Shown here: piece by piece, positions 1 to 64,000 of the stretch
Layout of the letters: every line of letters begins with the position of its first letter
Numbering within the stretch: the stretch's first letter is position 1
From: Propionibacteriales bacterium
GTDB lineage: Bacteria > Actinomycetota > Actinomycetes > Propionibacteriales > Nocardioidaceae
Assembly (NCBI GenBank): GCA_026392465.1
Contig: JAPLCA010000015.1
Location: forward strand, 124,001-188,000
Direction: 5' to 3'
Length of the DNA: 64,000 nucleotides
Translations under genes and position numbers: made by a program
Notes under the pieces: model-generated
What the model was told of the DNA's origin: nothing
The model's input: the letters and a program-made list of their open reading frames with translations, nothing else
Databases searched by the model: none

Positions 1-496
1 GACCACCGCCGTCGAGCAGCCGCGGTGGGCGCAGCACCACGTGCTCGACACCGGAGTCCGAGACGGCCTGCTCCATCCGCAGGAGCTCCGCGTACGCACG
101 GGCGAACACTCGTTGCACCAGGGGGTGCCCCACCCGTCGGTAGGCCTGGTTCTCACCGAGGTGGGGAGCGCCGACGGGCGCGGCGCTCGTCAGGACGACA
201 CGAGCGCCGACCCCGGCCGCAGCGTCGGCGAGCACGCCGACCGGTCGGGCCAGCTCGTGCGGGCGGGTCGTGCGGCGAGGCCCCAGGGCCGACAGCACCA
301 CGGTGGAGGCGCGCACGGCCTCCACCACCTCGGGCGCGGCCAGGTGCGGCGCCACGACGGACGTCACGCCCGGGGTGCGCCCACGCTGGGCGGCGTCCCC
401 ACGGACGACCACGAGGAGGGACAGACCCCTCTCCTGCGCCTCCTGGACGACGAGGCGGCCCGTCCTCCCACTGCCACCGAGCAGGCAGATCGTCAT
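1..496 (-). CDS. NmrA-like NAD(P)-binding protein (3' end outside window)
   Basis: The reading frame starts at ATG 496 (GTG at 499 is also possible) and runs off the left edge after about 165 codons, so the C-terminus is missing. The N-terminus has a Rossmann nucleotide-binding loop, LLGGSGRTGRLV, as in NmrA-type atypical short-chain reductases. A TSAAPVGAPHLGENQAYRR stretch and a late VVLRPPRLLDGGG segment resemble the substrate side of NAD(P)H-binding NmrA proteins. It is transcribed away from the polyketide operon and shares the 213-bp upstream region holding the heptamer repeats at 568-626, so it may belong to the same cluster. The exact reaction cannot be told; isomerase, reductase or regulator are all possible. 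Confidence 0.8.
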   Translation of the reverse strand, partial: MTICLLGGSGRTGRLVVQEAQERGLSLLVVVRGDAAQRGRTPGVTSVVAPHLAAPEVVEAVRASTVVLSALGPRRTTRPHELARPVGVLADAAAGVGARVVLTSAAPVGAPHLGENQAYRRVGHPLVQRVFARAYAELLRMEQAVSDSGVEHVVLRPPRLLDGGG

Positions 497-567
497 CACG
501 TTCTCCGTCCGTCGTCGCGGGTCTGCGAGCGAGACCCTAGGGCCCGCCGAGCGCGCCGAGGGACCTG

Positions 568-626
568 TACCGCGCATCTACCGCGACCCTTGCGGCCGCC
601 CCGTGACGTACTGCGGACGTACCGCG
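568..626. promoter_or_regulatory. Putative SARP binding sites (two pairs of 11-bp-spaced heptamers)
   Basis: TACCGCG occurs at 568-574 and again at 579-585. TACTGCG occurs at 609-615 and TACCGCG at 620-626. Both pairs have exactly 11-bp periodicity (7-bp repeat plus 4-bp spacer), the usual geometry of sites bound by Streptomyces antibiotic regulatory proteins. The pairs lie between the divergent starts at 496 and 710, upstream of the main biosynthetic operon, and a SARP gene is present at 19537-21234. I found no convincing -10 hexamer at the expected distance, so the promoters themselves are unassigned. Confidence 0.6.
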
Positions 627-709
627 CGACGGCGTCGTCACGGCGGCGCCGGCGCGACCAGGCTGAGGGAGTACCCCCACCACCGCCCAGCCATCGGAAG
701 GTGCCCTTC

Positions 710-2212
710 ATGTCCTCGACTCACACGACCGACGTCCTGATCGTCGGCGCCGGGCCCTGTGGACTCATGCTCGCCTGCGAGCTGGCCCTGGCGGGCGTGG
801 AACCGATCGTCGTGGACCGGTTGACCGCACCCACCGGGCAGTCCCGCGCCCTGGGGTTCACCGTCGGCACGATCGAGATCCTGGCGATGCGCGGGATCCT
901 CGACCGCTTCGACGGCCTGGTCCAGCAGGACGCCGTCCACTTCGCCGGCCTCCCGATCTCCGCCGAGCACCTGGGCAGCCTGCACCGCCCCGCCAACCAG
1001 TACCCGCAGTCCAGGACCGAGGCCGTGCTCGCCGCCCGCGCCACCGAGCTCGGGGTCTCGGTCCGTCGCGGGTGGGAGCTCGTCGGGCTCGAGCAGTCCG
1101 ACGAGCTCGTGACCACCCGGCTGGTGTCGGACAGCGGCGAGGAGATCGAGCTGGCCGCCCGGTACGTCGTGGCCAGCGACGGCGGCTCGAGCCGGATCCG
1201 GGGCCTCGTCGGGGCGGCGCAGACGATCACCGAGCCGAGCGTCCAGATGCTCCTCGCCGACGTGCGCGGGTGCGGCCTGCCGAACGAGCCGTTCGGGGTC
1301 AAGAAGCCTCGCGGCATGGTCATGTCCGCGCCCCTGGGCGACGGGACCGAGCGCCTCATCGTGTGCGAGTACGGTGCTGGGCTCCTCCCGCAAGGAGTAC
1401 CGGTCACGATGCAGCACGTCAGCGACGCCTACGAGCGGGTCACCGGTCGCAGTCTCGCCGGGGGACGCTCGGTCTGGGCGAGCTCGTTCACCGACGCGGG
1501 AGCTCTCGCCGACCGATACCTGCACGGCCGGGTCGTCCTGCTGGGCGACAGCGCCCACACCCACCTGCCAGCGGGCGGGCAGGGGATGAACGTCGGCATC
1601 CAGGACGCCGTGAACCTCGGCTTCAAGCTCGCTGCCGTCGTCCAGGGTCGAGCCGGTCCCGAGCTGCTGCAGAGCTACGAGGACGAGCGGCGACCGGTCG
1701 GCGTCGCCCTGCTGGAGAACACGGCGGCCCAGGGCCAGCTGTTCCTGCGCGGCCCGGAGGTCGACCCGCTGCGCAGCGTCCTGCGCGACCTGATCCGGCT
1801 GCCCGACGCCGCGAGGAGGCTCGGCCGGTCGGTCAGCGGACTCGATATCCGGTACGCGTGCGGTCCGTCGGACGCGCCCGACCTGGTCGGGACCCGCCTG
1901 GACCTCGGTGCGATCGCCGACGAGGACCGTGCCCGCGCGACAGAGCCCCTGACGCGGGCCCGCGCGGCGCTGCTCGTCGTCGGCGACGGGACCGTGCCCG
2001 TCGACCTCGACGACGTCGTGGCCGCCGTGGAGCCCCTCGACGTGGTGGCGGTGCACGCCGCACCGAGTCGCCATCTGCCTCGAGCAGTCCTGGTCCGTCC
2101 CGACGGTCACGTCGTCTGGGCGGAACCCCAGGATCTCGCGGAGCTCCGCCGGGCCGCCAACGCCTGGTGCGGGCTCGTCCGCACCGCCCATCCCCAAGCC
2201 GTGGAGGTCTGA
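710..2212 (+). CDS. FAD-dependent aromatic polyketide hydroxylase
   Basis: This 500-residue class A flavoprotein monooxygenase (FAD_binding_3 family) probably hydroxylates the polyketide using NAD(P)H and oxygen. The FAD loop VGAGPCGLMLACELA is near residue 13. The GD motif VVLLGDSAHTHLPAGGQGMN is near residue 278, and a thioredoxin-like C-terminal domain ends in PRAVLVRPDGHVVWA. Size and layout match polyketide hydroxylases such as those of anthracycline and tetracenomycin clusters. ATG 710 is chosen because the FAD loop begins right after it; the open frame extends upstream to about 41 but has no homologous content. It is the first gene of a tightly coupled operon, and the next start is one base beyond its stop. 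Confidence 0.92.
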   Translation: MSSTHTTDVLIVGAGPCGLMLACELALAGVEPIVVDRLTAPTGQSRALGFTVGTIEILAMRGILDRFDGLVQQDAVHFAGLPISAEHLGSLHRPANQYPQSRTEAVLAARATELGVSVRRGWELVGLEQSDELVTTRLVSDSGEEIELAARYVVASDGGSSRIRGLVGAAQTITEPSVQMLLADVRGCGLPNEPFGVKKPRGMVMSAPLGDGTERLIVCEYGAGLLPQGVPVTMQHVSDAYERVTGRSLAGGRSVWASSFTDAGALADRYLHGRVVLLGDSAHTHLPAGGQGMNVGIQDAVNLGFKLAAVVQGRAGPELLQSYEDERRPVGVALLENTAAQGQLFLRGPEVDPLRSVLRDLIRLPDAARRLGRSVSGLDIRYACGPSDAPDLVGTRLDLGAIADEDRARATEPLTRARAALLVVGDGTVPVDLDDVVAAVEPLDVVAVHAAPSRHLPRAVLVRPDGHVVWAEPQDLAELRRAANAWCGLVRTAHPQAVEV

Positions 2213-2213
2213 C

Positions 2214-2540
2214 ATGCACAGCAATCTCATCGTGGCCCGCATGGAGCCGGGGCACCAGCAGGAGGTGGCCGAGCTGTTCGCCCGGTTCGACCGCACCGAC
2301 ATGCCCGGGCGCATGGGCACCCGACGACGTCAGCTCTTCGAGTTCGAGGGGCTCTACTTCCACCTGCAGGACTTCGAGGCCGAGGAGACGGACACCGCGA
2401 TCGAGGCGGCGAAGAACGACCCGCGCTTCGTGCAGGTGAGCGCCGACCTCCGCCCGTTCATCGAGCCCTACAAGCCGGACTGGGCGTCGCCGAAGGACGC
2501 GATGGCCCGTCGCTTCTACACGTGGGAGCAGGGCCGATGA
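2214..2540 (+). CDS. TcmI-type polyketide cyclase
   Basis: This 108-residue protein matches the small single-domain cyclase family typified by TcmI (Cyclase_polyket, ferredoxin-like dimer). These enzymes close later rings of aromatic polyketides. The N-terminus MHSNLIVARMEPGHQQEVAE and the GLYFHLQDFE and PFIEPY segments are typical of the family, and the length is as expected. It follows the hydroxylase by one base, and its stop codon overlaps the start of KS-alpha (ATGA), so it is translated with the minimal PKS. Together with the didomain aromatase/cyclase at 6074 it indicates that more than one ring is formed enzymatically. Confidence 0.92.
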   Translation: MHSNLIVARMEPGHQQEVAELFARFDRTDMPGRMGTRRRQLFEFEGLYFHLQDFEAEETDTAIEAAKNDPRFVQVSADLRPFIEPYKPDWASPKDAMARRFYTWEQGR

Positions 2541-3805
2541 GCGCGCGCCAGCAGCGCCGCGTGGTCGTCACCGGGGTCGGGGTCGTGGCCCCGGGCGGTG
2601 TCGGTCGGGAGCCGTTCTGGACCCAGCTCCAGGAGGGTCGGACCGCGACACGTCGGCTCAGCAACTGCCCGCCCGAGGGCTTTCGCAGCCAGGTGGCGGC
2701 CGAGGTCGACCTGCCGGCCGACGTCGTCGCCACCCGACCTGACGGCGCCGTGCTCGACCGGGCGACCGTGTTCGCCATGGTCGCGGCCCGCGAGGCCTGG
2801 GACGACGCGGCTCCGGCGTCGCACTACGCCGCGGAGCGGCTGGGCGTGTGCCTGGGCTCCGCGGTCGGGGCCACGACGTCGCTCGAGCGGGTGTACCGCG
2901 ACATGAGTCACGAGGGAGAGCTGTGGAACGTGGTGGCCGACGCCCCACCGGAGCTCTACGACTACTTCGTGCCGAGCTCGATCGCCGCGGAGGTGGCCGA
3001 GCTCGTCGGCGCCGACGGCCCCGTGAGCGTGATCTCCACCGGCTGCACCTCAGGGATCGACGCGGTCGGCCAGGCCGCCGACCTCATCCGTTCAGGCGTC
3101 CTCGACGCCGTGGTGAGCGGCGCCACCGAGGCCCCGATCTCGGAGATCACGGTGGCCTGCTTCGACAGCATCCGTGCGACGTCGACCGACAACGAGACGC
3201 CGGAGCGGGCCTCGCGCCCGTTCGACGCGACGCGGGGCGGCTTCGTGCTGGGGGAGGGGGCCGCAGTCTTCGTGCTGGAGGAGCTGACGCACGCGCTGGA
3301 CCGCGGCGCCACGGTCTACGCCGAGGTGGTCGGGTACGGCAGCCGCTGCAACGCCCACCACATGACGGGCCTGCGCGCCGACGGCGCGGAGCTGGCGGAG
3401 GCGGTGACGGCGGCCCTGGACCAGGCACAGGTGACCGCACCGGAGATCGACTACGTCAACGCCCACGGCTCGGGGACCAAGCAGAACGACCTGCACGAGA
3501 CGGCCGCCCTGCTGCGCAGTCTCGGCGAACGGGCGCGCGAGGTTCCCATCAGCTCGATCAAGTCGATGGTGGGGCACTCCCTGGGAGCGATCGGCTCGAT
3601 CGAGATCGCCGCCTGTCTGCTCGTGCTGCGTGACGGCGTGGTGCCGCCGACCGCGAACCTCACGACCCCGGACCCGGACCTCCCGCTCGACTACGTCCCG
3701 AACACCAGCCGGGCCGTGGCCGCGCGCACCGTGCTCACCACGGGCAGCGGCTTCGGCGGGTTCCAGAGCGCCATGGTGCTGCGGACCCTGGAGGTGGCCC
3801 GATGA
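2537..3805 (+). CDS. Type II PKS ketosynthase alpha (KS-alpha)
   Basis: This 422-residue chain-elongating ketosynthase condenses malonyl-ACP units with its KS-beta partner. The active-site cysteine is in SVISTGCTSGIDA (Cys170). The histidines are in NAHGSGT (His310) and SMVGHSLGA (His347), with the conserved Lys342 in SSIKS. All catalytic residues are therefore present. ATG 2537 overlaps the cyclase stop, and no other start fits the VVVTGVGVVAPGG N-terminus. It overlaps KS-beta by four bases, giving the usual KS-alpha/KS-beta/ACP order of a minimal PKS. Confidence 0.96.
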   Translation: MSARQQRRVVVTGVGVVAPGGVGREPFWTQLQEGRTATRRLSNCPPEGFRSQVAAEVDLPADVVATRPDGAVLDRATVFAMVAAREAWDDAAPASHYAAERLGVCLGSAVGATTSLERVYRDMSHEGELWNVVADAPPELYDYFVPSSIAAEVAELVGADGPVSVISTGCTSGIDAVGQAADLIRSGVLDAVVSGATEAPISEITVACFDSIRATSTDNETPERASRPFDATRGGFVLGEGAAVFVLEELTHALDRGATVYAEVVGYGSRCNAHHMTGLRADGAELAEAVTAALDQAQVTAPEIDYVNAHGSGTKQNDLHETAALLRSLGERAREVPISSIKSMVGHSLGAIGSIEIAACLLVLRDGVVPPTANLTTPDPDLPLDYVPNTSRAVAARTVLTTGSGFGGFQSAMVLRTLEVAR

Positions 3806-5019
3806 TCCGCGAACCTGCCGCGATCACCGGGATCGGCATCGTCTCCCCGATCGGCAACGACCGCGAGGCGCACTGGATCGCCCAGCAGAAGGGTGTGCAC
3901 GGCATCGCCGCGGTGGAGCGCTTCGACGCGTCGAGCTACGCCTCGACCCTCGCGGGCGAGGTCCGCGACCTCGATCCCGCGCCGGCCCTCGGTGGACGGC
4001 TGATGAGCTCGACCGACTGGATGACGCAGATGTCGCTCGTGGCCGCGGCGGAGGCCGTGGCCGACTCCGGCATCGCCGAGCGGCACGAGCCAGGGCGCTG
4101 CGGGGTCTTCACGGCATCCACCGCCGGGGGGTACGAGTTCGGTCAGCGTGAGCTGCAGAACCTCTGGAGCCGGGGACCGAAGTACGTGAGTGCCTACCAG
4201 TCGTACGCGTGGTTCTACGCCGTCAACACCGGCCAGATCTCGATCAGGCACGGCTTCAAGGGGCACTCGGGTGTCGTCGTCGCCGACGCCGCGGGCGCTC
4301 TCGACGCGCTGGCGAGCTCGGCGGCCCACCTCCACCACGGCAACGCCGCCATGGTCAGCGGCGCCGTCGACGGGACGCTGTGCCCGTGGGGCTGGGTCGC
4401 GCACGTCGCCGGGGGCGGGACGACGTCGGCATCGGACCCGGAGACCGCCTACCTGCCCTTCGACCCCCGTGCGTCGGGTGCGGTCGTGGGAGAGGGCGGG
4501 GCGCACCTGGTGCTCGAACGCGCCGCCGACGCGACCGGACGCGCCTACGCCCTGCTCGTGGGCCATGCGTCGGGATTCGTGCGCAGCTCCCAGGACCCGA
4601 CGACCGTGCTGCGTCGCGTCGTCGAGGCAGCGCTGGCCGACGCCGACGTGCGGCCCGACCGGATCGACCTCGTGCTGGCCGACGGAGCGGGGACGGTGGC
4701 AGCCGACGCCGACGAGGCCGCCGTCCTGCGCAGCGTCTTCGGACCCCGACGCGTGCCGGTCACGGTGCCCAAGGCAGCCGTCGGTCGCCTCCAGGCCGGC
4801 GGCGCCGCGCTCGACGTGGCGGTGGCCGCCCTGGCGCTGCGCGACGGCCTGACACCCCCCACCGTCCACAGCCAGGTCGACCCGGCACACGGCATCGACC
4901 TGGTCACCGAGCCGAGGGCCGGGTCGCTCAACTCGGTCCTCGTCGTCGCCCGAGGTCGCGGGGGCTTCGTGTCCGCGGTCGTCCTCACCTCACCTCATCA
5001 CCATCCCGAAGGAGCCTGA
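3802..5019 (+). CDS. Type II PKS chain length factor (KS-beta)
   Basis: This 405-residue thiolase-fold protein is the ketosynthase-like partner that sets chain length. As expected for a KS-beta, the nucleophilic cysteine is absent. Where most KS-betas carry glutamine (VVAEQAGGLDA-type motif), this one reads VVVADAAGALDAL, so Ala163 replaces the Gln tied to malonyl-ACP decarboxylation. The codon is GCC, which needs several base changes from CAG or CAA, so a single sequencing error is unlikely. The C-terminal half has a regular FDPRASGAVVGEGGAHLVLE segment. The ATG overlaps the KS-alpha stop, and the ACP follows two bases after the stop. Confidence 0.95.
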   Translation: MIREPAAITGIGIVSPIGNDREAHWIAQQKGVHGIAAVERFDASSYASTLAGEVRDLDPAPALGGRLMSSTDWMTQMSLVAAAEAVADSGIAERHEPGRCGVFTASTAGGYEFGQRELQNLWSRGPKYVSAYQSYAWFYAVNTGQISIRHGFKGHSGVVVADAAGALDALASSAAHLHHGNAAMVSGAVDGTLCPWGWVAHVAGGGTTSASDPETAYLPFDPRASGAVVGEGGAHLVLERAADATGRAYALLVGHASGFVRSSQDPTTVLRRVVEAALADADVRPDRIDLVLADGAGTVAADADEAAVLRSVFGPRRVPVTVPKAAVGRLQAGGAALDVAVAALALRDGLTPPTVHSQVDPAHGIDLVTEPRAGSLNSVLVVARGRGGFVSAVVLTSPHHHPEGA

Positions 5020-5021
5020 CC

Positions 5022-5285
5022 ATGCCCGTCATCACCCTGGACGACGTCAAGCGCGCCCTGGTCGAAGGAGCCGGCGTCGATGCCGGAGTCGACCTCGAGC
5101 GCGGGATCGCCACCCTGACCTTCGAGGAGCTCGGCTACGACTCCCTCGCAGTGCTCGAGACCGGGCTGCGGCTCGGTCGCGAGAACGGTGTCGAGATCGA
5201 CGACGAGCAGCTCGCCGACATCGAGACGCCGCAGGACCTCGCCGACGCGGTGAACCAGGCGCTCGCCGAAGCGGCGGTCGCCTGA
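5022..5285 (+). CDS. Acyl carrier protein of the type II PKS
   Basis: This 87-residue acyl carrier protein carries the growing poly-beta-keto chain on phosphopantetheine. The attachment site is Ser41 in ELGYDSLAVLE. The acidic four-helix layout and length are normal for aromatic PKS ACPs. The start at ATG 5022 follows a good ribosome site (GAAGGAGCC, near 5008-5016) after the KS-beta stop. The stop TGA overlaps the ketoreductase ATG by one base. Confidence 0.95.
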   Translation: MPVITLDDVKRALVEGAGVDAGVDLERGIATLTFEELGYDSLAVLETGLRLGRENGVEIDDEQLADIETPQDLADAVNQALAEAAVA

Positions 5286-6064
5286 TGTCCGCCGCCAAGG
5301 AGCCGGCCATCGTCACCGGGGGCACGAGCGGCATCGGGCTGGCCACGGCGCGGACCCTCGCCGAGCTCGGGCACGACGTGCTCCTGTGCGGCCGCGACCC
5401 CGATGCGGTGTCCAGGACCGTCGTCGACCTCAAGGGTCTGCCCGGAGCAGTCGAGGGCGTCGTCGCCGACGTCACCGACCCCGACCAGGTGGAGTCCTTC
5501 GTCCAGACCGCCGTGAGCGCCTTCGGGCACGTCGGGGTCGTCGTCAACAACGCCGGGTTGAACGGCGGTGGCGTCACCGCGGAGCTGAGCGACGAGCTCT
5601 GGCACGCGGTCATGGCCGGCAACCTGCACAGCGTCTTCTACGTGACTCGGGCCGCGCTGCGTCTGGGTGCCGTGCCGGACGGCAGCGGTCGGATCATCAG
5701 CATCGCCTCGACCGCCGGGAAGCAGGGAGTCCTGCTCGCCGCGCCCTACTCGGCCTCGAAGCATGGCGTCGTCGGCTTCACCAAGGCGCTCGGCAAGGAG
5801 CTGGCCCCCCGTGGCATCACCGTCAACGCCGTGTGTCCCGGCTACGTAGAGACGCCGATGGCCGAACGGGTCCGGCAGGGCTACGCCGCCGCATGGCACA
5901 CCAGCACCGACGAGGTCATGACGCAGTTCGAGGCCAAGATCCCGCTGGGTCGCTACTCCACCCCCGAGGAGGTGGCCGGGATGGTCGCCTACCTCGCCTC
6001 GCCCACCGCGGGCTCGGTCACGGCGCAGGCGCTCAACGTCTGCGGCGGGCTCGGAAACTTCTAG
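5285..6064 (+). CDS. ActIII-type polyketide ketoreductase
   Basis: This 259-residue short-chain dehydrogenase uses NADPH to reduce one keto group (normally C9) of the nascent polyketide. The cofactor loop is TGGTSGIG and the NNAG motif is followed by LNGGGVTAEL, very close to the ActIII PGG-region signature. The catalytic Ser-Tyr-Lys are in ISIASTAG and PYSASKHG. The protein ends in the typical NVCGGLGNF. Its presence predicts a reduced polyketide class (actinorhodin-, anthracycline- or angucycline-like) rather than an unreduced tetracenomycin type. It is coupled to the ACP gene by a one-base overlap. Confidence 0.95.
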   Translation: MSAAKEPAIVTGGTSGIGLATARTLAELGHDVLLCGRDPDAVSRTVVDLKGLPGAVEGVVADVTDPDQVESFVQTAVSAFGHVGVVVNNAGLNGGGVTAELSDELWHAVMAGNLHSVFYVTRAALRLGAVPDGSGRIISIASTAGKQGVLLAAPYSASKHGVVGFTKALGKELAPRGITVNAVCPGYVETPMAERVRQGYAAAWHTSTDEVMTQFEAKIPLGRYSTPEEVAGMVAYLASPTAGSVTAQALNVCGGLGNF

Positions 6065-6073
6065 GAGATCACG

Positions 6074-7021
6074 ATGAACCTGCGCGAAGTCACCCACACG
6101 ACCGAGATCGACGCCCCCGCGGCAGAGGTGTTCGGCTGGTTGCGCGACGTCGGCCGGTGGCCGACCGTCTTCCCGCCCACGATCCACGCCGAGGTGCTGG
6201 AGCCCGGCGAGCGGGAGGAGACGATCCGGCTCTGGGCGACGGCGAACGGGACGCCGAAGACCTGGACGTCGCGGCGTGCGATCGACCCCGAGGGGCTCAC
6301 GATCGAGTTCCGGCAGGAGCGCACGGCGCACCCGGTCGGCGAAATGGTGGGTCGGTGGAGCGTCGAGGCGATCTCCCCGCACCGGGCCCGCGTGCTGCTG
6401 TACCACGGCTTCCGCCCGCGGGAGGACGTCGCGGAGCAGTGGTCGGTGATCGAGTCGGCCGTCGAGCGCAACAGCACGGCCGAGCTCGAGGCCCTGCGGC
6501 TCGCGGCCGAGACCGCAGCCTCCACGCCCGCCCGGTTGTTCACGTTCGTCGACGTGATCGAGGTGGACGGCTCGGCGCGACTCGCCTTCGAGTTCCTCGA
6601 CCGTGGCGACCTGTGGGGGGAGCGGCTCGACCACGTGCCGGCCGTCGAGCTCGAGACCTACGACGGTGGTCTCCAGCGCCTCGCGATGACGACGCGCACC
6701 CCCGACGGCGCCGAGCACGTGACCGAGTCCTTCCGGGTCTCGTTCCCGGAGCGGCGCGTCCTGTACTACAAGCAGACGACGCTCCCGCCGCTGCTGGCCC
6801 TGCACACGGGCGTGTGGAGGGTGCAAGAGGTCGACGGCCGGCTGAGGGTCTCCTCGGAGCACACCGTCGCGATCGAGGAGGAGCTGCTCGCCGAGGTGCT
6901 CGGCGCGTCCGCGAGCGTCGCCGACGCCCAGGGGCTGGCCCGAGCGAACCTGGGGGCGAACAGCCGGCTCACCCTCGGTCGTCTGGCCGACTTCGCCACG
7001 CGCGGAAGCACGGTGGCGTGA
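6074..7021 (+). CDS. Didomain polyketide aromatase/cyclase
   Basis: This 315-residue protein is made of two START/SRPBCC-fold halves (about residues 5-150 and 165-305). It belongs to the didomain ARO/CYC class that closes and aromatises the first ring of C9-reduced polyketides, as ActVII does. The N-terminal half begins EVTHTTEIDAPAAEVFGWL. The second half carries the DVIEVDGSARLAF and TLPPLLALHTGVWRV segments found in this class. The pairing of a didomain aromatase with an ActIII-type ketoreductase is internally consistent. The stop overlaps the P450 ATG by one base. Confidence 0.93.
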   Translation: MNLREVTHTTEIDAPAAEVFGWLRDVGRWPTVFPPTIHAEVLEPGEREETIRLWATANGTPKTWTSRRAIDPEGLTIEFRQERTAHPVGEMVGRWSVEAISPHRARVLLYHGFRPREDVAEQWSVIESAVERNSTAELEALRLAAETAASTPARLFTFVDVIEVDGSARLAFEFLDRGDLWGERLDHVPAVELETYDGGLQRLAMTTRTPDGAEHVTESFRVSFPERRVLYYKQTTLPPLLALHTGVWRVQEVDGRLRVSSEHTVAIEEELLAEVLGASASVADAQGLARANLGANSRLTLGRLADFATRGSTVA

Positions 7022-8211
7022 TGACGACCGCGACCGAGCCCCTCGACCTCTTCAGCGACGAGGTGCTGCGAGACCCCTACCCCGCCTACGCGCAGCTGCG
7101 CGAGGCCGGCGACGCGGTGTGGCTCCCCGAGCACGAGGTCTGGGCGCTGCCGCACTACCGCAACGTCTTCGCCGCCCTGCACGCCCCGGACGTGTTCTCG
7201 TCGGCCTCGGGGGTCGGGATCACCGAGCGGCTCAACCGGGCGCAGTCCGGCAGCACGCTCACGAGCGACCCGCCCTACCACGACCAGGTCCGGTCGCTCG
7301 TCTCGCGGCACCTCACCCCGCGGGCGCTGCGCGAGATCAACGCCGAGGTGGAGGCGTGGGCCGACCGACTGGTCCTGGGGCTCCTCGAGAGGGACTCGTT
7401 CGAGGTCGTGCGCGACTTCGCCCAGGCCTTCCCCCTCTCGCTCGTCCCCGACCTCCTGGGCTGGCCGATCGACGAGGGCCGCGAGATCCTGCTCGACTGG
7501 GCGTCGGCCGGTTTCAACGCCTTCGGACCCGCGAACGAGCGGACCCTCGCCGGTCTGCACCACTTCGGCGACATGCACGAGTTCCTGCACCGGATGTCCC
7601 AGCCCGGAAACCTGCGAGCCGGGAGCTGGGGCGCCGAGCTCGTCGAGGAGGCGCAGCGCGGTGAGATCGGGGCCGAGCTGGTCCCGGCGCTGCTCGGCGA
7701 CTTCCTGTTCCCGTCGATGGACACGTCGGTGAGTGCCCTGTCGAGCCTCGTCGACCTGCTGGGGCGTCACCCGGAGCAGTACGCGCTCCTGCGCGCCGAG
7801 CCCGACCTCGTCCCGGCCGCCTTCAACGAGATCGTCAGGTTCGAGGCGCCGCTACGAGGGTTCACCCGGCTCGCCCTGGCGGGCCACCGGCTCGGAGACC
7901 ACGTGGTCTCCGAGGGGGACCGGGTCTACCTGTTGTTCGCCTCGGCGAACCGTGACGCCTCGTTCTGGTCCTCGGACCCGGACCGCTTCGACATCACCCG
8001 ACCTGACGTGAGCAAGCACCTCGGCTTCGGCCACGGCATCCACGGTTGCGTCGGCCAGGCTCTCTCGCGCCTCGAGGGGCACTCGCTCCTCAAGGCGATG
8101 ATCCGCCACGTCGAGCACATCGAGGTCGGGCCCGCCACGTGGCGGTTGCACAACACGATCCGCGGGATCGAGTCGATGACGGCGACCTTCGAGGGATCGA
8201 GGCGAGCATGA
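7021..8211 (+). CDS. Cytochrome P450
   Basis: This 396-residue bacterial class I P450 is probably a tailoring oxidase of the polyketide. The heme loop FGHGIHGCVGQ places the thiolate ligand at Cys343. The ExxR motif is EIVR (Glu270-Arg273) and the DPDRFD segment is present. The I-helix reads FPSMDTS (residues 230-236), so the acid-alcohol pair Asp234-Thr235 is kept but the usual Ala/Gly-Gly before it is Pro-Ser. That might affect oxygen handling or the reaction type. A ferredoxin and a ferredoxin reductase follow directly, giving a complete electron chain. Confidence 0.95.
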   Translation: MTTATEPLDLFSDEVLRDPYPAYAQLREAGDAVWLPEHEVWALPHYRNVFAALHAPDVFSSASGVGITERLNRAQSGSTLTSDPPYHDQVRSLVSRHLTPRALREINAEVEAWADRLVLGLLERDSFEVVRDFAQAFPLSLVPDLLGWPIDEGREILLDWASAGFNAFGPANERTLAGLHHFGDMHEFLHRMSQPGNLRAGSWGAELVEEAQRGEIGAELVPALLGDFLFPSMDTSVSALSSLVDLLGRHPEQYALLRAEPDLVPAAFNEIVRFEAPLRGFTRLALAGHRLGDHVVSEGDRVYLLFASANRDASFWSSDPDRFDITRPDVSKHLGFGHGIHGCVGQALSRLEGHSLLKAMIRHVEHIEVGPATWRLHNTIRGIESMTATFEGSRRA

Positions 8212-8420
8212 GCGCCTTCGAGCTCGACTCCTCGCGCTGCGAGGGGCACGGCGTGTGCGTCGACGCCGCTCCGCACCTGCTCGCGCTCGACGACGAGGGC
8301 GAGCTGGTGCTGCTCGCCGAGACGTTCGGCGACGCAGACGCCGACGCAGCGGCGGACGCGGCCCTCGTGTGTCCCGTCGCCGCGCTGCGTGTCGTGGGTC
8401 CGGGCGAGGCGTCGTCGTGA
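8208..8420 (+). CDS. [3Fe-4S]-type ferredoxin
   Basis: This 70-residue acidic ferredoxin has cysteines in RCEGHGVCVDA and LVCPVAAL. That is the three-cysteine pattern of the ferredoxins that serve actinobacterial P450s. Here the residue between the first and last cysteines is Gly/His rather than a fourth cysteine, so a 3Fe-4S cluster is expected. ATG 8208 overlaps the P450 stop and its own stop overlaps the GTG of the reductase, so the three proteins are made as a set. Confidence 0.93.
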   Translation: MSAFELDSSRCEGHGVCVDAAPHLLALDDEGELVLLAETFGDADADAAADAALVCPVAALRVVGPGEASS

Positions 8421-9625
8421 GCACGTCCGCGCGGTCCAGCCTGGTGATCGTCGGCGCGGGGCTGGCCGGCGTCCGGGCGGCCGAGAGTGCGCGGAACGCG
8501 GGACACGACGGGTCGATCGTCCTCGTCGGAGCCGAGACGGCGCTGCCGTACGAGCGTCCCCAGGTCACGAAGGAGGCGCTGCTGGCCGGGGCGAGCCCCC
8601 GGCACTACGTCGAACACGATCAGCTCGTCGGACGTCTCGGGGTGCAGCTGCGTCTCGGGACGCGCGCCACAGGACTCGACCGACGTCGCCGGTTGCTACG
8701 CACGGCCGACGGCAAGATCGGGTACGACGCGCTGGTCGTGGCCACGGGTGCGCAGCCGACGCCGTGCCCCTGGGGGAACCTCGACGGACAGGTCTCGACC
8801 GTGCGCACCGCCCGGGACGCCGTCCTCCTGCACCGGGTGCTGACCGGGCGTCGGCGCGTGGTGGTGGTCGGTGCGGGCCTGATCGGCTCGGAGATCGCAT
8901 CCGCGGCGCAGGCCCTGGGTGCCGAGGTGACCCTGGTCGAGCGGGGGTGTGGCCCGCTGGAGGCGAGCCACGGGAGGAGTCTCGCCGAGCACCTGGCCCG
9001 CCTCCACCGCACGGCAGGAACCCGGCTCGTCACCGGCGCTGCAGTGACCTCGTTGGTCCGCGCCGGCGCCAGCGTGGCCGTCGACCTGGGTTCGGGCGAG
9101 AGGATCGTCGCCGAGCACGTCGTGTGGGCCGTCGGCGTGCGCAGCGACCTCGGCTGGCTGGTCGGCTCCGGGATCAGGGTCGCGGAGGGGGTGCTCTGCA
9201 CGACGGCGATGGTCACGAACGACCCAGCGGTCTTCGTCGCGGGCGACGCCGCCCAGGTCGTCGCCACGGACGGCCCCCAGGCGGCACCGCGCAGCATGTC
9301 CCAGAGCATGGCGGCGGCACAGGGACTGGTGGCTGGCCACAACGCCGTCACACCGCCGGGATCGTGGTCGCGCACCACTGCGACGCCCTACTTCTGGAGC
9401 ACCTGGTACGACCGGCGGATCCAGGGCGTCGGGGTGCCCTCGGCGCGCTCGACGGTGCTGCAGGAGGGCGGTGGCACCCTCCACCTGTACGAGCACCGTG
9501 GTCGCCTGACCGGAGCGGTGGGCATCGACGCGAAGGCCTCCGTCCGGCGGGTGCGCGAGCTGCTGCGCGAGGGATCGTCGTCGGGCGCCCACGCCGCCCG
9601 CGAGATGACGGGGAGGCCCGCATGA
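8417..9625 (+). CDS. FAD-dependent ferredoxin reductase
   Basis: This 402-residue protein has the layout of pyridine-nucleotide-disulfide-type ferredoxin reductases (putidaredoxin reductase class). An FAD loop VIVGAGLAGVRAAESAR is near the start, an NAD(P)H loop VVVGAGLIGSEIASAA lies near residue 155, and a VFVAGDAA motif contacts the flavin. A C-terminal reductase domain contains PYFWSTWYDRRIQ. It would pass electrons from NAD(P)H to the ferredoxin and on to the P450. GTG 8417 overlaps the ferredoxin stop and is the only start that keeps the flavin loop close to the N-terminus. Confidence 0.94.
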   Translation: MSTSARSSLVIVGAGLAGVRAAESARNAGHDGSIVLVGAETALPYERPQVTKEALLAGASPRHYVEHDQLVGRLGVQLRLGTRATGLDRRRRLLRTADGKIGYDALVVATGAQPTPCPWGNLDGQVSTVRTARDAVLLHRVLTGRRRVVVVGAGLIGSEIASAAQALGAEVTLVERGCGPLEASHGRSLAEHLARLHRTAGTRLVTGAAVTSLVRAGASVAVDLGSGERIVAEHVVWAVGVRSDLGWLVGSGIRVAEGVLCTTAMVTNDPAVFVAGDAAQVVATDGPQAAPRSMSQSMAAAQGLVAGHNAVTPPGSWSRTTATPYFWSTWYDRRIQGVGVPSARSTVLQEGGGTLHLYEHRGRLTGAVGIDAKASVRRVRELLREGSSSGAHAAREMTGRPA

Positions 9626-10986
9626 GGGACGTCGTGGTCGTCGGCGCCGGGCCGGTGGGACTGCTCGCCGCCGGGCTACTCGCCCGGTTCGGCGCCTCGG
9701 TCGAGCTGCTCGAGGCCGCTGCGAGTCCGCTGCTGCGGACGCGCGCGTCGACGGTGACCACCCGCTCGATGGAGATCCTGGCGCTGCACGGCGTCCCGCG
9801 TGAGGACTTCGAGCGCGTCGAGGCCGGTCACTGGGCCGGGGCGCGGGTCGACCTCCAGCACCTGGACTCCGAGCACGCCGGACTGTGGCGGCTCTCGCAG
9901 CCACGGCTGTGCGCGACGCTGCGCCGGTGGACGGAGGAGGCAGGGGTGGTCCACACGGCCCCGTGGCGCGTCGTCGACGTCGCCCAGGACGACGACGGCG
10001 TGAGCGTGCGTTCCTCGACGGGCGAGTCCCGGCGTGCGCGGTTCCTGCTCGGCTGCGACGGCGCGGACGGCACGGTGCGGGCCGCCGCCGGGATCGCGGT
10101 GCGGACGCGACCCGCTCGGCACCGGTTCCTGCGGGCTGACGTGCAGGGACATCCCGTCGCAGCACGCCGCTTCGAGCGCGTCGGCGACCTGACCGTCACG
10201 TCGGGGCCGCTCGAGCCCGGCACGGCGAGGATCATGATCCACGACCGCGGACGTCGTACCGCCTTCGAGGCCGACCCCAGGCTGGTCTGTGCGCTCTGGC
10301 ACCAGGCGACCGGGCAGCGGCTGGACCCGGACTGGCTCGAGTGGGTCGAGGCCTTCGACGACGAGGAGGTGGTCGTCACGACCCTGCGCTCGGGGCGGGT
10401 GCTGCTGGCCGGCGACGCAGTGCGCCAGTGCCTGCCCGTCGGGGGCGAGTGCCTCAACGCCGGGCTTCTCGACGCCCATGCGCTGGCCTGGAGGCTGTCG
10501 GCGGTGCTGGCAGGAGCGCCCTCGGACCTGGTCGACGCCGGGGTCGCCGAACGCCTCGCCGCGACGTGGCGCGGGGTGGACGACGTCCGCGAGCAGGTCG
10601 ACGTCCTCTACGGCGGCCTGCCTCCGACGGGAGCGCCGTCCGCCGATCGCGCCGACCGCGTCGGTGGGCTCGACCTCGCCGATCCCTCGGCCGACCCGCC
10701 CGTCGGCCGGCGGCTCGCGGACCGCGACCTGGTCGCGCTCGTCGGGCCCGCGGGTGCGGAGGTGGCGCGAGCGTCGCTGCGCGAGGGCGTCGCCGTCCTC
10801 GTCGGCGAGGTGGAGGCGGAGACGGTAGGCGGGCGGCGGGTCCGTCTGCTGCCGCGACGCGACGGCGGGAGCACGGTCGTGCTCCTGCGCCCGGACGGTC
10901 ATCCGCTGGTGGTGCACGAACCGGAGACGGCGCTGGCGCGAGCCCTCGACGCCGCCTGCCCCCGGGTGGGGGTGCCGGTGCCGTGA
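9622..10986 (+). CDS. Second FAD-dependent polyketide hydroxylase
   Basis: This 454-residue class A flavin monooxygenase has the FAD loop VVVGAGPVGLLAAGLLARFG at residue 4 and a GD motif LLAGDAVRQCLPVGGECLN near residue 262. The latter deviates from the common GDAAH form (Val-Arg instead of Ala-His). It is about 45 residues shorter than the monooxygenase at 710, with a short C-terminal thioredoxin-like end, VVLLRPDGHPLVVH. A second oxygenation, or a Baeyer-Villiger-like role as in some members, is possible. Both neighbours overlap by four bases. Confidence 0.9.
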   Translation: MRDVVVVGAGPVGLLAAGLLARFGASVELLEAAASPLLRTRASTVTTRSMEILALHGVPREDFERVEAGHWAGARVDLQHLDSEHAGLWRLSQPRLCATLRRWTEEAGVVHTAPWRVVDVAQDDDGVSVRSSTGESRRARFLLGCDGADGTVRAAAGIAVRTRPARHRFLRADVQGHPVAARRFERVGDLTVTSGPLEPGTARIMIHDRGRRTAFEADPRLVCALWHQATGQRLDPDWLEWVEAFDDEEVVVTTLRSGRVLLAGDAVRQCLPVGGECLNAGLLDAHALAWRLSAVLAGAPSDLVDAGVAERLAATWRGVDDVREQVDVLYGGLPPTGAPSADRADRVGGLDLADPSADPPVGRRLADRDLVALVGPAGAEVARASLREGVAVLVGEVEAETVGGRRVRLLPRRDGGSTVVLLRPDGHPLVVHEPETALARALDAACPRVGVPVP

Positions 10987-11936
10987 CGACGTTCACCTCC
11001 GCCTTCCTCTTCCCCGGTCAGGGCGCGCAGTCGGCCGGCATGGGGATGCGGCTCAAGGAGCGCTTCCCCGACCTGCTCGACGACCTCTACGCCGAGGCCG
11101 ACGACATCGTCGGCTACCCCCTGACCGCGCTGTGCGCCGAGGGGACCCGGGCCGTGCTGCGGGACATGACCGTCACGCAACCCGCCGTCTTCCTCACGAG
11201 TCACGCCGCCAGCATCGTCGCCGACGACCTCGGGCTGCGTCCCGACGTGGTGGTGGGGCACTCCCTCGGCGAGTACGCGGCGCTCGCGGCCGCCGGTGTG
11301 CTCGACTGGCGCGACGCCCTGCGACTGGTCCACGTGCGCGGCAAGCTCATGCGCAGCGTGCACCGTCGGACCGACGGCAAGATGGCGGCGGTCATCGGCG
11401 TCCCCGTCTCGGTCGTCGACGACTTCTGCGCCGACGTCCGTGCGGAGCTCGGCCAGGTGGTGGAGATCGCCAACGAGAACGAGCCGACGCAGGTGGTCGT
11501 CTCCGGCGAGAGCGGCGCCGTGGACGCGCTGCTGGAACGGATCGACGCCGCCGGCGCCGAGCGGACGCTCGTGCTGCGCATCGGAGGACCGGCGCACAGC
11601 AGCCTGATGGCCGACGTCAGCCGGACCTTCGAGCACGCGATCACCGCCACCTCGTTCGCTGACCCGACGCTTCCCCTCCTGTCGAGCAGCACGGCGGGCG
11701 TCGTCCCCGACGGCGCTGCGGTCCAGGCGGCGATGCGGCTGCAGCTCGTCCGCCGCGTCCGCTGGGTCGAGACCATGACGCTGCTCGTGCACTCGGGACT
11801 CCGCCGGACGCTCGAGCTGGGGCCCGGGAAGGTCCTGACCGGGATCGTCCGGCGACAGCACCCGCAGATCACCACCTACCGCACCGAGGACGAGAAGAGT
11901 CTCGGTACCGCCGTTGAGGAGTGGTTCCATGCATGA
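10983..11936 (+). CDS. Malonyl-type acyltransferase (AT 1)
   Basis: This 317-residue FabD-fold acyltransferase has the N-terminal FPGQGAQSAGMG motif and its nucleophile Ser94 in VGHSLGEYAAL. The catalytic histidine region reads GGPAHSSLM, where FabD proteins usually have a Phe before the His. It would load malonyl, or edit acyl groups, on the ACP. GTG 10983 overlaps the preceding stop. It is one of three acyltransferases in the cluster; the FPGQGAQ opening and the Ser-His pair argue for an active enzyme. Confidence 0.92.
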   Translation: MTTFTSAFLFPGQGAQSAGMGMRLKERFPDLLDDLYAEADDIVGYPLTALCAEGTRAVLRDMTVTQPAVFLTSHAASIVADDLGLRPDVVVGHSLGEYAALAAAGVLDWRDALRLVHVRGKLMRSVHRRTDGKMAAVIGVPVSVVDDFCADVRAELGQVVEIANENEPTQVVVSGESGAVDALLERIDAAGAERTLVLRIGGPAHSSLMADVSRTFEHAITATSFADPTLPLLSSSTAGVVPDGAAVQAAMRLQLVRRVRWVETMTLLVHSGLRRTLELGPGKVLTGIVRRQHPQITTYRTEDEKSLGTAVEEWFHA

Positions 11937-13503
11937 CGTCCCGATGGGCGCCGACATGCGCGTCCAGGTGAAGGCGCTCGACAAGCTGCGGCAGGAGGCG
12001 CGCGGCGACCACGACGAGATCGGGACCCGACGCCAGCACGAGAAGGGCAAGCTGACCGTCCGGGAGCGGATCGACCTGCTCTTCGACCCGGGCAGCTTCG
12101 TCGAGATCGACACCTTCCGCCGGCACCGGTCGACCAGCCTCGGACTCGCGGACAAGAAGCCGCTCACCGACGGCGTCGTGACGGGATGGGGCGACATCCA
12201 CGGTCGCCGGGTCTTCGTCTACGCCCACGACTTCCGGATCTTCGGCGGCTCCCTCGGCGAGGAGCACGCGAAGAAGATCCAGAAGGTCCTCGACCTGGCC
12301 CTCAGGGCCAGGTGCCCGGTGATCTCGCTCAACGACGGGGCCGGGGCGCGCATCCAGGAGGGCGTCGCGGCGCTCGCCGGCTACGGGGGGATCTTCACCC
12401 GCATCGTCAAGGCGTCCGGCGTCGTCCCCCAGATCAGCGTGATGCTCGGGCCGTGCGCGGGTGGTGCGGCCTACGCGCCGGCGCTGACCGACTTCGTCTT
12501 CATGGTCGACGGCTCCTCGCAGATGTTCGTGACCGGTCCCGACGTCATCAAGGCGGTCACCGGCGAGCTGATCTCCCAGGACCAGCTCGGCGGTGCGCGG
12601 GTCCACTGCGAGACGTCGGGCGTCGCGCACGGCTTCTACGACGACGAGCGCACCTGCCTGGAGGAGGTGCGGTACCTGGTGTCGATGCTGCCGCAGAACA
12701 GCTCCAGCGCGCCGACCCCGTACGTGCTGGAGGACCCGGTGGACCGGGAGTCCCCCGAGCTGCTGGACCTCGTCCCCACCAGTCCGACGGCGAGCTACGA
12801 CATGCGCGACGTCATCGAGTGCCTCGTCGACGACGGCGAGCTCTTCGAGGTGCACGCGCACTGGGCGCGCAACATCGTCTGCTGCCTCGCCCGGATGGGT
12901 GGTCGGGTCGTGGGCATCGTCGCGAACCAGCCGCAGGTGCTGGCCGGCGCGCTCGACATCGACGCCTCGGACAAGGGGGCCCGGTTCGTGCAGATGTGCG
13001 ACTCCTTCCGGATCCCGCTGCTCACCCTCGTCGACGTCCCCGGCTTCCTGCCGGGTGTGCACCAGGAGCACCACGGCCTGATCCGGCACGGCGCGAAGCT
13101 GCTCTACGCCTACTGCAACGCCACCGTCCCTCGGGTCTCGGTGGTCGTGCGCAAGGCGTACGGCGGAGCGTTTATCGTGATGGACTCCCAGTCCGTCGGG
13201 GCGGACGTCGCGCTGGCCTGGCCGACGAACGAGGTCGCGGTCATGGGCCCCGACGCCGCGGCCAACGTCATCTTCCGGCGCGAGATCGCGGCGGCCGACG
13301 ACGGCGTGGGCGAGCACCGGCGCCGGGTGGAGCAGTACCGGGAGGAGTTCATGCACCCCTTCTACGCCGCCGAGCGCGGCCTCGTGGAGGACGTGATCGA
13401 CCCGGCGCACACGCGGCGGATCGTCATCGACTGCTTCCGCTCGCTCGCCGGCGAGACGGACCTCGGTGTGCCGGCCTCCGCGCACGGGAACCCGCCGACA
13501 TGA
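11929..13503 (+). CDS. Acyl-CoA carboxylase carboxyltransferase (beta) subunit
   Basis: This 524-residue protein has the two crotonase-fold halves of acetyl/propionyl-CoA carboxylase beta chains. GKLTVRERIDLLFDPGSF opens the N-terminal domain, NDGAGARIQEGV and GPCAGGAAYAPAL form one CoA pocket, and DVPGFLPGVHQEHHGLIRHG marks the C-terminal half. With a biotinylated alpha subunit (not in this window) it would make malonyl-CoA for chain extension, as JadN-type subunits do. ATG 11929 follows a GAGGAG site about 8 bases upstream and overlaps the AT 1 stop by eight bases. Confidence 0.94.
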   Translation: MHDVPMGADMRVQVKALDKLRQEARGDHDEIGTRRQHEKGKLTVRERIDLLFDPGSFVEIDTFRRHRSTSLGLADKKPLTDGVVTGWGDIHGRRVFVYAHDFRIFGGSLGEEHAKKIQKVLDLALRARCPVISLNDGAGARIQEGVAALAGYGGIFTRIVKASGVVPQISVMLGPCAGGAAYAPALTDFVFMVDGSSQMFVTGPDVIKAVTGELISQDQLGGARVHCETSGVAHGFYDDERTCLEEVRYLVSMLPQNSSSAPTPYVLEDPVDRESPELLDLVPTSPTASYDMRDVIECLVDDGELFEVHAHWARNIVCCLARMGGRVVGIVANQPQVLAGALDIDASDKGARFVQMCDSFRIPLLTLVDVPGFLPGVHQEHHGLIRHGAKLLYAYCNATVPRVSVVVRKAYGGAFIVMDSQSVGADVALAWPTNEVAVMGPDAAANVIFRREIAAADDGVGEHRRRVEQYREEFMHPFYAAERGLVEDVIDPAHTRRIVIDCFRSLAGETDLGVPASAHGNPPT

Positions 13504-14465
13504 GCGAGGTCGTGTTCATGTTCCCCGGCCAAGGGAGCCAGTTCGCGGGCATGGCGACCTCCCTGCGCGAGGACCGGCGCTTCGACCGGGCGATGGACGA
13601 CTGCCTCGAGGCGCTCGGTGAGGTGGGGCACCGATGCGCAACGGCGTGGACGTCGGGTGATCCCGACCTGGTGGACGTGGGGAGCATCTCCCAACCCCTG
13701 CTCATGGCCGTCGGGACGGCGATGGCCGCGTGCGCCGAGGACGCCCTCGGTCGTCCGGCGGACATCGTCGTCGGCCACAGCATCGGGGAGATCGCCGCGG
13801 CCCACCACGCCGGCGTCCTCGACCTGCGCGCGACCGGCACGGTCTGCGCCGAACGGGCGAGACTCCTGGACGAGGGGCCGCGGGGACGACTGATCGGGGT
13901 GGCGGGCACGTGCGAGGCGGTGGGCGACGCGCTGACCGGCCTGCCCGAACCGGTGTGCATCGCAGCGGTGAACGGACCACGGCAGGTGGTCGTCGCCGCG
14001 CCCGAGCACCTGGTCTCGGCGGCCCGCGCCGCGCTGCGCACGGCAGGTCTCGCCACGATGCTCGCGGGGGCGACGGAGCCGTTCCACAGCCCGGTGATGG
14101 GGGAGGTCGCACGGCGCTTCACCGCGGCCCTGGCGGGCGTGCCGCTGGCGCTGGCCGCTCGCTCACGCATGGTCTCCTCGCTCACTGCGGCCGACCTGCA
14201 GGACGTCGAGGCCGTCGACCCCGCCTTCTGGGGAATGCAGCTCGCGCGGCGCATCCGCTTCTGGGACGCCATGCGCCACCTCGACGCGCCGGGGCGGGTG
14301 TTCGTCGAGACCGGCCCCGGGCGCGTGCTGTCCGGTGCCGCCCGCCAGCTGACGTCGGTGCGCGAGGGCACCTCGCGCGTCGTGACCATGTTCCCGTCGA
14401 GCCGCACCGACCGCAGTGGCGCGGCGTGGCGCGAGAGCCTGACGACGCTCGCCGGGCTGGGCTAG
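13500..14465 (+). CDS. Acyltransferase (AT 2)
   Basis: This 321-residue acyltransferase begins VVFMFPGQGSQFAGMA, has its nucleophile Ser94 in VGHSIGEIAAAHHAGVL and a catalytic His in TEPFHSPVM. The GHSIGE and FHSPVM motifs are closer to PKS-embedded AT domains than to housekeeping FabD, so a different acyl group or an editing role is possible. It is the last gene of the first operon. Its stop overlaps the stop of the convergent TetR gene by two bases. Confidence 0.9.
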   Translation: MSEVVFMFPGQGSQFAGMATSLREDRRFDRAMDDCLEALGEVGHRCATAWTSGDPDLVDVGSISQPLLMAVGTAMAACAEDALGRPADIVVGHSIGEIAAAHHAGVLDLRATGTVCAERARLLDEGPRGRLIGVAGTCEAVGDALTGLPEPVCIAAVNGPRQVVVAAPEHLVSAARAALRTAGLATMLAGATEPFHSPVMGEVARRFTAALAGVPLALAARSRMVSSLTAADLQDVEAVDPAFWGMQLARRIRFWDAMRHLDAPGRVFVETGPGRVLSGAARQLTSVREGTSRVVTMFPSSRTDRSGAAWRESLTTLAGLG

Positions 14466-15034
14466 GGGTGCAGGAGCGTGGCGACCATGGGAGACGCGAC
14501 CTCGACGATGCGGTCGATGTCGGCGTCGGTGAGGTCCGGCAGTCCGATGATGTGCCGACCGCTCGCCAGGCCCATCATGATGGCGGAGAAGATCGCCGCG
14601 CGCAGGCGGGCCTCGTCGGCGTCGATGTGCCGCTCGATGACGTCGATCGACGCGCGGGTCATGTGCTCGCGGAGCATGCTCGCGGCCATCTCGCTCGTCA
14701 TGCTGGTGCGGAGCAGGACGGCCATCGGCGAGTGCGGGTCGGTCTCCCACATGCGCAGCATCGTGGAGACGTACCGGTGCGCCGACTCCTCGCGACCCTC
14801 CGTCGTCAGTGCGTCGATCGGGATGTCCCACGTCACGCACTCGCGGAACAGGTTCTCCTTGGTGCCGAAGTACTTCATCACGGAGGACTTGTCGATCTCC
14901 GCCTCGTCGGCCACGCGACGGATCGTCGTCCGCTCGTACCCGTGCGTGGCGAAGCACCGACGCGCGCTGTCGAGGATTCGCTGCCGTGTCAGTCCTCCCT
15001 TGGAGGTCGGACTGAGTGGTGCGATCTTCTCCAT
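14462..15034 (-). CDS. TetR-family regulator
   Basis: This 190-residue protein has an N-terminal TetR helix-turn-helix: TRQRILDSARRCFATHGYER, TIRRVADEAEIDKSSVMKYF, then a ligand-binding C-terminal helical domain. It lies between the two biosynthetic runs, convergent with the first and divergent from the second (start 15213). It therefore probably represses the 178-bp divergent promoter region and perhaps responds to a pathway product. The ligand cannot be predicted. Confidence 0.92.
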   Translation of the reverse strand: MEKIAPLSPTSKGGLTRQRILDSARRCFATHGYERTTIRRVADEAEIDKSSVMKYFGTKENLFRECVTWDIPIDALTTEGREESAHRYVSTMLRMWETDPHSPMAVLLRTSMTSEMAASMLREHMTRASIDVIERHIDADEARLRAAIFSAIMMGLASGRHIIGLPDLTDADIDRIVEVASPMVATLLHP

Positions 15035-15212
15035 GGCGTCCCATCGACTCGACTCAACGGCTCCCGCAGCGCGGAAATGTTATCGCGGCCCATTGTGGCC
15101 CGCGCGGACCAGTGAAAGTATACAAGCGTTGCCCTCGCCGTTCGTCGCTCCCTCGCGCAGCACCGGGAGCGGCTCGTATCGGCCTGCACCGGCCGGACAA
15201 GGAGACCCACCG
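15035..15212. promoter_or_regulatory. Divergent promoter region of TetR and oxidase genes
   Basis: This 178-bp gap separates the divergent starts at 15034 and 15213. It is less GC-rich than its flanks in the middle (GGAAATGTTATCG and GTGAAAGTATACAAGCG). An imperfect dyad CGCGGCC-CATTGT-GGCCCGCG at about 15084-15104 could be a TetR operator. An AAGGAG ribosome site at 15199-15204 serves the oxidase. No heptamer pair like that at 568-626 is visible here. Confidence 0.45.
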
Positions 15213-16961
15213 ATGGACCCGATCGAGAAGACCCCCGTCGGCACCTGGAAGGGTGTCGCGCCGCACGACGGCCGTGAGGACGCGTTCCTCCTGTCGTTCG
15301 CCGACGACGGCACCGTGGCCCTGCGGACCCCGGCGAGCGAGGGGCACGGCGCCTGGACGTCGCGAGCCGGAGGGTTCTCGTACACGCTCGTCGAGACCCT
15401 CTTCGACCGCGAGCACCCGGTCCAGGTGCACATCGCCGTCGACGCCGTGATCGACGGCGAGACGTACCGGGGCAGCGGCACGGCCGAGGTCCAGGTCGCC
15501 GGCCGGACGGTCGCGTCGACGACGACGGACTTCGTCGCGTCGAGGACGGGGTCGGGGGTGGCGCCGTGGCACGTCGTCGCCCCGGGCCCGGGGTACCTGC
15601 GCGCGGACCTCGACACGACGGTCGCGGCGTTCGCAGCGCTGTCGGAGCCGATCGAGACCCTCGTGCCGCGGACCGACGAGGACTGGCGCGGGTGGAACCT
15701 GACCCTCGACGTCCCGCCGGCCCTCGTCGTGCGTCCGAGGGACGGGCGCCAGGTCGCCGCGGCACTGCGCGTGGCCGACGACCACGGCTGGCCCGTCGCC
15801 GTGCAGGCCACCGGGCACGGCGCCTCGGTCGAGCTCGGACGCTCGATCCTGCTGGACCTGTCCGGGCTCGACGACGTCGAGCTGCGACCCGACACGGTCG
15901 TCGTCGGCGCGGGGGTCCGCTGGCGCGACGTCCTGCCGACCGTCGTCGCAGCCGGGCGGATCGCGCTCTGCGGCTCCTCGCCCGACGTCGGCGTCGCGGG
16001 CTACCTCTCCGGTGGAGGCCTCCCCGTCCTCGCCCGCAGCCACGGAATGGCGGCCGACACCGTGCGGTCGCTGGAGGTGGCGACGGTCGACGGCGAGCTC
16101 CGCGTCTGCTCGCCGTCGCAGCAGCCCGACCTGTTCGCCGCATCGCTCGGAGGCCGGGGCAACGCCGGGGTGATCGTGTCGGCCGAGATCGCCACCCCGG
16201 TGCTCGCGTCCTTCGTCGGCGGCAACCTCACGTTCGGGGAGGAGGACGTCGACGAAGCCATCCGCACGTGGGCCGCCTGGAGCCGAGACCTGCCGCAGGA
16301 GATGAGCTCCTCGCTCGTCGTGCTCCGCTTCCCCGACCTGCCGCAGACGCCGCCGGAGAAGCGCAACCGCTACTTCGTCCAGGTCCGGGTGGCCTACGTC
16401 GGGTCCCTCGACGCGGCCGACGCGCTCCTGAAGCCGCTGCGCGCCCTGACGGTGGAGGCCGACACGGTCGGGCCGATGCCCTACGACCAGATCGGCCAGG
16501 TCTACCTCGACCCGCCGCGGGCCACCCCGGCGTGGATCGAGACCCGGGTGCTCGACGAGCTTCCCGACGAGGCGGTCGAGGCCCTCGTGTCCGTCGCCGG
16601 GCAGCACGCGACGCTTCCCTTCGGCGGGGTCGAGCTGCGGCAGCTGGGCGGCGTGCTTGCCTCGACCGCGTCGGTGTCGACGGCCAGCCACGCCCGCGAG
16701 GGCTACCAGCTGTTCGTGACCAACCCGGCGTTCGAGGACCGTCGCGAGGAGGTCTTCGCGGCGCAGCGCTCGGTGCTCGACGCGCTGGCGCCGTGGCTGC
16801 CCGAGAAGGCGCTGCCCGGCTTCCTGTTCAGCAAGGACCAGACACGTCGTCGGGTCCGACGTGCCTACGACGACGCCGACTGGGAGGCGCTGTGCGCGGC
16901 CAAGGAGACCTACGACCCCATGAACGTGCTCCGGGTGAACCACAACATCAGCCGGGGCTGA
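15213..16961 (+). CDS. Berberine-bridge-type FAD oxidase with extra N-terminal domain
   Basis: This 582-residue protein has two parts. Residues 1 to about 110 are rich in beta strands (opening TPVGTWKGVAPHDGRED) and match no oxidase domain I know. The rest is a PCMH/BBE FAD oxidase. His202 in ATGHGAS fits the 8-alpha-histidyl FAD site. The second covalent site is Ser in GSSPDVGVAGYLSGGGL where bicovalent enzymes have Cys, so single covalent attachment is expected. The C-terminal YDPMNVLRVNHNI is the BBE signature. Homologues oxidise late intermediates in aromatic polyketide pathways. It starts the second operon. Confidence 0.88.
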   Translation: MDPIEKTPVGTWKGVAPHDGREDAFLLSFADDGTVALRTPASEGHGAWTSRAGGFSYTLVETLFDREHPVQVHIAVDAVIDGETYRGSGTAEVQVAGRTVASTTTDFVASRTGSGVAPWHVVAPGPGYLRADLDTTVAAFAALSEPIETLVPRTDEDWRGWNLTLDVPPALVVRPRDGRQVAAALRVADDHGWPVAVQATGHGASVELGRSILLDLSGLDDVELRPDTVVVGAGVRWRDVLPTVVAAGRIALCGSSPDVGVAGYLSGGGLPVLARSHGMAADTVRSLEVATVDGELRVCSPSQQPDLFAASLGGRGNAGVIVSAEIATPVLASFVGGNLTFGEEDVDEAIRTWAAWSRDLPQEMSSSLVVLRFPDLPQTPPEKRNRYFVQVRVAYVGSLDAADALLKPLRALTVEADTVGPMPYDQIGQVYLDPPRATPAWIETRVLDELPDEAVEALVSVAGQHATLPFGGVELRQLGGVLASTASVSTASHAREGYQLFVTNPAFEDRREEVFAAQRSVLDALAPWLPEKALPGFLFSKDQTRRRVRRAYDDADWEALCAAKETYDPMNVLRVNHNISRG

Positions 16962-17004
16962 GCCGGACCGGAACCGCCGGGCCGAGGACGAAGGAGTGAG
17001 CGAG

Positions 17005-18087
17005 ATGACGATGAGTGTGACGAGGCAGGACGCGGCGGCCGAGGCCGACCGCGAAGGTCGACTCCCCGACGCGACGTACACGCGGCTCGTCGAGGACGGA
17101 TTCGCCCGGTGGTTCGTCCCGACGGACCGAGGCGGCGACGAGCGCAGCTTCGAGGACCTGCTCGAGGCCGTGAGCAGCCTGGGGGAGGACTGCACCTCGA
17201 CCGCGTGGATCGCCTCCCTGACGGCCTTCGGTGGACGCTACGTCCGATGTCTGTCTCCCCAGGCCCAGCAGGACGTCTGGGCCGGCGGTCCGGACGCCAG
17301 GGTCGTGGCCTCCATCAAGCCCCAGGGTCGGCTCCAGCAGGTCGACGGCGACATCGTGCTCGACGGGGTGTGGTCGTACGTCAGCGGTGTCGAGCAGAGC
17401 GACTGGGCCCTGTTGTCCACCCCGGGCGGACCGCCCGGCGCCGGACCCGCACCGATCATGGCGCTGGTGCCGAGGTCGGACTACTCGATCGTGGAGGACT
17501 GGTCGTCGTTCGGCATGCGGGCGACGGGCAGCCACTCCCTGCGGCTCGACGCCGTCCGGGTGCCGTCCCACCGCACTGCGCCTCGTGGGCCCGTGATGGC
17601 CGGGGTCCCCTGGGGGCGACCTGACCTGCCGGCGGTACCGAGCACGGCCGTCAACGGGATCACCTTCGTCGCTCCCGCGCTCGGGGCGGCGCGGGCGGCC
17701 CTGCGCGACGTGCTCCCCGCCCTGGCGGGCCCGGTCACCGGCCCGCGTGCGCTGAGCGTCCCGTCCTACCAGGTGGAGCACGCCCGGGCGTCGGCCGAGG
17801 TTGACGCCGCGGCGCTGCTGCTGCACCGCCTCGCCGTGGGAGCGGACGCAGGCCGGGCCGACCCTGCCACGGTGGCTCGCAGTCGCCGCGACGCGACGTA
17901 CGCCCTGGAGGTGCTGGTGACGGCTCTCGACCGCTGCCTGCGGGTCAGTGGCACGCGCGGCACCAGCCGGGGGACGTCCATCGAGCGACGCTGGCGTGAC
18001 GTGCACTCCATCGCGTCGCACGCGGTCATGCAGTTCGAGCCGGCTGCGGTCGAGCACACCGTGCTCCTCACCCAGGAGCCGGCGTGA
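17005..18087 (+). CDS. ActVA-ORF5-like two-component flavin monooxygenase
   Basis: This roughly 360-residue protein has the acyl-CoA dehydrogenase fold of group D flavin monooxygenases (HpaB/HsaA/ActVA-ORF5 relatives). An N-terminal helical part contains SLGEDCTSTAWIASL, the middle beta domain has GVWSYVSGVEQSDWALLS, and a four-helix C-terminal part ends with WRDVHSIASHAVMQFEP. Such enzymes take reduced flavin from a partner reductase to hydroxylate phenols; the reductase is at 18898. ATG 17005 fits the AAGGAG site at 16991-16996 better than the in-frame GTG at 16996. Desaturation of an acyl group is a less likely alternative. Confidence 0.82.
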   Translation: MTMSVTRQDAAAEADREGRLPDATYTRLVEDGFARWFVPTDRGGDERSFEDLLEAVSSLGEDCTSTAWIASLTAFGGRYVRCLSPQAQQDVWAGGPDARVVASIKPQGRLQQVDGDIVLDGVWSYVSGVEQSDWALLSTPGGPPGAGPAPIMALVPRSDYSIVEDWSSFGMRATGSHSLRLDAVRVPSHRTAPRGPVMAGVPWGRPDLPAVPSTAVNGITFVAPALGAARAALRDVLPALAGPVTGPRALSVPSYQVEHARASAEVDAAALLLHRLAVGADAGRADPATVARSRRDATYALEVLVTALDRCLRVSGTRGTSRGTSIERRWRDVHSIASHAVMQFEPAAVEHTVLLTQEPA

Positions 18088-18911
18088 TCGTCGTGACCGG
18101 TGCCACCGGGACGGTCGGACGCCACGTCGCGCGCGGGCTGCACGAGCGCGGACACGACGTCGTGGCCGTGTCCCGCGACCCTGACCGGGCTGCGAGCCTG
18201 CTGCCGTCGGGCGTCCGCCGCGCCACGGTCGATGACGTCGACTGGTCGGCGGCCGGAGGTCTGTTCGTCAACCAGGCCGCGTTCCCCGACGGCGTCGGGG
18301 ACCTGCTCGACGCGGCCGTGGCCAGGGGTCACGTCGAGCGGGTCGTGGCGCTCTCGACCTACACCGTCCTCGACGACGACCCACGCAACGCCATCGCGAC
18401 GAGGCACCGCGCGATGGAGTCGTGCGTCCGGGCTGCGGGGGTGGACTGGGTGCTGCCCCGCCCGGCCGGCGGCTTTGCGAGCACGGCGCTCGAGTGGTCG
18501 AAGGAGATCCGCGAGACCCGTACGGTGCAGGCGCCGTACGGCGACGCCGAGGGAGCGCCGATCCACGAGCAGGACATCGCCGACGTCTGCGTCGCCGGGT
18601 TCGAGGACGACACGCTCGTGGGGACCGCGCCGATGTTCAGCGGACCGGCCTCGCTGTCCTACCGCGAGCGGGCTCGCACCATCGGGGAGGTGCTCGGCGA
18701 GGCCGTCGAGTTCATCGAGCTCGACGACGCCGCGGCCCGCGAGCGGATGACGGCCGTCGGGGTGCCACCCCATGCCGTCGAGGCCCGGCTGAGGATGTTC
18801 GCCGCGCTGGTCGGCGTCCAGCACGAGGTGCACGACTCGGCCCCGTTCACCGGTCATGCGCCCCGGACCTTCCGCGACTGGGTCGAGGACCACCGCGATG
18901 CCTTCGCCTGA
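18084..18911 (+). CDS. NmrA-like NAD(P)-binding reductase
   Basis: This 275-residue atypical short-chain reductase opens with the nucleotide loop VVTGATGTVGRHVARGL and has a VVALSTYTVLDDDP strand-4 region and a PRPAGGFASTAL segment. It resembles NmrA/NAD(P)H-binding tailoring proteins, which often act as enoyl or keto reductases or as epimerases in polyketide clusters. The partial protein at 1-496 has the same fold. GTG 18084 overlaps the monooxygenase stop. The coding end overlaps the flavin reductase start by 14 bases. Confidence 0.82.
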   Translation: MIVVTGATGTVGRHVARGLHERGHDVVAVSRDPDRAASLLPSGVRRATVDDVDWSAAGGLFVNQAAFPDGVGDLLDAAVARGHVERVVALSTYTVLDDDPRNAIATRHRAMESCVRAAGVDWVLPRPAGGFASTALEWSKEIRETRTVQAPYGDAEGAPIHEQDIADVCVAGFEDDTLVGTAPMFSGPASLSYRERARTIGEVLGEAVEFIELDDAAARERMTAVGVPPHAVEARLRMFAALVGVQHEVHDSAPFTGHAPRTFRDWVEDHRDAFA

Positions 18912-19545
18912 GGTGCTGGTGCCGCGGCCGCCGGACGTCGTCGCGGGGACGCCGCGGGTGCTGCTGGTGGTCGGCAGCGGACGGTCGGGCCGCACCGGAT
19001 CGCGCGTGGGCCGGTGGACGGCCGACCGGCTGGCGCGGGTCCTGTCCTACGAGGTCCCGTGCGTCTACACCTCCGACCTCGGCCTCGCGGACCTGCCCGT
19101 CGAGCTGCTCTCCGAGCGCGAGCGTCGCCTCGTCGACCGGACGTCGCGGCTGCTGGCCTGGGCGACGTCGGTCGTGGTGGTGACACCGGAGTACAACCGC
19201 AGCTTCCCGGCCTCGCTCAAGGCCTTCATCGACGCCCACCGCGACGAGTGGGTGGCGACGCCCACGGCGTTCGTGAGCTACGGCGGAATCTCGCGTGGAC
19301 TCCGGGCGGTCGAGCAGCTCGGCTCCGTGCTCGGCGAGCTCCACGCCGTCCCCGTGCGCGACGGCGTCCCCCTGGACCCCGGCCAAGCGGCGGTACTCGA
19401 CGTCGAGGCGGACCAGGGCGGCGCCGAGGCCGGCTTCTCCCGGATGGTCGACCACCTGCTCTGGTGGGACGCCGCGCTCACGGCCGCGGTGCGGAGCTCT
19501 CCCCATCCCTCGTCCGCGACGGTGGGACGACGTCGATCAGGCTGA
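18898..19545 (+). CDS. NADPH-dependent FMN reductase
   Basis: This 215-residue flavodoxin-fold reductase has an N-terminal phosphate loop LLVVGSGRSGRTGSRVGR and the family signature VVVTPEYNRSFPASLKAFID, followed by SYGGISRGLRAVEQL. It most likely supplies reduced flavin to the monooxygenase at 17005. The system is analogous to ActVA-ORF5/ActVB, although ActVB itself is of a different fold. ATG 18898 is chosen because the in-frame upstream start lies deep in the preceding gene. The 3' end overlaps the convergent SARP gene by nine bases. Confidence 0.85.
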   Translation: MPSPEVLVPRPPDVVAGTPRVLLVVGSGRSGRTGSRVGRWTADRLARVLSYEVPCVYTSDLGLADLPVELLSERERRLVDRTSRLLAWATSVVVVTPEYNRSFPASLKAFIDAHRDEWVATPTAFVSYGGISRGLRAVEQLGSVLGELHAVPVRDGVPLDPGQAAVLDVEADQGGAEAGFSRMVDHLLWWDAALTAAVRSSPHPSSATVGRRRSG

Positions 19546-21234
19546 GCCGGCAGACGCAGGCTGCTCGGACGGGCTGGTCGGGCCCAGGCTGGGCGCGAGG
19601 CGCCGGGCGGTGGCTCGCACGAGGGGGTGCATCCGGAAGACCTGGTCGTCGACGGGCAGCAGCAGATGGCACTCGTCGAAGGCCATGCACGCGCGTCGCG
19701 CGTCCTGGTGGCCGCGTCCGAGTACCCGACGGATCGACTCGACCGTGATGATCTCGACCGGGCTGGCGGCGAGCTGCAGGAACTCCCTGCGGCGCTCGTC
19801 CTGCAGCTTCAGGACCGACTCCGCCAACGTGTCGAACAAGTCGATCCCCGGTGCCTCGACGTCCAGGACGTCGGGCACCTCGTCGTTGAGCCAGGCCTTG
19901 CAGTCCCGCATGGACGCGGACAGCACCTGCGCGCACGCGAGCCGGAGCCCGAGGGGCAGGTGCCCCGCCCACTCGACGAGCCCGGCGAGCGTCTTCGGGG
20001 TCAGGTAGGGCGCCCTGCCGTCGAGGTAGGTCGTCAGGATCTCCAAGCAGGTCTCGGACGACGGTGGCGCGAGGCGTACGTGCTTGGCGCCCGCCAGGGC
20101 GCCGAGGAGCCGGCGGGAGGTGACGAGCATGGCGGCGTGCGGTGACGTCGGCACGAGCTCCGAGACCGCTCGCGTGCTGGAGGCGTTGTCGGCGACCACG
20201 AGAAGGGCCCGGTCGCGGGTGCGTGCTCGCCACATCGCCAGTCGCGCCGACGGCGAGCTCGGGATGTCGGACTCCTCGCAGCCGAGCTGGACCAGCAGCG
20301 ACGCGACGGCTGCGTGCGTCGGCATCGCGTCACGTCCCGGCGTGTAGCCCAGCAGGTCGATGAACAGCACGCCGTCCGGATAGCGGTGCTGGACCTCGTA
20401 GGCCGTGCGGACGGCAAGGGCGGACTTGCCGACCCCGGCCATGCCGGAGAGGGCCACGATGTCGGTCGTGGACCCCGTGCTCGGATCGAGTCCGGCGATC
20501 GCCTCGCGCAGCTCGTCGGTGCGACCACGGAAGTCGCGCACGTCGCGGGGCAGGGAGGAGTGGCGCACGGACGGGGGCTCGAGCGCGATGCCCGCGGGCT
20601 CGCGCGAGGTCGTCGTCCTGGTGTTCAGGACCTGCCGACACTCCGCCAGCAGGTCCTGGGCGTCGAGGGAGTCGGCGTAGAAGGACTGCGCCTGGAGGAC
20701 GTAGTGGCGTGCCTGGAGCCCGATCCCCGACTCGGCGAAGGTCCGTGACATGGCGAGGAGGAAGAGGACGTGCTCGTGCCTGAGAGCCTCGATGTCGGCC
20801 TCGGCGCCGTGCGGCACGCTGCCGGTGACCGGGGAGCCTCGCCAGAGACGGGCGGCACGGTGGAAGTCCTCGATCTGACGGTCCTCGAGGGTGCCCCTGC
20901 TGGGAAGGGCGCCCGACAGCGCCCGGAAGCGCAGGACGTCGGACTCCGTGGCGCCCACGCTCAGCCGGTAGCCGCCCGCCGTCGTCTTGACGACCTCCCA
21001 GGAGTCCGTCGCCAGCAGGCGCAGCGAGGAGACGAGCTTGCGCACCTGCTGCTCCGCGGTCGCGGGTGGCCGCTCTCCCCAGGCTCCGGCGACCAGGTCC
21101 TCCATCGCGACGGACTCGTCAGGACGGAGCGCTAGACGTGACAGGATCCGGCGCGCCACCGGTCCGCCGAAGCTGACTGCTCGGCCGCTGGCCCTCAGCT
21201 CGAGTGGACCGAGCGCGTTGACCGCGAGATCCAT
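19537..21234 (-). CDS. SARP-family activator with NB-ARC domain
   Basis: This 565-residue regulator has an N-terminal OmpR-like winged helix (residues 1-95, with EQQVRKLVSSLR), a bacterial transcriptional activation domain (about 96-245) and an NB-ARC ATPase module. The Walker A loop GMAGVGKSAL is at residues 264-273 and the Walker B-like strand is ALLVVADN. There is no long TPR tail, so it is between the small ActII-ORF4 type and the large AfsR type. It probably activates the cluster through 11-bp-spaced heptamers such as those at 568-626. ATG 21234 has a GGGGGGAAG site just upstream; the longer open frame is not homologous. Confidence 0.9.
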   Translation of the reverse strand: MDLAVNALGPLELRASGRAVSFGGPVARRILSRLALRPDESVAMEDLVAGAWGERPPATAEQQVRKLVSSLRLLATDSWEVVKTTAGGYRLSVGATESDVLRFRALSGALPSRGTLEDRQIEDFHRAARLWRGSPVTGSVPHGAEADIEALRHEHVLFLLAMSRTFAESGIGLQARHYVLQAQSFYADSLDAQDLLAECRQVLNTRTTTSREPAGIALEPPSVRHSSLPRDVRDFRGRTDELREAIAGLDPSTGSTTDIVALSGMAGVGKSALAVRTAYEVQHRYPDGVLFIDLLGYTPGRDAMPTHAAVASLLVQLGCEESDIPSSPSARLAMWRARTRDRALLVVADNASSTRAVSELVPTSPHAAMLVTSRRLLGALAGAKHVRLAPPSSETCLEILTTYLDGRAPYLTPKTLAGLVEWAGHLPLGLRLACAQVLSASMRDCKAWLNDEVPDVLDVEAPGIDLFDTLAESVLKLQDERRREFLQLAASPVEIITVESIRRVLGRGHQDARRACMAFDECHLLLPVDDQVFRMHPLVRATARRLAPSLGPTSPSEQPASAGSA

Positions 21235-21381
21235 GCTTCCCCCCGGGACGGTGAACTCGTCGTCGGCCTCGACGCCGGCGGGCGGGACGGACGGACGGAC
21301 CGTCGCCTCGCCCGCCGATACGAGGCACACGCGTGAGACTAAGGTGTACAGTTGTTGCTGTCCATGGAAGCGGGAACCTTC

Positions 21382-22278
21382 ATGACCAAATCCGGTGAAA
21401 TTTCCAGTTCGGCCGGTGAACGCCCGGTGGCGCACCTGTTCGCGGGTCAGGGAGCGCAGCGCGTGGGCATGGGGGCGTCCGACCTGGAACGGTGGCCAGA
21501 ACGCGTGGAGGCTGCCTCCGACCTGCTCGGGTACTCCGTGCGGAGCCGATGTCTGGAGGGTCCCGCCGACCTGCTGGCCTCTACCGACGTCACGCAACCG
21601 CTGCTCTACGTCGTGGAGTGCCTCTCCTTCGACACCTGGCGCGCCGAGGGGGCCGAGAGGGAGACCGTGCTCGCGGGCCACAGCCTCGGGGAGTTCGCCG
21701 CCCTCTACGCGGCAGGTGCCTACGCCTTCGTCGAGGGGCTGCGCGTGGTGAGGGAGCGGGGCCGGCTCATGAAGGCTGCCGCCAACGGCGCGATGGCGGC
21801 GGTGGCACGCGTCCCCGTCGAGGACGTGCAGGCCCTCGTCGCCGAGGGCGTCGCGCCTGGGCTGGAGGTCGCCAACATCAACGCGCCCACCCAGTGCGTC
21901 GTGTCGGGACCCCCGCACGCGGTCGCCGACGAGGGCCTGGCCGCGCGGATCGCCGCGCTTGGCGGACGTCTCGTCAGGCTCAAGGTCGGCGGGGCGTTCC
22001 ACTCCTCCCTGATGCTCGACGCCCAGCAGCAGTTCGCGACGTTCCTCGCCGGAGTGGAGCTCGCTCCTCTAGGCGCCACGGTGCTGTCGAACGTGACGGG
22101 CGAGCCGATGCCCAGCACGGGATACCGCGAGCTGCTCGTCCGTCAGCTGGCCTCACCCGTGCAGTGGCGGGCCTGCTGCACGTGGCTGCGCCGGGCCGGG
22201 ATCGAGGACGGCGACGTCGTCGAGCACGGTCCCGGCAGCACGCTGACCAAGCTCTACCAGCAGAACGGGGCCGCCTGA
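21382..22278 (+). CDS. Acyltransferase (AT 3), FabD-like
   Basis: This roughly 298-residue acyltransferase has an N-terminal HLFAGQGAQRVGMG motif, its nucleophile in AGHSLGEFAALYAAG (about Ser101) and a catalytic His in GGAFHSSLM. It is shorter than the other two. AGQGAQ and FHSSLM resemble the FabD/discrete AT group used for malonyl loading. The start is uncertain: ATG 21382 follows GCGGGAACC and ATG 21364 is in the same frame, while a TTG at 21352 is unlikely. It diverges from the SARP gene across about 150 bp, with a TAAGGT -10-like hexamer at 21340-21345. Confidence 0.85.
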   Translation: MTKSGEISSSAGERPVAHLFAGQGAQRVGMGASDLERWPERVEAASDLLGYSVRSRCLEGPADLLASTDVTQPLLYVVECLSFDTWRAEGAERETVLAGHSLGEFAALYAAGAYAFVEGLRVVRERGRLMKAAANGAMAAVARVPVEDVQALVAEGVAPGLEVANINAPTQCVVSGPPHAVADEGLAARIAALGGRLVRLKVGGAFHSSLMLDAQQQFATFLAGVELAPLGATVLSNVTGEPMPSTGYRELLVRQLASPVQWRACCTWLRRAGIEDGDVVEHGPGSTLTKLYQQNGAA

Positions 22279-22504
22279 GGCGCGTACGCCCCAGTGCTGC
22301 GGGCTCGTCGGGCCGCGGAGAGGACTGGCCCGGGAGCTCGGCGTGGAGGTGAGCGGTCCCGGTCACGCGGTCTGGACTTTCCCGACTGACGTCTCGGGCG
22401 GGGCGCATGTGCTCCCGAGAGCGGTGTCGATCCCGGCGGCCTCGCACCGGCGGACGTCGGCCCAGTCGCTCGGGCGGAATTCACGGACGTCGACCGTCGT
22501 CCTG

Positions 22505-22864
22505 TCAGGCCGTCGTGGGAGTCCGCAGGATGTCGGCCAGTCCGTCGAGCGCACCCGGGACGAGGGCGTAGAAGGACCAGGTCCCGCGCTTGGAGCGGGT
22601 GAGCAGGCCAGCATCGACGAGGACCTTGAGGTGGTGCGAGACGGTCGGCTGGGAGAGGTTGACGGGCTCGGTGAGGTCGCAGACGCACGCCTCGGCGCCT
22701 TCGTGCGCAGCCACCAGCGAGAGCAGGCGAAGACGCGTCGGGTCCGCGATGGCCTTGAACTTCACCGACAGGGCAGCGGCGTTCTCAGGGCTCAGTGCGT
22801 CGCGGACGATCGGGGCGCAGCAGATCTCTGCGGTCGTATCGAGGACGGGGAGCGAAGTGGCCAT
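22505..22864 (-). CDS. arsR: ArsR-type arsenic-responsive repressor
   Basis: This 119-residue winged-helix repressor has the recognition helix NLSQPTVSHHLKVLVDAGLL preceded by EACVCDL, the metalloid-binding CxC of classic ArsR proteins. A second cysteine pair, EICCAP, lies near the N-terminus and may join the site. It is divergent from the transporter gene across 108 bp. The dyad at 22923-22948 is its probable operator. Release by arsenite would induce the operon and arsR itself. Confidence 0.93.
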   Translation of the reverse strand: MATSLPVLDTTAEICCAPIVRDALSPENAAALSVKFKAIADPTRLRLLSLVAAHEGAEACVCDLTEPVNLSQPTVSHHLKVLVDAGLLTRSKRGTWSFYALVPGALDGLADILRTPTTA

Positions 22865-22885
22865 GGCACTAGTATGTCCTATGCA

Positions 22886-22948
22886 TTGACATCCGTCGAT
22901 GGACTGCTACGGTCCTTGCATAGACGCTCATCAATCAAGATGAACGTC
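22886..22948 (+). promoter_or_regulatory. ars operon promoter and ArsR operator dyad
   Basis: TTGACA at 22886-22891 and TACGGT at 22908-22913, 16 bp apart, form a plausible sigma-70-type promoter for acr3. Just downstream, GACG-C-TCATC-AATCAA-GATGA-A-CGTC at 22923-22948 is a 26-bp dyad with two perfectly paired blocks. A dyad overlapping the expected transcription start is where an ArsR repressor would block initiation. Confidence 0.65.
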
Positions 22949-22972
22949 GAGTGAACGGGATCGAGGAGTTCA

Positions 22973-24070
22973 GTGAGCGACGCAGTGCACGAGAAGCCGG
23001 TCGGCAGCAGCGAGGACGCCGTGGTGGCTCGGCTCTCCCGCCTGGACCGCTTCCTACCGGTCTGGATCGTGCTGGCCATGGCTGCCGGACTCCTGCTCGG
23101 CCGGTTCTGGCCGGACCTGACCGAGGCCCTCGACGCCTTCAAGGTCGGGTCGGTGTCCGTGCCGATCGCCATCGGGCTCCTCGTCATGATGTATCCGGTA
23201 CTGGCCAAGGTTCGCTACAGCGAGACCGCCCGCGTCACCGGAGATCGTCGCCTCCTCGCCGCCTCGCTGGTGCTGAACTGGCTGATCGGCCCGGCACTGA
23301 TGTTCGCGCTGGCCTGGATGCTGCTGCCCGACCTGCCCGAGTACCGCACGGGCCTGATCATCGTCGGCCTCGCCCGCTGCATCGCCATGGTCCTCATCTG
23401 GAACGACCTGGCTTGTGGTGACCGCGAGGCCGCGGCAGTGCTGGTGGCGATCAACTCCGTCTTCCAGGTCATCGCCTTCGCCGCCCTCGGCTGGTTCTAC
23501 CTCCAGACCCTCCCCGGCTGGCTCGGACTCTCCACGACCAGCGCCGACTTCTCCGTCTGGGCCATCACCGTCAGCGTCCTGGTCTTCCTCGGCATCCCCC
23601 TGCTCGCAGGCTTCGCCACCCGACAGATCGGCGAGCGAGCCAAGGGCCGCGACTGGTACGAGAACACCTTCCTGCCCCGACTCGGACCCTGGGCCCTCTA
23701 CGGGCTGCTCTTCACCATCGTCCTGCTCTTCGCACTCCAGGGCGAAGCGATCACGAACGCCCCCTGGGACGTCGTGCGGATTGCCATCCCACTGCTTGCC
23801 TACTTCGCCATCACCTTCACGCTCGGCATGCTCATCGGGCGTGGCCTCGGGCTCGGGTACGCCAAGACCGCCACCCTCGCCTTCACCGCCGCGGGCAACA
23901 ACTTCGAGCTCGCCATCGCCGTCGCCATCGGCACCTTCGGCATCACCTCCGGCCAGGCCCTCGCCGGGGTCGTCGGACCCCTCATTGAGGTGCCCGTCCT
24001 CGTCGGCCTCGTCTACGTGTCCCTCTGGGCGCGCAAGTACTTCACCACCCCCGAAGGAGTCCGGTCATGA
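22973..24070 (+). CDS. acr3: Arsenite efflux permease Acr3
   Basis: This 365-residue integral membrane protein has about ten hydrophobic segments and belongs to the BART-superfamily arsenite/H+ antiporters. The conserved cysteine is in GLARCIAMVLIWNDLACGD and the second signature is FTAAGNNFELAIAVAIG. It exports arsenite made by the two reductases encoded downstream. GTG 22973 follows GAGGAG at 22963-22968. The stop overlaps the next gene by four bases. Confidence 0.95.
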   Translation: MSDAVHEKPVGSSEDAVVARLSRLDRFLPVWIVLAMAAGLLLGRFWPDLTEALDAFKVGSVSVPIAIGLLVMMYPVLAKVRYSETARVTGDRRLLAASLVLNWLIGPALMFALAWMLLPDLPEYRTGLIIVGLARCIAMVLIWNDLACGDREAAAVLVAINSVFQVIAFAALGWFYLQTLPGWLGLSTTSADFSVWAITVSVLVFLGIPLLAGFATRQIGERAKGRDWYENTFLPRLGPWALYGLLFTIVLLFALQGEAITNAPWDVVRIAIPLLAYFAITFTLGMLIGRGLGLGYAKTATLAFTAAGNNFELAIAVAIGTFGITSGQALAGVVGPLIEVPVLVGLVYVSLWARKYFTTPEGVRS

Positions 24071-24690
24071 CCACCACCGACACGCAGCCACTCGACACGC
24101 AGGGCATCGTCGAAGAACTGACCTACGCCTTCGACGGCGTCTTCACCTCCGACGAGGTGACCACCGCCGTGCACGATGCCCGCTCGGCGCTGGAGCCGAC
24201 CGCCACGGTCCGCACCTACCTGCCCGTGCTCGTCAAGCGCTACGCGAGGGAGTTGCTGACCGCAGGTGCACAGGCCGACGGTCGCCTCGCCAAGACCGTG
24301 CCCGAGGTCCTGTTCGTGTGCGTGCAGAACGCCGGCCGCTCCCAGATCGCCGCCGCGCTCACCGAGCACCTCGCTCCCGGCAAGATCCACGTCCGCTCTG
24401 CCGGATCGGCGCCCACCGGCGAGCTCAACCCCCTGGCCGTCGACGTCCTCGCCGAACGCGGGATCACGCTCACCGAGGCCTACCCCAAGCCGCTGACGGA
24501 CACGGTCCTCCACGCCGCCGACATCATCATCACGATGGGCTGCGGCGACACCTGCCCCATCTTCCCCGGCAAGCGCTACGAGGACTGGGACGTCGCCGAC
24601 CCGGACGGGAAGACCCTCGACGAGGTCCGCGACATCCGCGACGACATCCAAGGCCGCGTCACCACCCTGCTGCGCGACCTCGACCTCTGA
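24067..24690 (+). CDS. arsC: Arsenate reductase with N-terminal helical domain
   Basis: This 207-residue protein has a predicted three-helix domain (residues 1-75, including VHDARSALEPTATVRTYLP) followed by a low-molecular-weight phosphatase-fold arsenate reductase. The active loop is VCVQNAGRSQIAAAL, the CX5R(S) site. The resolving-type cysteines lie in TMGCGDTCPIFPGKRYEDW. Similar N-terminally extended reductases are known in Corynebacterium. It reduces arsenate to arsenite for Acr3. Electrons may come from thioredoxin or mycothiol, which the sequence does not decide. Confidence 0.92.
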   Translation: MTTTDTQPLDTQGIVEELTYAFDGVFTSDEVTTAVHDARSALEPTATVRTYLPVLVKRYARELLTAGAQADGRLAKTVPEVLFVCVQNAGRSQIAAALTEHLAPGKIHVRSAGSAPTGELNPLAVDVLAERGITLTEAYPKPLTDTVLHAADIIITMGCGDTCPIFPGKRYEDWDVADPDGKTLDEVRDIRDDIQGRVTTLLRDLDL

Positions 24691-24703
24691 GACCAGGAGA
24701 ATC

Positions 24704-25120
24704 ATGACCAAGCCCACCGTCCTCTTCGTCTGCGTCCACAACGCCGGCCGCTCCCAGATGGCCGCCGGTTTCCTCAGGGAGCTCTCCGCGGGCAGCATCG
24801 AGGTCCTCTCCGCAGGCTCCATGCCCGGCGACCAGATCAACCCCGTCGCCGTCGAGGCCATGGCCGAGGTCGGCATCGACATCGCAGGGGAGCAGCCGAA
24901 GAAGCTCTCCACCGAGGCCGTCCAGGCGTCCGACGTCGTCATCACCATTGGCTGCGGCGACGAGTGCCCGTACTTCCCGGGCAAGCGCTACGAGGACTGG
25001 GAGTTGACCGATCCCGCTGGCAAGGGCATCGAGACCGTCCGCGAGGTGCGTGACGAGATCAAGACCCGGATCGAGTCGCTCATCGAGTCCCTGCGTCCCG
25101 TCCCCGCCGAAGAGAACTGA
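24704..25120 (+). CDS. arsC: Arsenate reductase, single domain
   Basis: This 138-residue arsenate reductase of the low-molecular-weight phosphatase fold has the active loop VCVHNAGRSQMAAGF and the downstream cysteines in TIGCGDECPYFPGKRYEDW. It is very similar to the C-terminal part of the preceding gene, so the pair probably arose by duplication and the first copy has the extra helical domain. It is 13 bases downstream of that gene, with a GGAGAA ribosome site. Confidence 0.93.
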   Translation: MTKPTVLFVCVHNAGRSQMAAGFLRELSAGSIEVLSAGSMPGDQINPVAVEAMAEVGIDIAGEQPKKLSTEAVQASDVVITIGCGDECPYFPGKRYEDWELTDPAGKGIETVREVRDEIKTRIESLIESLRPVPAEEN

Positions 25121-25128
25121 TCACGGAC

Positions 25129-26457
25129 ATGGCTACCTCCGACCTACCCGTCATCGTCATCGGCGCCGGACCCATCGGGCTCGCCGCCGCCGCCAACCTC
25201 CACCAGCGCGACATTCCCGCCCTCGTCCTCGAAGCAGGGGAGAACGCGGGTGCCGCAGTTCGCGCCTGGGCGCACATCAGGCTCTTCTCGCCCTGGTCCG
25301 AACTCGTCGACCCCGTCAGCGCCACGGTGCTCGACCGGGCCGGATGGGACGCGCCGAACGCGAAGCGGTACCCCACGGGCGCCGACTGGGCCGCCGGCTA
25401 CCTCCAGCCGCTCGCCGACGCGCTCGGAACCGTCCGGTACGAGCACGTCGTCACCGGCGTGGCCAAGGAAGGCCGAGACGTCCTCGTCGACTCCGGGCGC
25501 GACCGGCAGCCCTTCACCGTCCACGTCACCACCCCCGACGGCGAGCAGCGCCTCCGAGCCCGAGCCGTCATCGACGCCACCGGCACCTGGGGCATCCCCA
25601 ACCCACTCGGCAGCGACGGCCTCCCCGCCGTCGGCGAGCAGACCCATGCCGACAACATCACCTACCGCGTCCCTGACCTCGAGGACCCTGCCGTCCGAGC
25701 CCGGTACACCGGCAAGCACGTCGTCGTCGCAGGCACAGGAGCGTCCGCCAAGACAGCGCTCATCGCACTCGGCGACCTCGCGCAGCAGGACCCCGGCACC
25801 CGCGTCACCTGGATCGTGCGCCGACCGAGCACCGTCAACGCCTTCGGCGGCGGACAGGACGACGAGCTCAGCGAACGCGGCGCGCTCGGCGACCGCGCCC
25901 GACACGCCGTCTCCCAGCCAAGGACCACCACCGTCACCGGCTTCCGGACCGCCGCAGTGGAGACCCGCGACGACAGGATGGTGTTGACCTCCACCGACGG
26001 CGACACCCTCACCGACGTCGACGAGCTCATCGTGCTCACCGGGTTCCGACCCGACCTCTCCTTCCTGTCCGAGGTCCGCCTCGACCTCGAGAGCGTCCTC
26101 CAGGCCCCGCGCCAGCTCGCGCCCCTCATCGACCCCAACGTCCACTCCTGCGGGACCGTCTACCCCCACGGAGCGGCCGAGCTCGCCCAACCCGAGACCG
26201 GGTTCTTCATGGTCGGCATGAAGAGCTACGGGCGCGCCACGTCGTTCCTCGCCCTCACCGGCTTCGAACAGGCACGCTCCGTCGTCGCCAAGCTCGCGGG
26301 CGACGACGAGGCAGCCGCCCACGTCGACCTCGTCCTCCCCGAGACCGGGGTCTGCGGCGGCGCAGGGGACTTCGACGAGTCTGCGAGCGACTCGGGAGGC
26401 TGTTGCGGTGCGCCAGGCGACGCGGGCACGTTGCAGGTTGGTCTTGGGACTCGCTGA
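25129..26457 (+). CDS. ArsO-like flavoprotein of the ars operon
   Basis: This 442-residue FAD/NAD(P)-binding protein has the FAD loop VIVIGAGPIGLAAAANLHQR at residue 8 and an NADPH loop VVVAGTGASAKTALIALG near residue 203. It resembles the flavin monooxygenase-like proteins (ArsO) often found last in actinobacterial ars operons, whose exact reaction is not settled. The C-terminus carries a cysteine-rich tail, GVCGGAGDFDE and SGGCCGAPG, which could bind arsenite or a metal. It follows arsC by eight bases. Function is inferred from family and context. Confidence 0.82.
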   Translation: MATSDLPVIVIGAGPIGLAAAANLHQRDIPALVLEAGENAGAAVRAWAHIRLFSPWSELVDPVSATVLDRAGWDAPNAKRYPTGADWAAGYLQPLADALGTVRYEHVVTGVAKEGRDVLVDSGRDRQPFTVHVTTPDGEQRLRARAVIDATGTWGIPNPLGSDGLPAVGEQTHADNITYRVPDLEDPAVRARYTGKHVVVAGTGASAKTALIALGDLAQQDPGTRVTWIVRRPSTVNAFGGGQDDELSERGALGDRARHAVSQPRTTTVTGFRTAAVETRDDRMVLTSTDGDTLTDVDELIVLTGFRPDLSFLSEVRLDLESVLQAPRQLAPLIDPNVHSCGTVYPHGAAELAQPETGFFMVGMKSYGRATSFLALTGFEQARSVVAKLAGDDEAAAHVDLVLPETGVCGGAGDFDESASDSGGCCGAPGDAGTLQVGLGTR

Positions 26458-26574
26458 ACGAGTCCCTTGGAGTTCAGTGCATCGCGGTCTTGGGTCGAAG
26501 ATGAGCCGGGCGAGGCCCTGACGGCGCAGTACGCGATGCTCCACTCGTTCGCCGTGACCCCGCGATTGGCCGTC

Positions 26575-26600
26575 CTCCGCGGTGAGCATCCGCCGCGGAG
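26575..26600 (-). terminator. Stem-loop after the 68-residue gene
   Basis: CTCCGCGG (26575-26582) pairs perfectly with CCGCGGAG (26593-26600) around a 10-base loop. It sits four bases past the stop of the minus-strand gene at 26605. There is no clear T-run, so termination is an inference from position. Confidence 0.4.
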
Positions 26601-26604
26601 ACCG

Positions 26605-26811
26605 CTACTTCTTCTTCGTGCCGTACGGTGACTGATTCGTGGGCTTCAACGAAGTCCCCTGCTTTGCGGCCTGTCCTCGGATCGAGTCCTCGCTCCGCCC
26701 CATCTTGACGCCGATGACACGCGTGGGCGTGTTCCCGGCGGCAAGGTCCTTCAACTGCTTGCGGTCCGCAGCCGTCCAGGGATTGCCATGATTCTTCGGA
26801 GTCTTCGCCAT
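26605..26811 (-). CDS. Small conserved SANT/Myb-like protein
   Basis: This 68-residue basic protein has the core GNPWTAADRKQLKDLAAG, PTRVIGVKMGRSEDSIRG and the end KPTNQSPYGTKKK. The Trp plus helix pattern resembles a single SANT/Myb-like DNA-binding repeat, and near-identical small proteins are widespread in bacteria with no known role. The compact size, lysine-rich tail and lower GC than neighbouring genes support a real, probably mobile, gene. A DNA-binding role is an inference. Confidence 0.75.
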   Translation of the reverse strand: MAKTPKNHGNPWTAADRKQLKDLAAGNTPTRVIGVKMGRSEDSIRGQAAKQGTSLKPTNQSPYGTKKK

Positions 26812-27002
26812 CGTTCTGCCTTCTTTCGCATGCGCGGCGCCGACGCAGCCGCGTCGCTTTCGAGACTAGCCCCGGAACCGGACGAAAAGAGCGGATGGCG
26901 CCCTGTGTGATCGCTCTGGGATGACCGGCGCCGCTTGGGAGGCCGCTGGCCGTCGACATGCGAAGTGTCTCGCGAGACTCCGAGCCGATGAGAAGATCGA
27001 GT

Positions 27003-27623
27003 ATGAGCGCCGATGCTGCCGCCGTCGTGTCGGCTATCGCGGCTGCGGCTAGCGCCGTGCTCACACTGATTGCCGTCGTCATCGCGGCCGCAACGCTCAT
27101 CGGTGCGCGCAAGGACGCACAGCGCGCTACGGCTCAGGCAGAGACTGACCGCAGGGAAGATCTGCGGCCCTACCTCACGCCCGAACTGGAACGAGAACTC
27201 CTTAGCCACGGGACCTTGAACCTCGTCATCAAGAACTGGGGCCGCACGGCCGCACGCGACGTCCAGGTCGCCTTTACGCCTCCGCCCCCGACCGACTTGG
27301 TGTCGCTACCCGACAGCGACATGATGAAGTGGCTCTACGAGGCTTACGCAAAACCGATCACGCTTTGGCCGCCGCGGTGGCGCATGACGAACGTCTACCG
27401 CGCGGGACAGGACGAGACGGCGCCGGTCAGTCTCAAGATCACGTACGAGGGGCCCGATGGACACCAGTACGAAGACGACTTCACGCTCGACCCCGCGCCG
27501 CTGCTCAAGACCACTGCGAGCAGCCCGAGCGACCCTTCCACCTCTGACCCAGGCGCACGACAAGAAGCGTGGCTGAAGCGCATCGCTCGTGGTTTGGAAG
27601 CGCTCACCCGGACGATGCGGTGA
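27003..27623 (+). CDS. Membrane-anchored protein of unknown function
   Basis: This roughly 206-residue protein starts with one long hydrophobic helix (AVLTLIAVVIAAATLIG, about residues 18-34). A short charged coiled segment (RKDAQRATAQAETDRRED) and a soluble beta-rich region with LNLVIKNWGRTAARDVQVAF follow. That last part resembles an Ig-like fold seen in other N-terminally anchored bacterial proteins. I do not recognise a family function. Starts at 26958, 26988 and 27003 are in frame; 27003 puts the helix nearest the N-terminus. The minus-strand HTH frame overlaps its 3' 229 bases. Confidence 0.6.
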   Translation: MSADAAAVVSAIAAAASAVLTLIAVVIAAATLIGARKDAQRATAQAETDRREDLRPYLTPELERELLSHGTLNLVIKNWGRTAARDVQVAFTPPPPTDLVSLPDSDMMKWLYEAYAKPITLWPPRWRMTNVYRAGQDETAPVSLKITYEGPDGHQYEDDFTLDPAPLLKTTASSPSDPSTSDPGARQEAWLKRIARGLEALTRTMR

Positions 27624-28027
27624 ACCCAAGGTGCAGTCAGCGGGTTCGAAGTACGCGCGCCCGCTCCGGTCTCGAGGTGCATCGCACACGACCGCACGAA
27701 GGCATCAACTGACAGGGGCCTCGTAGGACGCGATCGCTTGCGCGAGGAGCCGTTCGCCAGCGCGCACTGAACGTGCGTCACCCTCGAGGGGAAGAGATCC
27801 GACACGCTGATATCGAGGGCCTGGGCAAGCATCGGGGGATGACTCGCGCCAAGGTCCTGTTGGCCACGTTCGAGTCTCGACAGCGTGGAGTGGTGAACCC
27901 CAACGGCATCGGCGACAGACGCCAGGCTCAGGCCAAGTTCAGTTCGACGCGCAGCAACGCGGCGGCCCAGTTCGGTGAGGGTCGCTCGACGGCCTTCGGA
28001 CCTGCCCGGGGTGTCAGTAACGGGCAT
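27395..28027 (-). CDS. Xre-type HTH protein, C-terminal part doubtful
   Basis: The first 85 residues form a clear Cro/C1 helix-turn-helix: LGRRVAARRTELGLSLASVA, AVGVHHSTLSRLERGQQ and a domain end MLAQALDISVSDLFP. The remaining roughly 125 residues look like no protein, and the last 229 bases are antisense to the gene at 27003-27623. The natural stop has probably been lost by deletion or junction, or the true protein is short and the frame simply stays open. I read it as a regulator remnant at the edge of an accessory region. Confidence 0.5.
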   Translation of the reverse strand: MPVTDTPGRSEGRRATLTELGRRVAARRTELGLSLASVADAVGVHHSTLSRLERGQQDLGASHPPMLAQALDISVSDLFPSRVTHVQCALANGSSRKRSRPTRPLSVDAFVRSCAMHLETGAGARTSNPLTAPWVHRIVRVSASKPRAMRFSHASCRAPGSEVEGSLGLLAVVLSSGAGSSVKSSSYWCPSGPSYVILRLTGAVSSCPAR

Positions 28028-28049
28028 CCACTCACTCCTTGATCGCGCA

Positions 28050-28095
28050 GGTTCAAGAGTTCAAACCCTCCCGCGACTTCCGCGGGCCCTCTTTG
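28050..28095 (+). other. Possible tRNA 3'-end remnant with terminator-like hairpin
   Basis: GGTTCAAG and AGTTCAAACCCTC at 28050-28070 look like T-arm sequence, although the arm does not pair well. Just after it CCCGCG-ACTTC-CGCGGG (28070-28086) forms a hairpin followed by CCCTCTTT. A tRNA tail followed by a terminator is what an attachment-site half would look like. It lies between the HTH gene and tRNA-Phe. The resemblance is weak and may be chance. Confidence 0.25.
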
Positions 28096-28172
28096 ATCTG
28101 AGTCTGGGATTGGAGGGGTGGAGGGGAAACAATTACCCTGGAAAGCAGTCCCACTTACCGGGACCGCTCAGG

Positions 28173-28245
28173 TGGTCAGGAGCGGGGTCGAACCGCTGAC
28201 CTTCCGCTTTTCAGGCGGACGCTCTACCAACTGAGCTACCTGACC
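28173..28245 (-). tRNA. tRNA-Phe (GAA)
   Basis: The 73-nt cloverleaf starts GGTCAGGTAGCTCAGTTGGT on the minus strand. The acceptor stem GGTCAGG pairs with CCTGACC, the anticodon loop is CTGAAAA (anticodon GAA) on a TCCGC/GCGGA stem, and the T-loop is TTCGACC. Discriminator A is followed by CC then T, so the 3' CCA is not fully encoded. It is the last of three minus-strand tRNA genes (Glu, Asp, Phe) in this window. Confidence 0.97.
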
Positions 28246-28335
28246 GTCGCCCGTCGTCGTGCCGGGCGACGATCACCTTATCGCACGTCCTCGGGAGGAT
28301 GCGCAGGCGGTGACCGTCGCCCGCGACGAGCGGGC

Positions 28336-28947
28336 TCAGACGACGGTGACGGCGTCGTCGAAGGAGATGCGCGGCAGTCGGTCGCCCCACGCGTCGGGGC
28401 CGGGGTGACCGATGTTGATGACGTACTCGGAGCGCCACGACGTGCCCGCGAGGAACTCGGCGTCGACGCCGGCGCGGTCGAAGCCGGCCATCGGACCTGC
28501 GGCCAGACCGGCCGCGCGGATGGCGAGGATGAGGTAGCCCGTCTGGAGCGCGGTGTTCAGGCGAGCGTTGTCGACGCGCAGCTCGGCGTTGTCGTCGAAC
28601 ATCTTGCGCACGCCGGGAGCGTGGGGGAAGTGCTCCTCGAGACGCTCCTGGAACGCCTCGTCGGCCGCGACGATGACGACGGCGGGCGCGGAGGCGGTCT
28701 TCGCCTTGTTACTGCCGCCCATGTGCTGGACGAGGCGCTCGCGGGCCTCGGGGCTCTGGACGACGACGAGGCGCAGCGGCTGGTTGTTCATCGCCGTCGG
28801 GCCGAAGCGGAACAGGTCGTGGATCGCGCGGATGTCGTCGACCGTGACCGGCTCGTCGGTGAACGTGTTGGCGGTGCGCGCCTCACGGAACAGGGTGTCG
28901 AGGGCCGTGTCGTCGAGGACGTACGGCGCCGTGCTCGTGGAAGTCAT
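28336..28947 (-). CDS. RutE-like nitroreductase family protein
   Basis: This 203-residue FMN-dependent nitroreductase-fold protein has FRFGPTAMNNQPLRLVVVQS at the flavin site, GYLILAIRAAGLAAGPMAGF in the second half, and ends LPRISFDDAV. The GPMAGFDRAGVDAEF stretch and the length match malonic semialdehyde reductase RutE and relatives. No other pyrimidine-degradation (rut) gene is nearby, so the substrate is open. ATG 28947 is chosen because homology begins there; the frame stays open further upstream. Confidence 0.85.
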   Translation of the reverse strand: MTSTSTAPYVLDDTALDTLFREARTANTFTDEPVTVDDIRAIHDLFRFGPTAMNNQPLRLVVVQSPEARERLVQHMGGSNKAKTASAPAVVIVAADEAFQERLEEHFPHAPGVRKMFDDNAELRVDNARLNTALQTGYLILAIRAAGLAAGPMAGFDRAGVDAEFLAGTSWRSEYVINIGHPGPDAWGDRLPRISFDDAVTVV

Positions 28948-29122
28948 GGAACGTTCAACGAAGGTGCCGGACGGGAGCATTCCCGCTGTGACCCACCAGA
29001 CACCTCCAGGCGAGTGCCAGGCCGTCTCCCCCACCCCAAGGGTTCTCCCCCACGCAGCGCTGGGTGGGGGAGTCACCGTTTGGGTGGGGCCCCACCCCAA
29101 GGGCAGGGGAGCGGTGGGTGCA

Positions 29123-29194
29123 GCACGAGGAAGGGCCCACGCCTGGCGGCATGGGCCCTTCCTCGTGCTTCTCTGCGACCCCGACGGGACTCGA
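29123..29194 (-). repeat. Truncated duplicate of tRNA-Asp 3' end and terminator
   Basis: These 72 bases repeat 29279-29352 almost exactly. They hold a 17-bp-stem hairpin (29123-29139 with 29152-29168, 12-base loop) and the 3' end of tRNA-Asp (revcomp of CTGCGACCCCGACGGGACTC plus GA), ending inside the T-loop. The stem differs from the intact copy by one exchanged base pair and one missing pair, changed on both arms. It is a tRNA remnant, as left by tandem duplication or element excision. Confidence 0.85.
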
Positions 29195-29278
29195 TCCCCC
29201 AAGCACTCCGCTGGCGCTCCGTGCAGGGGGTGCCCCCACCGCGACCGCGGGTCCTCGCCCCTTCGGAGCCGCGCCGAA

Positions 29279-29326
29279 GCACGACGAAGGGGCCCACGCC
29301 TGGCGGCATGGGCCCCTTCGTCGTGC
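29279..29326 (-). terminator. Terminator hairpin of tRNA-Asp
   Basis: GCACGACGAAGGGGCCCA (29279-29296) pairs perfectly with 29309-29326, an 18-bp stem around a 12-base loop. It begins eight bases downstream of the tRNA-Asp 3' end on the minus strand. Its strength and position make it the likely terminator or 3' processing signal of that tRNA. Confidence 0.7.
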
Positions 29327-29333
29327 TTCTCTG

Positions 29334-29407
29334 CGACCCCGACGGGACTCGAACCCGCGACCTCCGCCGTGACAGGGCGGCGCGCTAACCAACTGCGCCA
29401 CGGGGCC
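29334..29407 (-). tRNA. tRNA-Asp (GTC)
   Basis: The 74-nt cloverleaf begins GGCCCCGTGGCGCAGTTGGT on the minus strand. Acceptor GGCCCCG pairs with CGGGGTC (one G-T pair), the anticodon loop is CTGTCAC (anticodon GTC) on CCGCC/GGCGG, and the T-loop is TTCGAGT. Discriminator is G and the CCA is not encoded. The last 18 bases are duplicated at 29177-29194. Confidence 0.97.
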
Positions 29408-29595
29408 TTGCAGTGCGGCTCAACCGCGGACGCAACTGTATCCCATGCCCGCGGTCGCCCACACCAGGGGCCCCTCCGAGAGGCTCCGGCCCGCGCCGGG
29501 TCGACATGCACCTAGCACGCCTCGAGCGGGCGGAGCGCCGCTCCCGCATCGTGGGACGTCGCCCGCGCGAGCGCGGGGAACGGTTCGATCGGACC

Positions 29596-30141
29596 ATGAG
29601 CCCACGACGTCGCCGCCACGCCCTGCCCCTCGCGCAGCTCGTGGAGCGGGCGACGTGCGTGGCCGAGCAGGTGCGCGCCGAGCTCCACTCCGTGCACGCC
29701 GACCCCGACGAGCGCTGGCACGTGCGCCTGCACCACGACGCCGACGTCGACGTCTGGCTCATCTCCTGGACCGAGGAGCAGGGCACCCAGCTGCACGGGC
29801 ATGGCGGGTCGAGCGGTGCGTTCACGGTCGTCGCCGGCGAGCTCGACGAGCTCGTGTGGGACCCCGGCGTCCGCGACCTGGAGGAGAGCACCCGTACCCG
29901 CGGCGACGTGGTCGCGTTCGGCCCCGGCTACGTGCACGACGTGCGCAACACGCGGGAGGCCACGGCGGTGAGCGTCCACGTGTACTCGCCCCCGCTCGAG
30001 CGGATGGACTTCTTCGACGTCGAGCAGGGTCCGGACGGCGCCGACCGCCTGGTGCGCCTGGCCCACGTGTGGAGCGACGACCCCGAGATCGCCGCCCCCG
30101 AGGGCGTCCGCAGCCCGGCGGCAGGACGGGTCGCGTCGTGA
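29596..30141 (+). CDS. Cysteine dioxygenase-type cupin
   Basis: This 181-residue protein belongs to the cysteine dioxygenase family, which oxidises cysteine to cysteine sulfinate with non-heme iron. The iron ligands are visible as the two histidines in QLHGHGGSSGAF and a third in FGPGYVHDVRN. SVHVYSPPLERMDFFD is the family's C-terminal strand. ATG 29596 is chosen over the longer frame because homology starts just after it. It is translationally coupled to a rhodanese gene and, through it, to an ABC transporter, which suggests a shared role in sulfur compound use. Confidence 0.85.
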   Translation: MSPRRRRHALPLAQLVERATCVAEQVRAELHSVHADPDERWHVRLHHDADVDVWLISWTEEQGTQLHGHGGSSGAFTVVAGELDELVWDPGVRDLEESTRTRGDVVAFGPGYVHDVRNTREATAVSVHVYSPPLERMDFFDVEQGPDGADRLVRLAHVWSDDPEIAAPEGVRSPAAGRVAS

Positions 30142-30596
30142 GCGCGCTGCCTGCCGAGCCGCCCCGGCGTCGCGCCCGGTTCGCCTCGGTCGACGCACTG
30201 CTCGCCGACGCCCGACGTCAGCTCGTGCGCGTCACGCCGCACCAGGCCGCGCACCGGGTGCGCGCCGGCGCCGCGCTCGTCGACATCCGCCCGCAGTGGC
30301 AGCGCGAGGCCGACGGCGTGGTGCCGGGCGCGCTCCACGTCGACCGCAACCACTTGGAGTGGCGCCTGCACCCCGAGTCGGGCGCGAGCCTCCCGCAGGC
30401 GGCGTGGGACGCCGAGTGGATCGTCCTGTGCACCGAGGGCTACACGTCCTCGCTCGCCGCCGCCGCGCTGCGTTCGCTCGGGCTCGATGCCACCGACGTC
30501 GTCGGGGGCATCCACGCCTGGCGTGCGGCAGGACTCCCGGTCTCGCCCCTTCCGATTGCCGATGTCAGTGGGGGCGGGGAGACTGTCGTCCCATGA
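30138..30596 (+). CDS. Rhodanese-domain protein
   Basis: This 152-residue single rhodanese domain has ALVDIRPQWQREADGVVPGA at its start, an active loop LCTEGYTSSLAAAAL with the catalytic Cys, and the closing GGIHAWRAAGLPV. The loop Cys-Thr-Glu-Gly-Tyr-Thr is typical of the rhodaneses encoded next to cysteine dioxygenase. It probably handles sulfane sulfur from cysteine breakdown. GTG 30138 overlaps the dioxygenase stop, and the end overlaps the ABC ATPase start (ATGA). Confidence 0.88.
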   Translation: MSALPAEPPRRRARFASVDALLADARRQLVRVTPHQAAHRVRAGAALVDIRPQWQREADGVVPGALHVDRNHLEWRLHPESGASLPQAAWDAEWIVLCTEGYTSSLAAAALRSLGLDATDVVGGIHAWRAAGLPVSPLPIADVSGGGETVVP

Positions 30597-31405
30597 TCGA
30601 GTACCGGTCCGTCGGGAAGACGTTCCCGGACGGGACCCAGGCCGTCGCCTCCTTCGACCTCACCATCCCCTCGCGCACCACCACCGTCTTCGTCGGCTCC
30701 TCCGGCTGCGGCAAGACCACGCTGCTGCGGATGGTCAACCGCATGGTCGACCCCAGTGCGGGGCAGGTGCTCATCGACGACGTCGACGTGGCCACCCAGG
30801 ACCCCGTCGCGCTGCGGCGCAGCATCGGCTACGTCATGCAGCACGCCGGCCTCCTGCCCCACCGCAAGGTGGTCGACAACGTCGCCACCGTGCTCCGGCT
30901 CAACGGCACCGGCAAGGGCGCCGCGCGTGAGCGTGCCCTGGAGGTGCTGAGCACAGTCGGGCTCGACGAGTCGCAGTCGCGCAAGTACCCCGGCCAGCTG
31001 TCGGGCGGGCAGCAGCAGCGCGTGGGTGTCGCACGCGGCCTCGCGGCCGACCCCAACATCCTCCTCATGGACGAGCCGTTCGGTGCCGTCGACCCGATCG
31101 TCCGGCTCGAGCTGCAGGCCGAGCTGCGCCGGCTCCAGACCCAGCTCGACAAGACGATCGTGTTCGTCACCCACGACATCGACGAGGCGTTCGCGCTCGG
31201 CGACCAGGTCGTCATCCTCAAGAAGGGCGGCGAGGTGGCCCAGGTCGGCGCGCCCGCCGACATCCTCGCCCAGCCGGCGGACGACTTCGTCGCCAGCTTC
31301 GTCGGCCTCGACAAGGGCGGCCGCTCGTTGCACGTGGAGGAGCGCGAGGGCCGCAAGGTCGTCGTCGACGCGTCCGGGCGCCCCGCCGGCGTGCTGGAGG
31401 GCTGA
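30593..31405 (+). CDS. OpuC/ProV-type ABC transporter ATPase
   Basis: This 270-residue ATPase has Walker A GSSGCGKTTLLRM, Q-loop YVMQHAGLLPHR, signature LSGGQQQRVGVARGL, Walker B ILLMDEPFGAVDP and H-loop VTHDIDEAF. It is the ATPase of the osmoprotectant/quaternary amine uptake group but lacks the usual C-terminal CBS domains. It is followed by two permeases and a binding protein in one operon, and preceded without a gap by cysteine dioxygenase and rhodanese genes. The substrate could be glycine betaine or choline, or a sulfur-containing zwitterion. Confidence 0.93.
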   Translation: MIEYRSVGKTFPDGTQAVASFDLTIPSRTTTVFVGSSGCGKTTLLRMVNRMVDPSAGQVLIDDVDVATQDPVALRRSIGYVMQHAGLLPHRKVVDNVATVLRLNGTGKGAARERALEVLSTVGLDESQSRKYPGQLSGGQQQRVGVARGLAADPNILLMDEPFGAVDPIVRLELQAELRRLQTQLDKTIVFVTHDIDEAFALGDQVVILKKGGEVAQVGAPADILAQPADDFVASFVGLDKGGRSLHVEEREGRKVVVDASGRPAGVLEG

Positions 31406-31408
31406 CCC

Positions 31409-32128
31409 GTGGAGTGGGCGTGGCGCAACCGCGACCAGGTGCTCGAGCTGTTCTGGCAGCACACCTGGCTGAGCGTTGTGCCCCTCGTCGTCGGCTTCCT
31501 CCTCGCCGTGCCGATCGGCTGGTACGCCAGCCGTCATCCCCGCCTGCGCGGCACCCTGCTGGGGGTCGGCAGCGTCCTGTACACGATCCCGTCGCTCGCG
31601 CTGTTCGTCACGCTGCCCGGCATCATCGGCACCGGCTTCCTCGACCCGCTCAACGTGGTCGTGGCGCTCAGCATCTACGCGGTCGCGATCATGGTCCGCA
31701 CCGCCGCCGACGCGTTCGAGTCGGTCTCGCCCGCCGTCCTCGACTCCGCGACCGCCACCGGCTACTCCTCCCGCCAGCGCGGGTTCGGGGTCGAGCTGCC
31801 GCTCGCAGGACCGGTGCTGCTGGCGGGCATCCGGGTGGTCAGCGTCTCCACCGTCAGCCTCGTGAGCGTCGGCGCCCTGATCGGCGTCGCCAGCCTCGGC
31901 TCGCTGTTCACCAACGGCTATCGGCGCGACTTCCTCACCGAGATCGTCGTCGGGCTCGTGGGCATCGTCGTCCTGGCGCTCGTCCTCGATGCGCTCCTGG
32001 TGCTCGCCGGGCGGGTGCTGATGCCGTGGGATCGCCACAGTGAGCGAGCCAAGGGTCCGTTCTGGCGCCGTTTCGCGGGCGGTCGCGTCGCCGAGAGCGG
32101 CACGATGGCACTCGGAGGCGACGCATGA
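31409..32128 (+). CDS. OpuC-type ABC transporter permease 1
   Basis: This 239-residue membrane protein has about six hydrophobic segments and the binding-protein-dependent permease fold: VGSVLYTIPSLALFVTLPGI and SVGALIGVASLGSLFTNGY are typical of OpuCB/ProW chains. GTG 31409 lies three bases after the ATPase stop. It forms the channel with the permease encoded next, with which it overlaps by four bases. Confidence 0.92.
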   Translation: MEWAWRNRDQVLELFWQHTWLSVVPLVVGFLLAVPIGWYASRHPRLRGTLLGVGSVLYTIPSLALFVTLPGIIGTGFLDPLNVVVALSIYAVAIMVRTAADAFESVSPAVLDSATATGYSSRQRGFGVELPLAGPVLLAGIRVVSVSTVSLVSVGALIGVASLGSLFTNGYRRDFLTEIVVGLVGIVVLALVLDALLVLAGRVLMPWDRHSERAKGPFWRRFAGGRVAESGTMALGGDA

Positions 32129-32853
32129 GTGTCGTCTCCGACGCCGTCACGTGGCTCACCGACGGCGCGCACTGGACCGGCGAGACCGGCATCCCGAACC
32201 GGGTCCTGGAGCATCTCGGCTACACCAGCCTCACGCTCGTCATGGCCGCGGCGGTCGCGGTGCCGCTCGGCCTCTACATCGGGCACACCGGACGCTTCCG
32301 CGGCCTGGCCATCGGCGTCACCGGCGCGCTGCGCGCCCTCCCCACGCTCGGGGTGCTGACGCTCCTCACGCTCCTGCTCGGCATCGGGCTCGAGGCGCCG
32401 ATCCTGGCGCTCACCGTGCTGGCGGTGCCACCGCTGCTCGCTGGCGTGTACGCGGGCGTGGAGTCCGTGGACCCCCAGACCGTCGACGCCGCCCGCGCGC
32501 AGGGCATGACCGAGTGGCAGGTGCTCACGAGGGTCGAGGTGCCGCTGGGCCTGCCCCTCGTCGTCGGCGGCTTCCGTGCGGCCACGCTCCAGGTCGTCGC
32601 GACGGCGACGGTCGCGGCCTACGTGTCCCTGGGCGGCCTCGGCCGGTACATCTTCGACGGACAGGCCGTGCGCGACTACCCGCAGATGGTCGGCGGGTCG
32701 GTCGTCGTGGTCGTCCTCGCCCTGCTGCTCGACGGGGTGTTCGCCGTCGCGCAGGCCGCCGCCGGACGGCGTGCCCGCCCCACCCGACCGGCCACCGATC
32801 CTTCCTCCAGCACCGATCCGACCCCCACCAGCCAGAGCACGACCACCCCCTAG
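32125..32853 (+). CDS. OpuC-type ABC transporter permease 2
   Basis: This 242-residue permease has GALRALPTLGVLTLLTLLLG and the EAA loop DAARAQGMTEWQVLTRVEVP, with YVSLGGLGRYIFDG as the closing family segment. It ends with a roughly 35-residue hydrophilic Thr/Pro/Ser-rich tail that permeases of this family usually lack. It overlaps the first permease by four bases, and the binding protein starts seven bases after its stop. Confidence 0.92.
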   Translation: MSVVSDAVTWLTDGAHWTGETGIPNRVLEHLGYTSLTLVMAAAVAVPLGLYIGHTGRFRGLAIGVTGALRALPTLGVLTLLTLLLGIGLEAPILALTVLAVPPLLAGVYAGVESVDPQTVDAARAQGMTEWQVLTRVEVPLGLPLVVGGFRAATLQVVATATVAAYVSLGGLGRYIFDGQAVRDYPQMVGGSVVVVVLALLLDGVFAVAQAAAGRRARPTRPATDPSSSTDPTPTSQSTTTP

Positions 32854-32860
32854 GAGAGAC

Positions 32861-33772
32861 ATGTCCGTGCACAAGATCGGGCTCGGCGCCGCGCTCGCGG
32901 CGGCCGCCCTGACCCTCACCGCCTGCGGCGGCGACCCCACCGAGGCCGGCGGCTCCAGCTCCGACTCCGACACGATCGTCATCGGGTCCGCCGACTTCGG
33001 CGAGTCCGAGATCATCGCCGAGATCTACGCCCAGGCCCTCGAGGCCAAGGACGTCAAGGTCGAGAAGAAGCTGCGCATCGGCGCCCGCGAGGCGTACATC
33101 CCGGCGCTGGAGAACGGCGAGATCGACCTCATCCCCGAGTACACCGGCAACCTGCTGCTCTACTTCGACAAGAACGCCACGGCCACCGAGTCCGGTGCCG
33201 TCGACGACGCGCTCGAGGACGCGCTGCCGGACAAGCTCGAGACCTTCGAGCCGGCCGCCGCGGAGGACAAGGACTCCTACAACGTGACGTCCGAGCTGTC
33301 GGAGAAGGAGGGCATCACCTCCATCGGCGACCTCAAGAAGCTCGGCACCGTCAAGGTCGGCGGCAACCCCGAGTTCGAGACCCGCTCGTACGGCGTGCCC
33401 GGCCTGAAGAAGGTCTACGGCGTCGAGAAGGTCGACTTCACGGCGATCAGCGACTCCGGCGGCCCCGCCACGGTCAAGGCCCTCAAGGACGGCGACGTCG
33501 ACGTCGCCAACATCTACTCCACGACCCCGTCGATCGCCGCCAACGACCTGGTGACGCTCGAGGACCCGGAGAACCTCATCGCGGCGCAGAACATCGTCCC
33601 GCTGATCAACGAGGCGAAGGCCAGCGACACGGTCGAGGACACCCTGGACGCCGTGTCGGAGCAGCTGACCACCGAGGACCTCATCGAGCTGAACGGCCGC
33701 GTCGACGGTGACGAGAAGGCCGACCCGGCCACCGTCGCCAAGGAGTGGCTGCAGGAGAAGAACCTCATCTGA
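32861..33772 (+). CDS. OpuC/ProX-type substrate-binding lipoprotein
   Basis: This 303-residue lipoprotein has the signal AALTLTACGG (lipobox LTAC) followed by a Ser-rich linker and the OpuAC-type binding fold: GSADFGESEIIAEIYAQALE, LIPEYTGNLLLYF and DVANIYSTTPSIAAND. It captures the substrate outside the cell for the ATPase and permeases encoded upstream. GGAGAGAC before ATG 32861 is a good ribosome site. A strong terminator follows. Confidence 0.93.
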   Translation: MSVHKIGLGAALAAAALTLTACGGDPTEAGGSSSDSDTIVIGSADFGESEIIAEIYAQALEAKDVKVEKKLRIGAREAYIPALENGEIDLIPEYTGNLLLYFDKNATATESGAVDDALEDALPDKLETFEPAAAEDKDSYNVTSELSEKEGITSIGDLKKLGTVKVGGNPEFETRSYGVPGLKKVYGVEKVDFTAISDSGGPATVKALKDGDVDVANIYSTTPSIAANDLVTLEDPENLIAAQNIVPLINEAKASDTVEDTLDAVSEQLTTEDLIELNGRVDGDEKADPATVAKEWLQEKNLI

Positions 33773-33790
33773 GGTCGCCTTCCAGCGAGC

Positions 33791-33838
33791 CGACGCCCCC
33801 TCCTGCTGCCCCCTGCGTGGCACCGGGAGGGGGCGTCG
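33791..33838 (+). terminator. Terminator of the CDO-rhodanese-OpuC operon
   Basis: CGACGCCCCCTCC (33791-33803) pairs perfectly with GGAGGGGGCGTCG (33826-33838), a 13-bp stem with a 22-base loop. It lies 18 bases after the binding-protein stop. No T-run follows, as is common in actinobacteria. Confidence 0.7.
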
Positions 33839-33882
33839 TCGCATCCGGGCACGTCACACCGACCTGTGGCACCCTGTGACTC

Positions 33883-34693
33883 GTGCCACAGGCGAAGCTG
33901 CGCGGGATCTCGTTCCACCACACCGACACCGGGGAGCCCTGGCCCGGTGCGCCGACCCTCGTGATGGGCCACGGGCTGCTGTTCAGCGGGTGGATGTTCC
34001 ACCCGCAGGTGGCGGTGCTGCGCGACCGGTACCGCTGCATCACCGTCGACTGGCGAGGGCAGGGTGACACGCCCGCGGCCGAGGACGGGACGGCCGACAT
34101 GGACACCCTGACCGGACCTCGTGGCCCTGCTGGACCACCTCGGCCTCGGCGCCGTGCACTACGCCGGTCTGTCGATGGGCGGCTTCGTGGGCATGCGCCT
34201 GGCGGCGCGGCACCCCGAGCGGGTCCGCTCGCTCGTGCTCCTGGACACCAGCGCCGGTCCCGAGGACCCGGACAAGGTGGCGCAGTACCGGCTGCTGGCC
34301 CGGGTGTACCGCTGGCTGGGCATCGGGCCGGTGCGGGGCAAGGTCGAGCCGCTCATGTTCGGGCCGCACCTCCTCGCGTCGCCACGGCGCGCGGAGGTCG
34401 TCGAACCGTGGGTGGCGAAGCTCCGCACCGTCGACCGTCGCGGCATGCGTGCCGCCATCCTCGGGGTCACCGACCGGCTGCCCGTGGTCGACGAGCTGCC
34501 CCTGATCACCGCTCCCACGCTCGTCGTGGTCGGCGCCGACGACGTCGCGACCCCCGTCGCGAAGGCGGAGGCCATCGTCGCAGGCATCCCGGGCGCCCGG
34601 CTCGAGGTCGTCCCCGACGCGGGGCACTCGAGCACCGTCGAGCAGCCGGAGGCGGTCACGCGGCTGTTGGAGGCGTTCCTCGCCGAGCACTGA
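33883..34693 (+). pseudogene. Alpha/beta hydrolase, frameshifted
   Basis: Two frames together make one alpha/beta hydrolase of about 269 residues. The first (GTG 33883) gives the oxyanion region VMGHGLLFSGWMFHP and DWRGQGDTP. It then goes out of frame at about 34111-34116 (ACC-G-GAC), where one extra G, or two missing bases, shifts the frame. The second frame carries the nucleophile elbow GLSMGGFVGM, the acid in VVVGADDVATP and the His in PDAGHSS. Everything else is intact, so the shift is recent or a sequencing error. Confidence 0.85.
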
Positions 34694-34724
34694 CGGCCCG
34701 GTCCGTCCTGCTCGTCGAGCCCGC

Positions 34725-35585
34725 TCAGCCGAGGACGGTCCAGGGCCGGCGGGGCACCGTCCCGGCCGCGAAGGACCCCAGCAGGTCCGCGGGGGTGTCG
34801 CCGACGAGGCCCAGCGACTCGACGATCATCGACCACGCACGGTCGCGACCCAGGTCGCGCAGGGTCACGGCCCCGTCGCGCTTCGCGAGGCGACGGCCGT
34901 CGACGTTGACCGCCAGCGGCACGTGCGCGTAGGTGGGTGCGGGCAGGTCGAGCAGCGACGCGAGGTATGCCTGGCGCGCCGCGGAGGTGAGCAGGTCGTC
35001 GGCCCGCACCACCTGGTCGACGTCCTGCGCGGCGTCGTCGACGACGACCGCGAGGTTGTAGGCGGGTGTGCCGTCGTTGCGGCGCAGCACCACGTCGTCC
35101 ACGACCCCCTCGACGTCGCCGTGCAGGACGTCGTGCACCGTCCACGAGGTCACCGCGGCACGCAGCCGCAGCGCGGCGGGTCGTGCGGTGGCCCGGGCCG
35201 CCCGCTGCGCGTCGGTCAGGTCGCGGCAGGTCCCCGGGTAGGCGCCGGGAGGCAGGTGGGGTGCGCTGGGCGCGTCCTGGACCTCGCGGCGGGTGCAGAA
35301 GCAGGGGTAGACGAGGTCGGCGTCGGCCAGCACCTCGACCGCCGCGTCGTACGCGGCGCGGCGCTCGCTCTGGCGGACCACCGGTCCGTCCCAGTCGAGG
35401 CCGATCTTCGCGAGGTCGTCGAGCTGTCGCTGCTCCGCGCCGGGACGGACACGGTCGAGGTCCTCCACGCGCAGCACGAAGGCTCGCCCGGTCGAGCGCG
35501 CGAACAGCCAGGCGAGCAGCGCGGTGCGGAGGTTACCGACGTGCAGGTCGCCGGACGGCGAGGGAGCGAAGCGTCCGGCGGGCAT
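34725..35585 (-). CDS. gluQ: Glutamyl-Q tRNA(Asp) synthetase
   Basis: This 286-residue protein is a glutamyl-tRNA synthetase catalytic domain without an anticodon-binding part, which is the GluQRS form. It attaches glutamate to the queuosine base of tRNA-Asp. The HIGH-like motif is in FAPSPSGDLHVGNLRTALL and the KMSKS-like motif is LAKRDGA. The zinc-site cysteines are in YPCFCTRREV and GAYPGTCRD. It is convergent with the hydrolase gene. The likely substrate tRNA-Asp lies 5 kb away, probably by coincidence. Confidence 0.93.
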   Translation of the reverse strand: MPAGRFAPSPSGDLHVGNLRTALLAWLFARSTGRAFVLRVEDLDRVRPGAEQRQLDDLAKIGLDWDGPVVRQSERRAAYDAAVEVLADADLVYPCFCTRREVQDAPSAPHLPPGAYPGTCRDLTDAQRAARATARPAALRLRAAVTSWTVHDVLHGDVEGVVDDVVLRRNDGTPAYNLAVVVDDAAQDVDQVVRADDLLTSAARQAYLASLLDLPAPTYAHVPLAVNVDGRRLAKRDGAVTLRDLGRDRAWSMIVESLGLVGDTPADLLGSFAAGTVPRRPWTVLG

Positions 35586-35718
35586 CTTCGGAGTATGTCG
35601 GATGGGTCTCGACGTAGCGGACGACCATCGTCACGAGGCGGTGCGCCCCGAGCAGGAAGATGGCGCCGACGAAGAGCGTCAGGATGAGGCTGAGGAAGGT
35701 GAGGAAGACGACGACCAT
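35533..35718 (-). CDS. Small membrane protein overlapping gluQ
   Basis: This 61-residue open frame starts at ATG 35718. It has a hydrophobic N-terminal helix (TFLSLILTLFVGAIFLLG) and a charged C-terminus with EDARRTLRSLAVRRPARR. It overlaps the first 53 bases of gluQ in another frame on the same strand. The lipid-anchor-like layout makes it believable, but no family is recognised, and short hydrophobic frames arise by chance in such DNA. Confidence 0.4.
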   Translation of the reverse strand: MVVVFLTFLSLILTLFVGAIFLLGAHRLVTMVVRYVETHPTYSEDARRTLRSLAVRRPARR

Positions 35719-35959
35719 GACGCCACTGTAGGTCGCGAACTACACCGTTCCAACTCGGATCTGCGCAGGTCAGACGGGATCTCTGGAGATTCGCCCACAA
35801 TGTGACGAAGATCACTTCTGTGGTCTCGCGCGAGTGCTCCTGCGGTTGCACGTGCGGGCGGACGGGACGCACGACCGACGGTGGCGGGTCCGGGGGCGCG
35901 GGTGCCCGCTCCCGTAGGATCGGCTCTCGTCGGGCAGTGCGCCCGAGACCTGAGGAGGC

Positions 35960-36715
35960 GTGGTGGTGGCGGAGTCGAACGCGTCGACGATGCGCTCGCT
36001 CGACCGCGCCATCGACGTGCTCGAGGTCCTCGAGGCCGCGCCGCACGGGCTGCGGCTGAGCGAGATCGCCCGCCGCTCGGGTCTGCACGTGGCCACGGCC
36101 CAGCGGATCCTGGGTGCGCTCGAGACCCGCGGCCGGGTCGAGCGCGAGGACAACCGCTACCGCGCCGGGGTCGGCCTGCTCTTCGGGGCGCACGCCTTCC
36201 TGACCGGCAGTCCGCTGGTGCTGAACGCCCGTCCCGTGCTGCAGGACCTCGCCGCCGAGACCGGGCTCGCCTCGTCGGTCTTCGTGCGCACCGGCACCAG
36301 CCGCGCCGTCATCGCCCGCGTCGAGGGGTCCAACCCGCTGCGCTACGAGCTGCCCGTCGGGGAGCGGCTGCCGCTGCACCTGGGCGCGGGCAAGGTGCTC
36401 GCCGCCTACCTCCCGGAGTCGTTGCAGCAGCGGGTGGTCGACGAGGCGGTGCCGTTCGTCACCGCCAGCGGCGTCGAGATCGACCTCGCGGCGTGGCGGG
36501 AGGCGCTGGTGACGATCCGAGCACGCGGCTACGTGGTCTCCGAGGGTGAGCGCGTCATCGGCGCCCGCTCCGTCGCGGCCGCTGTGCGCCTGGGCGACGA
36601 CGTCGTGGCCGCCCTCCAGGTGGCGGGTACGACGGAGACCTTCCCGGAGTCGCGGATCGAGACGTGGTCGGCAGCCGTGCGCAACGCGGCGTCCGCTCTC
36701 AGCCGCCGGCTCTGA
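35960..36715 (+). CDS. IclR-family regulator
   Basis: This 251-residue protein has an N-terminal winged helix (LDRAIDVLEVLEAAPHGLRL, LHVATAQRILGALETRG) and an IclR effector domain with LPLHLGAGKVLAAYLPE and a C-terminal VAAAVRLGDDVVAALQVAG. GTG 35960 has a GAGGAG site ending two bases upstream; the in-frame GTGs at 35963 and 35966 are alternatives. It is convergent with the operon at 36755-40749, whose carboxylic-acid metabolism it may control, as IclR proteins often regulate nearby catabolic genes. Confidence 0.9.
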   Translation: MVVAESNASTMRSLDRAIDVLEVLEAAPHGLRLSEIARRSGLHVATAQRILGALETRGRVEREDNRYRAGVGLLFGAHAFLTGSPLVLNARPVLQDLAAETGLASSVFVRTGTSRAVIARVEGSNPLRYELPVGERLPLHLGAGKVLAAYLPESLQQRVVDEAVPFVTASGVEIDLAAWREALVTIRARGYVVSEGERVIGARSVAAAVRLGDDVVAALQVAGTTETFPESRIETWSAAVRNAASALSRRL

Positions 36716-36754
36716 CCCCGATCGGCGCAGCCCCGCTCGCTCAGACCCCTGTTC

Positions 36755-37741
36755 TCAGCGCAGGGCCGTCGCGTTGGCCGGCGAGCCGACCCCGCCCTCG
36801 AGGTGCAGCGGCTTGACGACGACGAGGCAGTGCCAGCGCTGGTCCGCCGCGCACGCCGCGGCGAGGGCGTCGAGACGCCACAGCTCACCCAGGGGCATCC
36901 CGAGCGAGGCGATGAGCTCCTGGTGCATCATCCCCGCGTCGTCGACGGCCGACGCGGCGAACTCGGTGTCGGGGACCACAGGAAGCCGCTCGACCGCGAA
37001 CGTGTCCGTGGCGAACAGGGCGACCCGGTGATCCCAGAGCCACCGGGGGAGGGCGCGGCGCTGCGCGAAGCCGGTGGCGCACCGACGGTCGCGGACCTCG
37101 GTGCGTGCCTCCCGGTCCAGCGCGAGGTACCACGAGGCCCAGCCGGTGTGCACGAGCACGAGATCGCCCGGCCCGACGGCGACGTCCTGACGCCGGGCGG
37201 CGGCCTCCAGGTCGTCGACCTCGAGGACCTCGCCTCGTGCGTGGTCCAGCGGCGCCCCGAGGTCGGCCCGGGCGGCCGCGACGTCGAGCAGCACCCCGCG
37301 ACCCACGACGGGCCGTTCGGCCCAGCGCTGTACCCCGAGGGTGGGACTGCCGACGGCGATCCGCGCGTCGGCGTGCCCGTCGTAGAACCCCCAGTCCTGG
37401 GCGCGCCGGTGCCGTAGGCCGTCGACCTGGGAGCTCGCCTGCAGGAAGAAGTCGAGGCTGTCGTCGCGGGACTGCGGGTGTCCGGCGACGATCGTGTGCC
37501 GGGGCGCCTGGCGGGCGCGGGCCATCGGCGGGTCGAAGGCGGCGAGGCCGTGGTCGAGGTTCACGACCTCGCCCGTCCGCACCAGCGCCGCCGCCGCGAG
37601 CACCTGCTCCGGTCCGGCGAGGTCGGCCATGCCGCGCTCGCTGGTCGGGTCGAACAGTCCCCAGGTGGAGCCTGGAGGGGCGTCACCGCGTCGCAGCAGG
37701 TCGTCGTACGACGCGGTGACGTCGAGGGGTCCGTCAGGCAT
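36755..37741 (-). CDS. Cyclase-family metal-dependent hydrolase
   Basis: This 328-residue protein resembles the cyclase family (kynurenine formamidase-like amidohydrolases). It has a long N-terminal part (GSTWGLFDPTSERGMADL) and the HTGWASWY and DTFAVERLPVVPDTEF segments seen in that family's larger bacterial members. The usual HxGTHxDxxxH metal motif is not obvious: the corresponding region reads SSQVDGLRHRRAQDWGFYDG, which keeps a D and an H. It probably hydrolyses a ring or amide in the pathway of the operon. Its start overlaps the preceding gene by eight bases. Confidence 0.75.
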   Translation of the reverse strand: MPDGPLDVTASYDDLLRRGDAPPGSTWGLFDPTSERGMADLAGPEQVLAAAALVRTGEVVNLDHGLAAFDPPMARARQAPRHTIVAGHPQSRDDSLDFFLQASSQVDGLRHRRAQDWGFYDGHADARIAVGSPTLGVQRWAERPVVGRGVLLDVAAARADLGAPLDHARGEVLEVDDLEAAARRQDVAVGPGDLVLVHTGWASWYLALDREARTEVRDRRCATGFAQRRALPRWLWDHRVALFATDTFAVERLPVVPDTEFAASAVDDAGMMHQELIASLGMPLGELWRLDALAAACAADQRWHCLVVVKPLHLEGGVGSPANATALR

Positions 37742-38039
37742 CCTCGTCCCTCGCGCTGGCGGGTCGCAGGTACTCGAGCGCGAACGCGAACAGCCCGCAC
37801 ACGGTGGCGATCGTGAAGGTCGGCGGCCCGAGCCGCTCCCCGATCGCGGCCACCGCGGGACCGTCGCCGGTGACGAGCTCCACGGCCTGCGCCCCGACGA
37901 GCACGAACCCGCCGGCCAGGAACACCAGGAGCGTGACGACGAAGCCGAGCCGCAGGAAGGATCGCAGCCGGGCCGTCGCCGGTCTCTCGGACGGTGTCGT
38001 GGACGGATCGAGGGTCGTCGGGTGGTCGAGGGGGTTCAT
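37734..38039 (-). CDS. Small two-helix membrane protein, transporter partner
   Basis: This 101-residue protein has a soluble Thr/Pro-rich N-terminus and two hydrophobic segments (LGFVVTLLVFLAGGFVLVG and FTIATVCGLFAFALEYLR). It lies between a DctM-like permease and a cyclase gene and overlaps both. By position it may be a DctQ-like small subunit of the transporter, although true DctQ proteins are larger with four helices. No direct homology is recognised. Confidence 0.7.
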   Translation of the reverse strand: MNPLDHPTTLDPSTTPSERPATARLRSFLRLGFVVTLLVFLAGGFVLVGAQAVELVTGDGPAVAAIGERLGPPTFTIATVCGLFAFALEYLRPASARDEDA

Positions 38040-39373
38040 ACGGGCAGCACTCCAGACGCGATGAGGACGCCGATGCCCAGGATGGGCAGGCAGAAGTAGG
38101 TGACGAGGGGGCGGAACATCTTGGCGGGGTCGACCTGGGCGAGTCCTGCGGCGACGTAGATCGGCGCGCCGGACGGGGGCGAGGCGCCCTCGGTCGAGGC
38201 GAAGATGAGGACGGCCGTCGCCGCCACGGCCGGCTCGACGCCGACGCCGATGAGCGCGGCCACGGCCACCGGACCGATCGCCGCCATGGTGGCCGACGCG
38301 GTGAGCGGGATGGCGATCGCGACCACGACGGCACCGACGATGAGCGCCATCACCGGACGGGGGGCGTCGACGGCCTCCAGCGCGGTGGTCAGCTGCGCCG
38401 GCAGTCCGAGCTCGCCGAGGACGTTCGCCGCCGCGAACGCGGCCACGATCGTCACGCCGATGACCCCGAACCGCGGAGCGGCCCCGGCGAGGAGCTCGAA
38501 CCAGTCGCGGCCCGCGCGGGGCAGGTGTCGCCGGCCGAGGAACCCGACGATCGCGATCATCAGGACGGGGATCCAGACGATGAGGCTGAGCGCCTCACCC
38601 GTGTCGACGCCGACGTAGTCGCTGAGCCGCGCCGACGTCCAGCCCATCGTGAGCAGGACCGGCACGACCATCCCGATGAACAGGGTCAGCGAGGTCCACC
38701 CGCGCGAGAAGCTGCGCGCGAACGGCAGTCGGTCGGCGGGGTCCATCGCGCGCAGGTCGTACTTGCGGACCATGTAGGCGTTCATCACGAGGCGCACACC
38801 GAGGCACCAGAGACCGCCGATCGCGAGCGGGATGACCAGCTCGTCCACGGTGAGCGTCCCGGTGGTCGCCAGGGCACCCGTGAGGATGAACATCGTCGAG
38901 CTGAACGGGAACGTGACGCCCATGCCGGCGCACCCGGCGACGACGCTGCCCGCGATCTCCGGCCGGACCTGGGCGCGCTTCATCCAGGGGATGGTGATCG
39001 AGCCGACCGCTGCCGTCACCGACGCGCCCACGTGGGCGACGGAGCCGAACGCTCCGGCGGCGACGGTGCTCGTGTAGACCGGTCCGCCGCGGACGCGGCC
39101 GAGCACCGAGTTCAGGATGTCGATCATGCGGTCCAGCACCGGCGTCTGGCCGAGGACGTAGCTCATGAAGACGAAGGCGAGGCCCGCGAACATGACCTGC
39201 TCCTGCGTGGCCTCCCAGAAGGCGTGGGTGAGGACGGTCCAGGCGTCGGCGCCGGCGAACGCCGTGACGACGAGCAGGCCGACCAGCATGGCCTCGCCGA
39301 TGTTGCGGCCGAGGACGAAGTTCCACACGACGATCGCCGCCATGTAGACGAGCAGGGCGATGATCGCGCTCAC
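38036..39373 (-). CDS. DctM-like TRAP transporter large permease
   Basis: This 445-residue membrane protein has about twelve hydrophobic segments. GSVAHVGASVTAAVGSITIP, MKRAQVRPEIAGSVVAGCAG and EGASPPSGAPIYVAAGLAQV correspond to the DctM signatures. It would import a dicarboxylate or related organic acid with a sodium or proton gradient. No DctP binding protein is in the window. The start is GTG 39373, which overlaps the stop of the gene upstream; the longer open frame continues through that gene and is not real. Confidence 0.85.
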   Translation of the reverse strand: MSAIIALLVYMAAIVVWNFVLGRNIGEAMLVGLLVVTAFAGADAWTVLTHAFWEATQEQVMFAGLAFVFMSYVLGQTPVLDRMIDILNSVLGRVRGGPVYTSTVAAGAFGSVAHVGASVTAAVGSITIPWMKRAQVRPEIAGSVVAGCAGMGVTFPFSSTMFILTGALATTGTLTVDELVIPLAIGGLWCLGVRLVMNAYMVRKYDLRAMDPADRLPFARSFSRGWTSLTLFIGMVVPVLLTMGWTSARLSDYVGVDTGEALSLIVWIPVLMIAIVGFLGRRHLPRAGRDWFELLAGAAPRFGVIGVTIVAAFAAANVLGELGLPAQLTTALEAVDAPRPVMALIVGAVVVAIAIPLTASATMAAIGPVAVAALIGVGVEPAVAATAVLIFASTEGASPPSGAPIYVAAGLAQVDPAKMFRPLVTYFCLPILGIGVLIASGVLPV

Positions 39374-40749
39374 GACACCTCCTCCTGGGCCCGACGGTAC
39401 GCGTCGACGGCCGCCGTGATGCCCTCGCGACGCCGGGCCTCGTCCTCCTGCACGGCGCGGGCGGCGGGGAGGAGCGCGGGCGCCTCGTGCGGCCGGACGA
39501 AGGTGACGCCGTCGCCGTCGGCCACCACGAGGTCGCCCTCGAGGCACACGACCCCGCCCACCGACACGGGCTCCCCGTGGTGGAAGGGCCCGTTCTTGTA
39601 GGGGCCGGCGGCGTTGCGGGCACGGTGCCAGATGGGGAAGCCCATGTCCTGCAGGTCCTCCGCGTCGCGGATGGCGCCGTCGATGACCATGCCCGCGACC
39701 CCCTGGGCGATGAGGCGACCGGCGATGAGCTCGCCGACCAGGGCGCGGCTGGTGTCGGCCTGTCCGTCGACGACGATGACGTCGTGCGGGCGGGCCTCGT
39801 CGATGATGCGCTGGATCCCGACGTTGTCGCCACCGGCGACGGTCACGGTACGGGCGCGGCCGACCATGGTCGCGCCGCGCCACGGGGCGTGCAGGTCGCG
39901 GGTGATGCCGAGACGACCGCGGGCGTCGCCGATGTTGGCCACCGGCAGGTCCTCCCACGCACGGAGCACCTCGGCGTCGACGATCGTGTGGTTCTCGGCG
40001 AGCTGCTGGTGCAGGGCCGCGGTCGCGCGAGCCATGACGGGCACCAGGCCAGCGTCGGCGATCTGCCGGGTCGCGTCGCGCATCTCGTGTGCCCGCCGTG
40101 CGGCGTGCTTGTAGGTGCTGTCGTAGAGCCGGTCCATCGCGACAGCGCCGTCGGCGAGCTGCTCGGCGACCTGCTCGCGGGTCCAGTCCTCGAGCCCGGC
40201 CGCCCGGCCGGCCTCGAGCGTCTCGACGATGAGCGCCGCGACCCCCTTCATCCAGCTCGAGCGGACCAGCTTGCGGGTGGCGGCGTCGCCGGGCGCACCG
40301 CTGATGTCGTCGACGTCGGCACCGAGCGCGGCGAACAACGAGGCGGCGACGGCGCTGCCGGAGCCGCTCACGATCAGCGGGGTGCGGGCGCCGAAGGTCG
40401 GGACCGAGCCGATCACGGCGACGTCGGCGAGGAGGACGTCGTGCCCCTCGAGTGCGGCGCGGACGTCGTCCTTCAGGGCCGACGAGCCCGAGTTCATGTC
40501 GGCGAGGCAGGAGCCGGGACGCATCGCTGTGGCGGCCTCGGTGGCCACGGCCACGGCGGCCCGAGCCCCGGTGAGGCCGAGCACGACGTCGGCCTCGAGG
40601 ACCGCGTCGGCGATCGAGGTCGCGCGGACGACGTGGTCGGGCGTGGGGACGTCGCCGGGGTCGTAGCCCGTGACGTCCCAGCCCTGCATCGTGCAGGCCG
40701 AGGCGTACAGCGCGCCGGCTTCACCCAGTCCAAGTACCGCTACGTGCAT
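39370..40749 (-). CDS. Dehydrogenase/RraA-like aldolase fusion
   Basis: This 459-residue protein joins two enzymes. Residues 1 to about 250 are a 6-phosphogluconate/3-hydroxyisobutyrate-type dehydrogenase: loop VAVLGLGEAGALYA and a DUF1932-like SSWMKGVAALIVETLEAGRA. Residues 270-459 are an RraA/HMG-aldolase-like domain with NIGDARGRLGI, VVDGQADTSRALVGE and GMVIDGAIRDAEDL. RraA-like enzymes split 4-carboxy-4-hydroxy-2-oxoadipate or similar acids. It is the first gene of the operon, and the transporter next to it may bring in the substrate. The N-terminal half could recycle or reduce the product. Confidence 0.85.
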   Translation of the reverse strand: MHVAVLGLGEAGALYASACTMQGWDVTGYDPGDVPTPDHVVRATSIADAVLEADVVLGLTGARAAVAVATEAATAMRPGSCLADMNSGSSALKDDVRAALEGHDVLLADVAVIGSVPTFGARTPLIVSGSGSAVAASLFAALGADVDDISGAPGDAATRKLVRSSWMKGVAALIVETLEAGRAAGLEDWTREQVAEQLADGAVAMDRLYDSTYKHAARRAHEMRDATRQIADAGLVPVMARATAALHQQLAENHTIVDAEVLRAWEDLPVANIGDARGRLGITRDLHAPWRGATMVGRARTVTVAGGDNVGIQRIIDEARPHDVIVVDGQADTSRALVGELIAGRLIAQGVAGMVIDGAIRDAEDLQDMGFPIWHRARNAAGPYKNGPFHHGEPVSVGGVVCLEGDLVVADGDGVTFVRPHEAPALLPAARAVQEDEARRREGITAAVDAYRRAQEEVS

Positions 40750-40754
40750 CACAT

Positions 40755-40769
40755 TCTCATTCCGTGAGA
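40755..40769. promoter_or_regulatory. Short dyad upstream of the fusion gene, possible IclR site
   Basis: TCTCA-TTCCG-TGAGA is a 5-bp inverted repeat with a 5-base spacer, six bases upstream of ATG 40749 on the minus strand. The surrounding DNA is less GC-rich (GTTGTATCGAAACGAG). A regulator could bind here, and the IclR protein at 35960 is a candidate. Confidence 0.3.
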
Positions 40770-40975
40770 GGTTGTATCGAAACGAGTGTGAGGGGCGGCA
40801 CACTATTCGTCAAGCGCGGCGCGTGACGGGGGCCACGTCCCGCGGCCTGTGGAGGCCGGGGTGGGCCCTCGCGGCACGGGGTCGGGCGCGACGCAGCACG
40901 ACGGCGTCACGGCGCGATGGGCGAGGACGCGGCGGTGACGGGTGCGGGAGGGCGGGTCGCCGAGCGACCTGCCGG

Positions 40976-41051
40976 TGGTACCCCCTACGGGATTCGAACC
41001 CGCGCTACCGCCTTGAAAGGGCGGCGTCCTGGGCCGCTAGACGAAGGGGGC
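40976..41051 (-). tRNA. tRNA-Glu (TTC)
   Basis: The cloverleaf begins GCCCCCTTCGTCTAGCGG on the minus strand. The acceptor pairs with AGGGGGT, and the anticodon loop CTTTCAA (anticodon TTC) sits on CCGCC/GGCGG. The T-loop is TTCGAAT. Discriminator A and an encoded CCA end at 40976, unlike the other two tRNAs here. It is the first of the minus-strand Glu, Asp, Phe series. Confidence 0.97.
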
Positions 41052-41135
41052 GCGGCGGTCCCAGCATACGGGTGCCCGACCCCGCCGACCTGGACGGCCG
41101 GGTCCCCACCGGCCCTCGGGCAGGATGGGGGCGTG

Positions 41136-41483
41136 GTGGAGATGAGCGAGGACCGGTTCGCCGAGCTGGTCGAGGCGGCGTTCGCGCAGGTCCCCGAGGA
41201 GCTGACCGCGCTGCTCGACAACGTCGTGCTGTTCGTCGAGGACGACGCGCCCGCCGACGACCCCGACCTGCTCGGGCTGTACGACGGTGTCGCCCTCACC
41301 GAGCGCGACACCGCCTACGGCGGCGTGCTGCCCGACCGGATCATGATCTTCCGCCGACCGACGCTGGCCATCTGCGAGACGGAGGCCGAGGTCGTCGAGG
41401 AGGTCGGCATCACGGTGGTCCACGAGATCGCCCACCACTTCGGCATCGACGACGACCGGCTGCACGAGCTCGGCTATGCGTAG
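41136..41483 (+). CDS. Small zinc metallopeptidase family protein
   Basis: This roughly 115-residue protein belongs to the minimal zincin family common in actinobacteria (DUF1025/Zn metallopeptidase). It opens with SEDRFAELVEAAFAQVPEEL and carries the metal site VVHEIAHHFGIDDDRLHELG, i.e. HExxH with a downstream Asp. The target is unknown. GTG 41136 and ATG 41142 are both possible starts. It overlaps the pirin gene by eight bases. Confidence 0.88.
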   Translation: MEMSEDRFAELVEAAFAQVPEELTALLDNVVLFVEDDAPADDPDLLGLYDGVALTERDTAYGGVLPDRIMIFRRPTLAICETEAEVVEEVGITVVHEIAHHFGIDDDRLHELGYA

Positions 41484-42138
41484 CGACGTGCGCCGCGCGG
41501 GCGAGCGGTACGTGACCGAGGGCGACGGCGTCCGGACCCTGCACTCGTTCTCCTACGGCGTCCACTACGACCCCGCCAACACGGGCTTCGGCGACGTCGT
41601 GGCGGTCAACGAGGAGGTCGTGGACCCGGGTCGCGGCTACGCCGAGCACCGGCACAGCGACGTCGAGATCGTGACCTGGGTGCTCGACGGCGAGCTCGCC
41701 CACCACGACACCACGGGGACGCACGGCACCGTGCGGCCCGGCACGGCGCAGCGGCTGAGCGCGGGCGAGGGCGCGCGGCACGAGGAGATGAACGCCTCGG
41801 ACGTCGAGCCGCTGCGGTTCGTGCAGACGATGCTGCGCTCGCGGCACGCGTCGGCGCCGGAGTACGCGTCGCTCGACGTGCCCCCGGGCCCGGGTCTGCA
41901 CGCGGGCGTCACGCTGCACGCCGCCGCGGAGCTGCTCGTGGCGCGCCCGTCGGCCGAGGTGGCGGTGACGGTCCCCGCGTCCCCCGCCCTGCTGGTGCAC
42001 GTGACGCGGGGCTCGGTCGCGGTGGCGGGGGAGCTGCTCGGTCCGGGCGATGCGCTGCGAGCCGGTGACGTCGAGGCCGACGTCGTGCTCGAGGGCGACG
42101 GCGAGGCGCTCGTGTGGAGGCTCGGCCGGTCGGCGTGA
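41476..42138 (+). CDS. Pirin-family protein
   Basis: This 220-residue bicupin matches the pirin family. The metal-site histidines are in YAEHRHSDVEIVTWVLDGEL and QRLSAGEGARHEEMNAS. YGVHYDPANTGFGDVVAVNE is a strong N-terminal signature. Bacterial pirins such as YhhW have quercetinase activity or act as redox sensors; the role here is open. ATG 41476 overlaps the metallopeptidase stop. Confidence 0.9.
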   Translation: MRSDVRRAGERYVTEGDGVRTLHSFSYGVHYDPANTGFGDVVAVNEEVVDPGRGYAEHRHSDVEIVTWVLDGELAHHDTTGTHGTVRPGTAQRLSAGEGARHEEMNASDVEPLRFVQTMLRSRHASAPEYASLDVPPGPGLHAGVTLHAAAELLVARPSAEVAVTVPASPALLVHVTRGSVAVAGELLGPGDALRAGDVEADVVLEGDGEALVWRLGRSA

Positions 42139-42228
42139 GGGTCCCCAGGTGAGAGCCGCAGCGTGAGAGCCGCGCCACAGTAGTTGACGTTTGCAACCTC
42201 CGGGTGGCGTCTGGAAAAAGGTCGCACT

Positions 42229-42241
42229 TAGGCTGAGGGCA
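42229..42241 (+). promoter_or_regulatory. -10 element for a probably leaderless tmsA transcript
   Basis: TAGGCT at 42229-42234 fits the actinobacterial TANNNT -10 consensus and lies six bases before ATG 42241. Transcription would then begin at or next to the A of the start codon. No ribosome site at normal spacing is present. A GTGAGAGCCGC direct repeat lies upstream near 42150 and 42165. Confidence 0.4.
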
Positions 42242-43602
42242 TGGCTGACGTCATGAAGGGGTGGACCGAGCACCAGCGCGCCGTCGACCGGCTGCTCGCC
42301 TCCTACGCGGCGATCCCCACCGGGTCGCCCGTACGGCTGGCGAAGCGGACCAGCAACCTGTTCCGACCGCGCGCCGCGACCGACGCGCCGGGCCTGGACG
42401 TCAGCGGGCTCGACGGCGTCGTCGCCCTCGACGCCGACGCCCGGACCGCGGACGTGCAGGGCATGTGCACCTACGAGGACCTCGTCGACGCGACGCTGCC
42501 CCACGGACTCATCCCCTACGTCGTGCCGCAGCTGCGCACCATCACGCTGGGCGGCGCGGTCACCGGCCTGGGTATCGAGTCGACGTCGTTCCGCAACGGC
42601 CTGCCGCACGAGTCGGTGCTGGAGATGGACGTGCTCACCGGCTCCGGGGAGGTGGTCACCTGCCGCCCCGGCGACGACCTCTTCGACGCGTTCCCGAACT
42701 CCTACGGCAGCCTCGGCTACGCCACCCGGCTGCGCATCCGCCTCGAGGCGGTCCCGCCGTACGTCGCGCTGCGCCACGTGCGCTTCGACGACGCCAAGCA
42801 GGCGGCGCAGGCCCTCGCCGACGTCACCGAGACCCAGCAGTGGCACGGCGAGCCGGTGCACGGGCTGGACGCCACCGCGTTCACCCCCACCGAGGTGTAC
42901 GTGACGTTGGCACGGTTCACCGACGAGCCGGGTCCCACGTCGGACTACGCCGGCCAGGACGTCTACTACCGCTCGCTGCAGCGTCGCGAGACCGACCGGC
43001 TGACGATCTACGACTACCTGTGGCGCTGGGACACCGACTGGTTCTGGTGCTCGGCCGCGTTCGGCGCCCAGCAGCCGCTCGTGCGCCGGCTCTGGCCGCG
43101 CCGCTGGCGTCGCTCCGACGTCTACCACCGGCTGGTCTCCCTCGACACGCGCATCGGGCTCAGCAGGCTGCTCGACCGGGTGAAGAAGGTCCCCGGCCGC
43201 GAGCGCGTCATCCAGGACGTCGAGGTGCCCGTCGACGCCGTCCCGGCCTTCCTCGAGTGGTTCGACGCCGAGGTGGGCATGCGGCCGGTGTGGCTGTGCC
43301 CGCTGCGCACGACCCGCGCCTGGGCCGGCTACCCGTTGGCCCCCGGCGAGACCTACGTGAACCTCGGCTTCTGGGGCACGGTCGTCGTGCCGGCCGGGAC
43401 GCCCGAGGGTGCCGTGAACCGGCGCATCGAGGAGCACGTGCACACCCTCGGAGGCCACAAGTCCCTCTACTCCGAGGCCTTCTACGACGAGGACACCTTC
43501 GCCCGGCTCTACGGCACGGCCGCGCTCGACGCGGTGCGGGCCGTCCACGACCCCGAGGGGCGCCTCAGCTCCCTGTACGAGAAAGCGGTGAGGAACTCAT
43601 GA
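42241..43602 (+). CDS. tmsA: FAD-dependent reductase for 10-methyl fatty acids
   Basis: This 453-residue FAD_binding_4-type oxidoreductase has VVALDADARTADVQGMCTYE and ITLGGAVTGLGIESTSFRNG as the flavin-binding half and a C-terminal part with YVNLGFWGTVV. It matches BfaA/TmsA proteins, which reduce the 10-methylene group added to oleoyl lipids to give 10-methylstearic (tuberculostearic) acid. The methyltransferase partner follows with a four-base overlap, as in mycobacteria and other actinomycetes. No tmsC is present here. Confidence 0.87.
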   Translation: MADVMKGWTEHQRAVDRLLASYAAIPTGSPVRLAKRTSNLFRPRAATDAPGLDVSGLDGVVALDADARTADVQGMCTYEDLVDATLPHGLIPYVVPQLRTITLGGAVTGLGIESTSFRNGLPHESVLEMDVLTGSGEVVTCRPGDDLFDAFPNSYGSLGYATRLRIRLEAVPPYVALRHVRFDDAKQAAQALADVTETQQWHGEPVHGLDATAFTPTEVYVTLARFTDEPGPTSDYAGQDVYYRSLQRRETDRLTIYDYLWRWDTDWFWCSAAFGAQQPLVRRLWPRRWRRSDVYHRLVSLDTRIGLSRLLDRVKKVPGRERVIQDVEVPVDAVPAFLEWFDAEVGMRPVWLCPLRTTRAWAGYPLAPGETYVNLGFWGTVVVPAGTPEGAVNRRIEEHVHTLGGHKSLYSEAFYDEDTFARLYGTAALDAVRAVHDPEGRLSSLYEKAVRNS

Positions 43603-44894
43603 GCAGCATCCGCGAGAGCGAGACGTTGACGATCGCCGAGGCCGTGTCGCGCCTGATGCGCGACGGCATGCCGTTCCGGCTCGAGGCGTACGACGGCAGC
43701 AGCGCGGGGCCGGTGGACGCGCCCTTCACGGCGCGGCTGGTCAACGAGCGCGGTCTGGCCTACCTGATGACCGCCCCCGGCGACCTCGGCTTCGCCCGGG
43801 CGTTCGTGTCCGGCGACCTCGAGCTCGACGGCGTCTCGCTCGCGGACCCCTACGAGATGATGGCGCTCGTGCAGAGCCGGCTGCGGCTGCGCATGCCCGG
43901 TCCGGCCGAGCTGCTGCAGGTCGTGCGCAGCCTCGGGCTGTCGAACCTCAAGCCGCCGCCCCCGCCGCCGGAGGAGCACCAGCCCCGCTGGCGTCGCATG
44001 GTCGAGGGACTGCGGCACAGCAAGGCCCGTGACGCCGAGGCGATCCACCACCACTACGACGTCTCCAACCGCTTCTACGAGATCGTCCTCGGCCCGTCGA
44101 TGGCGTACACCTGCGCCGTCTTCCCCGACAAGGACGCGACCCTCGAGCAGGCGCAGTTCGAGAAGTTCGACCTCGTGTGCCGCAAGCTGGGGCTGAAGCC
44201 CGGCGACCGGCTGCTCGACGTCGGCTGCGGCTGGGGCGGCATGGTCCGCCACGCCGCCCAGCACTACGGGGTGCAGGCGCTCGGCGTGACGTTGAGCCGT
44301 CAGCAGGCGGAGTGGGCCCAGCAGGCCATCAAGAGCGAGGGCCTGGACCACCTCGCCGAGGTCCGCTTCGGCGACTACCGCGACGTCGAGGAGGAGGGCT
44401 TCGACGCCGTCTCCTCGATCGGCCTGCTCGAGCACATCGGCGTCCGCAACTACCCCGACTACTTCACCTTCCTGCAGGGCAAGCTGCGCGTCGGCGGCCG
44501 GATGCTGAACCACTGCATCACGCGGCGCGACGGCTCGCTGTCGACCAAGGCCGGGGCCTTCATCGACCGCTACGTCTTCCCCGACGGCGAGCTGGCGCCC
44601 GTCGGCACCATCGTGACCGCCATGCACGACCACGGTCTCGAGGTCCGTCACGTCGAGGACCTGCGCGAGCACTACGCGCTCACGCTGCGCGACTGGTGTC
44701 GCAACCTGGAGCAGGGCTGGGACGACGCCCTCGGTGAGGTGAGCCTCGGCGTCGCCAAGGTCTGGGGCCTGTACATGGCCGGCTCGCGGCTCGCGTTCGA
44801 GCGCAACGAGATCGGCCTGCACCAGGTGCTCGGCGTCAAGGTCGGCGAGGACGGCGACGCCCACATGCCGCTGCGCCCCACCTGGGGCAGCTGA
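43599..44894 (+). CDS. tmsB: Fatty acid C10 methyltransferase, cyclopropane synthase-like
   Basis: This 431-residue SAM-dependent enzyme of the cyclopropane fatty acid synthase family has HHHYDVSNRFYEIVLGPSMA, SAM loop LLDVGCGWGGMVRHAAQHYG, and IGLLEHIGVRNYPDYF. The N-terminal roughly 150 residues with AYLMTAPGDLGFARAFVSG are typical of the UfaA1/BfaB/TmsB group rather than E. coli Cfa. It methylates C10 of oleoyl phospholipids, after which TmsA reduces the product. It ends five bases before the stop of the convergent exonuclease gene. Confidence 0.88.
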   Translation: MSSIRESETLTIAEAVSRLMRDGMPFRLEAYDGSSAGPVDAPFTARLVNERGLAYLMTAPGDLGFARAFVSGDLELDGVSLADPYEMMALVQSRLRLRMPGPAELLQVVRSLGLSNLKPPPPPPEEHQPRWRRMVEGLRHSKARDAEAIHHHYDVSNRFYEIVLGPSMAYTCAVFPDKDATLEQAQFEKFDLVCRKLGLKPGDRLLDVGCGWGGMVRHAAQHYGVQALGVTLSRQQAEWAQQAIKSEGLDHLAEVRFGDYRDVEEEGFDAVSSIGLLEHIGVRNYPDYFTFLQGKLRVGGRMLNHCITRRDGSLSTKAGAFIDRYVFPDGELAPVGTIVTAMHDHGLEVRHVEDLREHYALTLRDWCRNLEQGWDDALGEVSLGVAKVWGLYMAGSRLAFERNEIGLHQVLGVKVGEDGDAHMPLRPTWGS

Positions 44895-44898
44895 AGGC

Positions 44899-45687
44899 TC
44901 AGGCGAGGTCGACCACGACGGGGGCGTGGTCGCTCGCGCCCTTGCCCTTGCGCTCCTCGCGGTCGATGAACGCCCCGTCGACGCGGGCCGCGAGTGCGGG
45001 GGACGCGAGCACGAAGTCGATGCGCAGGCCGCGCTTCTTCGGGAACGCGAGCTGCTGGTAGTCCCAGTAGGTGTAGGTGCCGGGCCCGGGGGCGTACGGG
45101 CGGACGACGTCGCTGAAGCCGGTGTCGACCATCGCGCGGAACGCGGCACGCTCGGGTTCGGACACGTGCGTCTTGCCCTCGAAGACCGTCATGTCCCACA
45201 CATCGTCGTCCTGCGGGGCGATGTTCCAGTCGCCGGTGAGGGCGATCTGCGCGTCGGGGTCGGCCGCGAGCCAGCCCTCCGCGTCGGCGCGCAGGCGGGC
45301 GAGCCACTCCAGCTTGTAGGCGTAGTGCTCGTGCGCGAGGTCGCGCCCGTTCGGCACGTAGAGGCTCCACACGCGCACGCCCCCGCAGGTGGCGCCGACC
45401 GCGCGGGGCTCCAGGACGGGCGGGTCGCCGAACGTCGGCTCGTCGACGAACGACGTCGCCACGTCGTCGAGGCCGACCCGCGACAGGAGCGCCACGCCGT
45501 TCCACTGGTTCAGCCCGACGTGGACGTACTCGTAGCCCATCGACGAGAGCTCGAGCGCGGGGAACTGGTCCTCGCGGCACTTCGTCTCCTGGATCGCCAG
45601 CACGTCGACGTCGTGCCTCTCCAGGAAGGCCGTCACGCGGTCGACGCGGCTACGGATCGAGTTCACGTTCCAGGTCGCGATACGCAC
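44899..45687 (-). CDS. xthA: Exodeoxyribonuclease III
   Basis: This 262-residue exonuclease III/AP endonuclease has MRIATWNVNSIRSR, the metal-site Glu in VLAIQETKCRE, LTGDWNIAP, LRIDFVLAS and a final SDHAPVVVDLA. All expected catalytic residues are present. It acts in base excision repair of abasic sites. It is divergent from the DUF559 gene, with the hairpin repeat at 45723-45779 lying 36 bases upstream of its start. Confidence 0.95.
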   Translation of the reverse strand: MRIATWNVNSIRSRVDRVTAFLERHDVDVLAIQETKCREDQFPALELSSMGYEYVHVGLNQWNGVALLSRVGLDDVATSFVDEPTFGDPPVLEPRAVGATCGGVRVWSLYVPNGRDLAHEHYAYKLEWLARLRADAEGWLAADPDAQIALTGDWNIAPQDDDVWDMTVFEGKTHVSEPERAAFRAMVDTGFSDVVRPYAPGPGTYTYWDYQQLAFPKKRGLRIDFVLASPALAARVDGAFIDREERKGKGASDHAPVVVDLA

Positions 45688-45722
45688 CCCCCGAACCTAC
45701 CTCCCCGCCCGGCAGTCCCCAC

Positions 45723-45779
45723 GATTCGGTACGTCATCGCCCATTCTGGGCGCAGGAATGGGCGATGACGTACCGAATC
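45723..45779. repeat. Perfect 24-bp inverted repeat, 5' of the DUF559 gene
   Basis: The arm at 45723-45746 (GATTCGGTACGTCATCGCCC plus ATTC) pairs with 45756-45779 with no mismatch, around the 9-base loop TGGGCGCAG. A near-copy with the same arm and loop lengths lies at 46769-46825, just past the stop of the intervening gene. One base pair differs between the copies on both arms (A-T here, G-C there). No T-run accompanies it, so it is not an ordinary terminator. Confidence 0.9.
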
Positions 45780-45846
45780 CTGGCGAGGGAGAGGCGCCTG
45801 TGGGCAGCGGGATGAGCGATCGAGACGTCCGCGCCAGGCTTCAGGC

Positions 45847-46767
45847 GTGGAGGACGTGCCGGAGGAGCTGCGGGACAGACCGTTCACGTCCGCCCAGGCT
45901 GCACGGTCGGGAGTGACGTGGAAGGCGCTGCAGTCTCGACGGTTCCGACGGCTGTTCCCGGACGTCTACGTCTGGTCGGGGCTGGACGTCGACCTGCTCG
46001 TCTGGATCCGCGGCGCCCTGCTCAAGCTGCCCCCGGACGCCGTCGTCAGCGGTGTCACCGCGGCCAGGCTGTGGGGCTTCGATCCCGTCGGCCACCGCGA
46101 GCTGCACTTCGCCACGAGGTCGGACGTACGGACCAGGCTCCCGGTGCGTCTTCACCGGCACCTCCACGAGGTCGCACGGGTTCGGCGGCACGGCGTGCCG
46201 ACCACGGCGGCACCGCGCACGGTCGTCGACTGCGCTCGGGAGCTCGGCATGGTCCAGCTCGTGCAGCTGATCGACCACCTCGTCCACGTCGGTGCGCTGA
46301 CCAGGGAGCAGCTCTTCGGGTACTGCTGGAGTCGGCACCTCCACGGCGTGCGACGCGCGCGACGAGCGCTCGTGCTTGCCGAGGACGGGGCCGAGTCGCC
46401 ACGGGAGACCGCGCTGCGGCTGATGATCGTGCTCGCTCGTCTCCCGCGTCCTCGCCCGAACGTGGACGTCCTCGCCGCCTCGGGGCGGTTCGTGGCTCGC
46501 GTCGACCTGCTCATCGAGGAGTACGCGGTCGTGGTCGAGTACGACGGACGTCAGCACGAGACCGATGCGTGGCAGTGGCAGCGTGACCGCGTGCGACGCG
46601 AGGAGCTGGAGGCTCTCGGCTACCGCGTGATCGTCGTGACAGCGGTCGACATGCGACGGCCCGAGCAGGTCATCCGGCGGATCCACCGGGCTCTCGCTGA
46701 CCGCGGCTATGCGGGTCCGCTCGTCACGAACGTCATGTGGCACCGCTGGTTCCCCTCCGCGACGTGA
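45847..46767 (+). CDS. DUF559 nuclease-like protein with AbiEi-like N-terminus
   Basis: This 306-residue protein has an N-terminal AbiEi_4-like winged-helix region (FTSAQAARSGVTWKALQSRR, AVVSGVTAARLWGF) and a C-terminal DUF559 domain of the Vsr/PD-(D/E)XK nuclease fold. The nuclease-like residues are in FVARVDLLIEEYAVVVEYDG (Asp220, Glu231) followed by RQHETDAWQWQRDRVRREEL. Such proteins occur in many copies in actinobacterial genomes with unknown function. GTG 45847 is the start that keeps the N-terminal domain. Matching hairpins bracket the gene. Confidence 0.82.
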   Translation: MEDVPEELRDRPFTSAQAARSGVTWKALQSRRFRRLFPDVYVWSGLDVDLLVWIRGALLKLPPDAVVSGVTAARLWGFDPVGHRELHFATRSDVRTRLPVRLHRHLHEVARVRRHGVPTTAAPRTVVDCARELGMVQLVQLIDHLVHVGALTREQLFGYCWSRHLHGVRRARRALVLAEDGAESPRETALRLMIVLARLPRPRPNVDVLAASGRFVARVDLLIEEYAVVVEYDGRQHETDAWQWQRDRVRREELEALGYRVIVVTAVDMRRPEQVIRRIHRALADRGYAGPLVTNVMWHRWFPSAT

Positions 46768-46768
46768 G

Positions 46769-46825
46769 GATTCGGAACACCATCGCCCGTTCTCGCGCGC
46801 GGAACGGGCGATGACGTACCGAATC
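46769..46825. repeat. 24-bp inverted repeat, 3' of the DUF559 gene
   Basis: The left arm 46769-46792 (GATTCGGAACACCATCGCCC plus GTTC) pairs with 46802-46825 at 21 of 24 positions around the 9-base loop TCGCGCGCG. It starts two bases after the DUF559 stop codon. The right arm matches the right arm at 45756-45779 except for one base. Arm length, loop length and sequence show that the two hairpins are copies of one element. Confidence 0.9.
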
Positions 46826-46832
46826 GGGGGGA

Positions 46833-47168
46833 CTAGACGTCGTCGAGGTCGTTGCGCTCGAGGCGGGAGGTGTCGGCGATGCCGGTGCGGAAGGCGGCCC
46901 GCGCGACCATGTGGGCCGACACCGGGGCGGTGATGAGCTGGAACAGCGCCACGAGGGCGATGATCGTCAGGGCGCCGGGGTCGTGGATGCGCAGGGCGAG
47001 GCCGGCGAGCACCAGCAGCAGGCCGAGCGTCTGCGGCTTGGTCGCCGCGTGCATGCGGGTCAGCACGTCCGGGAACCGCACCAGGCCGATGGCGGCCACG
47101 AGCGCCAGCGCGCTGCCCGTCAGCAGCAGAGCGCCCGACACGACGTCGACGAGCAGGTCGGTCGTCAT
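46833..47168 (-). CDS. mrpG: Mrp antiporter subunit G
   Basis: This 111-residue membrane protein has three hydrophobic segments and the family core RFPDVLTRMHAATKPQTLGL, typical of MnhG/MrpG. It is the last gene of the operon. Its ATG overlaps the mrpF stop. It is needed for assembly of the multi-subunit Na+/H+ antiporter. Confidence 0.93.
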   Translation of the reverse strand: MTTDLLVDVVSGALLLTGSALALVAAIGLVRFPDVLTRMHAATKPQTLGLLLVLAGLALRIHDPGALTIIALVALFQLITAPVSAHMVARAAFRTGIADTSRLERNDLDDV

Positions 47169-47443
47169 GCGTCCTCCTGGGGGGCGTCGATGTCGCGGGC
47201 GGCGAACCGGGCGATGCTCACCGAGCCCAGGAACCCGACCAGGGCCAGGGCGAGGAGCACGGGCGCGGTGTCGACGTGACCGGCGATCGCAGCCTCGACA
47301 CCGACGGCGGACAGGCAGGCGGCGACGAAGACGTCGGCCGCGACCGTGCGGTCGAGCATCGTCGGACCACGCACGATCCGTACCAGGCACAGGACGCCCG
47401 TGACGGCGAGCATCGACGCGCACGCGACGGCGACGGGGATCAT
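47165..47443 (-). CDS. mrpF: Mrp antiporter subunit F
   Basis: This 92-residue membrane protein has three hydrophobic segments with LCLVRIVRGPTMLDRTVAAD and LALALVGFLGSVSIARFAA, the MnhF/MrpF signatures. ATG 47443 overlaps the mrpE stop. The longer frame upstream is a shadow of mrpE. Confidence 0.93.
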   Translation of the reverse strand: MIPVAVACASMLAVTGVLCLVRIVRGPTMLDRTVAADVFVAACLSAVGVEAAIAGHVDTAPVLLALALVGFLGSVSIARFAARDIDAPQEDA

Positions 47444-47973
47444 CGGGACACCTCCTGCGGGCGGCGACGGTAGGCGTCGCGCTCGTCCTTCGGCGCCATC
47501 GCCTCGACCACGCGCCGCTCCTGCTCGTGGACGCTCGCGATCGCCCGCTCGAGGTGCTCGGGCGACCGGGCGTCGAGCACGTGCAGGTACAGCGCGGGCT
47601 GCTCGGGGTCGAGCTCGACCAGCAGCGACCCGGGCACCAGCGACACCAGCTCCGCCGTGACGGTGACGAGCAGCTCGTTGCGCGTCTCCAGCGGCACCCG
47701 CACGACCGCGCTCCTCGGCGGTGCGGCGGGTCGGAGGGCCAGCCACGACACCTGCACCGACGCGCGCACGAGGTCGACGACGAAGCGCAGCAGCATCGTG
47801 AGGGTCGGCCAGGGGCGCAGCGTCCAGCGCCACGGCGCCTGCGGGAACGGGAACAGCATCAGCACGAGCACCGACGTGAGCACGCCGCCCACGACCAGCG
47901 TCGGCGTCACCGCACCCCACAGCAGCAGCCAGATCGCGGTCAGGCCGACGACGATCCGCCAGCGCGGCATCAT
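47440..47973 (-). CDS. mrpE: Mrp antiporter subunit E
   Basis: This 177-residue protein has two N-terminal membrane helices (LTAIWLLLWGAVTPTLVVGG) and a cytoplasmic domain with VTAELVSLVPGSLLVELD, ALYLHVLDA, typical of MnhE/MrpE. Two adjacent ATGs are possible and the upstream one (47973) overlaps the mrpD stop. The C-terminal tail is charged. Confidence 0.92.
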   Translation of the reverse strand: MMPRWRIVVGLTAIWLLLWGAVTPTLVVGGVLTSVLVLMLFPFPQAPWRWTLRPWPTLTMLLRFVVDLVRASVQVSWLALRPAAPPRSAVVRVPLETRNELLVTVTAELVSLVPGSLLVELDPEQPALYLHVLDARSPEHLERAIASVHEQERRVVEAMAPKDERDAYRRRPQEVSR

Positions 47974-49577
47974 CGGTCGCCGCCCAGGACGGCCTGCACG
48001 TACGGCGTGCGCTGCAGCAGCTCGTCGGCCGCGGCGTCGGTGACGCGGAACAGCGGACCGGCGAACACGGTGAGCGCGACCGAGGCGACGACGAGGGCGA
48101 GGGTCGGCAGGCCCATGCCGAGCGGCAGCCTCTGCTCCTCGGCGACCCGTGCCCACGACGACGTCTGCTGCGTGCGGGTGGACACATCGCCACCGCCGTG
48201 CAGGGCGCCGTGCGACCAGACGTCGGAGCCGTCGTCGACCACCGACTGCGCGAGGTCGTCGTCGACCGGCTGCCAGAAGGCCCGGTTCCAGACCTTGGCG
48301 ATGGCGTACAGCGTCAGGAGGCTCACCGCGACGCTGGCGACGACGGCCGTGACGGCCAGCCAGTCACCCGCCTCGATGCCCGCCCGCCCGAGCGCGACCT
48401 TGCCGAGGAACCCGGAGAACGGGGGGATGCCGGCCAGGTTCATGGCGGGCACGAAGAACGCGACGGCGAGGATCGGCGCGGACCGGGCGAGTCCGCCGAG
48501 CCGGTCGAGGTTCGTCGTGCCGGTGCGGTACTCGACCAGCCCGGCCAGCAGGAACAGAGCCGTCTGCACGGTGATGTGGTGCGCGATGTAGTAGACGGCG
48601 CCCGACAGCGCCAGCTCCGTCCCCAGCGCCACCCCGAGCAGCATGTAGCCGATGTGGCTGACGAGGGTGAAGGACAGGATGCGCTTGATGTCGGTCTGCG
48701 CGACCGCGCCGAGGATGCCGACGAGCATCGTCAGGATCGCCATGGTGAGCAGCAGCGGCCGCAGGGAGTCGTCGGGGAACAGCAGCGTCTGGGTGCGCAC
48801 GATCGCGTACACGCCCACCTTGGTGAGTAGGCCCGCGAAGACGGCGGTGACCGGCGCCGGTGCGGTCGGGTAGGAGTCGGGCAGCCAGGCGGACAGCGGG
48901 AACACGGCCGCCTTGATGCAGAACACGGTGAGCAGCAGCAGCTGCAGCAGGTGCGCGACCGCGGGGTCGAGGTCGCCGAGGCGCTGCGACAGCTGCGCGA
49001 AGTTGACGGTGCCGACGGCGGCGTAGATGCAGGCGATCGCCACCAGGAAGATGATCGACGACAGCAGGCTGACCACGATGTAGACCGTGCCGGCGCGGAT
49101 CCGCGCCTCCGTGCCACCGAGCGTGATGAGCACGTAGCTGGCGGCCAGCAGCACCTCGAACCCGACGAACAGGTTGAACAGGTCGGCCGACAGGAACGCG
49201 TTCGACACCCCGGCGCTCAGCACGAGGTACGTCGGGTGGAACACCGAGAGCGGCGTGTCGCGGCCGTACTCGACGATGCCCTGGCCGAAGGAGTAGAGCA
49301 GCACGGCGAGGGTCACGACGGACGAGACGAGCAGCATGAGCGCCGAGAGCCGGTCGGCGACCAGGGTGATGCCGATCTCGGGACCCCAGCCGGCGACGGT
49401 CAGCGCCTGCGGGCCCTGCGTGTCGGCGCGGTACAGCAGCACCGAGGCGGTGGCGACGACGGCCGTGAGCACGGCGACGCTGACGATGCGCTGCGCACGT
49501 GCGGACCGGCCGAGCACGAGGCACAGGCCCGCGCCGAGCAGCGGGAGGAGCACGGGCAGGACGACGAGCTGGGTCAT
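47970..49577 (-). CDS. mrpD: Mrp antiporter subunit D
   Basis: This 535-residue NuoM/NuoN-like membrane protein has about 14 helices: VLSAGVSNAFLSADLFNLFV, FCIKAAVFPLSAWLPDSYPT with the conserved Lys, and FTLVSHIGYMLLGVALG. It is the second large proton-pumping-like subunit of the antiporter. A longer than usual C-terminal extension (DDDLAQSVVDDGSDVWS) precedes the last helix. ATG 49577 overlaps the mrpC stop. Confidence 0.94.
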   Translation of the reverse strand: MTQLVVLPVLLPLLGAGLCLVLGRSARAQRIVSVAVLTAVVATASVLLYRADTQGPQALTVAGWGPEIGITLVADRLSALMLLVSSVVTLAVLLYSFGQGIVEYGRDTPLSVFHPTYLVLSAGVSNAFLSADLFNLFVGFEVLLAASYVLITLGGTEARIRAGTVYIVVSLLSSIIFLVAIACIYAAVGTVNFAQLSQRLGDLDPAVAHLLQLLLLTVFCIKAAVFPLSAWLPDSYPTAPAPVTAVFAGLLTKVGVYAIVRTQTLLFPDDSLRPLLLTMAILTMLVGILGAVAQTDIKRILSFTLVSHIGYMLLGVALGTELALSGAVYYIAHHITVQTALFLLAGLVEYRTGTTNLDRLGGLARSAPILAVAFFVPAMNLAGIPPFSGFLGKVALGRAGIEAGDWLAVTAVVASVAVSLLTLYAIAKVWNRAFWQPVDDDLAQSVVDDGSDVWSHGALHGGGDVSTRTQQTSSWARVAEEQRLPLGMGLPTLALVVASVALTVFAGPLFRVTDAAADELLQRTPYVQAVLGGDR

Positions 49578-49993
49578 GCGTCGGCACCTTCCTCGTCGGG
49601 GACGTCGGTCTCGGGCTCATCGAAGGAGCTCGACGTCTCGTCGGCCTCCGCGCGTCGACGGATCAGGTCGTCCTCGACGTCGTCCTTCACGTCGTCGTTG
49701 CCCGACAGCTGCCACGACCGGTAGGCCAGGGCCAGCCCGAAGGCGCTCACCCCGAGGGTGATGACGATGGCGGTGAGGGCCATGGCCTGGGGGAGCGGGT
49801 CGGTGATGCCGCCGCGGCCGACGATCGGGGGTGCGCCGCTGGGGCCGGACGCCACGAGGAACAGCAGGTTGACGCCGTTCCCGACCATGACGAAGCCGAC
49901 GAGGATCCGGCTGAGGCTGCGCTCGAGCATGAGCGTGGTGCCGCAGCCGACGAGGACGACGATGGCGATCACGAGGGCGAGGTCGACGGTCAT
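49574..49993 (-). CDS. mrpC: Mrp antiporter subunit C
   Basis: This 139-residue NuoK-like protein has three membrane helices, with LSRILVGFVMVGNGVNLLFL and DPLPQAMALTAIVITLGVSA as family signatures. The C-terminus has an acidic extension of about 35 residues (DDVKDDVEDDLIRRRAEADE) beyond the usual end. ATG 49993 overlaps the mrpA stop. Confidence 0.94.
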   Translation of the reverse strand: MTVDLALVIAIVVLVGCGTTLMLERSLSRILVGFVMVGNGVNLLFLVASGPSGAPPIVGRGGITDPLPQAMALTAIVITLGVSAFGLALAYRSWQLSGNDDVKDDVEDDLIRRRAEADETSSSFDEPETDVPDEEGADA

Positions 49994-52911
49994 GCGGGTG
50001 CTCCTCCGCGCGACGGGGCGCTGGTGCACTCCTCGGAGAGGCCGGAGTCGGTGTGCCCCTCCTCGCCGTGCCGGTCGATCCCGCCGCCGAGGCTGCGCAG
50101 GACGTCGAGCGCCAGGCCGACGACGACGAGGTAGACGCCGACGTCGAACGCGACCGACGTGACCACGTGCACGTCGCCGAGCAGCGGCACCGGGATGTCG
50201 AAGACGCCGCTCTGGAAGGTGTTGGCGCCCACGAGCACCGGCACGATCCCCGACAGCGCCGCGACGGCCAGCCCCGACCCCAGCACGACGCCGGCGTCGA
50301 CGGGCGCCGCGGCGTCGAGCTCGCGGCGGCCGCCGGCGAGGTAGCGCACGGCGAGCGCGAGACCCGCGACCAGGCCGCCCGCGAAGCCGCCACCGGGCGT
50401 GTAGTGCCCCGTGAACATGAGGTAGACCGAGAAGATCATCAGCACGGGGAACACGGCGCGGGCGACCACCTCGAACACGACGGAGCGTCGCACGTCCTCC
50501 AGGGAGCCGGAGCCGGGCAGCCAGCCCTGACGCTCGTCGCCGGGTCCCGGCCGGGCCCGCCGGGTCTCGCGGTGGGACTGGGCGCGGTCGGTGATGAGGA
50601 AGATGAGGCTCGCGATGCCGGTGGCGGCCACGACGAGCACGGCCAGCTCGCCGAAGGTGTCCCACACACGGATGTCGACGAGGGTGATGTTGACGATGTT
50701 CTCGCCGCCGCCGAACTCGTAGGCCGGCCCCTCGAAGGCACGACCGATGGGCGACGCCGTCCGCGCGTTGGCCGCGACGACGGCGTACGCGCCCACCGCG
50801 AGCCCGGTGGTCGCTCCGATCGCGATGCGCACCCGTCGGGTGACGGTGAAGGGCCGGTCGGAGAAGAACGGCGTGAAGCGGCGCAGCACCAGCACGAAGG
50901 TCACGAGCGCGAAGGTCTCGACCAGCACCTGGGTGAGCGCGAGGTCGGGGGCGCCGTGCAGCACGAACAGCAGGGCCGTGCCGTAGCCCGTCACGCCGAG
51001 CAGGAGCACGGCCCGCAGCCGGCGGCGCGAGCGCACGGTCAGCAGCGCGGCTGCGCACACCAGCGCCACGGTGGCCACCCGCAGCGCGTCGTCGGGGCCG
51101 AACGTGCTGCCGTCGCCGACCGAGACGTCGGGGGCGCCCCAGGCGCGCACGGCGGCGGTGCCGGGCACGACCACCAGCACGACGAGGACGATGCCCAGGT
51201 AGAAGGGGAGGGAGCCGCGCTGCGTGAAGCCGGTGACCTCGATGCTGGCGCGGTCGACCCCGCGCACGATCGCGTGGTAGCTGCGCTCGGCGTCGGGCAG
51301 GTGCAGCCGCTCGACGAGGGTCGCCTGCAGCCGCGCCACGGGGCGGCGCAGGAGCCACAGGGCGAGCCCGCCGACCACCACGACGACGGACAGCCAGAGC
51401 GCCGGGGTGAAGCCGTGCCAGAGCGTCAGCACGGGTGCGTGCGCGCCCTCGGCGAACACGTCGCCGTAGGAGGCGATGCGCGGGGTGAGCGCACCGCCCG
51501 CGAACCCTGCCGCCAGGCCGAGGACGGACAGGACCACCGGCGACACCTGGAACATCACGCCGGGCGGGTTCAGCGTGGGCGCCGCGACCTGCTTGGTGCC
51601 GAAGGTGCCCCAGACGAACCGTGCGGTGTAGGCGACGGTCAGCACCGACCCGACCACGAGGCCCGCGAGCGCGAGGGTGCCCCAGCCGCCGATGCCGGCG
51701 TCGTCGCCGAGGTCGACGAACGCTGCCAGGGCGGCCTCCTTCGTGGTGAACCCGAGGAGCGGGGGGAGGCCGGCCATCGATGCGGCGGCCAGCACGGTGG
51801 CCACGAAGAGGACGGGAAGGGACCGGGCAAGCCCGGTGAGCTCGCGCAGGTCGCGCGTCCCGGTGCTGCGGTCGACCACGCCCACCACGAGGAACAGGGT
51901 CGACTTGAACAGTGCGTGGCCGAGGACGAGTGACAGGCCGGCGAACGCCGCCGCGCGGGTCCCGGCACCCGCGACGGCCACCAGGAAGCCGAGCTGGCTC
52001 ACCGTGCCGTAGGCGAGCAGCAGCTTGATGTCGTGCTGGCGCAGCGCCCGCAGGCCGCCGATGATCATCGTGACGATGCCGAGCGTCAGCAGCGCCGGGC
52101 GCCAGCCCGGGGTGTCGGCGAACGCGGGGGCCAGGAGCAGGACGAGGAACACGCCGGCCTTCACCATGGCCGCGGCGTGCAGGTAGGCGCTGACGGGGGT
52201 GGGCGCCGCCATGGCGCCCGGGAGCCAGAAGTGGAACGGGACCAGTGCCGACTTGCTGAGCGCGCCGACCAGCAGCAGGGCGACCGCCGCGGTGACGGCC
52301 GGGCCGGACGGCGGGTCGGCCACGACCTCGCTCAGGCGCGCGGTGCCGGTCTGCGCATGCAGCACGAAGAGGCCGACGAGCATCGAGAGCCCGCCGAACG
52401 TGGTGACGAGGAGCGCGTTCATCGCGGCCCGACGGTTGGCGCGGCGCTCGGGGTTGTGGCCGATGAGCAGGTACGACAGGACGGTCGTCAGCTCCCAGAA
52501 CACGAACAGCACGTACATGTTGTCCGACAGGACGAGCCCGAGCATCGCGCCGGCGAACGCCGTCAGGACGCCGGAGAAGCGCCAGATCTCCGGGTCGCCG
52601 TGGCGGAAGTACCAGCCGCAGTACAGGAGCACGAGCGCACCGACGCCCGTGACGACCAACGACATGATCGCGGTGAGCGGGTCGAGCACGAGGTCGACGT
52701 CGACACCGAGGCTGGGGATCCACGACCACCGCTGGACGAGCGGTGCGCCGCCGTCGGTGACGTCGAGCGCCCGGGGGAGCAGCCAGAGGAACGAGGCCGC
52801 CGGGACGAGGGCCAGCGCGACGAACGCGCGGCGGTCGAGCAGCCGGGTGAGGGCGGGGGCCCCCGCTGCGGCGATGAGGTGCAGCGCGAGAAGCCCGATC
52901 ATTGCGATCAT
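49990..52911 (-). CDS. mrpA: Mrp antiporter subunit A with fused MrpB domain
   Basis: This 973-residue protein joins a NuoL-like MrpA (about 20 helices; SALSKSALVPFHFWLPGAMA, GFTTKEAALAAF) to a C-terminal MrpB-like part with ARAVFPVLMIFSVYLMFTGH and TPGGGFAGGLVAGLALAVRY. No separate mrpB exists, so the operon is mrpA(B)-C-D-E-F-G, transcribed toward lower coordinates. ATG 52911 or ATG 52902 could be the start. The complex exchanges sodium for protons and supports pH and salt tolerance. Confidence 0.94.
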   Translation of the reverse strand: MIAMIGLLALHLIAAAGAPALTRLLDRRAFVALALVPAASFLWLLPRALDVTDGGAPLVQRWSWIPSLGVDVDLVLDPLTAIMSLVVTGVGALVLLYCGWYFRHGDPEIWRFSGVLTAFAGAMLGLVLSDNMYVLFVFWELTTVLSYLLIGHNPERRANRRAAMNALLVTTFGGLSMLVGLFVLHAQTGTARLSEVVADPPSGPAVTAAVALLLVGALSKSALVPFHFWLPGAMAAPTPVSAYLHAAAMVKAGVFLVLLLAPAFADTPGWRPALLTLGIVTMIIGGLRALRQHDIKLLLAYGTVSQLGFLVAVAGAGTRAAAFAGLSLVLGHALFKSTLFLVVGVVDRSTGTRDLRELTGLARSLPVLFVATVLAAASMAGLPPLLGFTTKEAALAAFVDLGDDAGIGGWGTLALAGLVVGSVLTVAYTARFVWGTFGTKQVAAPTLNPPGVMFQVSPVVLSVLGLAAGFAGGALTPRIASYGDVFAEGAHAPVLTLWHGFTPALWLSVVVVVGGLALWLLRRPVARLQATLVERLHLPDAERSYHAIVRGVDRASIEVTGFTQRGSLPFYLGIVLVVLVVVPGTAAVRAWGAPDVSVGDGSTFGPDDALRVATVALVCAAALLTVRSRRRLRAVLLLGVTGYGTALLFVLHGAPDLALTQVLVETFALVTFVLVLRRFTPFFSDRPFTVTRRVRIAIGATTGLAVGAYAVVAANARTASPIGRAFEGPAYEFGGGENIVNITLVDIRVWDTFGELAVLVVAATGIASLIFLITDRAQSHRETRRARPGPGDERQGWLPGSGSLEDVRRSVVFEVVARAVFPVLMIFSVYLMFTGHYTPGGGFAGGLVAGLALAVRYLAGGRRELDAAAPVDAGVVLGSGLAVAALSGIVPVLVGANTFQSGVFDIPVPLLGDVHVVTSVAFDVGVYLVVVGLALDVLRSLGGGIDRHGEEGHTDSGLSEECTSAPSRGGAPA

Positions 52912-53038
52912 CCTATCGGGCGGCCCCGTGTGACGGCACGCCGTACCGTGTCGTCATGAGCGAGCGTCAGCGAGTGAACGACGGGGCCGTCATGCTGCGC
53001 GTCTCGTGGGCTGGTCTTTTCTCGACGAGGCTCGCAGC

Positions 53039-54106
53039 ATGATCGACTGGCGCGTCGCGCGGAGCACCGCGACGACCCTCACCCGTCCCGGCCCCGACCT
53101 GTCGTCCGCCGAGGCCGACGAGGTGGTGGGCGAGCTGCGCGAGGCGGCGGCGCGCTCGGAGGGTCCGGTGCGTGACTTCTCCGACCTGCACGCACCCGAC
53201 ACCGTGCAGGCGCAGGCGCCGGTCCTCGTCGTCGACCGCCCGCGCTGGATCGAGGCCAACCTGGCCACGTTCGAGGTGCTGATGGACCCCGTGGTGGCGC
53301 GGCTCGAGCAGGGTCGCTCGGGCGGTGCCGGACCGGTCGGCGGGCTGACGCGCGCGGTCGGCAGCCGGGTCAGCGGTGCGGAGGTCGGCGGCCTCGTCGC
53401 GCTGCTGTCGGGCAAGGTGCTGGGCCAGTTCGACCCGTTCTGGACCGGACCGCGCGGGGAGGGCGGTCGGCTCCTGCTCGTGGCACCCAACATCGTCCAG
53501 GTCGAGCGCAGCCTCGACGTCGACCCGCACGACTTCCGGCTCTGGGTCTGCCTGCACGAGGAGACGCACCGCGTGCAGTTCACGGCCGTGCCGTGGATGC
53601 GGGACCACCTGCGCACCCTCATCGACGAGCTGACGGAGGCCACCGACCTCGACTCCGAGGCGCTGCAGCGCTTCCTCACCGACGGGCTCCCGGAGCTGGT
53701 GAAGGTCGTGCGCGGCACGTCGGAGGCGTCGTTGGCCGAGGTGTTCCAGAACGAGCGGCAGAAGGCGGTCGTCGACCGGATCACGGGCGTCATGTCGCTG
53801 CTCGAGGGGCACGCCGACGTCGTCATGGACGGTGTCGGCCCCGACGTCATCCCGACGGTCGCCACCATCCGCCGCCGGTTCGACTCGCGGCGCAAGGGCG
53901 GCAACGGCGTCGACCGGCTCCTGCGTCGCCTGCTCGGCCTCGAGGGCAAGATGCGCCAGTACCGCGACGGTGCGGTGTTCGTGCGCCAGGTGACCGACCA
54001 GGTGGGGCTCGCCGGGTTCAACGCGGTGTGGGAGAAGCCCGAGAACCTGCCCGACCGCGCCGAGATCGCCGACCCGGACGCCTGGGTCCGGCGCGTCCAC
54101 GGCTGA
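53039..54106 (+). CDS. Zinc-dependent metalloprotease-like protein (zincin_2)
   Basis: This roughly 355-residue protein belongs to the actinobacterial zincin_2 family, often annotated as F420-biosynthesis associated. It has the metal motif [20 protein letters not shown] and [17 protein letters not shown] with a third ligand. [19 protein letters not shown] is its likely start (ATG 53039); a GTG 33 bases upstream is in frame but less likely. It lies upstream of tilS, as is usual in actinobacteria. The substrate is unknown. Confidence 0.85.
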
Positions 54107-54117
54107 CGGGTCGGCGG

Positions 54118-55053
54118 GTGAGGCTGCTCGACGCCGAGGCTCGCGGTCGCGCGGGCGTCCGGGCCGTCCTCGCCGACCTCGACGGCACCGCGCCGGTCGT
54201 GCTCGGGGTCTCGGGCGGCGCCGACTCGCTGGCACTCGCTGCCTGCGCTTCCTTCGTGGCCGACCGCGACCGCCGACCCGTGCGCGCCGTCGTGGTCGAC
54301 CACGGGCTGCAGGACGCGTCGGCCGAGGTGGCCGTCCGTGCCGCCGACCAGGTCCGCGGGCTCGGGCTCCCCGCCGAGGTGGTGCGGGTGGTCGTCGGGT
54401 CCGCGGGGGGACCCGAGGGAGCCGCGCGCTCGGCGCGACGTGCCGCCCTCCTCGACGCCGCCGGTCCCGAGGGGGTCGTGCTCCTCGCCCACACCCTCGA
54501 CGACCAGGCCGAGACGGTGCTGCTCGGGCTCGGCCGGGGCTCCGGTCCGCGCTCGCTGGCCGGCATGGCAGCGGTCGACGGCGCCTGGCGCCGCCCCTTC
54601 CTCGGCCTGCGCCGCGCGGACACCGAGTCCGTCTGCGACGCGCACGACCTGCGCTGGTGGGACGACCCGCACAACCGCGACCCGGCCCTACGACGCGTCC
54701 GGGTGCGTCACGAGGTGCTGCCGCTGCTCGACGACGTCCTCGGCGGCGGCGTCGCCGAGGCGCTCGCCCGCACCGCCGACCAGCTGCGCGACGACACCGC
54801 CCTCCTCGACGCGCTCGCTGCCGACGTCGCCGACCCGGCCGACGTCGCGACGCTGGCCGCGCTGCCTCCCGCGCTGCGCTCACGGGTGCTGCGCCGGCTC
54901 GCGCACGAGCTCGGCGCGCGGCCGGGCGAGCTCGCCGCGACGCACCTGGCCGCCCTCGACCGGCTCGTCACCGACTGGCGCGGGCAGGACCGTGTCGAGC
55001 TGCCCGGTCACGTCGCCGTCCGCCGCGGCGACGGACGCCTGCACCGGGCCTGA
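54118..55053 (+). CDS. tilS: tRNA(Ile)-lysidine synthase
   Basis: This 311-residue PP-loop ATPase has the signature [15 protein letters not shown] and [31 protein letters not shown] and [20 protein letters not shown]. It modifies the anticodon of the AUA-reading tRNA-Ile with lysine. GTG 54118 is 11 bases after the zincin stop. It lacks the longer C-terminal domains of the E. coli enzyme, which is normal for actinobacteria. Confidence 0.94.
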
Positions 55054-55142
55054 CGGGCGCGCCCTCCCGGGTGCCGTGCAGCACGGGTCGGGCACCAGGG
55101 GGCTGGCCCCCTCGTCGGCCGGTCCTGTGGCAGGCTGGCGTC

Positions 55143-55700
55143 GTGGACCTCCAGCACGTCGAGTCCGACCTCGACCTCGACCAGACCCTGTTCACCGAGG
55201 ACCAGATCATCGAGCGTCTCCAGGAGATCGCTCGGGAGGTCGAGGCCGACTACGAGGGCCGCGACCTGCTGCTGGTCGGCGTCCTCAAGGGCGCGGTCAT
55301 GGTGATGGCCGACCTCGCCCGCAGCTTCGACCGGCACGTCGAGATGGACTGGATGGCGGTGTCCTCCTACGGGTCCGGCACCACCTCGTCCGGCGTCGTG
55401 CGCATCCTCAAGGACCTCGACGCCGACATCTCCGGTCGCCACGTCCTCATCGTCGAGGACATCATCGACACGGGCCTGACCCTGTCGTGGCTCGTCACCA
55501 ACCTGCGCTCGCGCGGCCCGGCGTCCGTCGAGATCGCCACGCTCCTGCGCAAGCCCGACGCCCTGCAGATGGAGGTCGACGTCAAGTACGTCGGCTTCGA
55601 CATCCCGAACGCCTTCGTCGTCGGCTACGGCCTCGACTACGCCGAGCGCTACCGCAACCTGCGCAGCATCGGCACGCTCGCGCCGCACGTCTACTCCTGA
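55143..55700 (+). CDS. hpt: Hypoxanthine phosphoribosyltransferase
   Basis: This 185-residue type I phosphoribosyltransferase has [19 protein letters not shown], the PRPP loop [17 protein letters not shown] and a hood end with [20 protein letters not shown]. It salvages hypoxanthine and guanine. GTG 55143 is the start closest to homology. Position between tilS and ftsH is conserved in actinobacteria. Confidence 0.95.
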
Positions 55701-55811
55701 GCCGCGACGCACCTGCCGCCGGTGACGGCGGGAACGCAGGGGGTGTCCATGACGTTGCAGGAGTGGGAGATCGGCGGGTCGGGATTCCCCCCGGCGTGTA
55801 CGGTTCCCTGT

Positions 55812-55833
55812 GTCGGCGGGGGAGACCGCCGAC
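55812..55833 (+). other. Hairpin in the 5' leader of ftsH
   Basis: GTCGGCGG (55812-55819) pairs with CCGCCGAC (55826-55833) around GGGAGA. It lies about 40 bases before ATG 55874, between a GTGTACGGTT sequence that could be a -10 region and the ribosome site. It may be an mRNA leader structure; no known riboregulator is recognised. Confidence 0.4.
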
Positions 55834-55873
55834 CGAGCACACGAGGAGGAGTGGCCCGTCTGCGGGCCGTGCC

Positions 55874-57916
<2,043 letters not shown>

Positions 57917-58019
57917 GCGTGCGACGCGACGGGCGCGACGGCATGATCGACGGGCGGGCGCACCGGGCGTCCACCGCACCGGCGCGGCCGGGCCGCGGCA
58001 CCTCGACAGGAGGACTGGC

Positions 58020-58595
58020 ATGACGGTGGATCTGGCGCGGGCCGAGGCGGCGGTGCGCGAGCTGCTCCTCGCGGTGGGCGAGGACCCCGACCGCGACGGC
58101 CTGAAGGAGACGCCGGCGCGCGTCGCCCGGTCGTACGGCGAGCTCCTGGCCGGGCTCGACCAGGACCCGCGCGAGGTCCTGACCGCCACGTTCGACGTCG
58201 GCCACGACGAGCTCGTGCTCGTCAAGGACATCGAGCTCTGGTCGATGTGCGAGCACCACCTCGTGCCGTTCACCGGCGTCGCCCACGTCGGCTACATCCC
58301 CCGCAGCGACGGGTTCGTGACCGGGCTGTCCAAGCTGGCACGCCTGGTCGACGTCTTCGCGCGGCGCCCGCAGGTCCAGGAACGGCTCACGACCCAGATC
58401 GCCGACGCGCTCACCGACGTGCTCGAGCCACGCGGCGTCATCGTCGTCATCGAGGCCGAGCACCTGTGCATGGCCATGCGCGGCGTCCGCAAGGGCGGTG
58501 CGCGCACGGTCACGAGCGCCGTCCGCGGCCAGCTGCGCGACCCCGCCACGCGCGCCGAGGCGATGGGCCTGATCACCGCGGGGACGCGCCGGTGA
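58020..58595 (+). CDS. folE: GTP cyclohydrolase I
   Basis: This 191-residue enzyme converts GTP to dihydroneopterin triphosphate, the first step of folate synthesis. [14 protein letters not shown], zinc ligands in [20 protein letters not shown] and the Cys in [18 protein letters not shown] are all present. It follows ftsH by 103 bp with a GGAGGA ribosome site and leads the fol genes. Confidence 0.96.
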
Positions 58596-58608
58596 CGGAG
58601 CCCGTCCC

Positions 58609-59502
58609 GTGACGCCCCCGACCCCGCACGGCCCCACCCTGGGCGGCCCCGCCGTGCTGGAGCCGATCGGGCGCTGCCGGGTCATGGGCGTCGTCAACGT
58701 CACCCCCGACTCCTTCTCCGACGGCGGACGCTGGTTCGACCCCGCCCGCGCCGTGCAGCACGGCCGCGACCTGGTGGCGGCGGGAGCCGACGTCGTCGAC
58801 GTGGGTGGGGAGTCCACGCGTCCGGGCGCGGTGCGGGTGGACCTGGAGGAGGAGCTGCGACGCGTCGTGCCCGTCGTGCGCGCCCTGGCCGAGGAGGGGC
58901 ACGCCGTCTCCGTCGACACGATGCGCGCCGCGGTGTCCGAGGCGGCCCTCGACGCCGGCGCCGCGCTGGTCAACGACGTCTCCGGCGGTCGGGCCGACCC
59001 GGGCATGGTCCCCCTGGTGGCCGAGCGGGACGCACCCCTCGTGCTGATGCACTGGCGCGGCCACTCCGACCGCATGCAGGACCTCACGCACTACGACGAC
59101 GTCGTCGCCGACGTCCTGCGGGAGCTGCGCGACCGCGTCGAGGACGCCCTCGCGGCGGGCGTCGACGCGCAGCGGATCGTCGTCGACCCCGGGCTCGGGT
59201 TCTCCAAGACCGGCGCCCAGAACTGGACCGTGCTGGGGGACCTCGCCGCGTTCGTGGCGCTGGGGCACCCCGTGCTGGTGGCCGCCAGCCGCAAGCGCTT
59301 CCTCGGCGAGCTGCTGGCCGACCCCGACGGGACGCTGCGCCCCACCGAGGGCCGCGAGTCCGCGACCCTCGCGCTCACGACCCTCGCCGCCCTGCAGGGC
59401 GCGTGGGCGGTGCGCGTCCACGAGGTGGCCGCGTCGGTCGACGCCGTGCGGGTGGTCGCCCGCGTCGCCCAGGAGCAGGACGGTGCCGACCATGGCCGGT
59501 GA
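58609..59502 (+). CDS. folP: Dihydropteroate synthase
   Basis: This 297-residue TIM-barrel enzyme joins p-aminobenzoate to the pterin diphosphate. It has MGVVNVTPDSFSDGGRWFD, DVGGESTRPGA, LVNDVSGG, LVLMHWRG, DPGLGFSKTGAQNW and ASRKRFLGELL. The start GTG 58609 is 13 bases after folE. An N-terminal extension of about 20 residues precedes the barrel. The end overlaps the next gene by 20 bases. Confidence 0.95.
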   Translation: MTPPTPHGPTLGGPAVLEPIGRCRVMGVVNVTPDSFSDGGRWFDPARAVQHGRDLVAAGADVVDVGGESTRPGAVRVDLEEELRRVVPVVRALAEEGHAVSVDTMRAAVSEAALDAGAALVNDVSGGRADPGMVPLVAERDAPLVLMHWRGHSDRMQDLTHYDDVVADVLRELRDRVEDALAAGVDAQRIVVDPGLGFSKTGAQNWTVLGDLAAFVALGHPVLVAASRKRFLGELLADPDGTLRPTEGRESATLALTTLAALQGAWAVRVHEVAASVDAVRVVARVAQEQDGADHGR

Positions 59503-59941
59503 GGTGCTCGTGCGGCACCGCGCGTTCTACGACGCGGTCGAGTCCGGCGACGTCGACCTCATGGCGTCGCTCTGGGTCGACTCGCCCAGCGTCACCTGCG
59601 TGCACCCCGGCGCCGAGGCGCTGGAGGGCACCGAGACGGTGCTGAGGTCCTGGACGCTCCTCATGGCCAACGTCGAGTACATCCAGTTCTTCCTGACCGA
59701 CGTCCAGGTCGCGTGGCCGCTCGGACCGGACGCCGACCTCGCCGTGGTCACCTGCACCGAGAACATCCTGTCGGGGGAGGGCACGGAGTCGCCCGAGCAG
59801 TTCGCGGGCGGCAAGGCCGTCTGCACGTCCGTGCTCGTGCGGTCCGGCGGCGACTGGAGGTTCTGGTCGCGGCACGCGTCGCCCGTGCTCGACATCGACC
59901 CCGAGGCCCCGCAGGAGCCCGGGATGACCGACCCGGCCTGA
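59483..59941 (+). CDS. SnoaL/NTF2-like protein in the folate operon
   Basis: This 152-residue protein has the cone-shaped NTF2/SnoaL fold pattern: HRAFYDAVESGDVDLMASLW, PSVTCVHPGAEALEG and GGDWRFWSRHASPV. It lies between folP and folB. Its function is unknown; placement in the operon suggests a folate-linked step, perhaps replacing a missing enzyme such as the dihydroneopterin triphosphate phosphatase. GTG 59483 fits the AGGAG site at 59471-59475 better than ATG 59492. Confidence 0.85.
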   Translation: MPTMAGEVLVRHRAFYDAVESGDVDLMASLWVDSPSVTCVHPGAEALEGTETVLRSWTLLMANVEYIQFFLTDVQVAWPLGPDADLAVVTCTENILSGEGTESPEQFAGGKAVCTSVLVRSGGDWRFWSRHASPVLDIDPEAPQEPGMTDPA

Positions 59942-59952
59942 GGAGGCACCCG

Positions 59953-60330
59953 ATGACCTGTCCGGAGGGACTCGACCGCATCGACCTGACCGGGGTGACC
60001 GCGTTCGGCCACCACGGCGTGCTCGAGCACGAGCGCGCGTTCGGCCAGACCTTCGTCGTCGACGTGAGCCTGGGCCTGGACCTCGGCGCGGCGGGCCGAA
60101 GCGACGACCTGACGGCCACCGTGAGCTACGCCGACGTCGCCGACCACGTGCTCGCGGTGCTCACGGGGGAGCCGGTGGACCTGATTGAGACGCTTGCGCT
60201 CCGTATGGTGGACTGGTGTCTGGCACGCCCGTCCGTCGAGTGGGCGAGCGTGACCGTGCACAAGCCCCAAGCGCCCATCGCGGTGACGTTCTCCGACGTC
60301 AGCGTGACGATAGAGCGGAGCCACCAGTGA
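59953..60330 (+). CDS. folB: Dihydroneopterin aldolase
   Basis: This 125-residue enzyme has TAFGHHGVLEHERAFGQTFV with the conserved Glu, TVSYADVADHVLAVLTGEPV and TVHKPQAPIAVTFSDV. It cleaves dihydroneopterin to the hydroxymethyl pterin. An AGGAGG site lies directly upstream. The stop overlaps the folK GTG. Confidence 0.95.
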   Translation: MTCPEGLDRIDLTGVTAFGHHGVLEHERAFGQTFVVDVSLGLDLGAAGRSDDLTATVSYADVADHVLAVLTGEPVDLIETLALRMVDWCLARPSVEWASVTVHKPQAPIAVTFSDVSVTIERSHQ

Positions 60331-60890
60331 CCGAATCGCCCACGCCGTACGTGCTGGACGCCGACACCATGACGGGCGGGATGCGTCCCATCCGCCAGGC
60401 CGTCATCTCGATCGGCTCCAACCTCGGCGATCGTCTGAACCGGCTGCAGGGTGCCGTCTCGGCCCTCGAGGACACGCCCGAGGTGCAGGTCGTCTCCGTC
60501 TCCTCCGTCTACGAGACGCAGCCCGTCGGCGCTCCGGAGGGCTCCGGGCCGTTCCTCAACGCCGTCGTCCTCATCGACACGACGCTCACGGTGCACACGC
60601 TGCTGGACCGCGCGCACGCGATCGAGGACGCCTTCGGGCGCGAGCGCTCCGAGCCGGGCGCCCCGCGCACCCTCGACGTCGACCTCGTCGTCGTGGGCGA
60701 CCGGGTCGCGGACGACGAGACCCTCACCCTCCCGCACCCGCGCGCCCACGAGCGCGCGTTCGTGCTGCTGCCGTGGCTCGAGATCGACCCCGAGGGCGAG
60801 ATCCCGGGCCAGGGCTTCGTGGCCGACCTCGTCGGCGACGTCGACACGACCGGCGTCGTCCGGCGAGAGGATCTCGAGATCCTTCTGTGA
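60327..60890 (+). CDS. folK: Hydroxymethyldihydropterin pyrophosphokinase
   Basis: This 187-residue protein has ISIGSNLGDRLNRLQGAVSA, SVYETQPVG and the catalytic PRTLDVDLVVVGDRV, LTLPHPRAHERAFVLLP. It makes the pterin diphosphate used by FolP. GTG 60327 overlaps folB; the ATG at 60381 would remove a roughly 18-residue N-terminal tail. Confidence 0.94.
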   Translation: MTESPTPYVLDADTMTGGMRPIRQAVISIGSNLGDRLNRLQGAVSALEDTPEVQVVSVSSVYETQPVGAPEGSGPFLNAVVLIDTTLTVHTLLDRAHAIEDAFGRERSEPGAPRTLDVDLVVVGDRVADDETLTLPHPRAHERAFVLLPWLEIDPEGEIPGQGFVADLVGDVDTTGVVRREDLEILL

Positions 60891-61378
60891 TGACCGCGGG
60901 ACGGACGACCGCCGTCCACGTCGCCGCCCTCGTGGCCCTCGGGCTGCTGGTGGGCTCGGCCGTCAGGCCGGTGTCGGTGCGTCTGGGCGCGTCCCCGCCG
61001 CGGCCGGGCTGGCTGGTCACCGTCCTGCTGGTCGGGCTGGCCCTCATCGTCGCGCTCGTCGCGTGGAGCACCTGGCAGAGCCTGCACCGGCGCAAGGAGC
61101 GCATGACGTCGCAGCACGCCATGACGCTGCTCGCCCTGGCGAAGGCCTGCTGCATCGTCGGCGGGCTGTCGCTCGGTGCCTACGGCGGCGTCGCGCTCTC
61201 CTTCGTCCGCGACTGGGACACGATGTTCGGCCAGGACCGTGTCCTGCAGGGCGCGGCCGCCTCGGTCGCCGGTCTGCTGCTCCTCGTCGCCGCGCTCGTC
61301 CTGGAGCGCACCCTCCACCTCCCGCAGCCCGACGACGAGGACGACGACGCGCCCCCCGGCGCGGCCGCGTCGGCGTAG
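60890..61378 (+). CDS. DUF3180 membrane protein
   Basis: This 162-residue protein has four hydrophobic segments (VAALVALGLLVGSAVRP, WLVTVLLVGLALIVALVAW, ACCIVGGLSLGAYGGVALSF, SVAGLLLLVAALVLERTL) and matches the actinobacterial DUF3180 family found after folK. ATG 60890 overlaps the folK stop by one base. The acidic tail DDEDDDAPPG is typical of the family. Function is not known. Confidence 0.85.
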   Translation: MTAGRTTAVHVAALVALGLLVGSAVRPVSVRLGASPPRPGWLVTVLLVGLALIVALVAWSTWQSLHRRKERMTSQHAMTLLALAKACCIVGGLSLGAYGGVALSFVRDWDTMFGQDRVLQGAAASVAGLLLLVAALVLERTLHLPQPDDEDDDAPPGAAASA

Positions 61379-61402
61379 CCCTCCCGACGCCCTCCTGGTC
61401 GT

Positions 61403-61465
61403 CGCGTTCTGTGGAGCTGACGACGGAAACTCGACAAACCTTCGTCGACAACTCCACAGAACGCG
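61403..61465. repeat. 25-bp-arm inverted repeat between convergent genes
   Basis: CGCGTTCTGTGGAG (61403-61416) pairs perfectly with 61452-61465. The inner parts pair at most positions, giving 22 of 25 paired bases around the 13-base loop 61428-61440. It lies between the ends of the DUF3180 and DUF885 genes. It resembles the hairpins at 45723 and 46769 in arm length but not in sequence. It could serve as a bidirectional terminator or be a small palindromic repeat element. Confidence 0.85.
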
Positions 61466-61481
61466 GGGAGGGCGCGGGCGC

Positions 61482-63158
61482 TCAGGTCAGGGCGGAGCGG
61501 AGGGTGTCGAGGCCGACGGAGCCGAGGCTGAGGGCCTGGCGGTGGAAGGTGCGCAGGTCGGGGCCGTGGGTCGCCACCCAGGCGTCGCGCACCTGCTCCC
61601 AGATCCGTTGCCCGACCTTGTAGCTCGGAGCCTGGCCGGGCCAGCCGAGGTACCGGTTGACCTCGAACCGCACGAACGGCTCGTTCATGTTCACGTGCTG
61701 CGCCATGAAGTCGAAGGCATAGTCGGCGGTCCAGGGACCCCGGCCGTCCGGGCGGGGCAGCTCCAGGTGGACGCCGAGGTCGAGCACCACGCGGGCCGCG
61801 CGCATCCGCTGGCCGTCGAGCATCCCGAGCCGGTCGGCCGGGGCGTCGAGGTAGCCGAGGTCGGCCATGAGCCGCTCCGCGTAGAGCGCCCAGCCCTCCC
61901 CGTGGCCCGACGTCCACAGCGCCCCGCGGCGCCAGGCGTTCAGCTCGGCCGCGTTCCAGGCGGCGTACCCGCACTGGAGGTGGTGGCCCGGCACCCCCTC
62001 GTGGTACACGGTCGTCAGCTCGCGCCACGTGTCGAACTCGGTGACGCCCTCGGGCACGCTCCACCACATGCGTCCCGGCCGGGCGAAGTCGTCGCTCGGC
62101 GGCGTGTAGTAGATCCCGCCCTCCTGCGTGGGGGCGATGCGGCACTCCAGGGTGCGCATCTCCTCGGGGACGTCGAAGTGGGTGCGGCCGAGCTCCTCGA
62201 CGGCACGGTCGCTGGTCTCCTGCATCCACGCCTGCAGCGCGTCGGTGCCGACCAGCCGGTGCTCCGGCGACGACTCCAGGTGCGCCACCGCCTCCGCGAC
62301 CGTGGCGCCCGGCAGCACCTCCTGGGCCACGGCCTCCTGCTCGCGCACCATCCGGTCGAGCTCCTCCAGACCCCACGCGTAGGTCTCGTCGAGGTCGACC
62401 TCCGCACCCAGGAAGCCGCGCGACGCGAGGGCGTAGCGGTCGCGTCCGCACGCGTCGCGCTCACGGGCCGCCGGCAGCAGCTCCCCGCGCAGGAAGTCGG
62501 CCAGGTCGGCGTACGCGGCGCGCGCACCGTCCGCACCACGTCGCACGTCGGCCAGCAGGGAGTCCGGCAGCCCGGCCCCCTCCGCCGACGCAGCCAGGTC
62601 GTCGAAGAACGCGCCGGCGGCGGCCTGGCGTCGGGCCTGCTCGGCGACCTCGACCACCTGCCGACGTGCGGGGGTGTCGTCCGCGCGCACGCCCTCGCGC
62701 AGCGACGCGACGTAGCCGGTCAGCGCGGAGGGCACGCGGGAGAGCCGCGTCGCCACGTGCGACCAGTCGTCGACGCCGTTGCGCGGCATCAGGTCGAACA
62801 CGTCGCGCACGCCCTGGACCGGCGACGCGATGACGTTCAGGTCGTGTCGCCACGTCCCCGCGTCGTGCTCCTCCAGCGCCAGGTCGAGCACCCGCACCAG
62901 CTCCGCGTGCGTCACGGCGTCGACCGCGTCGACGAGCGGCACGTCGTCGAGCCGACGTCGGGCGGCGCGTGCCGCGTCCGCGAACGCGGCGTGCCCGTCG
63001 GGGGAGAGGTCGGTGTACTCGCCCTCGCGCCCTGGGCGGCCGAGCGACACGTGCCACTCCGGCTGGAGCGCGAGCATTGTGTCGAGCCAGTCCTCGGCGA
63101 CCGCGTCGACCGCCGACGGCGTGCGCGCGGCCGGGCTCTCGTGCGTGGTGTCGGTCAT
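61482..63158 (-). CDS. DUF885-family metallopeptidase-like protein
   Basis: This 558-residue protein belongs to the DUF885 family, distantly related to M3/M32-type zinc peptidases. The metal motif is TVYHEGVPGHHLQCGYA and GHGEGWALYAERLMADLGY supplies a further ligand. IYYTPPSDDFARPGRMWWSV is a family segment. It is probably cytoplasmic, as no signal peptide is visible. The substrate is unknown. Confidence 0.9.
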   Translation of the reverse strand: MTDTTHESPAARTPSAVDAVAEDWLDTMLALQPEWHVSLGRPGREGEYTDLSPDGHAAFADAARAARRRLDDVPLVDAVDAVTHAELVRVLDLALEEHDAGTWRHDLNVIASPVQGVRDVFDLMPRNGVDDWSHVATRLSRVPSALTGYVASLREGVRADDTPARRQVVEVAEQARRQAAAGAFFDDLAASAEGAGLPDSLLADVRRGADGARAAYADLADFLRGELLPAARERDACGRDRYALASRGFLGAEVDLDETYAWGLEELDRMVREQEAVAQEVLPGATVAEAVAHLESSPEHRLVGTDALQAWMQETSDRAVEELGRTHFDVPEEMRTLECRIAPTQEGGIYYTPPSDDFARPGRMWWSVPEGVTEFDTWRELTTVYHEGVPGHHLQCGYAAWNAAELNAWRRGALWTSGHGEGWALYAERLMADLGYLDAPADRLGMLDGQRMRAARVVLDLGVHLELPRPDGRGPWTADYAFDFMAQHVNMNEPFVRFEVNRYLGWPGQAPSYKVGQRIWEQVRDAWVATHGPDLRTFHRQALSLGSVGLDTLRSALT

Positions 63159-63189
63159 CGGTCGTCCTCTCCTCGGGGCGTGCTGTCGG

Positions 63190-64000
63190 TCAGAGCAGGA
63201 AGCGGAACAGCGGGCTCTCGCTCTCGATCCGCTCGATGCGCGGTGGCGCGGCGTCCATGCGCTCCAGCAGGCCCGCGAGGTCCTCGGCGCGGCTCAGCTC
63301 CACGCCGACGAGGGCGGGGCCGGTCTCGCGGTTGTGGTGCTTGACGTACTCGAACAGCGTGATGTCGTCGTCGGGGCCGAGCACCTCGTCGAGGAAGCGG
63401 CGCAGCGCGCCGGGCTCCTGCGGGAACTCGACGAGGAAGTAGTGCTTGCGGCCCTCGTGGACGAGCGCACGCTCGACGACGTCCGCGTAGCGGCTGACGT
63501 CGTTGTTGCCGCCGGACAGGATGCACAGCACCCGCGAGCCCGGCTCCACCGGCAGCACCCCGCCGAGCGACGCGGTCGCCAGCGCGCCCGCGGGCTCGGC
63601 GATGATGCCGTCGCTCTGGTACAGGTCGAGCATCTCGCTGCAGATGCGTCCCTCCGGGACCGACAGCATGGTCGGCGCCGACCCGGACACCGTGTCGAAC
63701 GTGTGCCGACCGACCCGTCGCACCGCCGCACCGTCGACGAACGTGTCGATCGACTCCAGGGTCACGGGCTCGCCCGCCTGCAGTGCCGCCGCCATCGACG
63801 TCGCGCCGGCGGGCTCCACCCCGACCACGCGCACGTGCGGGTGCCGCTCGCGCAGCCACGCGACGCTGCCGGCCAGCAGCCCGCCGCCACCGACGGGCAC
63901 CACGACGACGTCGGGCAGCGGCTCGCCCAGCGCGGCGAGCTGGTCGAACGCCTCCCGCAGCACCGTGCCCTGGCCTGCGATCGTGCGCGGGTCGTCGAAC
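63190..64000 (-). CDS. ilvA: Threonine dehydratase, 5' part outside window
   Basis: The minus-strand frame enters from the right edge with FDDPRTIAGQGTVLREAFDQ, the standard PLP-enzyme segment before the Gly-rich phosphate loop VVVPVGGGGLLAGSVAWL. The C-terminal part has VLCILSGGNNDVSRYADVV and a short ACT-like end with LVGVELSRAEDLAGLLERMD, and stops at 63190. It deaminates threonine to 2-oxobutanoate for isoleucine synthesis. The N-terminus with the PLP lysine lies beyond 64000. Confidence 0.93.
   Translation of the reverse strand, partial: FDDPRTIAGQGTVLREAFDQLAALGEPLPDVVVVPVGGGGLLAGSVAWLRERHPHVRVVGVEPAGATSMAAALQAGEPVTLESIDTFVDGAAVRRVGRHTFDTVSGSAPTMLSVPEGRICSEMLDLYQSDGIIAEPAGALATASLGGVLPVEPGSRVLCILSGGNNDVSRYADVVERALVHEGRKHYFLVEFPQEPGALRRFLDEVLGPDDDITLFEYVKHHNRETGPALVGVELSRAEDLAGLLERMDAAPPRIERIESESPLFRFLL

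Follow-up and report, generated by a model that had tools for sequence, protein, structure and literature searches.

The closest described relatives of the arrangement reported here are the REP/RAYT systems (REPtrons), in which mainly intergenic palindromes are dispersed over the chromosome, a gene lies beside its own palindrome family, several such gene-palindrome pairs occur per genome, and the sites are located between convergent or same-direction genes, as described in PMC3116915 and PMC3733652. REPs are given in PMC3733652 as 20-40 bp long, and the same source describes the CGTC-type REPs, a large class of palindromic repeats, as lacking a dedicated transposase or enzyme. Two further groups share parts of the protein studied here. 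The EDxHD homing endonuclease I-Bth0305I dimerises on a target that PMC3943268 gives as nearly 60 bp, and proteins of the AbiEi family, the antitoxins of type IV toxin-antitoxin systems, are reported in PMC7319586 to bind 23-bp inverted repeats spaced 3 or 13 bp. Among the titles, abstracts and passages of open-licence papers that were covered, no link was found between palindromic repeats and DUF559, a Pfam family of unknown function; two papers that mention both appear from their titles to concern Aliivibrio quorum sensing/CRISPR and NAD metabolism.

Here, a DUF559 nuclease gene lying between two long hairpins was analysed, starting from a window of 64,000 nucleotides, that is, the whole stretch of DNA under study. 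The host genome comprises 3.69 Mb in 39 contigs and is assigned to the genus Aeromicrobium. The features of the locus are as follows, in positions of the window.

44899-45687, minus strand: left neighbour, exonuclease III-like gene (xth; Exo_endo_phos)
45716-45786, no strand: upstream palindrome in its extended form, 31-nt arms, 94% complementary, 9-nt loop TGGGCGCAG
45723-45779: core of the upstream palindrome (copy 1), 24+9+24 nt, 24/24 arm pairs
45847-46767, plus strand: DUF559 nuclease gene, 306 aa, GTG start
45883-46341, plus strand: putative AbiEi-like DNA-binding module, aa 13-165 (PADLOC AbiEi models, Foldseek match 6y8q)
46396-46701, plus strand: Vsr/EDxHD-type nuclease domain, aa 184-285, with conserved E187, D220, E231 and H237
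46769-46825, no strand: downstream palindrome (copy 2), 24-nt arms, 21/24 pairs, loop TCGCGCGCG
46833-47168, minus strand: right neighbour, mnhG antiporter subunit

The sequence-only reading had described two hairpins of identical 24+9+24 layout and similar sequence, the second starting two bases after the stop codon and the two differing by a compensated arm change. All of this was recovered: the hairpins occupy 45723-45779 and 46769-46825, they are 78% identical over 64 nt, the stop ends at 46767, and the exchange of A-T for G-C is located at arm position 21. Two details were absent from that description. Arm positions 8, 11 and 12 of copy 2 are unpaired, and the palindrome is longer than first described, the family carrying an outer TCCCCAC / GTGGGGA that adds 7 nt per arm. 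In copy 1 the left outer part is complete and 5/7 of the right one are kept; in copy 2 the left part is mostly lost and 6/7 of the right one, which extends to 46832, are kept. When up to 3 mismatches were allowed, the arm motif was found four times in the whole window, each time within the two hairpins, and never in 100 shuffles.

The assignment of the protein to a Vsr/PD-(D/E)XK-type nuclease domain joined to an AbiEi-like domain was borne out by profile and fold searches. Pfam DUF559 (PF04480) was matched with 28.9 bits against a gathering cut-off of 20.6, and 67 of 75 aligned relatives matched it at E 0.01, while an NCBIfam search returned a single weak and irrelevant match. The N-terminal part matched the PADLOC AbiEi models (best E 3e-13). 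The AlphaFold model was very confident (pLDDT 96.7, pTM 0.92), and its only Foldseek matches below E 0.001 were two chains of the AbiEi antitoxin 6y8q (E 3.5e-5, prob 1.00, TM 0.50 by target length), followed by the catalytic domain of I-Bth0305I, 3r3p (E 0.10, prob 1.00, TM 0.80 by target length). Profile searching gave 3hrl at E 9e-6 and 3r3p at E 0.02. The residues E187, D220, E231 and H237 are invariant across 42 genus proteins; across 75 wider proteins E231 and H237 remain invariant, and E187 and D220 are at least 90% conserved. Relative to the copy in genome G029, dN/dS is 0.19, which indicates purifying selection.

With I-Bth0305I the locus shares the Vsr-like fold with conserved acidic and His residues and a long candidate target, the palindromes measuring 57-71 nt; it differs in that the gene lies outside any intron or intein, the candidate targets are many and scattered, and the other part of the protein is AbiEi-like. 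With the AbiEi antitoxins it shares the N-terminal fold and paired inverted repeats of the kind that the family binds, but no DUF1814 toxin is found among the immediate neighbours, and the AbiEi-like part is fused to a nuclease. Both the paired-repeat binding of the AbiEi family and the dimer target of I-Bth0305I fit the palindrome. The likeness to REP/RAYT that had been noticed from the sequence holds for layout and copy number: palindromes flank the gene, many palindromes of one family are dispersed (28 places in the host genome), several gene-palindrome pairs occur per genome, and the sites are placed similarly. The enzyme is unrelated, being AbiEi-like plus Vsr-like whereas RAYT is a Y1 HUH transposase. 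The palindromes are also longer than REPs, and those of the window type lack the majority GTAG end, their outer consensus being TCCCCAC (from 39 copies of this type only). The CGTC-type REPs are likewise palindromic repeats, yet CGTC is internal and not terminal in the palindromes here. Since the layout is that of REP/RAYT and the enzyme is not, the system is classed as a new kind.

In order to examine the association beyond this locus, 91 of the 252 DUF559 matches in the genus were inspected (30 as returned, 60 hand-picked down the listing, and locus L059). A palindrome score of at least 12 and an upstream window of 40-130 nt were used, both set after the first loci; control genes, taken from a codon-based gene caller written for the analysis, were scored identically. 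An upstream palindrome was present at 59/91 DUF559 loci and 3/161 control genes (Fisher 4e-30), a palindrome at the stop codon at 51/91 and 17/161, respectively, and a matching upstream/downstream pair at 33/91 and 0/161; two control genes (2/161) had both palindromes when any sequence was allowed. Raising the threshold to 14 left 48/91 upstream and 40/91 downstream palindromes at DUF559 loci against 2/161 and 16/161 in controls. Two other control sets, genes in mnhG loci and genes with a real upstream gap, gave palindromes in 2/85 and 3/48 cases. A further set of 46 loci, 10 of them from Aeromicrobium (L262-L308 minus L287, drawn from a wider list of 80 loci), contained 24 with an upstream palindrome and 11 with a matching pair. 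From the same 80 listed loci, 39 outside or beside the genus were tested, and at least one palindrome was found at 26 of the 38 having enough flank.

The test proposed in the sequence-only reading, whether paired hairpins bracket DUF559 genes more often than chance, thus had a positive outcome, and two objections that this reading raised against itself can be answered in part. The first was that the hairpins might be common intergenic repeats lacking enrichment beside the gene; they are indeed dispersed repeats, but the lack of enrichment is contradicted by the counts above. The second was that relatives might keep the gene without hairpins; this is so at 16/91 loci at threshold 12, but 75/91 have at least one palindrome, with sequences that differ by lineage. 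One of the loci without a palindrome, L215, is among the three DUF559 homologs examined in the host genome itself.

The palindromes are matched to their genes. Their sequences differ from locus to locus, and at loci with both palindromes the partner across the gene was the best match among 35 in 33 of 35 cases. Most genus genomes encode several divergent DUF559 homologs, and among pairs of same-genome paralogs with palindromes the arms were alike in 0/58, while among protein pairs at least 75% identical they were alike in 22/23. Over 75 loci, protein identity and arm similarity were correlated (Mantel r 0.44, exceeded in 0/999 permutations), a value that includes shared descent. The linkage of gene and palindrome and their cognate pairing are regarded as firm. 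A defence role, in which the protein would be a nuclease against foreign DNA and would be marked, restrained or fed by the palindromes, would suit both the several divergent homologs per genome and the fact that the AbiEi models matching the N-terminal part come from a defence library. We regard it as improbable: the gene is directly adjoined by an exonuclease III-like gene on one side and mnhG on the other, with no toxin partner in these positions, and a separate palindrome for each paralog suits element-enzyme pairs better.

Many of these palindromes are multi-copy. Among the matches listed, and with the gene's own copies counted, at least 10 of 19 genus palindromes occur at three or more places in their own genome (the palindromes of L090 and L169, within the 19, form a single family in two genomes; the genome of L075 was outside this search). 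The other nine, L083, L089, L184, L176, L086, L103, L201, L085 and L225, occur at one or two places among the matches listed. Hand counts including the gene's own copies gave at least 23 places in G040, at least 9 in G007 and at least 10 in G036. Outside the genus, at least 10 of 12 palindromes occur at three or more places by the same reckoning; among the matches listed, those of L267 and L299 occur at two places and those of L270 and L307 at three, two of which are at the gene. Own copies included, at least 17 places were found in Microbacterium sp. 5K110, at least 24 in Curtobacterium flaccumfaciens and at least 9 in a Nocardioides MAG. Two palindrome families, at no fewer than 10 and 7 places, occur in a Nocardioidaceae MAG that has two DUF559 loci.

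For the window type, a search of the host genome that tolerated up to 3 mismatches in the arm pattern gave 43 matches, corresponding to 22 hairpins; for 21 of these the two arms are both listed, at a 37-nt offset. A covariance model trained on 39 copies (22 from the host genome, 13 from G029 and 4 from G005) located, by hand count, 28 places in the host genome, 25 in G029, 11 in G005 and 3 in G019, and at E 0.01 any match at all was obtained in 9/49 genus genomes. G005, where the closest DUF559 protein shares 54% identity with that of the window, gave lower scores, though the model leans to the host's own copies. With the 2-mismatch arm motif, several matches were found in 3/49 genus genomes and one weak match in a fourth. 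The arm-motif search that had been suggested as a check thus showed dispersal in the host genome, but since the motif is confined to few Aeromicrobium genomes, this search alone would hide the general association. The profile of the 39 copies gave the half-site consensus TCCCC[AC]CG[AT]TTCGG[AT]ACGTCATCGCCC, followed by a variable apex. An identity with a known RNA family was rejected, since the only Rfam match, mir-3138, lies below the threshold (31.6 bits, where the gathering score is 90) and is regarded as chance.

The placement of the copies bears on two other explanations. Seventeen of the 22 host hairpins could be scored in gaps between called genes, the other five being inside a called gene or lacking a neighbour on one side; 12/17 lie between convergent genes, compared with 28/186 of other gaps, and 22 of the 24 sides of these 12 hairpins are 1-34 nt from the neighbouring stop. 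Such placement, and the downstream palindromes of 17/161 control genes, is what ordinary bidirectional terminators would show, and the palindromes may have a terminator side function. As the full explanation, with the DUF559 bracket a coincidence, terminators are highly improbable and contradicted by the association statistics: the dispersed copies conserve the arm sequence itself beyond mere pairing, control genes rarely carry an upstream palindrome and never a matching pair, and the arms track the protein. Copy number and placement are equally REP-like, so that a transposase encoded elsewhere, of the Y1/RAYT or another type, could be moving the palindromes as REPs, and DUF559 would be a passenger. 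This is very unlikely. A search of the host genome for Y1_Tnp, the RAYT family, gave no match and was positive in 5/14 control genomes, a result that covers this family and this genome, and DUF559 paralogs within one genome have different palindromes.

Two of the scored hairpins lie in divergent gaps, namely the upstream member of the window pair and the upstream member of a second pair. Between the members of this second pair, in an identical layout, lies a glyoxalase-like gene (L049:4001-4517; G000, the host genome, C21:77830-78346); the pair has an orthologous pair in G029 (L062) and may represent a cassette with other cargo. Further hairpin pairs about 1.8 kb apart were observed in the host genome at C4:46339/48122 and C7:32167/33998, the match at C7:32167 being weak and partial, and a pair of similar spacing is located in G005 at 48656/50438.

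Comparison with relatives gives some view of the history of the cassette. The orthologous cassette locus is present in G029. In relatives without the DUF559 cassette the exonuclease III-like gene adjoins mnhG; in two of these, G005 and G019, one hairpin of another type was recognised by eye between the two genes. This hairpin (L126, L127) has the outer arm in common with the window type and a different inner arm, and a modular build is suggested for the palindrome types, whose ends are related and whose inner arms are particular to a lineage. The end pattern of the other-type hairpin occurs at 9 places in G019, one of them just upstream of that genome's own DUF559 homolog. Thirteen cassette-free alleles at five other sites showed no matching lone palindrome, two of them having an unrelated inverted repeat (L332, L340), which speaks against a simple rule by which every insertion of the gene would be homing into a palindrome already there. 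Homing of this kind is supported only at the xth-mnhG site, where the lone hairpin is of another type.

The comparison of empty sites was extended to solo hairpins by seeking the flanks of 12 host hairpins in G005, G029 and G019, and 18 pairs were aligned. One clean empty site resulted (L048/L309). No clear target-site duplication, a feature of MITEs, was seen at L048 versus L309, the cleanest empty site, and none was definable over the 18 aligned pairs. Two G005 sites keep part of the left outer arm (L047/L311, L056/L314) and are read from their sequence as deletion scars. The site orthologous to L052 bears a short hairpin of the outer arms alone in two relatives (L312 and L313), which could be either a remnant or an older terminator. 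At the remaining aligned sites a hairpin was present or the sequence was too diverged for reading.

Arm changes are two-sided more often than expected. In the 12 hairpins common to the host and G029, 16 two-sided arm changes were counted where 2.8 were expected, and 7 of the 16 concern arm pair 8, which is T-A in 7/12 shared host copies, 12/22 host copies overall and 0/16 G029 copies. The loops of four of the seven hairpins changed at arm pair 8 agree at 7 or more of 9 positions, that of window copy 1 being identical, and this points to arms rewritten in place. Because loops are poorly conserved overall (40/108 positions differ across the 12 pairs), such rewriting is clear only where the loops agree. 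A recent duplication of copy 1 as the source of copy 2 is unlikely, since the loops of the two copies differ and that of copy 1 is identical to the loop of its G029 ortholog; the loop of copy 2 has no clear likeness to that of its own ortholog.

The cassette itself is more diverged than its surroundings. Its dS to G029 is 0.81, compared with a median of 0.24 and a maximum of 0.56 for 51 background genes and 0.20 for the flanks, which makes plain vertical descent unlikely. For seven DUF559 pairs background genes were available, and dS was raised in three. The two raised pairs besides the window, L103/L189 (G006, G007; 0.92 against 0.25-0.53) and L093/L094 (G032, G009; 1.02 against 0.32-0.43), are possible further allele exchanges. 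Four pairs were near background, namely L182/L197 (0.23, above its own two neighbours at 0.07 and 0.11), L211/L212 (0.33), L079/L059 (0.20) and L090/L169 (0.36-0.47); L178/L187, a pair without background genes for comparison, had 0.97. Allele exchange at fixed sites is the likely cause; as only three of the seven pairs are raised, a faster synonymous rate in some copies remains an alternative.

Taking as a basis the observed layout, enrichment, matched pairs, co-divergence, dispersal, conserved nuclease residues, two-sided arm changes and divergent cassette, we propose, with moderate confidence, that gene and palindromes form one system in which a palindrome-recognising nuclease spreads and homogenises its own sites. 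Linkage and cognate pairing are direct observations; we infer binding, cutting, mobility and a spread driven by cutting. The AbiEi-like module would recognise the palindrome family of its own gene, probably with one monomer on each of the two arms, and the Vsr-like domain would cut or nick at the recognised palindrome. Through repair of the break, new sites could then acquire copies of palindromes or of the whole palindrome-gene-palindrome cassette, and arms could be rewritten to suit the resident enzyme. The operation would resemble that of REP/RAYT, or of a homing endonuclease with many targets.

Selection on binding sites could also produce the co-divergence without any cutting. The palindromes would then form a network of binding sites with no cutting in vivo, in which the AbiEi-like module would occupy the upstream palindrome as an operator of the gene, and the scattered copies, dispersed by another cause, would serve in regulation or act much like terminators. 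Many upstream palindromes do lie about 60-110 nt ahead of the start codon, AbiEi-family antitoxins autoregulate via inverted repeats according to PMC7319586, and symmetric arm changes suit selection on binding. Against this, the solo copies are mainly between convergent genes (12/17 versus 28/186) and not at promoters, such a network gives no reason for a palindrome at the stop codon, and conservation of the nuclease residues is at least 90%, some being invariant. We therefore consider such a network unlikely, and a nuclease that acts on its palindromes is preferred.

The pairing of each enzyme with its own palindrome makes the role of DUF559 testable, and the same applies to palindromic repeat classes without an enzyme, such as the CGTC type. 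Genomes offer dozens of natural enzyme-target pairs, and swaps between them would reveal the recognition code. It is suggested tentatively, and with less confidence than the reading of the system itself, that these loci represent selfish elements of a class widespread in actinobacteria. In such elements a palindrome-recognising nuclease of the Vsr type would be what makes its own dispersed palindromes spread and change in concert, and at fixed sites one nuclease allele would take the place of another. If true, this would be a nuclease-based counterpart of REP/RAYT, and if the nuclease drives the spread, bacterial palindromic repeats would have a second route, beside RAYTs, to their origin and uniformity.
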